Of a stretch of DNA of 41,477 nt, positions 1 to 41,477 are shown one piece after another (within the stretch, counting starts at the first letter, position 1; each line of letters begins with the position of its first letter). The stretch lies in assembly GCF_019599295.1 (NCBI RefSeq), contig NZ_JAIEWN010000015.1, positions 54,230 to 95,706 of the forward strand. The letters run 5' to 3'. Under the pieces are notes generated by a model. That model was not told where the DNA came from. It worked only from the letters and a program-made list of their open reading frames with translations, and ran no database searches. This DNA is from Oscillochloris sp. ZM17-4. Lineage in GTDB: Bacteria > Chloroflexota > Chloroflexia > Chloroflexales > Chloroflexaceae. Position numbers and translations under genes: made by a program.

Positions 1-130
1 CCGCGAAGCTCAAGCGCCAAGTTGCAGTGGTCACTGCGCAGATCTGAGCGGTGCGACATAACGGCCTCCTTTTTCGCCGGCATTCGTCGGCCAGTTGCAG
101 TGGTCACTGCGCAGATCTGAGCAGTGCGAC
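1..130. CRISPR. Tail of a CRISPR-like array: two 37-nt repeats and one 36-nt spacer
   Basis: Two near-identical 37-nt units lie at 21-57 and 94-130. They differ at one base (G at 50, A at 123) and are separated by a unique 36-nt segment (58-93); bases 1-20 look like the end of another spacer. Each unit contains a 6-bp inverted repeat (GCAGTG/CACTGC) near its 5' end and finishes with the 8-nt handle-like sequence [G/A]GTGCGAC. The geometry is typical of a CRISPR array. Only two clear units are inside the window and no cas gene is visible, so the array must continue upstream for this to be a functional locus. Shorter matches to the repeat end occur at 159-165, 194-201 and 235-242 and look like degenerate terminal repeats. 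A non-CRISPR direct repeat cannot be excluded. Confidence 0.6.
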
Positions 131-193
131 GCGGATGGTCATCCCTCAAAACGATCAACTGCGACGCGAATCTGAGCCGCGCAAGAAGTGTAC

Positions 194-340
194 GGTGCGA
201 CTCGTCTTCAAAACCAGTGGGCGCGGAAGTGCATAGTGCGACTGGTCTTCAAAACCAGTGTGCGAGAGGCTTGCCCCCTGGACTTCAAGGAATTCAGGGA
301 ACTTCAAAAAATCCAGGGTTCAAGTTCAAAAAATCCGGGT
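194..340 (+). repeat. Degenerate repeat ends followed by copies of the tRNA-Sec anticodon arm
   Basis: A 25-nt segment occurs twice, at 195-219 and 236-260, with one difference. Each copy starts with GTGCGAC, the 3' end of the upstream 37-nt repeats, and continues into a sequence containing CTTCAAA. Bases 201-226 match 24 of 26 bases of the tRNA-Sec gene on the other strand (421 down to 396), covering its anticodon arm and the start of its variable arm. The second copy folds as a perfect ACTGGT/ACCAGT stem around CTTCAAA. Weaker CTTCAA- or TTCAAA-containing variants follow around 282, 301 and 325. No full cloverleaf could be built here. The function is unknown. Confidence 0.55.
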
Positions 341-354
341 AATTTTACAACATC

Positions 355-448
355 CGAGAGCGCGTGGGGGTCGAACCCACCGGCGCGGCTCGTCACCGCG
401 CCCACCCGTTTTGAAGACGAGGGCAGCCACCGGGCCACATCCGCTCTC
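355..448 (-). tRNA. selC: Selenocysteine tRNA (anticodon UCA)
   Basis: The minus strand folds as a tRNA-Sec about 94 nt long. The acceptor arm GAGAGCGG pairs with GCGCTCTC, with one mismatch at the inner end. There is an extended D arm, an anticodon stem around the loop CTTCAAA (anticodon TCA, at 412-414), a long variable arm with a 7-bp GGCGCGG/CCGCGCC stem, and a T arm GTGGG-TTCGACC-CCCAC. The UCA anticodon, the long acceptor/T stack and the long extra arm are diagnostic of tRNA-Sec. The discriminator base is G, and CCA is not encoded. This implies a UGA-recoding system (SelA, SelB, SelD) elsewhere in the genome; none of those genes is in the window. Confidence 0.9.
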
Positions 449-518
449 GCCGCCGATTGTAGGGGCGGATCGCCCCTGTGTCAATATCTCTGTGCATAGA
501 GGCGACGGGGGGCATGGC

Positions 519-554
519 GGTGCTGAGCTAGCGCCACTGCGCTAGCTCAGCACC
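519..554. terminator. 16-bp perfect palindrome overlapping the proB stop
   Basis: A perfect 16-bp stem (GGTGCTGAGCTAGCGC and its complement) surrounds a 4-nt loop. The TAG stop of proB (542-544) lies inside the stem. No T tract follows, so it could be a weak terminator, an mRNA-stabilising hairpin, or another member of the stop-overlapping palindromes seen in this window. Confidence 0.6.
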
Positions 555-1666
555 ACCATATCGTCGCGGTGGACCACCTCGGGGCCGTAGTCGTAGCCGA
601 GGGCCTCGGCGATCTGGGCCGAGCGCATGCCGCAGATGATCCCGATGTCGGCGGCGCGGTACTGGGTCAGGCCGCGGGCGATCTCGCGGCCGTCGGGCGC
701 GTAGATCCGCACCGTCTGCCCACGGTCGAAGCTGCCGTCCACCGCGACGATCCCGGCCGGCAGCAGGCTCTTGCCCTGGCGGGTGAGCGCCGCCACCGCC
801 CCGGCGTCCACCACCAGCTGGCTGTGGCGCACCGTCTCGGCCAGCAGCCAGCGCTTGCGCGACTCGAGGTGGCTGACGGCGCTGGGGAAGCGCGTGCCGA
901 CCCGCTCGCCGCGGGCGACCCGCAGGATCACGTCGGGCTCGGCGCCGCTGGCGATCACCACGCTGGTGCCCGAGCGGGTGGCCAGGTCGGCGGCCTGGAT
1001 CTTGGTGCGCATGCCCCCGGTGCCGCGGGCCGTCCCGGCGCCGCCGGCCATCTCCCAGATCCGCTCATCGATCGCGGGCACCTCGCTGAGCAGCCGGGCC
1101 GCCGGGTCACTGCGCGGGTCGGCGCTGTAGAGCCCGTCGATGTCGGTCAGGATCAGCAGCAGGTCGGCGTCGATCAGGCCGGCCACCAGGGCCGAGAGGT
1201 TGTCGTTGTCGCCGACGCGTATCTCGGCGGTGACGAGGGCGTCGTTCTCGTTGATGATCGGCACGATCCCGCGCTCGATGCAGAGGTTCAGGGTGTTGCG
1301 GGCGTTCAGGTAGCGCCGCCGGTCGCGCAGGTCGTCGCGGGTGAGCAGGGCCTGGGCCACCTGGAGGCCGTAGAGCTCGAAGAGCTGCTCGTAGAGGTGC
1401 ATGAGCCGGCTCTGGCCGACGGCGGCGAACATCTGTTTGAGCGGCACGTTGGCCCGGGCGCGCTGCTGGGGAGCGCCGCCGAGGCGCTCCCGGCCGGCGG
1501 CGATCGCCCCCGAGGAGACCAGGGCCACGTGGACGCCGGCGGCGCGCAGGGCGGCCACCTGGCGGGCCAGGTCCACCATATAGGGCCGGTTGAGCCGGTC
1601 GGTGCCGGCGGTGAGCACGCTGGTGCCGAGCTTGATCACCAGCCGGCGCGGGAGTGGGTGGTTCAT
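542..1666 (-). CDS. proB: Glutamate 5-kinase
   Basis: It phosphorylates L-glutamate to gamma-glutamyl phosphate, the first step of proline synthesis, in the cytoplasm. The 374-residue length fits the kinase-plus-PUA form of the family. The amino-acid-kinase domain covers about residues 7-255, with the ATP-binding start KLGTSVL (from Lys12), SSGAIAAG near residue 51, the glutamate/nucleotide segment NENDALV near 140 and LTDIDGLYSADPR further on. A PUA domain occupies about residues 280-365. The ATG at 1666 has no strong ribosome-binding site, but the protein begins where the family normally does. Its 3' end runs into a palindrome and its 5' side adjoins a heptamer-repeat array. proA is not in the window. 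It is not LysZ, the kinase the lysine operon lacks, because the PUA domain is specific to ProB. Confidence 0.95.
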   Translation of the reverse strand: MNHPLPRRLVIKLGTSVLTAGTDRLNRPYMVDLARQVAALRAAGVHVALVSSGAIAAGRERLGGAPQQRARANVPLKQMFAAVGQSRLMHLYEQLFELYGLQVAQALLTRDDLRDRRRYLNARNTLNLCIERGIVPIINENDALVTAEIRVGDNDNLSALVAGLIDADLLLILTDIDGLYSADPRSDPAARLLSEVPAIDERIWEMAGGAGTARGTGGMRTKIQAADLATRSGTSVVIASGAEPDVILRVARGERVGTRFPSAVSHLESRKRWLLAETVRHSQLVVDAGAVAALTRQGKSLLPAGIVAVDGSFDRGQTVRIYAPDGREIARGLTQYRAADIGIICGMRSAQIAEALGYDYGPEVVHRDDMVVLS

Positions 1667-1684
1667 TCAAGGAGCTTTTGCTAG

Positions 1685-1806
1685 GCGAGGGGACAGGGGA
1701 CAGGGGACAGGGGACAGGGGACAGGGGACAGGGGATATCACGCTCCGGATCTATTCCCTGTGTCACGCTCCGGATCTGTCCCCTGTCCCCTGTCCCCTGT
1801 CCCCTC
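1685..1806. repeat. Inverted arrays of the heptamer GGGGACA
   Basis: Six tandem GGGGACA units (about 1689-1734) face about four units of the complement (about 1777-1805). The spacer holds a direct repeat of TCACGCTCCGGATCT. The right arm ends at the TGA stop of the aldehyde oxidoreductase gene (1805-1807). The array fills the gap between proB and that gene and could form a long hairpin. It belongs to a family of 7-nt arrays found repeatedly in this window. Confidence 0.85.
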
Positions 1807-3598
1807 ACGGCTTGATGCCGAGCTCCGCGAGGCGCTCGTCCGTCGGGTTGCCATCGGCGCCCCAGCCGTGGCGGCGGTAGTACTCGGCCAGCAGGTCGGC
1901 GAGGCGGGGCATATGGCCGGCGGCGCGCCCCTCGTCGAGGGGGGTCTCGCTCCAGCGCGCGGGCAGCTCGTCGAGCGCGCCGTTATCGGCGTAGCGGCGG
2001 GCGAAGAGCCGCTCGACGGTGATGATCCGCTCGCCGATGCGCGCCATGTCCGAGCCGCTCACCGCGCTGCCGGTGGCCGTGATCAGGGCCAGCAGTTCGC
2101 CGGGCGAGATCTGGTAGGCCATCAGGCCGAGGCGGCGGCAGATCCCGGCGGAGTCGAGCATGGCGGCGAACCGCTCGTGCCAGATCAGGCGCAGCGCCTT
2201 GCCCTTCACCGCCTGGGGGTGCGACGGCTCATCGGGCAGCCAGGCCGGCGGGTCGGGGATCAGCTCCTCGTAGGCCATGGCGTAGCGGTAGTCGCCGCCG
2301 ATCGGCGCGGTGGCCATGGCCAGGGCGATCTCGGTGAGCGCCCGCGGGTCGAGGGCGGGCATGGCCAGGCCCTTCACCTGCGGGGCGAAGGCGGCGCCGC
2401 CCCAGAAGACATCGGCGATCTCGCCGATGCCGAGGGAGAGCATGTCGCGCCGCTCCTGGCGCACCGCCAGGCGATCCAGGGCGGCGAGCACCGCCTCATC
2501 GCTGCCCCAGGGCAGCGTGCCCGACAGGTTGAGCCCCTCGGCCTGGCACTCCATCAGGAAGGCCACGGCGGCGCTGGCCGAGGCCGGGTCGAGGCCCAGC
2601 CTGAGGCAGCGGTCGGCGATCAGCAGCAGGGTGTCGGGGCTGGAGATGCCGCAGCGCGCGCCGAATCCAGCCACCAGCTCCAGCTCGGGCAGCGGCACCG
2701 TCTCGCCGGAGCGGCGCTGGGTGTCGAAGTAGCAGGGCATGGGGCAGCCGTCGCAGCCGCGGCTGTCGCGCTTGCCGCGCATGGCCAGCGAGCTGCGCAT
2801 GTGGCCAACGCCGTCGCTCAGGTGGGCGTCGCGGCCATTGTGCGCGGTGAGGCCCCCCCACTCGATCGCCTGGGTGAGGAGGTGGCCGCTGCCGATCTCG
2901 CGCAGGCCGGCCGCCAGCTGGCTGGACTCGACCCGCCGGCGCACCACATCCATCGCCGCGCCGAGGCGGCGCTCATCGGCGATGGCGATCGGCGGGCCGC
3001 TGCGCACGGCGATCGCCTTCAGGCGCTTGTTGCCCATCACCGCGCCCGGCCCCGCCGGCTCGGCCATGTAGCGGCCCTCGGCCACGATGCTCGCGTAGGC
3101 CACCTCGGCCTCGCCGGCTGGCCCCAGGCATGCCACGCGGAAGTCGTCGCCGAGGTCGGCCCGGATGGCCTCGTTCGTCTCCAGGGTGTCGCGCCCGACC
3201 AGGTGCGACGCCGGGCGCAGGCGCACCTGGCCGCCGTCGATCACCAGGTAGCACCAGTCAGGGGCCTGCCCGCGGATGATCAGCAGGTCGTAGCCGGCCT
3301 GGCGCAGGGCCGCCCCCCAGTGGCCCTGGCCCCAGCTGTAGCCGATGCTGCCGGTGATCGGCGAGCGCGTGCCCACCACGAAGCCGCCGGTGGCGAAGGC
3401 GCCGGTGCCGGCCAGCGGGCCGGCGGAGAAGATCAGCAGGTTCTCGGGGGCGAGGGGCGGCGTGTCGGCCGGCAGGTGGCTCCAGAGCAGCCAGGCGATG
3501 GCCCCGCGCCCGCCAAGATAGTCACGCTCGACGGTGGCCGGGAGCTGCTGGCGCGCGTGTCCGCGCTCCAGATCTACAGTGAGGGTACGCAGTGCCAT
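1805..3598 (-). CDS. Tungsten-containing aldehyde:ferredoxin oxidoreductase
   Basis: Members of the AOR family oxidise aldehydes to carboxylic acids and pass electrons to ferredoxin, using a tungstopterin and one [4Fe-4S] cluster. The 597-residue length matches the family. The N-terminal AOR domain covers roughly residues 1-205, with LGGRGAIAWLL near 29 and GPLAGTGAFATGGFVVGTRS near 60. The cluster motif CDGCPMPC (C-x2-C-x3-C) is near residues 278-285, and the expected fourth cysteine lies in DSAGICRRLG near the C terminus. Substrate and metal cannot be read from the sequence. The gene is divergent from a cyclic-nucleotide-binding Fe-S protein starting at 3761, a plausible electron partner or regulator. 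No in-frame UGA interrupts it, so it is not a selenoprotein despite the nearby tRNA-Sec. Confidence 0.88.
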   Translation of the reverse strand: MALRTLTVDLERGHARQQLPATVERDYLGGRGAIAWLLWSHLPADTPPLAPENLLIFSAGPLAGTGAFATGGFVVGTRSPITGSIGYSWGQGHWGAALRQAGYDLLIIRGQAPDWCYLVIDGGQVRLRPASHLVGRDTLETNEAIRADLGDDFRVACLGPAGEAEVAYASIVAEGRYMAEPAGPGAVMGNKRLKAIAVRSGPPIAIADERRLGAAMDVVRRRVESSQLAAGLREIGSGHLLTQAIEWGGLTAHNGRDAHLSDGVGHMRSSLAMRGKRDSRGCDGCPMPCYFDTQRRSGETVPLPELELVAGFGARCGISSPDTLLLIADRCLRLGLDPASASAAVAFLMECQAEGLNLSGTLPWGSDEAVLAALDRLAVRQERRDMLSLGIGEIADVFWGGAAFAPQVKGLAMPALDPRALTEIALAMATAPIGGDYRYAMAYEELIPDPPAWLPDEPSHPQAVKGKALRLIWHERFAAMLDSAGICRRLGLMAYQISPGELLALITATGSAVSGSDMARIGERIITVERLFARRYADNGALDELPARWSETPLDEGRAAGHMPRLADLLAEYYRRHGWGADGNPTDERLAELGIKP

Positions 3599-3760
3599 GC
3601 GGGTGACTGTTCAGGCGCAGCGTGCCGCGCCCACCTGGGGCGCAAGTGATCGCGCCCGTGCTCGTTGGGATGTACGATAGCGTGCCACCACTATTATACA
3701 GCCCCGTGTATCCCTATGGTACAATGCATGGGCCGCATGAGACACTAGACAGAGGTTGAT
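3599..3760. promoter_or_regulatory. Divergent intergenic region between AOR and the Fe-S protein gene
   Basis: This 162-bp stretch must hold the start signals of both flanking genes. A TATAAT on the minus strand (3693-3698) and a TACAAT on the plus strand (3720-3725) are -10-like, but neither has a convincing -35 at the right spacing. A GAGG ribosome-binding site lies five bases before the ATG at 3761. Confidence 0.35.
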
Positions 3761-5197
3761 ATGGCCGCCAAGAACGGCCAGGCGCGCGTATCCACCGCCG
3801 CCCAGGCCCGCATCGCGCGTCAGGCCCAGCGTCGCCAGGAGTCCCTGGATCTGCTGGGCGCCCTCGACTGCCTGCGCGGCGTGCCGGCCGGTGAGCTCGC
3901 GCGCCTGATCGAGCAGGGGGTGGTTCGCGCCTTCGCCCCCGGCGCCACCATCTTCGGCAAGCAGAAGCGTGACCGCTTCATCTTCATCGTGCTGCGCGGG
4001 GATCTCCAGCTCCGCATGCGCGACAAGGACGGCCGCGAGGTGCTGATAGGCGTGCTCGGCCCCGGCGACTGCTGCGGCGAGGGGCCGCTCTTCGGCGACT
4101 TCTTCCGCCGCATGAGCGCCCAGTCCCTCAGCGGCTGCTACCTGCTCCAGGTGCCCCTCGCCGACCTGCGCGAGTCGCTGGGCATGATGCCCATGCTCGC
4201 CACCGCCCTGCGCAAGGTCTACAAGCGCCGCCTCGTGGAGTGTACCCTGGCGCGGGTGCCCCTCCTCGGCCAGCTCCCGCCCGTCGAGCGCATGGGCCTG
4301 GCGAGCAGCCTGCGGCCATCCAGCTTCAGCCGCGGCAGTCTGCTCATCCGCGAGGGCGATAGCGCCAACGCCCTCTACCTGATCGAGAGCGGCCAGGTGC
4401 TTGTCGAGCAGGGCGGCCAGACGGTGGCCACCCTCGGCGAGGGCGACTTCTTCGGCGAGATCGCCCTGCTCACCCGCCAGCCCCACCGCGCCAGTATCCG
4501 CGCGATCACCCCCGTCGATCTGCTCGCCCTGCCCAGCCCAGACTTTCACCAGCTCATCCGCGACCGGCCGCAGCTTGAGGTGAGCCTGCGCGCGGTGATC
4601 GAGAGCCGCACCCGCAACAACGCCGCTGTCCACCAGGATCAGGCACGCGCCCTCGGCCTGACCCAGGCGGTGGACAACGGGCTGCTGCGCGGCACCCACC
4701 TGCTCGTGCGCACGCCGAGCCTCTGCCCGCCCGGCTGCCGGATCTGCGAGGAGGCCTGCGTCGGCCGCCACGGCCACCAGCGGCTGCACATGGGCGGCAC
4801 CATGGTCGATGGCCTCGATGTGCTCGACGCCTGCCGCCAGTGTAGCGTCGGCCCCGAGTGCGTCGAGGCCTGCCCCGAGGACGCCTTCGCGCGCACCGAG
4901 GACGGCATTCTGATCATCACCGACGCGTGTACCGGCTGCGGCGACTGTGTCACGGCCTGCCCCTACCACGCCGTCGACAGCGTGCCCCAGGATGCGCAGC
5001 AGCTGCCCTCCGGCCCGCTCTGGGATCTGCTCCGCCAGGCCCGCAGCCAGATCCAGCGCAGGAAGCACATCCCGCTGACCCAGACCCAGCGCGCCGATAA
5101 GTGCGACCTCTGCCACGGCCACGCCGACCAGGCCTGCGTCAGCGCGTGCCCCACCGGTGCCCTGCGCCTCGTGCCCGTCGAGGAGATGTTCCAGTAG
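3761..5197 (+). CDS. Protein with two cyclic-nucleotide-binding domains and ferredoxin-type Fe-S motifs
   Basis: The 478-residue protein has two CRP-like cyclic-nucleotide-binding domains (about 30-150 and 160-280; the second contains FGEIALLTRQPHRAS, close to the phosphate-binding cassette). A cysteine-rich C-terminal half follows (about 320-478) with CPPGCRICEEAC, CRQCSVGPECVEACP, CTGCGDCVTACP and CDLCHGHADQACVSACP. This resembles the electron-transfer subunits of molybdo/tungsto-oxidoreductases with a ligand-sensing front end. The start has a GAGG box. Divergent pairing with the aldehyde oxidoreductase suggests that it accepts or controls electrons from that enzyme; this is inference. Its 3' end overlaps the convergent phosphatase gene by 59 bp. 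No DNA-binding domain was recognised, so it is probably not a CRP-type transcription factor. Confidence 0.85.
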   Translation: MAAKNGQARVSTAAQARIARQAQRRQESLDLLGALDCLRGVPAGELARLIEQGVVRAFAPGATIFGKQKRDRFIFIVLRGDLQLRMRDKDGREVLIGVLGPGDCCGEGPLFGDFFRRMSAQSLSGCYLLQVPLADLRESLGMMPMLATALRKVYKRRLVECTLARVPLLGQLPPVERMGLASSLRPSSFSRGSLLIREGDSANALYLIESGQVLVEQGGQTVATLGEGDFFGEIALLTRQPHRASIRAITPVDLLALPSPDFHQLIRDRPQLEVSLRAVIESRTRNNAAVHQDQARALGLTQAVDNGLLRGTHLLVRTPSLCPPGCRICEEACVGRHGHQRLHMGGTMVDGLDVLDACRQCSVGPECVEACPEDAFARTEDGILIITDACTGCGDCVTACPYHAVDSVPQDAQQLPSGPLWDLLRQARSQIQRRKHIPLTQTQRADKCDLCHGHADQACVSACPTGALRLVPVEEMFQ

Positions 5198-8100
5198 GGG
5201 CGCGGCCGTGCTGGTCCACCGCGCCGACGATCGCCCGCACGATCGCCGGCGCGTCCTCGCCGGCGTGGGCCGCGATCACCCCGCGCAGCCGCTCCACCCC
5301 GAACTCGCGCTGGGCGTCGTCGATCGCCTCTGTCACCCCGTCGGTGTAGCAGACCAGCACATCCCCCGGGTCGAGCGAGATCGCTGCCTCGCTCAGGCTG
5401 ATCTCCTCGAGCACGCCGAGGGCGATCCCGGGCGTGCGCAGCTCGTCGAAGGTGCCGGCGTCCGGCCGGTAGAGCAGCGGCGGGTTGTGGCCGGCCGAGG
5501 TGTAGCGCAGCCGCCCGCTCTCGGTGTCGAGCAGCCCGTAGAACAGCGTGACAAACATGCCCGACTCGGAGTCGCGGGTGATCCAGCGGTTGGCCCGCTC
5601 CATCGCCGCCGGCGGCGCCGACCCGTCCAGGGCGGCGGCGCGCACCAGCGAGCGCGACATCGCCATGAACATGGCCGCCGGCACGCCCTTGTCGCTCACG
5701 TCGGCGATCACAAAGCCGAGAAAGGATGAAGGATGAAGGATGAAGGATGAGTCGCCGCCAGCGCTGTCTGGCAGCGACTCATCAGTGACCGCCCGATCTT
5801 CATCCTTCATCCTTCTCCCTTCTACCTTTCGTAGCGGCCAGAAGTCGTAGAAGTCGCCGCCGACGAGGCGGGCCGAGCGCCAGGCGGCGTCGATCTGCCA
5901 GCCGGCGATCTGCGGCGGGTGGGCGGGCAGCAGCGCCGTCTGGATCTCGCGGGCCACCCGCAGCTCCTGCTCCATGCGCCCGGCCTCCTCGGCCTCGCGG
6001 GCCAGCAGCAGGCTCTCCAGGGCTCCCGCCACCTGGGCGGCGGCCCCCGTGCTCAGGTTGATCTGGCGGCTGTCCAGCACGATATCGGGGTCGTCCCAGT
6101 CGAAGATCAGCGCGCCGAGCAGGCTGGCCCGGGCCAGCATCGGCAGGGCCACCAGGGTGCCGCTGCCCGCCGGCCCGATCAGCTGCGGCCACTCCGCCGG
6201 GTGTGACTGGGCGCGCGGAAGCACCAGCGGGCGCGTGGGCGCCTCGCCGTCGGCGACTGGCGCGCGCAGCCGGGCCAGCAGGGGCGCCGCATCCAGCCCG
6301 ACCGGCTGCCCGACCAGCTTGTCGCGCAGATCGCCCGGCAGCCCGTAGGCCGCCAGCAGCGCGAAGTGGCCCTCGCGCACCCAGAGCAGACAGTAGCAGC
6401 GGCTGCAGCCGAGCAGCAGCGGCGGCATCCGCACCACCGTCGAGAGCAGCGTGTCGAGGGTGCTGGCCCTGCCGATGTTCTCGGACATCTGGAGCAGCGC
6501 GTTCAGCGTCCAGGCCTGCTCCTGCTGGGCCGTGTAGGTGTTGGCGCTGTCGATGGCCACGGCGATCTGGCCGGCCAGGGTCTGCATCACAAACAGGTCG
6601 TCGGCGTCGAAGTCGCTCACCTGATCGCTCTGGACATCCAGCACCCCGATCACGTGCTCGCCGATCCGCAGCGGCACGGCCAGCTCGGAGCGGGTGTCCT
6701 TGGCGTCGCGGATGTAGCGCGGGTCGAGGCGCACATCGCCCACCAGCACCGCCGCGCGGCTGGCCGCCGCGCTGCCCACCACGCCCTGGCCGAGCCGCAT
6801 CGGCTCGGCGGCGATGATCTCCTGGCGCGAGAGGTCGGCGGTGCTGGCGCGGAAGCGGATCGCCTGCCCGCCATCGTCGATGGTGAAGATATGCACCGGG
6901 TGGTAGCCGAAGTGCTCGCGGATGAGCCGCACGATCGAGGGCAGCAGCTCCTCCAGGTTGAGGATGGCGGTGATCTGCTCGCTGACCTCGTGGATGGCCT
7001 GGAGCTGGATGGCGCGCTGGCTGGCCTGGCGGAAGGCCCGCGCCCTGGTGATCGCCACGGCGGCCTGGTCGGCGATCAGCGAGAGCATGCGCAGGTCGTT
7101 GGCCCCGAAGGCCGAGGGCTGGTAGCTCTGCACCGAGATCGAGCCGATCACATCCTCGCCGGCGATCAGCGGCACATAGATCCCCGAGCGCGGCGGGCGC
7201 TCGCTCTGGTAGCGCGGGCGCGCCGGCAGCCGGCTCATCTCCTGGGCGAAGTCCTCCACCAGCAGCGCCCGCCCGGTCTGCCGGATCCAGCCGATGATCC
7301 CGTCGCCCGCCGCGAGGTCGACGGTGAGCCGCGGCAGGCGCACGCGGTCCTGGACGCGCACCATGAGCGTGTAGTCGCTGCCGTCGAAGAGGCCGAGGTG
7401 GAAGGATCCGGTGTCGATCACCTTGCTGGCCTCGCGGTAGATCAGCTCGCAGAGGGCCTCGGCGTCTAGCTCGCTGCGGATGATCGCCCGGCTGGCCTCG
7501 TTGAGCATGGCCAGCTCGCGCACCGAGCGGCGCTGCGACAGGAGGTTGACGCTGGCCCGGCGCACGGCGACGGCGGCGGCGATCAGGGCCAGGCCGGCCA
7601 GGCAGAAGTAGCCCACGCCGAGCCGGAGGTAGATCGCCGCGCCGAGCAGGGCCAGCGGCAGCGGGGCCAGCTCGACGCCGAGGGCCAGCCGCCAGGTGGA
7701 GCGCCACCAGGTGGTCACGCCGCTGCGGCCGCCCTGCAGGTACTCGCGGCCGATCCGGCCGAGCTGGAGCGAGGCCGCCGAGCAGAGGATCGTCCAGAGC
7801 AGCAGCGCCTCAGGGTTCAGCGTGGCCGGGTCGTACTGCGGCGCGCCCAGCGCGGCGCTGGCCAGGGCCGCCCCGCCGAGGATGCCGACGGCGCGCACCC
7901 CGCCGCGCAGGAAGGGCCGGGCCAGCAGCAGGTAGACGCTGCGCGGGCGGCGGTAGACGAAGGGCAGCAGCGCGCCGGAGAGCAGGCCCTCCCAGGCGGC
8001 GAGCAGCGCGGCCGGGGCCGGGCCGAGGGCGAGGGCGGCCATGACCAGCACCAGGCCGCCCATGCTGTGGGCGTCGGTGGGCGGCACGCGGAAGCTGAGC

Positions 8101-8240
8101 GTGTCAACCGAGAGGGCGATGGCGCCGAAGAGCAGCAGGGCAAACAGGGGCGTGGGGGGCGGCGGGGTGAGGGCCAGCCAAAGCCAGCCGATGCCCCCGA
8201 CCATCAGGCAGTAGACGATCAGTAGCCGTTCGCGGTTCAA
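5139..8240 (-). CDS. Membrane-anchored GAF-domain SpoIIE-type (PP2C) phosphatase with a truncated C-terminus
   Basis: This is a likely RsbU-like Ser/Thr phosphatase acting on STAS-domain antagonists. Residues 1-230 form several hydrophobic membrane segments. Two or three GAF sensory domains cover about 255-725, and the SpoIIE/PP2C domain follows from about 760. Phosphatase motifs are VGGDFYDFWPL, GFVIADVSDKGVPAAMF, TSAGHNPPLLY and LVCYTDGVTEAIDD. Two oddities stand out. About 40 residues encoded by a heptamer-repeat palindrome are inserted in frame near residues 803-842, between the first two motifs. The usual C-terminal segment with its metal-binding DDxTL-type motif is missing; the last 20 or so residues are read antisense to the Fe-S protein gene. 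The start overlaps the end of the HATPase-STAS gene by 4 bp, indicating translational coupling. Confidence 0.88.
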   Translation of the reverse strand: MNRERLLIVYCLMVGGIGWLWLALTPPPPTPLFALLLFGAIALSVDTLSFRVPPTDAHSMGGLVLVMAALALGPAPAALLAAWEGLLSGALLPFVYRRPRSVYLLLARPFLRGGVRAVGILGGAALASAALGAPQYDPATLNPEALLLWTILCSAASLQLGRIGREYLQGGRSGVTTWWRSTWRLALGVELAPLPLALLGAAIYLRLGVGYFCLAGLALIAAAVAVRRASVNLLSQRRSVRELAMLNEASRAIIRSELDAEALCELIYREASKVIDTGSFHLGLFDGSDYTLMVRVQDRVRLPRLTVDLAAGDGIIGWIRQTGRALLVEDFAQEMSRLPARPRYQSERPPRSGIYVPLIAGEDVIGSISVQSYQPSAFGANDLRMLSLIADQAAVAITRARAFRQASQRAIQLQAIHEVSEQITAILNLEELLPSIVRLIREHFGYHPVHIFTIDDGGQAIRFRASTADLSRQEIIAAEPMRLGQGVVGSAAASRAAVLVGDVRLDPRYIRDAKDTRSELAVPLRIGEHVIGVLDVQSDQVSDFDADDLFVMQTLAGQIAVAIDSANTYTAQQEQAWTLNALLQMSENIGRASTLDTLLSTVVRMPPLLLGCSRCYCLLWVREGHFALLAAYGLPGDLRDKLVGQPVGLDAAPLLARLRAPVADGEAPTRPLVLPRAQSHPAEWPQLIGPAGSGTLVALPMLARASLLGALIFDWDDPDIVLDSRQINLSTGAAAQVAGALESLLLAREAEEAGRMEQELRVAREIQTALLPAHPPQIAGWQIDAAWRSARLVGGDFYDFWPLRKVEGRRMKDEDRAVTDESLPDSAGGDSSFILHPSSFLGFVIADVSDKGVPAAMFMAMSRSLVRAAALDGSAPPAAMERANRWITRDSESGMFVTLFYGLLDTESGRLRYTSAGHNPPLLYRPDAGTFDELRTPGIALGVLEEISLSEAAISLDPGDVLVCYTDGVTEAIDDAQREFGVERLRGVIAAHAGEDAPAIVRAIVGAVDQHGRAPTGTSPRRARGAGHRWGTR
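5721..5826. repeat. Heptamer GGATGAA inverted array inside the phosphatase gene
   Basis: About four GGATGAA units (5723-5750) and their complement (about 5798-5822) flank an inner hairpin with GAGTCGC/GCGACTC arms. The whole structure lies inside the coding region and keeps the frame. The same heptamer forms the palindrome at 8991-9049 upstream in the same operon. Confidence 0.85.
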
Positions 8241-8980
8241 GCACGCCCCAGGCCAAACGAGGCCCGGGCCTCCTCTGCCGTCGTGTGGATGGCGAACACC
8301 TGGGTGAATCCCGTCAGGGCGAAGACCTCGTGGACCTGGGGCTGGAGCCCGGCGAGGCGCAGCTCGCCGCCGAGGGTCATCAGCTCTTTGCGGATGAGCA
8401 GCAGCGAGCGCAGCCCGCTGCTGGAGAGAAACGTCACGTCGCTCAGGTCGAGCAGCACAAAGCGCGCCCCGGACGCGATCTGCGCGTGGACGGTCTTATT
8501 CAGCTGCGGCGCCGTCACCGCATCCACGCGACCGCTGATCGGCATGGTCACGACATCATCGCGGTGCGTGGAGCTGAGATACTTGACCATGGTGAGGACG
8601 TTGCCTTCCTGGGGGTGAAAGTCGAAGCGGGCCTCGTCCATCAGTCTGGTGATCAGGTAGAGGCCGAGCCCGCCAACCTGCCGCTCCTCCAGGGGCGAGT
8701 TGATATCGGGCGGCGGCACGCTCTCCGGGTCGAACTGGCGGCCCCGGTCACGCAGCGTGATGATGAAGCGGCCCCCCTCACAGGCCCAGCCAAGCGTGAT
8801 ATCGCCGGGGTCCTCCTGGTCATAGGCGTGCTGGATCACATTGGTCGCGGCCTCATCGACGGCCAGCTGCACCTGCCACGTCGCCCGCTCATCAAGGCCG
8901 GATCGCTCGGCGGCGGCGGTAATAAAGGCGCTGATCTTCGCCAGCGCGTCGAGGTCGGCGGTGAGGGTGATGGTGTCCAT
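8237..8980 (-). CDS. HATPase (RsbW/SpoIIAB-like) fused to a STAS domain
   Basis: The N-terminal part (about residues 5-130) is a GHKL ATPase of the anti-sigma-factor kinase type: N box DEAATNVIQHAY, G1 box DRGRQFDP and G2 box GGLGLYLITRLMD. The C-terminal part (about 140-245) is a STAS anti-anti-sigma domain containing LDLSDVTFLSSSGLRSL, where serines in the SSSG segment are the expected phosphorylation site. Kinase and substrate types are therefore fused in one protein. I chose the ATG at 8980 because the conserved domain begins there. An in-frame ATG at 9028 lies in the heptamer palindrome, with a GAAGG box seven bases upstream supplied by the repeat itself, and would add 16 residues. The gene lies between a STAS gene and the SpoIIE-type phosphatase, a complete partner-switching set. 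Confidence 0.85.
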   Translation of the reverse strand: MDTITLTADLDALAKISAFITAAAERSGLDERATWQVQLAVDEAATNVIQHAYDQEDPGDITLGWACEGGRFIITLRDRGRQFDPESVPPPDINSPLEERQVGGLGLYLITRLMDEARFDFHPQEGNVLTMVKYLSSTHRDDVVTMPISGRVDAVTAPQLNKTVHAQIASGARFVLLDLSDVTFLSSSGLRSLLLIRKELMTLGGELRLAGLQPQVHEVFALTGFTQVFAIHTTAEEARASFGLGRA

Positions 8981-8990
8981 AGCTGGAAGG

Positions 8991-9049
8991 ATGAAGGATG
9001 AAGGATGAAGGATGAAACAGCGTTTCATCCTTCATCCTTCATCCTTCAT
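8991..9049. repeat. 59-nt perfect palindrome of heptamer GGATGAA units
   Basis: A 28-bp left arm and a 28-bp right arm enclose the loop AGC. The arms are tandem GAAGGAT units. It fills the gap between the STAS gene and the HATPase-STAS gene. On the minus strand its units present GAAGG seven bases before an ATG, so it may provide a ribosome-binding site. Confidence 0.9.
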
Positions 9050-9052
9050 AGT

Positions 9053-9403
9053 TTAAAAGGAGCCCACCGCCTCAACGGTATCGCCGTACATCTCGAAGAG
9101 CGAGGTGAATCCGGTCAGGTCAAACACTTCTTTGATCTTCGGGGGCAGGTTGGCGATCCGGATGTCGCCGCCCTCAAGGTCGGTGATCTTCCACTCGCGC
9201 GCCCGCTTGCGCGCCTCGATCAGCACGCGCAGCCCGGGGCTGCTGACATACTCGAGCCCGGCCAGGTCGAGGACAATACGGTAGCGCCCCTCATCGAAGA
9301 GGGCATCGATCTGTTGCTTGAGCTTCGACGCCGTCGCGGCGTCGACACGCCCGGTGACTTCCAGCAGATCCACCCGGTTCATGGGGCGGTGGCTGATCTC
9401 CAT
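9053..9403 (-). CDS. STAS-domain anti-sigma factor antagonist
   Basis: A small single-domain protein of the SpoIIAA/RsbV family, about 116 residues. The core LDLAGLEYVSSPGLRVL holds the serine expected to be phosphorylated by an anti-sigma kinase and dephosphorylated by a PP2C. The start at 9403 is chosen because GGAGG precedes it at normal spacing; an upstream in-frame ATG at 9442 lacks one. It is the first gene of the STAS, HATPase-STAS, SpoIIE-phosphatase cassette. No sigma-factor gene is adjacent, so the target of the switch is unknown. Confidence 0.88.
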   Translation of the reverse strand: MEISHRPMNRVDLLEVTGRVDAATASKLKQQIDALFDEGRYRIVLDLAGLEYVSSPGLRVLIEARKRAREWKITDLEGGDIRIANLPPKIKEVFDLTGFTSLFEMYGDTVEAVGSF

Positions 9404-9712
9404 ACTGCCTCCTTCGTACGGCGTAGCCAGGCCATGAGACAAGGGTACAGGGTACAGGGTACAGGGTACAGGGTATAGGGTATAGGGTATAGGGAGAGCG
9501 CATCAGTATGTGCTATATACAGATAAACTGAACCATATCCCTGAAACCTCATTGTGCCTTTATTATAGCATAGGGGACAGGGGGCAGTTCTGTAACAAGC
9601 ATTCTGGCGATTATTATAATCTGTAGAATGCGTATCTGTAACCGTGGCCGAATACGGCAGCACGATGCTGAATCTATCGCAGCGCAACCCGTCGCTGGCG
9701 TACAGGCACCAC
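9404..9712. other. Gene-free stretch with a heptamer array
   Basis: About 310 bp separate the STAS gene from the recombinase remnant. It contains a tandem array of GGTACAG and GGTATAG heptamers (about 9443-9496), a further stretch of GGGGACA-like units near 9572-9586, and an AT-rich segment with two TATAAT-like sites. I see no coding signal. Confidence 0.6.
9613..9641 (-). promoter_or_regulatory. Candidate promoter of the partner-switch cassette
   Basis: On the minus strand TTACAG (9636-9641) is followed by a 17-bp spacer and TATAAT (9613-9618). The direction fits transcription of the STAS gene starting at 9403, with a leader of about 200 nt that contains the heptamer array. Confidence 0.45.
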
Positions 9713-10026
9713 TCACCTCCGACGCCTCGCGGCGAGGGCGGCGCGCACCTGCTCGTCGTGGACGGCCGCGTAGCGCCGGGTGCGCGCGGGTCGCGGTGGC
9801 CGAGCATGCGGCTGACCACCTGCTCGGGCAGGTCGGCGATCAGGTCGCTGTCCAGGGTGTGGCGCAGCTGGTGCAGGGTGTAGCGCGGCTGGCCATCGTC
9901 AAGCAGCCCGGCCCGCGCGCAGACCTTCGCCCACTGGTAGTGCAGGCTGTCGTAGCTGACCCGCGTGCCGCGCCGCGCGCGCAGCAGCGGCGCGGACAGC
10001 GCAGCCCCGCTCGCCCGCAGGCTGGC
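9713..10026 (-). pseudogene. Tyrosine recombinase, C-terminal fragment with a frameshift
   Basis: Minus-strand translation gives the end of an XerC/D-type integrase: SYDSLHYQWAKVCARAGLL, then HQLRHTLDSDLIADLP, QVVSRMLGHRDPR, a one-base deletion, and TRRYAAVHDEQVRAAL to a TGA. The catalytic H-x-x-R is in HQLR, the histidine in LGH, and the nucleophilic tyrosine in RRY lies after the frameshift near 9789. The N-terminal two-thirds of the gene is missing; the frame runs straight into the end of the MerR gene. It is a dead remnant of a mobile element. Confidence 0.82.
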
Positions 10027-10823
10027 TAGCGCTGGCGCACCGGGATCTGGACTTCGGTCACATGGGCGTCAGGGGTGGCCCCTTGTTGCAGGTAGAGCTC
10101 GCGGCTGGCGCCGCTCGGCGTGTAGCCGCTCGCCTGGAGCCAGACCATCAGCGCCGCGTAGGCCTGGCTCAGCCCCTCCCAGGGGCCGCGGTGGATCGTG
10201 CTGGCGACGGTGACGCCAGGCAGGGTGTACACCCGCACCCGGCCGCCCTCTGGCACGGGGGCGGCGAGGTAGACGGCCGCCTCCATCTCCGGGTCACGCT
10301 CCTTGTACTCCTCGTTGTGGTCAATGCCGACGGCCATGCCGCCGGTGCCGTGCTGGCCCAGGTAGGCGTACAGCTCATCGAAGAGCGCGCCGATGGCCCC
10401 GTAGCTCGGGATGACGGACCGGATGCCGGCCACCAGCTGGGGCTCGACCTCCTTCAGCACCACATCGTAGTCAGACATCGTTCCCTCCTGTTCAATCTGG
10501 CGCAGCCTGGCCGCGACTCGGGCCAGGCGCGCCTGCTCTTCCGCGATCTGCTGGCTGAGCTCGCCCTGACGCAGCCGGAGCATGCCCTGGATCTGCGCGG
10601 GCGAGAGCGGCTCGCGGAGCATCAGGCCGATCTGATCGAGCGAGAGCCCCAGATCACGCAGGGCCAGGATACGATGGATGCGCGGGAGCTGCTCCATCGT
10701 ATAGAAGCGGTAGCCGGTCAGGGGGTCAACCTGGGCCGGCGGGAGCAGGCCGATATCCGCGTAGTAGCGCAGCGCGGACACCGGCACCTGGCACACCCGT
10801 GAGAACTCGCCGATCTTGAGCAT
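10026..10823 (-). CDS. MerR-family regulator with a GyrI-like ligand-binding domain
   Basis: The N-terminal winged helix-turn-helix (KIGEFSRVCQVPVSALRYY) and second wing (LTGYRFYTMEQL) are typical of MerR. A dimerisation coiled coil covers about residues 75-112 and a GyrI/BmrR-like effector domain about 115-265, a fold that often binds amphipathic drugs. The 265-residue length fits BmrR-type activators. A promoter with a 19-bp spacer and an inverted repeat lies directly upstream, implying autoregulation. The target gene is not obvious; the neighbouring phosphatase gene on the same strand is upstream of it. The 3' end abuts a broken recombinase. Confidence 0.9.
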   Translation of the reverse strand: MLKIGEFSRVCQVPVSALRYYADIGLLPPAQVDPLTGYRFYTMEQLPRIHRILALRDLGLSLDQIGLMLREPLSPAQIQGMLRLRQGELSQQIAEEQARLARVAARLRQIEQEGTMSDYDVVLKEVEPQLVAGIRSVIPSYGAIGALFDELYAYLGQHGTGGMAVGIDHNEEYKERDPEMEAAVYLAAPVPEGGRVRVYTLPGVTVASTIHRGPWEGLSQAYAALMVWLQASGYTPSGASRELYLQQGATPDAHVTEVQIPVRQR

Positions 10824-10856
10824 GGTCCGCTCCTCGTCAGGACAGCCACCGTGATG

Positions 10857-10887
10857 ATCCTACCGCCTCAAGCGGCTTGAGAGTCAA
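10857..10887 (-). promoter_or_regulatory. MerR-type promoter with 19-bp spacer and operator dyad
   Basis: On the minus strand TTGACT (10882-10887) and TAGGAT (10857-10862) are separated by 19 bp, the long spacing characteristic of MerR-controlled promoters. The spacer contains the dyad CTCAAG-nnn-CTTGAG (10867-10881). It lies about 35 bp upstream of the MerR gene start. Confidence 0.75.
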
Positions 10888-10899
10888 GCGGGAGTTTGC

Positions 10900-11364
10900 T
10901 CATCCCTGCTCGGACTCCGGCTCAGCGGTGCGGATAAGCGCCATATAGTCGTCGGGCTCGCCATAGTGCGCGCAGAGCGAGGACCAGAGGGCCATGTGCG
11001 GCAGGCCGTTGGCGTGGAGCCGGCGCACTGCCCGCGCGGCGCCCAGCAGGCTCAGCCCCTCGGCCTCCTTCAGCGCGGCGATAGCGAAGGTCGTGGAGCG
11101 GCTGATGCCGGCCCCGCAGGCGACCAGCACGGTCTTGCCGGCGGCACGCTGGGCCAGGATGAAGTCCACCCCGCGCCGCAGTGTCGTCGCGTCGAGGGGC
11201 TCGCCGTCCTCGACCGGCAGGTAGAGCGTCGTGATGTCTGGCGGCTCGACTCGGGCGGCCAGGTGCAGCAGCGCGCCGACCTGAGCGCGGGCCAGCAGGT
11301 CGCTATCGAGCGTCTCGCGGTACTTCCCGATCAGCAGCCAGGGGCGGATGGGCTGCATGGTCAT
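10900..11364 (-). CDS. Dual-specificity (cysteine-based) protein phosphatase
   Basis: A 154-residue protein with the DSP/PTP P-loop as CGAGISRS (C-x5-R), preceded by VLVA rather than the usual HC pair, so the histidine is replaced by alanine. The general-acid aspartate could be in LPVEDGEP. The family removes phosphate from Ser/Thr or Tyr, or from non-protein substrates. The gene lies downstream, on the same strand, of the kinase/PP2C/FHA cluster, so a role in the same phosphosignalling is possible but unproven. Confidence 0.75.
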   Translation of the reverse strand: MTMQPIRPWLLIGKYRETLDSDLLARAQVGALLHLAARVEPPDITTLYLPVEDGEPLDATTLRRGVDFILAQRAAGKTVLVACGAGISRSTTFAIAALKEAEGLSLLGAARAVRRLHANGLPHMALWSSLCAHYGEPDDYMALIRTAEPESEQG

Positions 11365-11407
11365 ATCCTGCTCGTCGAACCTTCAATCACAGAGGTCACC
11401 TTCTCCA

Positions 11408-11962
11408 TCACGCCTCCCCCAGCCGCACCCGCACGAGCAGATCGTTGACCGCCTCGCGGGCGCTCGGCTCGTCGGGGAGCTGGCTGGCCTCACGGGCGGC
11501 CTCCAGCTCCGCGCGCAGCCGGGCGTACTCGGCGGCGAGCGAGGCGATGTCGTCGTCAGGCAGGGTGCCCTGCTCTGGCCCGGCCAGCTTGCGCGCCACC
11601 AACTCGGGGAGGTAGGGCAGCCGGAAGATCTCATTGAGCGCCACCAGGTTCGCCTCCAGATCGCCGGTCTGCATCAGGTGGATTCCGGTGAGCAGCACGC
11701 GGAAGACGTAGAGCAGCGGCTTGACCCGCCGCGGCCGCTCGCCCGCAAACAGCCGCCACTGGGTCGCCGCGAAGCCCAGGTAGTGGTGGGCGTGGTGGCG
11801 GGTGAGCAGCCCGGGCACCAGGGCGCACAGCGCGGCGTGGGCCGGCGTCGTGTGTATCACCAGCGGCGAGCAGAGCTGCTCCAGCACGTAGCCGTTGGGC
11901 CGCAGCAGCAGCCGGCAGAACTTCTCCACGTCGTGGGTGACCAGGTCGAGCTCCAGGCCGAA
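11408..11962 (-). pseudogene. 5'-truncated nucleotidyltransferase (COG3541-like)
   Basis: The readable part starts with LELDLVTHDVEKFCRLLL and continues through SPLVIHTTPAHAAL, TRHHAHHYLGFAATQWRL and PLLYVFRVLLTGIHLM. This resembles the middle and C-terminus of predicted nucleotidyltransferases with a Pol-beta-type N-terminal domain. That catalytic N-terminal part is absent; the sequence joins the FHA gene abruptly at about 11960. The longest frame with a start codon begins at 11929. Probably non-functional, unless the remaining domain has been reused. Confidence 0.65.
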
Positions 11963-12470
11963 AGCGCAAGATCAGCGTCCCAAACTTTAGCTCATCGCCG
12001 TGCTGGATGGGGGTCGGGCTCTGGGGCGACAGCTTGCGCCCATTGATGAACGTGCCATTCGCGCTGGCCAGATCCTCCAGGGCGTAGCCCTGGCTGAAGG
12101 GCACAATAATCGCGTGGCGGCGCGACACCCCCGCGTCATAGCCGCCGTCAAGGCCGAGGTCGACATCGGGGAAGATCCCGCGCTGGTTATCCTTCCGCCC
12201 GACGAGCAGCTTCTCGCCGGCCTCAAGGTTGATCCGCCGGCCGCTGTTGATCACCACCAGGCTGATGCTCTGAACCCCAATGGCGACCGTCGGCTCGGGC
12301 ACTACGATCAGCGGATCCGCCTCGACCACTGAGGGCAGACCGTCGGCCTCCTGCTTCAGGGAGGTGGTCGTCTCGCGATGCGGGCCGCCGCTGAACACAG
12401 CGGCCCCGCACTCCGAGCAGAAGATCGCCCCGTTCATCTGCTTCGCGTTACAGTTGCTACAGCGTATCAT
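11631..12470 (-). CDS. Zinc-ribbon FHA-domain protein with out-of-frame tail
   Basis: Residues 1-22 carry a zinc ribbon (CSNCNAKQ and CSECGA). A forkhead-associated domain follows (about 75-170) with GRKDNQRGIFPDVDL, GVSRRHAIIV and LASANGTFINGRKL, the phosphothreonine-binding loops. After about residue 170 the reading frame enters the truncated nucleotidyltransferase in the wrong frame, so the last 110 residues are Ala/Arg/Pro-rich noise. The FHA fold itself appears almost complete. It is the last intact gene of the kinase, PP2C, VWA, FHA operon and probably reads out Thr phosphorylation by the kinase. Confidence 0.78.
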   Translation of the reverse strand: MIRCSNCNAKQMNGAIFCSECGAAVFSGGPHRETTTSLKQEADGLPSVVEADPLIVVPEPTVAIGVQSISLVVINSGRRINLEAGEKLLVGRKDNQRGIFPDVDLGLDGGYDAGVSRRHAIIVPFSQGYALEDLASANGTFINGRKLSPQSPTPIQHGDELKFGTLILRFRPGARPGHPRRGEVLPAAAAAQRLRAGAALLAAGDTHDAGPRRAVRPGARAAHPPPRPPLPGLRGDPVAAVCGRAAAAGQAAALRLPRAAHRNPPDADRRSGGEPGGAQ

Positions 12471-12486
12471 CGTGATCCTTGTCCCA

Positions 12487-13758
12487 TCACGCCTCGCGCT
12501 CCTGCGCCTCGCCGCTATCGATCAGGCCGCGCGTCCCGTACTTGATCCGCTTGCGGCCCTCGGCGCTCGTCTGCCCCGAGCGCAGGAGCCGGGTGGCCTC
12601 CTCCTGCACGGTGTGGGCCAGGTCAACCTGGCCGGCATCGAACAGTCGCGTGCCGGCCATCTGGAGGCGCCGGGTGGCCTCCTCGATCCGGCCGGCCTCC
12701 ATATCTTGCCAGGCCCCGGCCTGCAGCCGGTAGGCCACCAGCCGCTCCAGCCAGTGCTTCACGGTGGCGTCCACATCATAGGGCACGCTCGCCGCCTCGC
12801 GCACGCCGACGCGCAGCACCAGGTGGCCCTCCTGGTCGATCAGGTTCATGCCGGGTAGGCTGTAGCGCAGGGTCAGCCGCAGCAGCGGGTGGTCGCCCAC
12901 AGCCAGCGGCGGCACCACCACCTCCAGCAGAAAGGCCTGCGGGTCGCTCCCCGGCCAGTCGCCAAGGCTCGCCGCCCAGACCCGGTCCTTCTCCTCGACG
13001 ACCTGCACGGTGGCGATGAAGGGCCGCACCCGGTCCAGCGAGCGGAGCAGCGCGCCGGGGCGCACCTCGGCGCGCAGCTGCACGTCCTGGGCGAAGACCG
13101 AGTGCATGCGCGTCACCTCATCGGTGAAGATCTGGGCGATCTCGCTGGCCGAGGTGATGTACTGGGTGCGGCTGTTCTCGCGGGCCGTCATCGTCTCAAG
13201 CAGGTCCTCGTTCCACTCGTTGCCGATGCCGAGCGCCGTCAGGCCAACCCCGCGGCCCTGGGCGCGGCGGGCGATCTCGACGCAGCGGCTCTCATCGCCG
13301 TAGGTTCGCCCGTCGGTGAGCAGCAGGATGCGGCTGACCCCGCGCCCGAGGATGGCGCGCTGGACCTCCTGGAGGGCCAGGGCCATACCGGTGGCCATCT
13401 CAGTGCCGCCGGCGGCCTCGAGGCCGCCAATCAGGCGCTTGAGGTCGCCCTTATTGCGCGCCCGCTGCGCGGCGATCACCACCTCGGCCCGGTCGTTGAA
13501 GGTGACGAGCGAGAGGTAGTCCTCCTCACCGAGCATATCGACGATCCGGCCGGCCGCCTCCTTCACCTGCTGGAGCCGCTCGCCGCGCATCGATGAGCTG
13601 CGGTCGATCACCAGGCAGAGGTTGAGCGGCAGCTTGGGGGTGCTCGTCGGCACGCCCTGGGCGCTTACCTCAAGCAGCACATAGATCAGCTGCTCCTCGG
13701 CGACATCGGGCAGCGCGCTGCGGCTAAGCGTGGAACGAAGCTGGATGCCCGGTGCCAT
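12487..13758 (-). CDS. von Willebrand factor A domain protein
   Basis: A 423-residue protein. The VWA domain covers about residues 43-220 with an intact metal-ion-dependent adhesion site: DRSSS at 52-56, the threonine of GGTEMATG, and LTDGRTYGDES. No signal peptide or membrane segment is seen, so it is probably cytoplasmic. The C-terminal 200 residues are mixed beta and helical without a recognised domain. The start is six bases after the PP2C stop and its own stop is 16 bases before the FHA gene. VWA proteins next to kinase/phosphatase/FHA genes often act as assembly or scaffold factors; the partner here is unknown. Confidence 0.85.
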   Translation of the reverse strand: MAPGIQLRSTLSRSALPDVAEEQLIYVLLEVSAQGVPTSTPKLPLNLCLVIDRSSSMRGERLQQVKEAAGRIVDMLGEEDYLSLVTFNDRAEVVIAAQRARNKGDLKRLIGGLEAAGGTEMATGMALALQEVQRAILGRGVSRILLLTDGRTYGDESRCVEIARRAQGRGVGLTALGIGNEWNEDLLETMTARENSRTQYITSASEIAQIFTDEVTRMHSVFAQDVQLRAEVRPGALLRSLDRVRPFIATVQVVEEKDRVWAASLGDWPGSDPQAFLLEVVVPPLAVGDHPLLRLTLRYSLPGMNLIDQEGHLVLRVGVREAASVPYDVDATVKHWLERLVAYRLQAGAWQDMEAGRIEEATRRLQMAGTRLFDAGQVDLAHTVQEEATRLLRSGQTSAEGRKRIKYGTRGLIDSGEAQEREA

Positions 13759-13764
13759 CGGCGA

Positions 13765-14952
13765 TCACCTTTCTGCCATCGGCAGCGACACAACCACAGC
13801 GGAGATATTATCCTCGCCGCCGGCCAAGTTCGCCAGGGCGATCAGCTCATTGCATGCGTCCTGGGGCCACGGGCTACGCGTGAGGGCCTGCGCCAGGGCC
13901 GGGTCATCGACCATGCCCCACAGGCCATCGCTACAGAGCAGCAGGTGCGAGCCGACCCCGAGGGGCTGGTAGATGAAGTCGACCATCACCTGGGCCTGCT
14001 GGCCGACGGTGCGGTAGAGCTGGTTGCGCAGGGGGTGCTCGCGGGCCTCGGAGGGCTCAAGCTGGCCGAGCTGAATGAGCCGCCCGACGGTGGAGTGATC
14101 GGTGGTGATCTGGCGCAGGCCGCCCGGCTCGTACAGGTAGGCCCGCGAGTCGCCGACGTGGGCGATATAGAGGCCGTGGCCCACGAGCAGCGCGGCGGTG
14201 CAGGTGGTGCCCATATCCGAGCCCATCGCCTGGGCGGTATCCCAGATCGCCTGGTTGGCCGCCTGCACGGCGGAGATCATCAGCGGCTGGAGCGCCGCGC
14301 TCATGCTATCGTCGAGGGCCGGCAGCACCAGCTCGCTGAGCACCTGGTGTACGACGGTGCGGATGGCCAGGCGGCTGGCCACCTCGCCGCCCTGGTGGCC
14401 GCCCATGCCATCGGCCACAATAAACAGGCCCACCGAGAGGTCGGAGCCCTCACGGGGCAGCGTGGTGATCATGGCGAAGACGCTATCCTGGTTGATCTCG
14501 CGCACCCGCCCGATGTCGCGGGCGGCCATGGCGGCCAGGCCCTGGGCGGACTGGCGGGAGCTGAGGGCCGGGGCATCATTGGCCTCAAGCTGGTGAGTGG
14601 CGTCGACCGGCTCGGTGTTCAGGCTCACCGGCTCCGGGCCGGTGGCCGCAGCGACCTGGGCGGCGACGCTGGCGAGGCGCTGGCGAGCCTTCTCAACCTC
14701 CAGCACGCTCACCGGCGCGGTCGGCGTCTCTGCGGATTCCGCCGAAGACTGCCGGGCCGGCGGGGCCTCAGCTGCGGCGGGGGCCGAGCTATCCCACCAG
14801 ACTGCCGCGTCGGGAACCGTGACCGCGCCCCCGGCGTCGGGCGCCGGCGGGTCGGCGGCGGGCGCGCCCGCTTTAGTAGGCGCGTCGGCGTCGGGCGCCG
14901 GCGGGCTCGCCTCGCCCTCGTTCCCGCGGAACAGCTTACGGAAGAATGCCAT
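13765..14952 (-). CDS. PP2C-family Ser/Thr protein phosphatase
   Basis: A 395-residue protein. Residues 1-140 are a Pro/Ala-rich, probably disordered region and the PP2C domain covers about 145-393. Metal-binding and catalytic motifs are complete: REINQDSV, VADGMGGHQGGEVAS, HVGDSRAYL, CSDGLWGMVDD and GGEDNISAVVV. The start at 14952 is two bases after the kinase stop, so translation is probably coupled. It is expected to reverse phosphorylation by the upstream kinase. The same frame stays open far upstream, but that is the kinase gene read out of frame. Confidence 0.92.
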   Translation of the reverse strand: MAFFRKLFRGNEGEASPPAPDADAPTKAGAPAADPPAPDAGGAVTVPDAAVWWDSSAPAAAEAPPARQSSAESAETPTAPVSVLEVEKARQRLASVAAQVAAATGPEPVSLNTEPVDATHQLEANDAPALSSRQSAQGLAAMAARDIGRVREINQDSVFAMITTLPREGSDLSVGLFIVADGMGGHQGGEVASRLAIRTVVHQVLSELVLPALDDSMSAALQPLMISAVQAANQAIWDTAQAMGSDMGTTCTAALLVGHGLYIAHVGDSRAYLYEPGGLRQITTDHSTVGRLIQLGQLEPSEAREHPLRNQLYRTVGQQAQVMVDFIYQPLGVGSHLLLCSDGLWGMVDDPALAQALTRSPWPQDACNELIALANLAGGEDNISAVVVSLPMAER

Positions 14953-14954
14953 AC

Positions 14955-17069
14955 CTAGCCTTTCAGGGCGTACATACGATGATCCATGCTGCCCACATAG
15001 ACGGCCCCCTCGGACACAGCCGGCGTCGAGACGATCGCCGCGCCGGTGGGGTACTTCCAGATCAGCGTGCCGGCGCCCGCGTCGACGCAGTAGACGTTGC
15101 CATCCACGGCGCCGAAGTAGACGCGCCCGCCCTCGACCTTCGGCGAGGAGGTGATCTGGCTGCCCGTCTCGTACTTCCAGGCCAGGCGGCCGTTCTTCGT
15201 GTCGAGGGCGTACATAAAGCCATCGACGCCGCCGACGAACACGCGGGTGCCGACCACGCAGGGCGAGGAGTTGATATAGTGGCCGGTGCGAAAGCGCCAG
15301 GCCGGCCAGCCGCCCTCGGCGTCCAGCGCGTAGAGGTTCTGGTCGAGCGAGCCGACGAACACCAGCCCCTCGCTGTAGACGGGCGAGGATCGCACCGGCT
15401 GCTGGGTGCGCTGCTTCCACTTCAGGCTGCCGCTGCGCACGTCCAGGCAGTAGACGTGGCCATCATCGCCGCCGATATAGATCACCTGCGCGCCGACATA
15501 GGCCGATGAGCGGATGGGGTTCCATGTGCGGTACTTCCAGATCGGCGTGCCACGCGTCCCGTCGATCGCGTAGATGTGCTGGTCGTCGGAGCCGATGAAG
15601 ACCACGCGGTCCTCGATCCGTGGCGAGGAGCGGATCGGCTTGCCGGTGCGGAAGGTCCAGCGCAGCCCGCCGCGGCGCATGTCGAAGGCGTAGAGCGCGC
15701 CGTCCTCCGACCCGACCATCACATAGTCCTGCCAGACCGCCGGGGAGGAGTTGATCCCGCCCTCAGTGGCATACTTCCAGCGGAACTCGCCGCGCGCGGC
15801 ATCGAGGGCGTAGAGGTTGGTGTCGTAGCAGCCCACGAAGAGCATGCCGCCGCTCACCGTCGGCGAGGAGCGGATCTCATCCTCACAGGTGAAGCTCCAG
15901 ATGAGCTCCGTCGTCCCGTGGCCCTTCGCCACCGCCGGCGCGGAGATCGCCCCGGCGGCGGGGCGCACGACGCCGGCTCCCGTCGCCGCCATGATCACCT
16001 GCTTCATCTCATCAGCGCTCTGCCAGCGGGCCGACATGTCGTACTCCAGGGCCTTCACCACCAGGGCGTCCATCTCCAGGGAGACGGCGGGGTTGAGCTG
16101 GCGGATGGGGCGCTCCTGGAAGGTGAAGGGCGTCTCCAGACGCGGGTCTGTGTTCGTCAACAGGTGGTGCATGGTCGCCCCGAGGGCGTACAGATCGCCC
16201 TGAGGCTCAGCCATGCCGCGGTACTGCTCGGGCGGCGAGTAGCCCTCGGTGCCGATCATGGTGCCCTTGCGGTCGCTGCGGTTCAGGCTCCGCGCGATGC
16301 CGAAGTCGATCAGTACGATCCGGTCGTCGCCGACGACCATCACATTCGAGGGCTTCATATCGCGGAAGACGATCGGCTGGGGGGTGTGCTTATGCAGGTA
16401 GCTAAGCACATCGCAGATCTGGATGGCCCAGTTGGCCACGCGGGCCTCGCTCAGCGGCGTGCCGGACTCCTCAAGCACCGCCTCCAGGTCCTTGCCGGGG
16501 ATGAGCTCAAGCACCAGGTAGATCCGCCCGCCCTCCTCAAAAAAATCGTAGACCTTAGGGATGGCCGGGTGCTGGAGGGTGGCGAGGAGGCCCGCCTCAC
16601 GCTCGAAGTTCTTCAGGTTCAGGGCGCGCGTGTGCGAGTCGGGGGCGCTCTGCGACATCTCCTTGATCGCGCAGTAGCGGGCCACATCCTTAAAGCGCAG
16701 GTCGCGCCCGCGGTAGACGACGCTCATCCCGCCGATGCCGATCGGCTCCTCGACCCGGTAGCGGCCCTGGAGCACCGTGCCCGGCGCGAGCATCTGGATC
16801 GCGGCGATACCGGGCTCCGGCTCCGCCGGCGGGGCGGCGCGCGGCGGCGGCGGCGGCGGCGGCAGGTTGCGCGTGCCGTCGCTGGGCGGCGCCGGGGTGA
16901 TCTGGCGCGTGCCGTCATCGAGCGGCGCCGGGGTGATCTGGCGCGTGCCGTCATCGCCGGCGGGGGGGGCCTGCTGCGTGCTATCGCCGGCGGGAGGGAT
17001 ATGGCGCGTGCTGTCATCTGCCGACGGCGTGCCAAGTCCCTTCGTGCCGACTTTTTTGATCAGGCCCAT
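14955..17069 (-). CDS. Ser/Thr protein kinase with TxxI repeats and an eight-blade PQQ-type propeller
   Basis: A 704-residue protein. Residues 15-90 form a low-complexity tail with five repeats around D-[SG]-T-[RQ]-x-[ILA]. The Hanks-type kinase domain covers about 95-360: GIGGMSVVYRG, AIKEM, FRDMKPSN (Phe in place of His), DFGIARS and YSPPEQYRG. Eight beta-propeller repeats of 40 residues each (about 395-704) follow the pattern SSPxVxxxxVFVGxxDxxxYALD. No membrane segment separates kinase and propeller, so both should be cytoplasmic. The ATG at 17069 is chosen because GAGGAAG precedes it; the frame stays open to 17129. It leads the operon kinase, PP2C, VWA, FHA. The propeller may sense a ligand or bind a partner. 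Confidence 0.92.
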   Translation of the reverse strand: MGLIKKVGTKGLGTPSADDSTRHIPPAGDSTQQAPPAGDDGTRQITPAPLDDGTRQITPAPPSDGTRNLPPPPPPPRAAPPAEPEPGIAAIQMLAPGTVLQGRYRVEEPIGIGGMSVVYRGRDLRFKDVARYCAIKEMSQSAPDSHTRALNLKNFEREAGLLATLQHPAIPKVYDFFEEGGRIYLVLELIPGKDLEAVLEESGTPLSEARVANWAIQICDVLSYLHKHTPQPIVFRDMKPSNVMVVGDDRIVLIDFGIARSLNRSDRKGTMIGTEGYSPPEQYRGMAEPQGDLYALGATMHHLLTNTDPRLETPFTFQERPIRQLNPAVSLEMDALVVKALEYDMSARWQSADEMKQVIMAATGAGVVRPAAGAISAPAVAKGHGTTELIWSFTCEDEIRSSPTVSGGMLFVGCYDTNLYALDAARGEFRWKYATEGGINSSPAVWQDYVMVGSEDGALYAFDMRRGGLRWTFRTGKPIRSSPRIEDRVVFIGSDDQHIYAIDGTRGTPIWKYRTWNPIRSSAYVGAQVIYIGGDDGHVYCLDVRSGSLKWKQRTQQPVRSSPVYSEGLVFVGSLDQNLYALDAEGGWPAWRFRTGHYINSSPCVVGTRVFVGGVDGFMYALDTKNGRLAWKYETGSQITSSPKVEGGRVYFGAVDGNVYCVDAGAGTLIWKYPTGAAIVSTPAVSEGAVYVGSMDHRMYALKG

Positions 17070-17143
17070 GCAACTTCCTCGTAACAGCGGGGGGCGGAAG
17101 AGTGACAGGAACGTGGGTGCGCTGCTCACACGCCTGAGGTTCT

Positions 17144-17172
17144 ATTATAGTGACTCCCTATACCTACCGCAA
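17144..17172 (-). promoter_or_regulatory. Candidate promoter of the kinase operon
   Basis: On the minus strand TTGCGG (17167-17172), a 17-bp spacer and a perfect TATAAT (17144-17149) lie about 70 bp upstream of the kinase start codon. Confidence 0.55.
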
Positions 17173-17221
17173 CCCTCAGGGGGATTTTAGGCCGGGGCTG
17201 ATGCGAATCGCCGCCATGCGG

Positions 17222-17299
17222 GGGGTTGGGGGTGGCTTCGCCACCCCAAGGCAATGTGGTGGGGTGTTGGCGGCTTCGCCACCAGCACCCCACCACATT
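17222..17299. repeat. Two adjacent palindromes at the end of the lysine operon
   Basis: A short hairpin around GGGGTGGCTTCGCCACCCC is followed by a longer one (17253-17299) with arms AATGTGGTGGGGTG and its complement around an inner TGGCG/CGCCA stem. The lysY stop (17298-17300) touches the outer edge of the second palindrome. No T tract is present, so an intrinsic terminator is not certain. Confidence 0.65.
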
Positions 17300-18329
17300 A
17301 CACCGGGTGCAGGCCGGGGAAGTCGAGCCCCATCGCCTCGTCGTAGCCGAGCATGAGGTTCATGCACTGCACGGCGCTGCCGGCGGCGCCCTTCATCAGG
17401 TTGTCGATCGCGCAGATGCTGACGACCCGCCCGCTCTCGGCGTCGAGGGCGAAGCCGATGTCAGCGAAGTTGCTGCCGGCCAGGATCTTCGGCTCGGGGT
17501 AGCGGTAGATCCCCTGGCGCTCCTTGACGACCCGCACGAAGGGCTGCTCCTTGGCGAAGGCCCGGTAGGCCTGCCAGAGATCCTTCTCGGCCAGGGGGCG
17601 CGCGGCGAAGGCGTGGGCGGTGGCCAGCGCGCCGCGCACCAGCTCGACCGAGGTGATCGAGAGGTGCGTGTTGCTCAGGCCCGTCACCTGCTGGATCTCG
17701 GCGCCGTGGCGGTGGCCCACCGGGGCGAAGGAGCGCACCGCGCCGGCCCGCTCGGGGTGGTGGCTGCTCTCGCTGCCGCTCGCCCCGCCCTCCGACGAGC
17801 CGACCTTGACCTCAATGATCACCGGCCTGGCCGCATCGATCAGGCCGGCGCGCACCAGCGGCAGCAGCGCCAGGTTGCTCGCCGTCGCATTACACCCCAC
17901 CCCGCTGGCGTAGCGCGCCCCGCGCAGCCGCTCGCGGCTCACCTCGGGCAGCCCGTAGATGAAGCGCCCCAGCCAGTCGGGGGCCGGGTGCTCCTCGCCG
18001 TACCAGCGCCGGTATGCCGCCGGGTCGGCCAGGCGGAAGTCGGCGCTACAGTCGATGATCCGCTCGGCTAGGCCGGCGTAGCGATCAATCGCCCGCGCCG
18101 CCTCGCCGTGCGGCAGCGCCAGGAACAGCAGGTCGCAGGGCTCCAGCTTGTCGGGGTGGATGAACTGGATCGCCGTGCGCCCGCGCAGGTTCGGGTGGAC
18201 CTGGTAGAGGTAGCGCCCGGCGTTGCGCCCGCTGGTGGCCTGGGCCAGCTCCACCTCGGGGTGCCAGAGCAGCAGCCGCAGCAGCTCGCCGCCCACGTAG
18301 CCCGAGGCGCCGACAATTGATATTTTCAT
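17298..18329 (-). CDS. lysY: LysW-aminoadipyl-phosphate reductase (ArgC-like)
   Basis: An NADPH-dependent reductase of the ArgC/LysY family, expected to convert LysW-alpha-aminoadipyl phosphate to the semialdehyde in carrier-protein lysine synthesis. It has 343 residues. The Rossmann start IVGASGYVGGELLRLL is at 4-19, the catalytic cysteine is in YASGVGCNATASNL near residue 148, and HRHGAEIQQ near 218 contributes the active-site histidine. The gene is assigned to lysine rather than arginine synthesis because it lies downstream of lysW and lysX. The enzyme could serve both pathways. A palindrome and an 18-bp tandem repeat separate it from lysX. Confidence 0.88.
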   Translation of the reverse strand: MKISIVGASGYVGGELLRLLLWHPEVELAQATSGRNAGRYLYQVHPNLRGRTAIQFIHPDKLEPCDLLFLALPHGEAARAIDRYAGLAERIIDCSADFRLADPAAYRRWYGEEHPAPDWLGRFIYGLPEVSRERLRGARYASGVGCNATASNLALLPLVRAGLIDAARPVIIEVKVGSSEGGASGSESSHHPERAGAVRSFAPVGHRHGAEIQQVTGLSNTHLSITSVELVRGALATAHAFAARPLAEKDLWQAYRAFAKEQPFVRVVKERQGIYRYPEPKILAGSNFADIGFALDAESGRVVSICAIDNLMKGAAGSAVQCMNLMLGYDEAMGLDFPGLHPV

Positions 18330-18372
18330 AGGGTGCGTTTCCCGCTCTAGATACTTTCGGGGGTAGATGTTG

Positions 18373-18434
18373 GGGCGCAGCAGCGCAGATGCGTGTGGCG
18401 CTGGAGCGCCACACGCATCTGCGCTGCTGCGCCC
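18373..18434. repeat. 62-nt perfect palindrome between lysX and lysY
   Basis: Two 30-bp arms, starting GGGCGCAGCAGCGCAG, meet at a 2-nt centre. The outer part is shared with the palindrome at 20720-20756. It forms the intercistronic gap together with the adjacent 18-bp tandem repeats. Confidence 0.9.
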
Positions 18435-18452
18435 TTACGGCGGATCTCAGGC

Positions 18453-18524
18453 GAGCTGCGCCCTTACGGCGAGCTGCGCCCTTACGGCGAGCTGCGCCCT
18501 TACGGCGAGCTGCGCCCTTACGGC
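18453..18524 (+). repeat. Four tandem copies of an 18-bp unit
   Basis: The unit GAGCTGCGCCCTTACGGC is repeated four times without mismatch, and a partial copy ends at about 18441. The unit contains the edge of the neighbouring palindrome (CTGCGCCCTTAC), so it probably arose by local amplification of that element. It lies entirely between lysX and lysY. Confidence 0.95.
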
Positions 18525-18530
18525 CAGAGG

Positions 18531-19376
18531 CTAGCCTCCCCTCGCGATGCTCAGCGTATAGTCGATGATCCGGGCCGGGATGTTCACGCCGGTGGTGTCG
18601 ATGCTGTTGCGGAACTCCATGGTGTAGTTGACCTCGTTGACCAGCAGGCGGCCGTCGTCGGTCTCCAGCAGGTCGATCGCCACCACCCCGCCGCCGACAG
18701 CGTTGGCCGCGCGGATGCTCAGGTCCTCCAGCTCGGGGGTGAGCGGGCAGTTCGAGGCGACCCCGCCGCGGGCGGTGTTGGTGATCCAGTGCTCGCTGGC
18801 CCGGTAGATCGCGCCGATGCACTCGTCGCCCACCACAAACGAGCGGATGTCGCGGCCGGGCTTGCGGATGTACTCCTGGATGTAGAAGATCGCGTGCTGG
18901 TAGCTGCCCAGCACATCGCGGTGCTCCAGGATGGCCTCGGCGGCGTCGCGGTCGTTGATCTTCGAGACCATGCGGCCCCAGGAGCCGACCACCGGCTTGA
19001 GCACCACCGGGTAGCCCAGCTGCTCCATGGCCGCCAGGGCGCTCTCGGGGGTGAAGGCCAGCAGGTTCTTCGGCGTGGGCACCCCGGCGTGGACGAGGGC
19101 CTGGGTGGTCAGGAACTTATCGCCGCAGACGTTGGCCACATGGTAGGTGTTGACGGTGGGCACCCCGGCGTCGTTCAGGATCTTGAGCATGTACAGGGCG
19201 CGGCTGTGCTGGATGCAGCGCTCCAGCACCACGTCGTAGGGGTACTCGCGGCGCTGCAGGTCGAAGATCGTCTCGCGGTCATCGATCTTGACATAGTCGA
19301 TGCCGCGGCGCTCCAGCTCGGTGAAGATCAGCTTCTCCTCGGCGCGGACGCGCGAGGCGAGGACGGCGATACGCAT
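18531..19376 (-). CDS. lysX: LysW-alpha-aminoadipate ligase
   Basis: A 281-residue ATP-grasp ligase that joins alpha-aminoadipate to the C-terminal glutamate of LysW. It begins [17 protein letters not shown], has [20 protein letters not shown] in the ATP-grasp core near residues 117-136, and [15 protein letters not shown] near the end, where the N-E-V-N segment is the metal site of the LysX/RimK family. The ribosome-binding site GGAG lies within the last codons of lysW and the start is one base after the lysW stop, so the carrier and its ligase are translationally coupled. It is assigned as LysX rather than ArgX from the operon context. Confidence 0.92.
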
Positions 19377-19377
19377 A

Positions 19378-19545
19378 TTATTCTCCCCAGTCCTCTTCGA
19401 CCTCGGGGGCCAGGGCCAGTGTCGGCGGAGCGAGGCTCACCACCTCAAGCTCGGCCCCGCAGTCGGGGCAGGCGATGATCTCGCTCTCCATCGTTCCGTC
19501 GGGCAGGGCCACGTCGGCGGCGCACTCAGGGCATGCTGCGGTCAT
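19378..19545 (-). CDS. lysW: Amino-group carrier protein LysW
   Basis: A 55-residue acidic protein with a zinc-binding pair, CPEC near the N-terminus and CPDC near residue 27, and the diagnostic C-terminal EDWGE whose last glutamate carries the growing lysine backbone. It shields the amino group of aminoadipate so the intermediate cannot cyclise. The start at 19545 is supported by AAGGAG eight bases upstream; upstream in-frame ATGs lead into a palindrome. It sits directly before lysX. Confidence 0.95.
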
Positions 19546-19583
19546 CGGGGTGTCTCCTTGTATCATCGGTATTTTGGCCATCC

Positions 19584-19642
19584 GTAGGGCCGAAGCATGT
19601 TGCTCTGGCGCTTCGCGCCAGAGCAACATGCTTCGGCCCTAC
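19584..19642. repeat. 59-nt perfect palindrome (GTAGGGCCGAAGCAT family)
   Basis: Two 27-bp arms surround a 5-nt loop. The outer 15 bases, GTAGGGCCGAAGCAT, are identical to those of the 59-nt palindrome at 21279-21337, while the inner parts differ. The TAG stop of the upstream dehydrogenase gene (19639-19641) is formed by the element's edge. Confidence 0.93.
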
Positions 19643-20685
19643 AGCCGTTCGATCACCGCACGCGCGACCTCGGCGGTGGTGGATGCGCCGCCCAGGTCGG
19701 GCGTGCGCGGGCCGTCGGACATGACGGCGGCGGCGGCGGCGCGCACGCGGGCGGCCGCCTCGGCGCGGCGGCGCCACTCCAGCAGCATGGCCGCGCACTC
19801 GATGGCGGCCAGCGGGTTGGCGATGCCCTGGCCGGCGATGTCGGGCGCGGCCCCGTGGACCGGCTCGAACAGGGCGCGGCCCTCGCCCAGGTTGGCGCTG
19901 GAGGCCAGCCCCAGCCCGCCGCCGTGGATGCAGGCCACGTCCGAGAGGATGTCGCCGAACAGGTTGGTGGTGACGATCACGTCGAAGCGCCCCGGCGTCT
20001 GGGCGACCCGCATCGCCGCCACGTCCACCAGCATCTCCTCGTGGGCGATGTCGGGGTGCTGCGCGGCCACCTCCAGGGCCACGGTGCGGAAGAGCCCGTC
20101 GCTCACCCGCAGCACGTTCGCCTTGTGGACGATCGTGACCTTGGGGTGCGCCTTGCCGGCGGCGGCCCGGCTACGGGCCAGGTCGAAGGCGGCGCGCACG
20201 ATCCGCGCGCTGGCCCGCCGGGTGATCAGCCGCTCGGCGATCGCCGTGTCGCCGCCGTCCTCCAGCCGCTCGCGCCCGGCGTACAGGCCCTCGGTGTTCT
20301 CGCGCACCACCACGAGATTGCAGATTGCAGATTGCAGATTGTAGATTGGCGCCTCAATCTGCAATCTGCAATCTGCAATCTGCAATCCGACCACCGGGCG
20401 GATGTTGGCGTACAGATCCAGCTCGCGGCGCAGGGACACGATCGGGCTGCGGTAGCCGGGCACGCTGTGGCTGGGCGAGGCCACCGCCCCGAAGAGCACC
20501 GCGTCGGCCGCCCGCGCCGCCGCCAGGGTCGCCGCCGGCAGCGCCTCGCCGTGGCGCTGGAAGGCCGCCCAGCCCGCCTCGGCCTCGGCCAGCTCCACAT
20601 CGGGGGCGACGGCGCGCAGCACATCCACCGCCGCCCCCAGCACCTCCGGGCCAATCCCGTCGCCGGGAATCACACATACTCGCAT
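19639..20685 (-). CDS. hicd: Homoisocitrate dehydrogenase (LeuB/Icd family) with a repeat-encoded insertion
   Basis: A 348-residue NAD-dependent beta-decarboxylating dehydrogenase, expected to convert homoisocitrate to 2-oxoadipate. Motifs are VIPGDGIGPEV at the N-terminus, LYANIRP near 91, VVVRENTEGLYAG near 127, VTIVHKANVLRVSDGLF in the middle, and FEPVHGAAPDIAGQGIANP near residue 275. Between LYANIRP and VVVRENTEG, residues about 99-123 are encoded by a palindrome of CAGATTG heptamers, making this loop roughly 12 residues longer than in Thermus-type relatives. The frame stays open. 3-isopropylmalate dehydrogenase is possible from sequence alone; the operon favours the lysine role. Confidence 0.87.
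   Translation of the reverse strand: MRVCVIPGDGIGPEVLGAAVDVLRAVAPDVELAEAEAGWAAFQRHGEALPAATLAAARAADAVLFGAVASPSHSVPGYRSPIVSLRRELDLYANIRPVVGLQIADCRLQIEAPIYNLQSAICNLVVVRENTEGLYAGRERLEDGGDTAIAERLITRRASARIVRAAFDLARSRAAAGKAHPKVTIVHKANVLRVSDGLFRTVALEVAAQHPDIAHEEMLVDVAAMRVAQTPGRFDVIVTTNLFGDILSDVACIHGGGLGLASSANLGEGRALFEPVHGAAPDIAGQGIANPLAAIECAAMLLEWRRRAEAAARVRAAAAAVMSDGPRTPDLGGASTTAEVARAVIERL
20316..20387. repeat. 72-nt heptamer palindrome inside the homoisocitrate dehydrogenase gene
   Basis: Two 33-nt arms of tandem GCAGATT units, with one mismatch between them, surround the 6-nt centre GCGCCT. The length of 72 nt is a multiple of three, so the reading frame of the host gene is kept. The same heptamer recurs at 25373-25461. 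Confidence 0.92.
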
Positions 20686-20719
20686 CTTCGCTAATCCTCT
20701 TGTATCCTCTCAGCCTCAC

Positions 20720-20756
20720 GTAAGGGCGCAGCAGCGCGGCGCTGCTGCGCCTCTAC
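20720..20756. repeat. 37-nt palindrome between lysU and hicd
   Basis: Arms of about 11 bp (GGCGCAGCAGC) are flanked by GTAA on one side and CTAC on the other. The lysU TAG stop (20753-20755) is made by the element's edge. The core is shared with the palindrome at 18373-18434. Confidence 0.8.
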
Positions 20757-21247
20757 TCGCCCGGGAACCGCCCGTGCTGGCGGTAGAAGGGCACAATCCC
20801 GCCGGCGGCCCAGACCTCGCGGAGGAAGGCGGGCGGGGGGGGCAGCGCGATCCTGCTGCCGTCGTCGGTGATGATCAGGCCCTGCTCCAGGTTCATCTCC
20901 ACCTCCTGTCCGTCGCGCAGCTGCGCGGTCAGGTCGGCGGTGAAGCAGGGGATGCCCAGGTTGAGCGCGTTGCGGAAGAAGATGCGGGCGAAGAGCGGGG
21001 CGATGATCGCGCCCACGCCGACCATCCGCAGGGCCAGCGGCGCGTACTCGCGCGAGCTGCCGCAGCCGAAGTTGTTCCCGGCCACGATGATGTCGCCCGA
21101 CCGCACCGTGCCGGCGAAATCCGGCCGGTGCTCGACGAACGGGTACTTGCGCAGGTCGTCCTCATTCTTCAGCATGATCGGCGCGAAGCGCCCGGGGACA
21201 ATCTGGTCGGTGTTGATATCCTGGCCGAAGATCCATACGCGGGACAT
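20753..21247 (-). CDS. lysU: Homoaconitase small subunit
   Basis: A 164-residue swivel domain of the aconitase superfamily that partners the large subunit in converting homocitrate to homoisocitrate. It begins with FGQDINTDQIVPGRF and contains the signature NNFGCGSSREYAPLAL near residue 60, followed by FARIFFRNALNLGIPC. The start has GGAGG six bases upstream. LeuD would look similar; adjacency to homocitrate synthase and lysW supports the lysine pathway. Confidence 0.9.
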   Translation of the reverse strand: MSRVWIFGQDINTDQIVPGRFAPIMLKNEDDLRKYPFVEHRPDFAGTVRSGDIIVAGNNFGCGSSREYAPLALRMVGVGAIIAPLFARIFFRNALNLGIPCFTADLTAQLRDGQEVEMNLEQGLIITDDGSRIALPPPPAFLREVWAAGGIVPFYRQHGRFPGE

Positions 21248-21278
21248 GTCTTTCCTCCAATCCCATTGTTGTGGTCAC

Positions 21279-21337
21279 GTAGGGCCGAAGCATTCGCGGT
21301 TGTCGCGTAGCGACAACCGCGAATGCTTCGGCCCTAC
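21279..21337. repeat. 59-nt perfect palindrome (GTAGGGCCGAAGCAT family)
   Basis: Two 28-bp arms around the loop GTA. Its outer 15 bases are the same as those of the element at 19584-19642. The TAG stop of lysT (21334-21336) is supplied by its edge. Confidence 0.93.
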
Positions 21338-22605
21338 AACACGTCGGCCGGGTGCGTGATATACCCCGTGATCGCGGTGGCGGCGGCGACCTCGGCGGAG
21401 GCCAGGTAGATGTTGGCCTCGGGGCTGCCCATGCGCCCGCGGAAGTTGCGGTTCCCGGTGAACAGGCAGGTCTCGCCGGGGCCGAGCACGCCCATGTGGC
21501 GGCCGATGCAGGCCCCGCAGCCGGGGGTGCCCAGGGCCGCGCCGGCGGCGATCAGGGTGGCCAGGGTGCCGTCCTCGGTGGCCCGCAGCAGGGCGTCGCG
21601 GCTGGCCGGCACCACCATCATGCGCACGCCGGGGGCCACCCGCCGGCCCTTCAGGATGCGCGCGGCGGCGGCCATGTCCTCGTAGTGGCCGTTGGTGCAG
21701 GTGCCCAGGTAGACCACGTCCACCGGCACACGCCCCAGGGCGCTCAGGTCGGCCACGTTGTCCACGTAGCTCGGCGCGCTCACCTGCGGCTCCAGGGTGT
21801 CCAGGTCCACCTCGACGATGCGGCTGTAGGTTGCGCCCTCCTGGACGACAGGCGTCCAGGAGGCAGGCGCGGGAGGCAGGCCGAACCCTGCCGCCGGCCT
21901 CCCGCCGCCTGCATCCTGAAAGACTGGCGGCACGATCCCGGCCTTCGCGCCGACCTCGATCGAGAGGGTGGCCAGGGTCATGCGCTCCATCACCGTGAGG
22001 AACTCGACGCCGTGCCACTCGACGGCGGCGTAGGTGGCCCCGTCGGCGCGCAGCTCGCGGGCGGCGCGCAGGGCCAGGTCCTTCGCGCTCACGCCGGGGC
22101 GGAATCGCCCCGTCGCCCGCACCAGCACCGTCTCGGGGACGCGGAACCAGGTGCGCCCGGTGGCGGCGGCCAGGGCGATGTCAGTCGAGCCCATGCCGCT
22201 GCCGAAGGCGCCCACCGCGCCGTAGGCGGTGGAGTGGCTGTCGCTGCCGACGATGACCATGCCGGGCTGGGCCACGCCCTCCTCGACCAGCACCGGGTGC
22301 GAGATGCCCCGGCCCACGTCGTAGAAGTGGGTGATCCCCTGGCGCTGCACCCAGCGCCGCACATCGTTCTGCTTCTCGGCCGTCTGCACCGTGGCCGCCG
22401 GGGCCACGTGGTCGATCACCACCGCCACGCGCTCAGGGTCCCAGACCCGCTCGGCGCCCAGCTCCTGCTCCATGATCCGGATAATGCTCGGCGAGAGGCT
22501 GTCGTGCATCATCACCAGGTCCACCGCCACCGTCGCCACCTCGCCGGCCCGCACCGTCTTGCCGGCCGCCCGCGAGAGGATCTGCTCGCTCAATGTCTGC
22601 GCCAT
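21334..22605 (-). CDS. lysT: Homoaconitase large subunit
   Basis: A 423-residue [4Fe-4S] hydro-lyase of the aconitase superfamily. Substrate and cluster motifs include VIDHVAPAATVQTAEKQ near 61, VGSDSHSTAYGAVG near 118, YLGTCTNGHYEDM near residue 288 (first cluster cysteine) and GTPGCGACIGRHMGVL near 345 (the other two cysteines). The ATG at 22605 is chosen because GGAG lies eight bases upstream; an in-frame ATG at 22632 has none. Between GIVPP and RIVEVDLDTLEPQV the protein has an unusual Gly/Pro/Ala-rich loop encoded by an imperfect palindrome (21857-21918). It forms a complex with lysU. Confidence 0.9.
   Translation of the reverse strand: MAQTLSEQILSRAAGKTVRAGEVATVAVDLVMMHDSLSPSIIRIMEQELGAERVWDPERVAVVIDHVAPAATVQTAEKQNDVRRWVQRQGITHFYDVGRGISHPVLVEEGVAQPGMVIVGSDSHSTAYGAVGAFGSGMGSTDIALAAATGRTWFRVPETVLVRATGRFRPGVSAKDLALRAARELRADGATYAAVEWHGVEFLTVMERMTLATLSIEVGAKAGIVPPVFQDAGGGRPAAGFGLPPAPASWTPVVQEGATYSRIVEVDLDTLEPQVSAPSYVDNVADLSALGRVPVDVVYLGTCTNGHYEDMAAAARILKGRRVAPGVRMMVVPASRDALLRATEDGTLATLIAAGAALGTPGCGACIGRHMGVLGPGETCLFTGNRNFRGRMGSPEANIYLASAEVAAATAITGYITHPADVL
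21857..21918. repeat. Imperfect palindrome inside lysT
   Basis: Arms of about 21 bases (CAGGAGGCAGGCG... and its complement, one mismatch and one indel) lie within the lysT coding region and keep the frame. They encode the Gly/Pro-rich loop after GIVPP. Confidence 0.65.
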
Positions 22606-22633
22606 AACCGTTGCTCCGCTTCCTAAGCTCATA

Positions 22634-22680
22634 GGGGGGAGGGTTTCAGGGAGGGCGTTGCCCTCCCTGGCCCTCCCCCC
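22634..22680. repeat. Nested hairpins between homocitrate synthase and lysT
   Basis: An outer pair GGGGGGAGGG/CCCTCCCCCC encloses an inner pair GGGAGGGC/GCCCTCCC with loop GTT. It lies just downstream of the homocitrate synthase TAG stop and upstream of lysT. No T tract on the transcribed strand, so it probably does not terminate the operon fully. Confidence 0.8.
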
Positions 22681-22686
22681 CAGGGG

Positions 22687-23814
22687 CTACTCCGCATACT
22701 CATACAGCAGCTCATCCACCGTGTTGCCATCGATATCGTGCTCATCGCCGAGGGCCTTGATGCGGGCGGCGGCGACGCGGGCCTGGGCCTCGCTGAGGTA
22801 GATGCCCAGCTCGCGGGCGCGCTCGGCGATCGCGTGCCAGCCCACCAGGCGGTGGGCCACGGCCACGGTGCGCGTCCGCCCGAACAGGCTCGGGTCAAGC
22901 ACCTCGTAGCTGCGCGGGTCGGCCAGCACCGCCTTGGTGTGCATCCCCGCCTTGTGGGTGAAGGCCGTCGGGCTGGTGATGCAGCTGTTGAAGGGGATGG
23001 CGATGCCGACCATGTCGGCGACCATCTGGTCGATCTCGCCCAGCATGCCCAGGTTGTAGCGGGCCACCAGGGCCGGGTCGATCGCGGCCAGGCGGGCGAT
23101 CATGCCGCCCAGCGAGGCGATGCCGTTGCGCTCGCCGATGCCCAGGACGGTCACGTCGACATGGGTGGCCCCGCCCTCAAGGGCGCAGAAGGCGTTGGCG
23201 ATCGCGCAGCCGCTATCGTTATGGCCGTGGAACTCGATGTCGCAGCCGACGGCGGCGCGCACGGCGGCCAGCACATCGTAGACCTGGCGCGGCGCGGCGA
23301 TGCCGACGGTGTCGGCCAGGCCGATGCGCTGCACGCCGAGGCTGTCGATGGCCCGGTACACGCGGATGAGGTCGGGCAGGGGGGTGCGGAAGCTATCCTC
23401 GCAGGAGAAGCGCACCTCAAGGTCGTGGCGCTGGAGGTAGGCGATCACCTCGACGGCCCGCTCGATGATCTCGTCGAGGGTGCGGCCGTGGCTCACCTGG
23501 CGCAGCTGCTCGGAGGTGGCGAAGAGCAGGTTGGCGCCCTGGGCGCCGGCCTCGACGGCCAGCCGGGCGTCGTCCATGTGGCAGCGGATGTGGGTCAGGA
23601 CGCGGGCGCGCAGCCCGCGGCGGGCGATGGCCTCAAGGTCGCGCGCGCTCTGCGGCGAGGCGGCCGGCGAGGTGAGCTCGATGTACTCGACCCCGAAGGC
23701 GTCGAGGGCGTCGGCGATCGACACGCGCTGCGCGCTGCTGAAGCGCGCGCCGGCGAACTGCTCGCCCTCGCGCAGGGTCGTCTCGACCAAGTGGAAGCGA
23801 TCAGGCAGCGACAT
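22687..23814 (-). CDS. lysS: Homocitrate synthase
   Basis: It condenses 2-oxoglutarate with acetyl-CoA, the first committed step of the alpha-aminoadipate lysine pathway. The 375-residue length matches Thermus-type homocitrate synthase. The signature [20 protein letters not shown] is near residue 9, [18 protein letters not shown] near 46, [20 protein letters not shown] near 73, [17 protein letters not shown] near residue 195 (HGHND carries metal-binding histidines) and [14 protein letters not shown] near 282. These favour homocitrate synthase over isopropylmalate or citramalate synthase. The start at 23814 has AGGAG ten bases upstream and overlaps a 38-codon upstream frame. It is the first enzyme gene after a lysine attenuator. 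Confidence 0.93.
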
Positions 23815-23917
23815 GGCGTGAAGGCTCCTGTCTCACTTGACACGCGCCGAACAGCTCGGGGCGGCAGTGGCGCGGCGTGTAGGCGACGGCTGCGGGCATC
23901 GGGTAGCGCTGTTTCAT
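23801..23917 (-). CDS. Small 38-codon frame overlapping the start of homocitrate synthase
   Basis: It starts ATG at 23917 with an excellent GGAGGG box five bases upstream and ends at TGA 23801-23803, thirteen bases inside the homocitrate synthase gene in another frame. It begins [18 protein letters not shown]. It sits just after the attenuator terminator. It may couple translation into lysS or set its basal level. I do not recognise the peptide, and it may not be functional. Confidence 0.4.
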
Positions 23918-23940
23918 AGAATCCCTCCGGGAGATACAAA

Positions 23941-23975
23941 AGGCCCGGCTCACCACTGTCTGGTGAGCCGGGCCT
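23941..23975 (-). terminator. Attenuator terminator of the lysine operon
   Basis: On the minus strand a perfect 15-bp stem (AGGCCCGGCTCACCA and complement) with loop GACAG is followed by TTTTGT. Its 5' arm plus loop (GCTCACCAGAC, 23968 down to 23958) can instead pair with GTCTGGTTAGC at 24011-24001, at the end of the leader peptide frame, in 10 of 11 positions. This is the terminator/antiterminator pair expected for transcription attenuation. Confidence 0.88.
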
Positions 23976-24001
23976 ACACTCGATCATTCGTGCAGGCAGC
24001 G

Positions 24002-24064
24002 CTAACCAGACCGGGGGGCCGGCTTCTTGGTGCGCTTATCCTGCTTCGAGAAGGTGGTAACCAT
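24002..24064 (-). CDS. Lysine-rich leader peptide of the lysine operon
   Basis: A 20-codon frame, MVTTFSKQDKRTKKPAPRSG, then TAG. It has four AAG lysine codons, two of them adjacent at positions 13-14. The last codons (TCT GGT TAG) form the antiterminator segment. A ribosome stalled at the Lys13-Lys14 codons for lack of charged tRNA-Lys would leave that segment free to pair with the terminator's 5' arm; a ribosome reaching the stop codon would cover it and let the terminator form. Leader-peptide attenuation has been reported for the Thermus thermophilus lysine cluster, so the design has precedent. The ribosome-binding site is weak. Nothing about the peptide itself suggests a separate function. 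Confidence 0.82.
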   Translation of the reverse strand: MVTTFSKQDKRTKKPAPRSG

Positions 24065-24099
24065 TGGTTAAAATACTCGCTCCGCTCGATGACGCGCGG

Positions 24100-24128
24100 A
24101 GTATAGCAGCAGGCTGAGAAGCTGTCAA
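24100..24128 (-). promoter_or_regulatory. Consensus promoter of the lysine operon
   Basis: On the minus strand a perfect TTGACA (24123-24128), a 17-bp spacer and TATACT (24100-24105). The predicted transcript starts near 24093, about 30 nt before the leader-peptide ATG. It begins two bases from the stop of the next gene upstream (24130). Confidence 0.88.
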
Positions 24129-24129
24129 C

Positions 24130-24474
24130 TCAGCCGCGGGCGAGCAGGTAGGCGGCCAGGGCCAGGCCGGCGGCGAGCGCGCAGCCGAGCGCCTGGTCGC
24201 GCTGGGAGCGCCCGCGGCCGGCGGCCCACCAGGCGGCGGCGACCGCGCCGAGGGCGCCGAGGTAGTGCCACTGCCGGCCGGCGTAGCCTCCGGCGGCCAG
24301 GGCCACCCCGAGCAGCACCTGGGCCGCCAGGGCGGCGCGGGCCGCCAGCAGGGCCCGGCCCGCCCAGGGGCCGGCCGGGCCGCCGGGGCGCGGCCAGAGC
24401 AGGCCCGCCGCCGCCGCGTTGCTCAGCACCACCAGCGCGCCGACCACGGCGTGGATGATCGGCAGACCTGCCAT
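24130..24474 (-). CDS. Small four-helix membrane protein
   Basis: A 114-residue, strongly hydrophobic protein with about four membrane segments (roughly residues 5-28, 38-62, 68-85 and 94-112). It begins MAGLPIIHAVVGALVVLSN. I do not recognise a family with confidence. It starts four bases after the stop of the ferric-reductase-like gene, so the two are probably cotranscribed and may form a heme-containing membrane unit. Its stop codon borders the -35 box of the lysine promoter. Confidence 0.7.
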   Translation of the reverse strand: MAGLPIIHAVVGALVVLSNAAAAGLLWPRPGGPAGPWAGRALLAARAALAAQVLLGVALAAGGYAGRQWHYLGALGAVAAAWWAAGRGRSQRDQALGCALAAGLALAAYLLARG

Positions 24475-24478
24475 CGGG

Positions 24479-25354
24479 CTACTCCGCCGCCTGAAGCTTG
24501 GGCGACTCGGCCCGCGCCGGTCGCTGGCGGCGCGAGAACATCGTCGCCAGGATGCGGTAGACCGTCAGGAAGACCACGCTGCCGCCGGTGAACCAGTACA
24601 CGCCCTGGATCCAGGTCAGCTCGCTGTCGCTGCCGCTCCAGACGCCGTGGACGAGGGCCAGGGCGAACATCGCGAAGCTCATAAAGTGGATGGCCCGCCA
24701 TGCCGTCCGGCCGATCTGCCCCTTCACATAGAAGCTCAGGCCGACGATCGCCGTCAGGTAGATGCCGACCTGGCCGAGGCCGACCCAGGTCGGGTTGTAG
24801 CCGCTATAGGCGAAGGGCACCAGGATCTGGCGCAGGTCGGCCTGGATGTAGCGGTCGCCCATCAGGATCAGGCCGTGGAACAGGGCGAAGGCCAGGCCGA
24901 GCAGGCTGGCGTGCTGGTGCAGGTCGAAGGCGGCCGGGCCGCCCGGCCAGGCCCGCGACATGCGGCTGGTCATCAGCAGGCCGAAGACCATCGAGAGCCA
25001 GACCAGCGCGTAGGCCACAAATGCGCTGCTGCGCGAGAGGTACCAGTAGGCCTTGGGCTCTGTGCCGAGCAGCGAGGCGCTCAGGCCGGGGAGCCAGGTG
25101 GGCAGGGCCACCACGGCGGCGAAGACGCCGACGCCGACGGCGATGAAGATGGCCACCAGCGTGTGGAAGGGCATGGCCGGCAGGCTCTCCAGCCGCTCTA
25201 GCTCGTCGTCGGCCTGTGCGGAGGCCCGTACTGGGGCGCGTGGCGGAGTCTGCGTGGGGGGCTGGTCGGCGGCCGGGGCGGGAGGGGCGGAGGCCTGGCC
25301 GGCGGCCTTCGCGGCGCGGATGGCGGCCAGCCGGGCGGCTTTCTCATCGCTCAC
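24479..25354 (-). CDS. Ferric-reductase-like transmembrane protein
   Basis: A 291-residue protein: a charged, Ala/Pro-rich N-terminus of about 60 residues, then six or so membrane helices. Histidine-bearing helices (FDLHQHASLLGLAFALFHGL and AIHFMSFAMFALALVHGVW) fit the heme-ligand positions of the ferric reductase/cytochrome b family. No FAD/NAD-binding C-terminal domain is present, so any flavoprotein partner would be separate. The GTG at 25354 is chosen because AAGGAG lies eight bases upstream. The frame continues open far upstream, but that is antisense to the Rieske gene. Confidence 0.8.
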   Translation of the reverse strand: MSDEKAARLAAIRAAKAAGQASAPPAPAADQPPTQTPPRAPVRASAQADDELERLESLPAMPFHTLVAIFIAVGVGVFAAVVALPTWLPGLSASLLGTEPKAYWYLSRSSAFVAYALVWLSMVFGLLMTSRMSRAWPGGPAAFDLHQHASLLGLAFALFHGLILMGDRYIQADLRQILVPFAYSGYNPTWVGLGQVGIYLTAIVGLSFYVKGQIGRTAWRAIHFMSFAMFALALVHGVWSGSDSELTWIQGVYWFTGGSVVFLTVYRILATMFSRRQRPARAESPKLQAAE

Positions 25355-25372
25355 GGGTAGTGCTCCTTCGTA

Positions 25373-25461
25373 ATTGCAGATTGTAGATTGCAGATTGTAG
25401 ATTATGGAGCTCTGCGCTCTGCAATCTGCAATCTGCAATCTGCAATCTGCAATCTGCAATC
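25373..25461. repeat. Inverted heptamer CAGATTG array between divergent genes
   Basis: About four ATTGCAG/ATTGTAG units (25373-25404) face about six GCAATCT units (25419-25461) across a short centre. It occupies almost all of the gap between the ferric-reductase-like gene and the Rieske gene, and reaches to within eight bases of the region encoding the likely natural N-terminus of the Rieske protein. Confidence 0.9.
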
Positions 25462-25534
25462 GTATTAGCGGGACTTCGAGCCAGATCTCGCCAGGGCTGG
25501 CACCATCCCGGCCCGCTGGTACACCGACCCGGCC

Positions 25535-26539
25535 ATGCTGCCCCTGGAGCAGGAGCGGATCTTTGGCCGCACCTGGCAGCTCGTCGGCCGCGCCGAGCAG
25601 CTCCAGCTCCCCGGCGACTTTATCACCTGCCAGGTCGTCGATGAGCCGATCGTCGTCACCCGCGATGGCGTCGGCCAGCTGCACGCCTTCTACAACGTCT
25701 GCCGCCACCGCGCCGGCTCCGTCGCCGAGGGCTGCGGCAACCGCAAGACCCTCCAGTGCCAGTATCACGCCTGGACCTACGGCCTCGACGGGAGGCTGCT
25801 GAACACCCCGGAGTGGGAGGGCGTCGAGAACTTTGAGCGGGCCGACTACGGCCTGCGCCCGGTGCAGGTGGACACCTGGGGGCCGTTCGTCTTTGTCAAC
25901 CTCGACCCGCAGGCCCCGCCGCTGGGAGAGGTCCTCGGGGCCATCCCCGCCGAGACGGCCCACATGCCGCTGGGCCGCATGGGCTTCTACAAGCGCATCG
26001 ACTATGAGATCGCCTGTAACTGGAAGGTCTATGTCGATAACTACCTGGAGGGCTACCACATCCCGCCGGCCCACCCCGGCCTCTTCAAGGAGATCGACTA
26101 CAAGCAGTACCGGGTCGAGACCTTCCGCCACTACTCGAAGCAGCACGCCCCCATCCGCGAGAAGCCCGACTCGCTCTACATGCGGCATCTGGAGGATGGC
26201 GCCCCGGCCCAGGCCCTCTACTACTGGGCCTTCCCCAACCTGATGCTGAACATCTACCCGGACAACCTGCAGATCAACATCATCCTGCCGCTCGGCCCCG
26301 ACCGCACCGTCACGATCTTCGAGTGGTATGTGCTCGACGCGGATCGGCCTGATGTCGCCGAGGAGTTCCACAAATCGTTTAAGTTCAGCGACCTGATCCA
26401 GAAAGAGGATATCGACATCTGCGAGTCGGTGCAGCGGCGGCTGCGCTCGCGATCATACAGCACCGGGCGCTACTCGCTTCTGCGCGAGAACGGCGTCCAC
26501 CACTTCCACGGCCTGCTCGCCGAATATCTCCAGGGCTGA
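25535..26539 (+). CDS. Rieske non-heme iron oxygenase, alpha subunit
   Basis: A ring-hydroxylating-dioxygenase-type protein. The Rieske [2Fe-2S] motif is CRHR...CQYHAW near residues 56-78. The catalytic domain carries NYLEGYHIPPAHPGL (two iron-binding histidines) near 168 and an aspartate in EDIDICES near residue 290. From the first ATG it has 334 residues, but homology-like sequence (GTIPARWYTDPAM) extends upstream in frame to a TAG at 25466, without ATG, GTG or TTG. The original start may therefore have been lost to the adjacent heptamer array. The first ATG has no clear ribosome-binding site. The substrate is unknown; no ferredoxin or reductase partner is adjacent. Confidence 0.85.
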   Translation: MLPLEQERIFGRTWQLVGRAEQLQLPGDFITCQVVDEPIVVTRDGVGQLHAFYNVCRHRAGSVAEGCGNRKTLQCQYHAWTYGLDGRLLNTPEWEGVENFERADYGLRPVQVDTWGPFVFVNLDPQAPPLGEVLGAIPAETAHMPLGRMGFYKRIDYEIACNWKVYVDNYLEGYHIPPAHPGLFKEIDYKQYRVETFRHYSKQHAPIREKPDSLYMRHLEDGAPAQALYYWAFPNLMLNIYPDNLQINIILPLGPDRTVTIFEWYVLDADRPDVAEEFHKSFKFSDLIQKEDIDICESVQRRLRSRSYSTGRYSLLRENGVHHFHGLLAEYLQG

Positions 26540-26550
26540 TCAGGATTCGG

Positions 26551-26578
26551 CGTACAGGCGCAGCGCGCTGCGCCTATA
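26551..26578. repeat. Short palindrome after the Rieske gene
   Basis: GTACAGGCGCAGCG faces its near-complement ending in TATAC. It resembles the short palindromes in the lysine operon (GTA...GGCGCAG ends) and lies 12 bases after the Rieske stop. Confidence 0.6.
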
Positions 26579-26624
26579 CATCCACCGACCTGTGTAACCT
26601 TCTACTATTATATAGATCTGAGCT

Positions 26625-27221
26625 ATGAGCACTCGCCCACACCGCACACGCATTAACGCCGACGACGACACCCTCTGGGAGCAGCTTGTCCAGGAGGCGG
26701 CCCAGCGCATCCCCCACGATCTCGCCCCGCCGCTGAGCGAGGTGAGCGTGCCGGGGGCGGCCGAGCAGCCCGCGGCCGAGCAGCCCGCGGCCGAGCAGCC
26801 CGCGGCCCAGCGCAGCCCGCGCGGGCCGCGCACCACCCGCTACCTGAACGTGACGCGCATGGACTACCCGAAGGCCCACGGCTACTTCGTGCGGGTCACC
26901 TGGAAGGGGGTGCAGCGCGCTAAGCTGTTCAGCGATGGCGTCTATGGAGATCGCTTCGCCGCCCTGGCCGCCGCCCTCGACTGGCGCGACAAGATGACGA
27001 AGGAGCTCGGCAAGCCCGCCCCCGGGCAGGCGCTGCGCCCCGATGTCGGCGTCAACCGGGTGACGAAGGGCAGCCGAGACGTCTTCGAGGCCACCTGGCT
27101 GGTCAACGGGAAGCAGGGCCGCACCAGCTTCTCGGTGCGCAAGCACGGCATTAAGAAGGCCCGCGCCCTCGCCCTCGCCGCCCGCCAGCGGGCTCTGGCC
27201 AAGCGCCAGGACGATACCTAA
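26625..27221 (+). CDS. AP2-domain-like DNA-binding protein
   Basis: A 198-residue basic protein. After a Pro/Ala-rich linker with three AAEQP repeats (DNA repeat of 15 bp, about 26757-26803), residues 72-125 resemble bacterial AP2/ERF-type domains (GYFVRVTWKGVQRAKLFSD, then DRFAALAAALDWRDK). A second, more diverged copy seems to occupy about 145-192 (FEATWLVNGKQGRTSFSV, KARALALAARQRA). Such domains are often attached to homing nucleases or integrases, but here no nuclease domain is present. It may be a domesticated DNA-binding protein. The start has only a weak GAG upstream. Confidence 0.7.
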   Translation: MSTRPHRTRINADDDTLWEQLVQEAAQRIPHDLAPPLSEVSVPGAAEQPAAEQPAAEQPAAQRSPRGPRTTRYLNVTRMDYPKAHGYFVRVTWKGVQRAKLFSDGVYGDRFAALAAALDWRDKMTKELGKPAPGQALRPDVGVNRVTKGSRDVFEATWLVNGKQGRTSFSVRKHGIKKARALALAARQRALAKRQDDT

Positions 27222-27238
27222 GAAGTCACGCTGTCAAT

Positions 27239-27323
27239 GGTGTCATTCCGAGCGCAGCGAGGAATCTTCCAATGACCGTTGTGGGAAGACCCTTCGACTG
27301 CGCCTGCGGCTCCGCTCAGGGTG
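27239..27323. repeat. MITE-like element with TGTCA...TGACA ends
   Basis: The left end starts TGTCATTCCGAGCGCAGCG and the right end finishes CCGCTCAGGGTGACA, giving short inverted ends of TGTCA/TGACA. The inner parts GAATCTTCC and GGAAGACCC also nearly mirror each other. Sequences of this kind are dispersed in many environmental genomes. No target duplication was found. Confidence 0.5.
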
Positions 27324-27372
27324 ACAGGAATGCGGAATATCTCAGGAGAATTGGTATAAGACCTTGTCCAGG

Positions 27373-28041
27373 CTACCCGCCAACAGCCCTCGCCTGGGAG
27401 TCGACGCCGTTCAGCATGGCGCGCGTATGCGGCGCGATGTCCGGCGGCATGGTGCGCAGGTCGGCGGCGAGGCGGTCGAGGTCGGCCAGTGTGTCGAGGG
27501 CGTACCAGGCCGGGATCTGCGCCACCCGCAGGCTGTGGGTGGCTGCGGCGATGCACAGATCGTCCGGCGTCTCGTCGCGGCCGGGGAGCGCGCGCAGCAG
27601 GGCCGGGTGGGCCGCCCGCAGCCCGATCAGGTACCAGCCGCCGCTCTCGCGCGGCCCGATGACGACATCGGCCCCGCACTCCAGGTAGGTCAGCGTATCG
27701 CGCAGCCGCCAGATCGGCATGTGCGGCATATCGCTGCCAAAGAGGATCACCGGCCCGGAGGCGAGGGATCGGGCGACGACATGCCCAAGGGCTGTGGGCC
27801 GCATATCAGCGAGCGTGATGATCTCCGGGCCGGTTGGGATCGGCGCACGTCCATGCAGCAGCGCGCCGTGCTGCGCCACAATGAAGACATCGGCCCGCGC
27901 CACCTGTTGCGCCAGTGCGACGCTGTCTTCGAGGAACGCGGCGTAGAGATTGGTCGCAGCGAATCCCAGGTGCGATGGTAGCTCATTGGATGCCAGCTGA
28001 ACCACTGGATCATGGGCCAGGAGAATGAGCAGGTGTGCCAT
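27373..28041 (-). CDS. DUF2064-family glycosyltransferase-like protein
   Basis: A 222-residue protein resembling the TIGR04282/DUF2064 group of small GT-A-fold proteins. Features are LLAHDPVVQ near the start, the nucleotide-sugar-type segment VILFGSDMPHMPIWRL near residue 97, ADVVIGPRESGGWYLIGL near 127 and DTLADLDRLAADL near 183. The biochemical role of the group is poorly known; nucleotide-sugar transfer is only inferred from the fold. It is a single gene facing its own promoter at 28129-28158. Confidence 0.8.
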   Translation of the reverse strand: MAHLLILLAHDPVVQLASNELPSHLGFAATNLYAAFLEDSVALAQQVARADVFIVAQHGALLHGRAPIPTGPEIITLADMRPTALGHVVARSLASGPVILFGSDMPHMPIWRLRDTLTYLECGADVVIGPRESGGWYLIGLRAAHPALLRALPGRDETPDDLCIAAATHSLRVAQIPAWYALDTLADLDRLAADLRTMPPDIAPHTRAMLNGVDSQARAVGG

Positions 28042-28375
28042 AGCTTCAGGTGTCGGACGTCGCTAGTGGACATCCGACAATAGGTAGTAGGTTGTGATAT
28101 GCGAATGTCTGGGTGGAGCGCTCACTCTATTATAGGGCGACGCTCGGCGCGTTATCAATACTTTGTGAACAAATTGTTAGCCTCCCTTCGCCAGTGGGGG
28201 CTCCTTCGGGGCTGCGCGCAACCGCCGATTCCCAACCGGCGATCGGCCATTGTGCGAGTGCCATAAAGAGATCACCACTGCGCGTTGCCCGAGCTTTACC
28301 TCGTGCAAAGCGGCGCAAACGTATACTGGCTATATCAGCCCAGGGAGCGTGCGCGTTCTATATGAGGAGATCCTG
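28042..28375. other. Gene-free region upstream of PFOR
   Basis: This 334-bp divergent region holds a promoter for the DUF2064 gene, a short hairpin-prone stretch with a CTTCGG loop around 28200-28225, and AT-rich sequence with TATACT at 28322-28327 that lacks a clear -35. An AGGAGA box precedes the PFOR start. Nothing else was recognised. Confidence 0.5.
28129..28158 (-). promoter_or_regulatory. Candidate promoter of the DUF2064 gene
   Basis: On the minus strand TTGATA (28153-28158), an 18-bp spacer and TATAAT (28129-28134), giving a leader of about 80 nt before the start at 28041. Confidence 0.5.
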
Positions 28376-31300
28376 ATGAGTAGCGAACAGATCACGCTTG
28401 ACGGCAACGAGGCCGTTGCCAGAGTAGCCTATATGCTCAGTGAGGTGGTGGCGATCTACCCGATCACCCCATCGACCCCGATGGGCGAGTCGTCCGACGC
28501 CTACGCCGCCGCCGGCAAGCCTAACCTCTGGGGCACCGTGCCCTCGGTGTACGAGATGCAGTCCGAGGGCGGCGCCGCCGGCGCCCTCCACGGCGCCATG
28601 CAGACGGGTGCCCTCACCACGACCTTCACCGCCTCGCAGGGCCTGCTGCTGATGATCCCCAATATGTATAAGATCGCCGGCGAGCTGACGCCGACCGTCT
28701 TCCACATTGCGGCGCGCTCGCTGGCCGCCCAGGGCCTCTCGATCTTCGGCGACCACTCCGATGTGATGTCGGTGCGCGGCACGGGATTCGCCATGCTCGC
28801 CGCAAACTCGGTGCAGGAGGCCCACGACCTCTCCCTCGTCGCCCACGCCGCCGCGCTGGAGAGCCGGGTGCCCTTCCTGCACTTCTTCGACGGCTTCCGC
28901 ACCTCGCACGAGGTGAATAAGATCAGCGTGCTGGAGACCGAGACGATCCGGGCGATGATCGACGACGAGCTCGTCCACGCCCACCGCTCGCGCGCGCTCA
29001 ACCCCGACCGCCCCGTGCTGCGCGGCACCGCCCAGAACCCCGATGTCTACTTCCAGGCCCGCGAGAGCGTCAACCCCTTCTACGCGGCATGCCCCGGCAT
29101 CGTCCAGAAGGCGATGGACCGCTTCGCCGGCCTGACCGGCCGCCAGTACCGGATCTTCGACTATGTCGGCGCCCCCGACGCCGAGCGGGTGATCGTGCTC
29201 ATGGGCTCCGGCGGCGAGACGGCCGCCGAGACGGCGCGCTTCCTGGCCGACCAGGGCGAGAAGGTCGGCGTGGTGCTCGTGCGGCTCTACCGGCCCTTCG
29301 ATAGCGCCGCCCTGATGGCCGCCCTGCCCAGCACCGTCCGCGCGATCGCCGCGCTCGACCGCACCAAGGAGCCCGGCAGCGCCGGCGAGCCGCTCTTCCT
29401 CGATATCGTCTCCGCCGTGACCGAGAGCCAGATCTCGCCGACCGTGATCGGCGGGCGCTACGGCCTCTCCTCCAAGGAGTTCACCCCGGCGATGGTCAAG
29501 GCGGTCTTCGATGAGCTGGGTAAGGACCAGCCGACTACCCGCTTCACCATCGGTATCAACGACGATGTGAGCGGCACCAGCCTCAGCTACGACCCGAGCT
29601 TCAACATCGAGGCCGGCGAGACGGTGCGCTGCGTCTTCTGGGGCCTCGGCGCCGACGGCACGGTGGGCGCGAACAAGAGCAGCATCAAGATCATCGGCGA
29701 GGAGACCGACAACAACGCCCAGGGCTACTTCGTCTACGACTCGAAGAAGTCCGGCTCGACCACCACCTCGCACCTGCGCTTCGGGCCGCACCCCATCCAC
29801 GCGCCCTACCTGATCGGCGCCGGCGAGGCCAACTTCGTCGCCTGCCACCAGTTCGCCTTCCTGGAGCGGGTCGATGTGCTGAGCTACGCCCGCCCCGGCG
29901 GCATCTTCCTGCTGAACACCCCCTTCGGCCCCGACCAGGTCTGGGGCCAGATCCCGGCCGAGGTGCGCGCCACCATCCGCGCGAAGAACCTGCGCTTCTA
30001 TATCATCGACGCCGCCGCCGTGGCTCAGTCCACCGGCATGGGCAGCCGCATCAACACGGTGATGCAGACCTGCTTCTTCGCGATCAGCGGCGTGCTGCCG
30101 CGCGAGGACGCGATCGCCGCGATCAAGGACAGCATCAAGAAGACCTACGGGAAGCGCGGCGACACCGTGGTGGCCCGCAACTTTATGGCCGTCGACCAGA
30201 CCCTGGCGAACCTCTACGAGGTCGCTATCCCCGCCGCCGACCCCTCACCCAACGGGCTGCACATGCGCCCGACGGTGCCCGATGCCGCGCCGGCCTTCGT
30301 CAAGGATGTGCTCGCCCCCATGATCGCTGGCCACGGCGACGATCTGCCGGTGAGCAAGATGCCCTTCGACGGCACCTACCCCACCGGCACCGCCCAGTGG
30401 GAGAAGCGCAACATCGCCCTCGAGATCCCGGTCTGGGACGAGAAGATCTGCATCCAGTGCGGCAAGTGCGCCTTCGTCTGCCCGCACGCCGTCATCCGCC
30501 CCAAGGTCTACCCGGCCGAGGCGCTGGAGGGCGCGCCCGAGGGCTTCAAGAGCGTGTCCGCCCGCTTCAAGGAGCTGCCCGGCCAGCTCTACACGCTCCA
30601 GGTCAGCCCCGAGGACTGCACCGGCTGCACCCTCTGTGTCGAGGTCTGCCCGGTGAAGGATAAGACCCAGGTCGGCCGCAAGGCGATCAACATGGCCCCC
30701 CAGCCGCCCCTGCGCGTCGCCGAGTCGGCCAACTGGGACTTCTTCCTCAGCCTGCCCGAGGTCGACCGCACCCAGATCGGCCTGGGCTCGATCAAGAACT
30801 CGCAGCTGCTCCAGCCGCTCTTTGAGTTCTCCGGGGCCTGCTCGGGCTGCGGCGAGACGCCCTACGTCAAGCTGGTCAGCCAGCTCTACGGCGACCGGGC
30901 GGTGATCGCGAACGCCACCGGCTGCTCGTCGATCTATGGCGGTAACCTGCCCACCACGCCCTGGTCGGTCAACAAGGACGGGCGCGGCCCGACCTGGTCG
31001 AACTCGCTCTTTGAGGACAACGCCGAGTTCGGTCTGGGCATGCGCCTGAGCATCGACAAGCAGGAGGAGTACGCCCGCGAGCTGCTGCCCAAGCTGGCCG
31101 ACATCATTGGCGCCGACCTAGTGGACGCCCTGCTCAACGCCGATCAGGCGAGCGAGGCCGGGATCGCCGCCCAGCGCGAGCGGGTGGACGCGCTCAAGGT
31201 GCGCCTGGATGCCGCCCCCGCCGGCCCGAAGTCGCCCCTGGTGAAGGATCTGCTGGCTATGATCGATGTGCTCGTCAAGCGCAGCGTCTGGATCATGGGC

Positions 31301-31924
31301 GGCGACGGCTGGGCCTACGACATCGGCTACGGCGGCCTGGACCACGTGCTGGCCTCGGGTCGCAACGTGAACATCCTCGTGCTCGACACCGAGGTCTACT
31401 CGAACACCGGCGGCCAGGCCAGCAAGAGCACCCCGCTGGCGGCGGTGGCTAAGTTCGCCGCCAAGGGCAAGGGCCGCCCGAAGAAGGACCTCGGCCTGAT
31501 CGCGATGGCCTACGGCGATGTGTACGTGGCCCGCATCGCCATGGGCTATGATGATGTGCAGACCCTGCGGGCCATCCAGGAGGCCGAGGCCTACCCGGGC
31601 GTCTCGCTCGTGATCGCCTACAGCCACTGCATCGCCCACGGCATCGACATGACCAGGGGCCTCGATCAGCAGAAGCTGGCCGTGCAGAGCGGTATGTGGA
31701 CGCTCTACCGCTACAACCCGGATCTGATCGACCAGGGCAAGCCGGCGATGGTGATCGACTCCAAGCCGCCGAGCATCAGCCCCGAGAAGTACATCGCCGG
31801 CGAGGGCCGCTTCCAGATGCTGGTCCACAGCGACCCGACCCGCTCCGCAGCGCTGATGGCCCAGGCGGCCACCAACAACCACGAGCACCACCTCCGCCTG
31901 GAGCAGCTGGCCAAGGGCGAGTGA
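28376..31924 (+). CDS. nifJ: Pyruvate:ferredoxin (flavodoxin) oxidoreductase
   Basis: A single-chain PFOR of 1182 residues, the usual size. It interconverts pyruvate plus CoA with acetyl-CoA and CO2, passing electrons to ferredoxin or flavodoxin. The N-terminal domain has YPITPSTPMGE near residue 25. The ferredoxin-like domain has CIQCGKCAFVCPHAV near 691 and CTGCTLCVEVCPVKD near 748. The proximal cluster and thiamine-diphosphate domain contain SGACSGCGETPYVKL near 820, GDGWAYDIGYGGLDHV near 975 and DTEVYSNTGGQASKSTP near 1005. The start at 28376 has AGGAGA five bases upstream; the frame is open 42 codons further. It is followed by a palindrome and a DHOD-like gene on the same strand. Confidence 0.96.
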   Translation: MSSEQITLDGNEAVARVAYMLSEVVAIYPITPSTPMGESSDAYAAAGKPNLWGTVPSVYEMQSEGGAAGALHGAMQTGALTTTFTASQGLLLMIPNMYKIAGELTPTVFHIAARSLAAQGLSIFGDHSDVMSVRGTGFAMLAANSVQEAHDLSLVAHAAALESRVPFLHFFDGFRTSHEVNKISVLETETIRAMIDDELVHAHRSRALNPDRPVLRGTAQNPDVYFQARESVNPFYAACPGIVQKAMDRFAGLTGRQYRIFDYVGAPDAERVIVLMGSGGETAAETARFLADQGEKVGVVLVRLYRPFDSAALMAALPSTVRAIAALDRTKEPGSAGEPLFLDIVSAVTESQISPTVIGGRYGLSSKEFTPAMVKAVFDELGKDQPTTRFTIGINDDVSGTSLSYDPSFNIEAGETVRCVFWGLGADGTVGANKSSIKIIGEETDNNAQGYFVYDSKKSGSTTTSHLRFGPHPIHAPYLIGAGEANFVACHQFAFLERVDVLSYARPGGIFLLNTPFGPDQVWGQIPAEVRATIRAKNLRFYIIDAAAVAQSTGMGSRINTVMQTCFFAISGVLPREDAIAAIKDSIKKTYGKRGDTVVARNFMAVDQTLANLYEVAIPAADPSPNGLHMRPTVPDAAPAFVKDVLAPMIAGHGDDLPVSKMPFDGTYPTGTAQWEKRNIALEIPVWDEKICIQCGKCAFVCPHAVIRPKVYPAEALEGAPEGFKSVSARFKELPGQLYTLQVSPEDCTGCTLCVEVCPVKDKTQVGRKAINMAPQPPLRVAESANWDFFLSLPEVDRTQIGLGSIKNSQLLQPLFEFSGACSGCGETPYVKLVSQLYGDRAVIANATGCSSIYGGNLPTTPWSVNKDGRGPTWSNSLFEDNAEFGLGMRLSIDKQEEYARELLPKLADIIGADLVDALLNADQASEAGIAAQRERVDALKVRLDAAPAGPKSPLVKDLLAMIDVLVKRSVWIMGGDGWAYDIGYGGLDHVLASGRNVNILVLDTEVYSNTGGQASKSTPLAAVAKFAAKGKGRPKKDLGLIAMAYGDVYVARIAMGYDDVQTLRAIQEAEAYPGVSLVIAYSHCIAHGIDMTRGLDQQKLAVQSGMWTLYRYNPDLIDQGKPAMVIDSKPPSISPEKYIAGEGRFQMLVHSDPTRSAALMAQAATNNHEHHLRLEQLAKGE

Positions 31925-31931
31925 GACTATA

Positions 31932-31964
31932 AGCTTCCGGGAAGGTTTTACCTTCCCGGAAGCT
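31932..31964. terminator. Palindrome between PFOR and the DHOD-like gene
   Basis: A perfect 15-bp stem (AGCTTCCGGGAAGGT) with a TTT loop, 7 bases after the PFOR stop. No T tract follows, so it may stabilise mRNA ends or only partly terminate between the two genes. Confidence 0.6.
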
Positions 31965-31988
31965 AAGGCCTGAAGAAAGGAATCACTG

Positions 31989-33044
31989 ATGATCGACCTG
32001 AGCACAAGCTACCTGGGCATGCCTCTGAAGACGCCGATCGTCGCGTCAGCATCGCCGCTCTCGCACCACCCAGATGTGATCCAGCGCCTTGAGGAGGCCG
32101 GGGCCTCGGCCGTGGTGATGTACTCGCTCTTCGAGGAGCAGATTATCCGCTCCAGCCTGGAGCTGGACTACCTGCTCACCCACGGCGCCGAGAGCTTCGC
32201 CGAGGCCCTGAACTACCTGCCCGACCACGGGAAGTACAATGTCGGCCCCGAGCGCTACATCGAGCAGATCCACGAGCTCAAGCGTAAGGTACACATCCCG
32301 GTGATCGGCAGCCTGAACGGCGTCTCACCGGGCGGCTGGATCCACTACGCCCGCCTGATCGAGGAGGCCGGCGCCGACGCCCTTGAGCTGAATATCTACA
32401 ACATCCCCACCGACCCGAACATCACCGGGGCCGATCTGGAGCAGGGCTACGTCGACCTGGTGCGCAACGTGCGCGCCGAGATCAAGATCCCCCTGGCCAT
32501 CAAGCTCAGCCCCTACTTCAGCTCGCTGCCCAACCTGGCCTGGCGGCTGATGGAGGCCGGCGCGCAGGGCCTGGTGCTCTTCAACCGCTTCTACCAGCCC
32601 GACTTCGACCTGGAGAGCCTGGAGGTGGTGCCGAACCTCCAGCTGAGCACCTCGAACGACCTGCGCCTGCCCCTGCGCTGGGTGGCCCTGCTCTACGGGC
32701 GCGTGCCCGTCGACCTGGCCCTCACCAGCGGGGTCCACACCGCCAATGATGTGCTCAAGGCCATGATGGCCGGTGCGAAGGTGGCGATGATGGCCTCGGC
32801 GCTGCTCAAGGGCAAGCCCGATGAGGTTGTCCGCGCCATGCTCATGGAGCTGCAGACCTGGATGACCGAGCACGAGTACGAGTCGATCACGCAGATGCAG
32901 GGCAGCATGGCCCAGCGCGCGGTCGCCGAGCCCTCCACCTACGAGCGGGCAAACTACATGAAGGTGCTCGGCTCGTACCAGGACGCCGGCCCCACCATCC
33001 CTGATGTGACGCTTCAGGCCGGCATGCTCTACCCGGTCGACTGA
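31989..33044 (+). CDS. Dihydroorotate-dehydrogenase-like flavoprotein
   Basis: A 351-residue TIM-barrel protein of the DHOD/dihydropyrimidine dehydrogenase superfamily: [19 protein letters not shown] near residue 16, [13 protein letters not shown] near 106, [14 protein letters not shown] near 128, [11 protein letters not shown] near 168 and [20 protein letters not shown] near 243, where FMN would bind. It differs from PyrD in lacking a typical catalytic Cys/Ser loop that I can identify, so the substrate is uncertain. AAGGA precedes the start. Its position directly after PFOR, in the same direction, suggests a redox link to ferredoxin; that is inference. Confidence 0.82.
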
Positions 33045-33082
33045 GCGATGGTGGCGGCCACCCCCTAAAGGCGGCCGTCTCA

Positions 33083-33112
33083 CGCGGCCACAGGATGTAT
33101 CCTGTGGCCGCG
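33083..33112. terminator. Palindrome after the DHOD-like gene
   Basis: A 14-bp stem (CGCGGCCACAGGAT) with a 2-nt centre, about 40 bases past the stop. It is placed like a terminator but has no T tract. Confidence 0.55.
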
Positions 33113-33154
33113 CGTATGTGTACAGGGCGCGTTATGCGGCTCGCAGATGTGCGT

Positions 33155-33160
33155 TATAAT
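33155..33160 (+). promoter_or_regulatory. Possible -10 box (TATAAT) of the small hypothetical gene
   Basis: A perfect TATAAT lies about 50 bp upstream of the gene start. The -35 candidate 17 bp upstream (TTATGC) is poor. Confidence 0.35.
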
Positions 33161-33208
33161 TGTACTGCTTGCAGCACGTGTCACTTGCCTAGCGGGGGAG
33201 GATGAGGC

Positions 33209-33496
33209 ATGGCGGGCAGCACGTCTATCGAGATGAGCCCTGGCCAGATCCTGAGCGATCTAGGGGCCGACACCTTCCGCAAGGCTCTCCAGCGCGGCGA
33301 TGCGCTCCGCTGCGCGCGGCTGTGGATGGCCACGGCCCATCGGGCCGATGATGGCGGGGTCGAGATCGAGATCTACTGTTGCCTCGATACGAGGCACGAC
33401 TGTTGGGACGTTGAGATCTACTACTATAGCGTTGATCGTGCGATTGTCGCCCTGCGCGAGTACGAGCGCACCGGCAATATGCCCGAGGGCGAGTAG
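33209..33496 (+). CDS. Hypothetical 95-residue acidic protein
   Basis: No family recognised. The protein is soluble-looking with a central stretch VEIEIYCCLDTRHDCWDVEI containing three cysteines, followed by YYYSVDRAIVALREYERTG. A GGAGG box about nine bases upstream of the ATG and a TATAAT upstream support real expression. A hairpin follows the stop. Confidence 0.6.
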   Translation: MAGSTSIEMSPGQILSDLGADTFRKALQRGDALRCARLWMATAHRADDGGVEIEIYCCLDTRHDCWDVEIYYYSVDRAIVALREYERTGNMPEGE

Positions 33497-33498
33497 AA

Positions 33499-33533
33499 AG
33501 AGTCACGAGTGGGCCTAGCCCTCTCGTGACTCT
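33499..33533. terminator. Bidirectional hairpin between convergent genes
   Basis: An 11-bp stem (AGAGTCACGAG/CTCGTGACTCT) separates the small hypothetical gene from the convergent DUF2332 gene. The latter's TAG stop (33515-33517) lies in the loop. It is well placed to end transcripts from both sides. Confidence 0.65.
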
Positions 33534-34573
33534 CCGCCCGCGGCAACCCACTCCACCCAGTCCCCGTGTCCGCTGGCCGTGGCGAGCGGCCGCTCCTCCA
33601 ACACCTCACCCGCATAGACCGTCAGCGTCAGGCGCGCATCGCCTAGCGACGAGCCCTCGCAGCCCAGCCGATAGATCGTCCTGCCCCGCCCCGCCTCGGC
33701 CAGGATCGCGCCCAGCCGCGCCCGGCCCTCATGGCTAAGCTGGTAGGTCACGTGGGTGTGGTAGACGCAGAGGGCCGCGTCGGCGGGGGCGGCGGCGATC
33801 ATGGCGGGCAGCAGCGCAAGGGCGTCCCCGGCGATGATCGGCGGCGGCGCGGATCTGGCCATAGCGATGGCCGCCCGCAGCCGGTCCATGCGCTCGGTCT
33901 TCTCCGGCCAGATCAGCGCCTCCAGCCAGCGCACAGCGTCGGCGTCGCCCAGGTCGGGCGGGCTGATCTCGACGCCGCACCGCCAGGCCACCGCCGGCAT
34001 GCGCGCCGGGATGGGCGGGCGCGCGGGGCCGCGCAGCTCGCTGGCGATGCAGACGGGCGCCGCGGGGTCGCCGGCCTGGAGCTCGCCATAGTCGTAGCGG
34101 TAGCGGTCCCAGAGCATGTTCAGCCCCGCGCTGGGGCCGATCTCCAGCAGGGCCAGGGGCCGCCCGCTCTGCGCGGCGACGGTCTGGAAGGCGGGCAGCA
34201 GGTAGGCGCAGCGGCGCGTCTCGTTGGTCTGGGTGATCCGCGCCGCGAGCAGGGGCCGGATCACACCGGCGTGCCCCAGACAGAAGTCGCGGAATGCGGC
34301 GAAGGCCGACTCGCCGGGCGGCTCCGCGCCGCCCAGGGTCGCATAGTAGCCGGCCAGCGGGTGGCGGCGGTCGCCCAGCAGCAGGTAGTGGGCTGCGCCA
34401 AAGAGCATGTTTGGCGGCGGCTGGCCCGGCCGCGTGGCGCGGGCGAGATCGATCAGGTCGGCGTCAGCGGCAATCCGCGGCGACAGGTAGGCGTAGAGCG
34501 GTGAGCCTGGCTGGCACTCGTCGGCGAAGCGCACAAACTTGTCGGCGAGCTGGGCGGGGGTGTAGGCGCTCAC
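33515..34573 (-). CDS. DUF2332-family protein
   Basis: A 352-residue cytoplasmic protein resembling DUF2332: LFGAAHYLLLGDRRHPLAGYY near residue 57, LLEIGPSAGLNMLWDRY near residue 143, CGVEISPPDL near 200 and LCVYHTHVTYQLSHEGR near 267. The biochemical function is unknown. The GTG start at 34573 has GGAGG seven bases upstream and overlaps the citrate synthase stop as GTGA, implying translational coupling. Confidence 0.8.
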   Translation of the reverse strand: MSAYTPAQLADKFVRFADECQPGSPLYAYLSPRIAADADLIDLARATRPGQPPPNMLFGAAHYLLLGDRRHPLAGYYATLGGAEPPGESAFAAFRDFCLGHAGVIRPLLAARITQTNETRRCAYLLPAFQTVAAQSGRPLALLEIGPSAGLNMLWDRYRYDYGELQAGDPAAPVCIASELRGPARPPIPARMPAVAWRCGVEISPPDLGDADAVRWLEALIWPEKTERMDRLRAAIAMARSAPPPIIAGDALALLPAMIAAAPADAALCVYHTHVTYQLSHEGRARLGAILAEAGRGRTIYRLGCEGSSLGDARLTLTVYAGEVLEERPLATASGHGDWVEWVAAGGESREG

Positions 34574-35712
34574 GCGCGATCCTCCAGTGCGATGAAGGGA
34601 CGCGGGGCCGGGCCGATGTACTCGGCCTCGGGGCGCACCAGGCGGGCCACATCGAGCTGCTCGCGCACGTGGCCGACCCAGCCGGGCAGGCGGGCCATGG
34701 CGAAGGCCAGGGTGAAGGTGTCGAGCGGCAGGCCGAGCTGGTAGAGCAGCGGGGCGCTGTAGAACTCGACGTTGGGGTAGAGCCTGCGGGCCTGGAAGTG
34801 CGGGTGGTCGATGATGTAGGCGGCCACGGCCTCGGCCACGGCGTGTGCGCCGGCGTCGGCCTGCGGGCGCGCGGCCAGGGCGGCGGAGTGCTGTCGCAGG
34901 TGGCGCACGCGCGGGTCCTCGGTCTTGTAGATGCGGTGGCCGACGCCCATAAGGCGCGCCCTGCGGGCCAGCAGATCCTCGATGAAGGCGGGGACGCCGG
35001 CCGGCGCGTCGATGGCCAGGAAGGCGCGCATGGCGTGCTCGTTGGCCCCGCCGTGGGCCGTGCCCTTGAGTGCGGCCAGTGCCGCGTCGATCGCCGCGTA
35101 GAGGTCGCTCTGGGCGCTGGCCACGATGCGGGCCACGAAGGTCGAGACGTTCAGTCCGTGCTCGGCCAGCAGCACCATGTAGGTGTTGAGCGCGGCCTCC
35201 TCCTCGGGGGCGGGCCGGCGGCCGTGGAGGGCGTGCAGGAAGGCGGCGGCGTGGCCGAGGTCGGCGTCGGGCTGCACCGGCTCGCGGCCCTCGCGCAGGC
35301 GGGCGTAGGCCGCCACCAGCATGGGCAGCTTCGCCGCCAGCCGCAGGCCATCGGCGAAGACCGTGTCGGCGCGCATGGTCGCCGGGCGGTGCAGGCCGGC
35401 GAGCAGGCTGACGGCCGCCCGCAGCACATCCATGGCGTGGCCGGCGCGGGGCAGGCCGCGCACCAGCGCGATCTCCTCGGCGGAGAGCGCTCGGGCGGCG
35501 GCCAGCTCGCCCCGCAGGGCGGAAAGCTGCCCGGCCGTGGGCAGCTCGCCGCGCCAGAGCAGGTGCAGGACCTCCTCCCACCGCGCGCCGTCGGCCAGGT
35601 CGTGGACGTTATAGCCGCAGAGGCTCAGGCGCCCGGCGTCGCCATCGATCGATCCGAGATGAGTCTGGGCGACCACAGTGCCGTCCAGGCCCATGCCAAT
35701 GTGCGCGCTCAT
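34570..35712 (-). CDS. gltA: Citrate synthase (or 2-methylcitrate synthase)
   Basis: A 380-residue type I-like citrate synthase. Catalytic regions are AEHGLNVSTFVAR (first histidine region), KGTAHGGANEHAM, GVGHRIYKTEDPR (second histidine and substrate arginine) and PNVEFYSAPLLYQLGLP near the aspartate site. Methylcitrate or citrate cannot be told apart from sequence alone. Two starts are possible: GTG at 35715 and ATG at 35712; GGAG lies eight bases before the ATG. A MITE-like element sits 40 bp upstream and may separate the gene from its original promoter. The downstream DUF2332 gene overlaps it. Confidence 0.9.
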   Translation of the reverse strand: MSAHIGMGLDGTVVAQTHLGSIDGDAGRLSLCGYNVHDLADGARWEEVLHLLWRGELPTAGQLSALRGELAAARALSAEEIALVRGLPRAGHAMDVLRAAVSLLAGLHRPATMRADTVFADGLRLAAKLPMLVAAYARLREGREPVQPDADLGHAAAFLHALHGRRPAPEEEAALNTYMVLLAEHGLNVSTFVARIVASAQSDLYAAIDAALAALKGTAHGGANEHAMRAFLAIDAPAGVPAFIEDLLARRARLMGVGHRIYKTEDPRVRHLRQHSAALAARPQADAGAHAVAEAVAAYIIDHPHFQARRLYPNVEFYSAPLLYQLGLPLDTFTLAFAMARLPGWVGHVREQLDVARLVRPEAEYIGPAPRPFIALEDRA

Positions 35713-35741
35713 CACGATGACTCCTCTAGGGAAGCGGGATT

Positions 35742-35939
35742 ATGAAAGCGCCAGGGCTGTTGCAACATCACCTTCCGGTGGGGTGTGGGGGCGGCGAAGC
35801 CGCCCCCACGCTTGACCCAGCGCTTATTCGCGCTAACATATATTTTTGGTGGGTTTGGGCGGCGAAGCCGCCCAAACCCACCAAAAAATGGGGTCTGGGG
35901 CGCAGCCCCAGGATGTTGCAACAGCCCTGATGAAAGCGC
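35742..35939. mobile_element. MITE-like element (178 bp) with 18-bp inverted ends and a 10-bp target duplication
   Basis: The element covers 35752-35929. Its ends are CAGGGCTGTTGCAACATC and the exact complement. It is flanked on both sides by ATGAAAGCGC (35742-35751 and 35930-35939), a 10-bp direct repeat typical of a target-site duplication. Inside are two hairpins, around GGGGGCGGCGAAGCCGCCCCC and GGGTTTGGGCGGCG with its complement, but no gene. A transposase from another locus must have moved it. The CAGGGC-type end and the duplication length would be compatible with ISAs1- or IS4-like transposases, which I cannot verify. Confidence 0.92.
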
Positions 35940-35963
35940 GGCGCCGACATCTGTCGGCGCCGC
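35938..35963. repeat. Short palindrome next to the MITE-like element
   Basis: An 11-bp stem (GCGGCGCCGAC) with an ATCT loop, overlapping the right-hand target duplication by two bases. The remaining bases up to 36096 contain no recognisable feature. Confidence 0.55.
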
Positions 35964-36096
35964 GCGATCTATAGCTATGCGGTCGGTCGGGGGCCGACCA
36001 CGGAATAGACAAGCCAATTGAGGCGCACGCCCACCTACAGCAGCCCGCGCACCGTCGCGACAAGCCACCGTAACACACTCCGGTGCGCAGGTGGCG

Positions 36097-36312
36097 CTAC
36101 TGTAGCAGCAGGTCGAAGCTGGGGTGTCCATCATCGCCGGAGATCCGGCGGATGCCGCGCTGGATAGCGCGCAGGGTGCCATCACCGATCCAGAAGGTCA
36201 GCAGCGAGCCCACAATGAGGCCGATGGCGCTGCCACATGCGGCGCCGGCGGCGAAGAGGATCATGCGCTTGCGTCGGGAGACAGCTCTGTGATGTGGGAG
36301 TGCCTTACTCAT
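36097..36312 (-). CDS. Small membrane protein
   Basis: A 71-residue protein with a basic N-terminus (VSRRKR), one long hydrophobic segment (residues 17-43, with glycine-rich GAACGSAIGLIVGSLL) and a polar C-terminus. The start is supported by GAGG five bases upstream. It begins seven bases after the rsfS stop, so the two are probably cotranscribed. No family is recognised. Confidence 0.65.
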   Translation of the reverse strand: MSKALPHHRAVSRRKRMILFAAGAACGSAIGLIVGSLLTFWIGDGTLRAIQRGIRRISGDDGHPSFDLLLQ

Positions 36313-36319
36313 AGAAGCC

Positions 36320-36664
36320 TCATTGAACCACGACGACCGGTGGAACCTTGCTCCAGAGGCGCTCAAGGCGATAGTAGTCGCGCTGAGCGGCGCTGAAGAC
36401 GTGGACGACCACATCGGCGTAGTCGATCACGATCCATCCGGTGTCGGACGATCCCTCGATACGCGGGTTCATGCCGTACTCGCGGTGAACCTCCTCGTCG
36501 ATATGATCGACGATGGCGCGCAGCTGTCGGTCGTTATCTCCGGAGCAGATCACAAAGTAGTCGGCAATGGTGCTCTGTGTGCGAATGTCGAGCATGGCGA
36601 TCTCGTGGGCCTGCTTGTCCTCGGCGAGATCAACAATGCGACGGGCAAGACTTGCTGTCTCTAT
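36320..36664 (-). CDS. rsfS: Ribosomal silencing factor RsfS, apparently with an ATA start
   Basis: RsfS binds ribosomal protein uL14 and keeps the subunits apart when nutrients are scarce. The family core is complete: ARRIVDLAEDKQAHEIAMLD, STIADYFVICSGDNDRQLRA and GWIVIDYADVVVHVFSA. The conserved protein begins at the codon ATA (36662-36664), preceded by AGGAGA at ideal spacing; no ATG, GTG or TTG lies between there and residue 20 upstream. An upstream GTG at 36721 has no ribosome-binding site, and the frame further upstream runs into a repeat array. I therefore favour a 114-residue protein starting at ATA. The alternative is a GTG start with a 19-residue extension. Confidence 0.85.
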   Translation of the reverse strand: METASLARRIVDLAEDKQAHEIAMLDIRTQSTIADYFVICSGDNDRQLRAIVDHIDEEVHREYGMNPRIEGSSDTGWIVIDYADVVVHVFSAAQRDYYRLERLWSKVPPVVVVQ

Positions 36665-36742
36665 GGCGTTTTCTCCTGACAGTGATGCGTACGACTGGGC
36701 GATGTAGGGAGATCGTATCACACATGACGCAGAATGTAAACT

Positions 36743-36808
36743 GGGGGCTGGGGGTTGGGAGATGGGGGTTGGGCCAGCCCTCAACCCCCATCTCCCAACC
36801 CCCATCTC

Positions 36809-36812
<4 letters not shown>
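36743..36812. repeat. Inverted heptamer array between nrdJ and rsfS
   Basis: Units of 7 nt (GGGGGCT, GGGGGTT, GGGAGAT, GGGGGTT) on the left face their complements on the right across GGGCCAGCCC. It lies directly after the nrdJ stop codon. Confidence 0.88.

Positions 36813-41477
<4,665 letters not shown>

Follow-up and report, generated by a model that had tools for sequence, protein, structure and literature searches.

The minus strand of a 41,477-nucleotide stretch of the Oscillochloris sp. ZM17-4 genome (hereafter, the window) carries at 24128-23937 the architecture of a leader-peptide attenuator, placed upstream of a lysine operon. With a probability of roughly 0.9, we read this element from its sequence as a classical ribosome-mediated transcription attenuator of that operon. 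In relatives, altered leader codons seem to have put this switch to work for arginine, and perhaps for glutamine.

The promoter of the element (24100-24128) combines TTGACA (24128-24123) and TATACT (24105-24100) across a 17-nt spacer. The leader frame, MVTTFSKQDKRTKKPAPRSG followed by a stop (24002-24064), extends over 20 codons from an ATG at 24064 to a TAG at 24004-24002, with Lys codons at positions 7, 10, 13 and 14; by eye, no clear Shine-Dalgarno sequence precedes its ATG. Segment 1 (GCCGGCC, 24017-24023) lies over the K-P-A codons and is, in the minimum free energy (MFE) folds, the consensus partner of segment 2 (GTCTGGT, 24005-24011), which includes TCT GGT, the Ser-Gly codons preceding the stop. 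Alignment and pairing further define an auxiliary stem, here termed stem P, with its 5' half GCCTGCAC at 23990-23997 (GCTTG in most relatives) and its 3' half GTGTAGGC at 23972-23979, the latter overlapping the terminator base. Segment 3 (ACCAGAC, 23958-23964) occupies the 5' arm and loop of the terminator and is the antiterminator partner of segment 2, and the intrinsic terminator itself (23937-23975) is formed by arms 23975-23961 and 23955-23941, which make 15/15 pairs and are followed by TTTTG. The promoter, the 20-codon leader with four Lys codons including an adjacent pair, and the 15-bp terminator of a preliminary description of this DNA all hold at these coordinates, and it correctly read from the sequence that GTCTGGTTAGC makes 10/11 pairs with the 5' arm and loop of the terminator.

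Membership in a known Rfam family (lysine riboswitch, T-box or other) was considered and dropped, with no match at the gathering score. The only Rfam match in the window was tRNA-Sec, a selenocysteine tRNA gene at 356-448 (minus strand), with sub-threshold matches only at the element, while 16 related loci gave tRNAs and CRISPR repeats only. Chloroflexi-1 (RF01698; PMC2864571) was absent among the Rfam matches.

By its gene content, the operon downstream of the leader would encode the LysW-dependent aminoadipate route to lysine. Its first gene is the homocitrate synthase hcs/lysS (22687-23814, minus strand like all the genes that follow; TIGR02146 above cut-off). Behind it come the large (lysT, 21334-22632) and small (lysU, 20753-21247) subunits of homoaconitase and a homoisocitrate dehydrogenase-like gene (19639-20685); an amino-group carrier gene (19378-19629, start uncertain) whose frame ends in EEDWGE and which we take to be lysW from its EDWGE motif; lysX (18531-19376; TIGR02144); and argC/lysY (17298-18329; TIGR01850). 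The closest named hcs relatives are Oscillochloris, and the genome measures 6.7 Mb.

To place the element among its relatives, 80 hcs loci were fetched, of which the first 24 (L009-L032, hcs identity at least 72%) are Chloroflexota save one odd title, and mostly Chloroflexales. The alignment holds 24 of 25 loci, window included; L022, cut by a contig end, was left out, with segment 2 and the terminator still present in it. Each of the 24 Chloroflexales hcs loci that could be aligned, the window among them, has the promoter, the leader, both segments 2 and 3, and the hairpin. The promoter reads TTGAC[AG]-17-TATNNT in 24/24, its spacing of exactly 17 nt being kept throughout under a search pattern that allowed 15-19. 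Counting from the stop, Lys is kept at positions -14 (22/24), -11 (24/24), -8 (23/24) and -7 (23/24), with Glu replacing one Lys of the pair in L012. Segment 2 is GTCTGGT, GCCTGGT or GCTTGGT in every locus, and its complement, exact or nearly so, lies in the 5' arm and loop of every hairpin; L010 and L012 have a C.A mismatch within the arm, and the T-run is interrupted in L014-L018 (AATTGTTT or similar). The leader ATG of L014-L018 and L027 stands 9 nt past the -10 box, so that the leader mRNA is probably nearly leaderless there. In a sample of the phylum, every hcs-bearing genome of the window's family (21) matches R1, the RNA model of the 24 Lys elements, and the two sampled genomes of the family without hcs gave no match to it.

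Between terminator and hcs lies a second conserved small ORF (38 residues, 23801-23917, minus strand), which overlaps the hcs start by 14 nt. Its RPELFG frame is found there in 25/25 loci; the core TPRxxRPELFGxCQVR has the same place in L009-L032, L368 and L369, most of them overlapping the hcs start, and the differences by codon position (0.18, 0.06 and 0.43) are a strong coding signature. The overlap suggests that this ORF is perhaps translationally coupled to hcs. It matched no Pfam family, and it is not intact everywhere, since a TAA directly follows the ATG in L021 and one TAA occurs in G060. A search of the class placed 36 of 45 matches beside hcs or a Lys element by coordinates, spread over 29 genomes from the family of the window and seven from family f2; the remaining nine (E 0.0012-0.025), away from these sites, are probably chance matches. 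A different small frame (SKRL...) was seen by eye between terminator and hcs in three hcs loci of family f4 (L179, L187 and L188).

How often such a combination arises by chance was addressed with a detector that calls a stem, a T-run, an arm complementary to the stem near the stop codon, and at least four Lys among the last 18 residues. It scored 34/80 hcs upstream regions and 0/320 dinucleotide shuffles. Set to each of the other 19 amino acids, it scored 0-2 of the 80 regions, except for Ser (11). A first version, which kept the single best helix per terminator, had scored 26/80 and was replaced; neither version catches the elements with a bulged terminator that can be recognised by eye. The bare pattern of segments 1 and 2 (40 places, 38/150 genomes) was discarded because, among the matches listed, a backward-read control matched about as often.

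The phylum sample covered 400 genomes, with hcs-like genes in 107 and Thermus composti as a named control. Seventy loci went through a looser early version of the detector, of which 16 could not be oriented, leaving 54 tested; the other 37 hits stayed outside the detector run, 21 of them from the window's family and covered by the RNA models. Five of the 54 testable loci scored, in four genomes (G030, G017, G040 and G048) and all in the window's order. None of the remaining 49 scored, and no Lys leader was detected in this sample outside that order. Many of the sampled hcs-like hits may be other homologues. The failure of many distant loci to score would suit a reading in which the leader frame is incidental, or encodes a functional microprotein, and the hairpin simply acts as a terminator or attenuates constitutively. 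We regard this reading as scarcely credible, since a promoter-like site stands upstream of the leader at the same spacing in 24/24 loci, the codon content of the leader tracks the downstream gene (see below), and the whole combination is absent from the 320 shuffles.

The nearest hcs relatives by sequence, unlike the evenly drawn phylum sample, did give Lys leaders outside the order. Many loci titled Caldilineaceae, Caldilineae or Anaerolineae have Lys-rich leaders before hcs or lysW-hcs (partly judged by eye), with GTCTGG...CCAGAC or a covarying version of it, such as the GTCGGG paired with ATCCGAC in L084 and L085. A locus with a Fimbriimonadia title (L047), which we take to be Armatimonadota, has the candidate leader MKLTAKKLEAKKRLPLG, followed by a stop, with CTTGGGTGA:TCATCCAAG. 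In six loci with Holophagales, Vicinamibacteraceae or Acidobacteria titles (L041, L044, L046, L048, L050 and L060), one sees by eye a leader such as MTQSTITPSLVKPLHKRGAKPRLQDWVPIA before a stop, with three Lys codons, and a Caldilineae-like terminator; these loci reach only 18.6-21 bits (E 0.015-0.062) against R2, a model built from 34 Lys and 19 Arg sequences. Within the window's order, family f2, our guess for which is Herpetosiphon, has leaders containing KKRSAKKPGSESG. The comparison with relatives proposed in the preliminary description has in this way returned the same logic in other Chloroflexota and, weakly, in Acidobacteriota. Two attenuator-like elements stand in a row before hcs in L040 (2639-2904) and L075 (398-662), and L084 and L085 carry tandem attenuator-like elements by eye.

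We then considered the pairing. In the Chloroflexales set of Lys elements, 93% of the alignment cells of the antiterminator helix and 92% of those of the terminator are paired. The covariation score of the terminator was reached by 0/500 shuffles, and the number of antiterminator pairs changed on both sides by 28/500, a weak covariation explained by the near invariance of the helix. In the 53-sequence set of Lys and Arg elements, 92.5% of the antiterminator cells are paired, as are 84% of those of stem P, in which GCTTG pairs with the terminator base and joins the antiterminator. For these two helices jointly, 14 cells are changed on both sides, a value that none of 500 shuffles attained, while counted as pairs changed on both sides the set does no better than shuffled (200/500). 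In one Arg element (L295) all three segments are altered together, to CCAAAC, GTTTGGG and GCCCAAA. The attenuation reading of the preliminary description, which had proposed to look for the Lys codons and the alternative pairing upstream of hcs in relatives, is supported by the conservation of both.

The helix between segments 1 and 2 differs from the one first proposed. TAACCA, just before the leader ATG, had been suggested to pair with TGGTTA at the leader end, and we dropped this helix: TAACCA lies between the -10 box and the leader end in 3/24 loci only, and in L014-L018 and L027 there would be no room for it, because the leader ATG follows the predicted transcript start by about 3 nt. In its place we predict a segment 1 of sequence GCCGG[AC]C, spanning the K-P-[A/D] codons. 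Its register with segment 2 (-19 to -13 with -7 to -1) appears in 19/24 MFE folds, the window being among the five loci whose MFE fold pairs segment 2 with other upstream bases. In two alignments 80.7% and 88.8% of the cells of this helix are paired, with covariation not above that of shuffles.

Mechanistically, the ribosome would trail RNA polymerase along the leader. With plentiful Lys-tRNA, it would reach the stop codon beside segment 2 and cover this segment, upon which segments 3 and 4 would form the terminator and transcription would end before hcs. With scarce Lys-tRNA, it would stall on Lys codons 13-14, about 15 nt upstream of segment 2, covering segment 1 and freeing segment 2; segment 2 and stem P would then pair with the 5' half of the terminator, allowing readthrough into the lysine operon. 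Transcription start, translation, stalling, readthrough and the response to lysine are all things that we infer from the DNA.

Folding with parts of the leader masked, a check put forward in the preliminary description, gave the pattern that this scheme predicts. When the mask reaches as far as a ribosome standing at Lys 14 would extend, the RNA ending with segment 3 adopts the antiterminator (-30.7 kcal/mol); with the mask set as for a ribosome at the stop codon, it folds without the antiterminator (-4.8 kcal/mol); and in the unmasked transcript up to segment 3, segment 2 pairs upstream. In the complete transcript, the terminator wins under all three mask conditions, so the switch would have to be kinetic, taking place before the 3' arm is made. 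The edge of a stalled ribosome lies about 12-13 nt from the A site. In all 45 of the 80 loci where a Lys-rich frame has an exact TCTGG close to its stop, the last Lys codon begins 13-24 nt ahead of TCTGG, with a mode of 15, which would suffice to leave segment 2 free under the stalled ribosome. TCTGG itself starts 5-6 nt before the stop in 27 of these loci and 4-8 nt past the first base of the stop in the other 18.

The conservation of residues other than Lys (Gln at -13 and Gly at -1 in 24/24 leaders, Pro at -6 in 23/24) could also be taken as a sign of nascent-peptide arrest, in which the peptide KQxKRxKKPxxRSG would stall the ribosome in response to free lysine or another ligand and not to uncharged Lys-tRNA. 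We find this very unlikely. The PxxRSG ending can be explained without a role for the peptide, because its Pro and Ser-Gly codons hold the paired segments 1 and 2; the Caldilineae-type leaders (KKKSKKQKPD and a stop) lack Ser-Gly and have their stop upstream of GTCTGG; and the sensing residues turn to Arg in step with the downstream gene.

This last point emerged from searches beyond hcs, and it modifies the preliminary description: its lysine attenuator stands in that Lys codons precede lys genes, but the element is not peculiar to lysine, as an Arg version stands before arg genes. With an E limit of 0.01, R1 matched 64 of 150 class genomes, some of these matches without hcs behind them, and R2 matched 66/150 class genomes at E 0.05 and 35/400 phylum genomes at E 0.001. 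Against the terminator reverse strand alone, matches of R1 reach E 1.8e-5, so weak R1 matches need other support. Among family f3 genomes, what follows the Lys element is homoaconitase, lysW-lysX or a LysE-family gene. Elements before argininosuccinate synthase (argG) have the leaders RRLRRTQPDQTSG, RFRRRTQPDDPSG, RRFRRCQPARRSG and so on, each ended by a stop, and the genome of the window itself has an Arg element, VQQKQLRRQRRPQPAIGPG and a stop with a GTG start, before a histidine-phosphatase gene and argJ. A terminator scan of the argG regions gave nothing for the window's genus; there, the covariance model found an element before argG in G001 that the scan had missed, together with elements before argJ operons in G000, G002, G004 and G005, and a further one at a contig end in G003. 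Outside the class, L367 has an Arg-rich leader before argC-argB-argD (genes named by eye; R2 E 6.8e-4). The alignment of Arg candidates (A2) kept 19 of 20, L285 being dropped as doubtful. Two Arg copies lie about 1.8 kb apart in L331, with another ORF between them, and R2 matches L337 weakly (E 1.4e-4) upstream of a glutamyl-tRNA synthetase-like gene, the leader there showing no clear codon run.

To compare leader codons with the genes behind them, we took the 128 rows of A3 and A4 and removed repeats, which left 93 with a leader ORF; seven without one were dropped. Lys outnumbers Arg in 35 of 36 distinct elements before hcs, lysT or lysW, the remaining one being a tie, and Arg outnumbers Lys in 23/23 distinct elements before argG or argJ operons (Fisher p 1.7e-15, relatedness ignored). 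The 21 of the 93 rows without a recognised gene include true elements of the window's genus (their hcs lacking the D of the motif), four reverse-strand matches and one chance match (L180). The count leaves out the doubtful gltX row and does not cover the hcs loci of other classes.

A Gln version possibly exists before LysE-family exporters. Of the 12 elements before LysE-family genes, four are Lys-rich, seven Gln-rich and one mixed; L343 is likewise Gln-rich, as are L364-L366 outside the class. These genes were assigned to the family by a motif and by one tested protein, which scored far below the TIGR00949 cut-off. Inducing an exporter by starvation is paradoxical, and these Lys and Gln elements misfit a simple starvation logic. 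LysE/RhtB-like genes were noted behind Lys or Gln elements in L172, L177, L186, L339-L341, L343, L346, L352, L353, L355, L359, L362 and L364-L366.

A Pro codon at -6, the GCTTG motif, and TCTGGYTAG or a near variant of it are common to Lys and Arg elements. We built a tree of 84 elements with the sensing codons removed, leaving out leaders without a Ser-Gly-like final pair. All 24 Arg elements fall on one side of a branch (96/92), with 27 of the 81 inner branches open, the columns being few. The tree implies four changes over K/R/Q against a shuffled mean of 27.3, and its starred branches force at least two changes for Gln. We infer a common descent of the Lys and Arg elements. Their chassis, with Pro-x-x-x-Ser-Gly-stop codons that would double as segments 1 and 2, the GCTTG stem and the terminator, looks like one family.

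Independent origins, with the likeness due to convergence, would rival this family claim and leave the mechanism as it is. We consider them unlikely, while conceding that the elements are short, that a third of the inner branches (the 27 of 81 above) are open, and that the reverse-strand terminator matches of the Lys-only model make weaker Arg matches prove little. R1 does, on the other side, find Arg elements at E 4.0e-10 (G083:C94) and E 5.0e-7 (G099:C42) over all 119 positions, and the shared Pro codon, TCTGGYTAG and GCTTG also speak against convergence. Taken globally, our results point to a single chassis that was probably retargeted by codon replacement: Lys for hcs, homoaconitase, lysW-lysX and some LysE-family exporters; Arg for argG, argJ and argC operons; and Gln for LysE-family exporters, all sharing segments 1-3 and the geometry of the stop codon.

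Leader-peptide attenuation is best known from Proteobacteria, where trp, his and thr attenuators combine regulatory codons with mutually exclusive helices. The element described here differs from these types in that its chassis seems to serve several amino acids and in that the final codons contain segments 1 and 2. The lysine (hcs) cluster of Thermus thermophilus reportedly has a leader-peptide attenuator too, in which a short leader with Lys codons stands ahead of a terminator; that system shares with the window the pathway and the first gene, in a different phylum. We know of no Arg or Gln siblings of the Thermus lysine leader, and no paper on that leader appeared among the matches listed in the literature searched.

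Several attenuators outside this setting resemble the element in part. Attenuation upstream of lysQ in Lactococcus lactis (PMC4833913) is likewise lysine-related by its description, but it concerns a permease gene in another phylum. The trp attenuators of Actinobacteria also use regulatory codons and mutually exclusive helices, and for the arginine or lysine operons of that phylum no conserved upstream RNA structure is reported (PMC1262725). In bacilli, His leader peptides before hisS*/hisZ offer, as the window does, a leader peptide outside Proteobacteria and Actinobacteria, although on paralogous genes and for one amino acid only; the main text makes no mention of Chloroflexi, Chloroflexus, lysine or Thermus (PMC2965389). 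The speF leader of Salmonella, with its arginine codons, is by its description arginine-responsive like our Arg elements, and controls polyamine synthesis instead (PMC6386406).

Among the matches listed, judged by title and the start of the abstract and with subscription journals mostly outside the search, we recognised no Lys or Arg attenuators of Chloroflexota; within this literature, the conserved attenuator variant is apparently unreported. Leader-peptide attenuation would be widespread in one order of this phylum, with like elements in other classes. The mechanism itself was already known, and the new part is the chassis with its apparently swapped codons. The Lys/Arg pair makes attenuator evolution testable, both in the change of specificity and in the way in which RNA segments hidden in codons constrain the peptide. 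T-box riboswitches are another case of one RNA chassis retargeted by a specifier codon; they bind tRNA directly, whereas here the ribosome would read the translated leader. If this reading is true, the elements described here would be the leader-peptide counterpart of the T-box and a natural codon-swap experiment.
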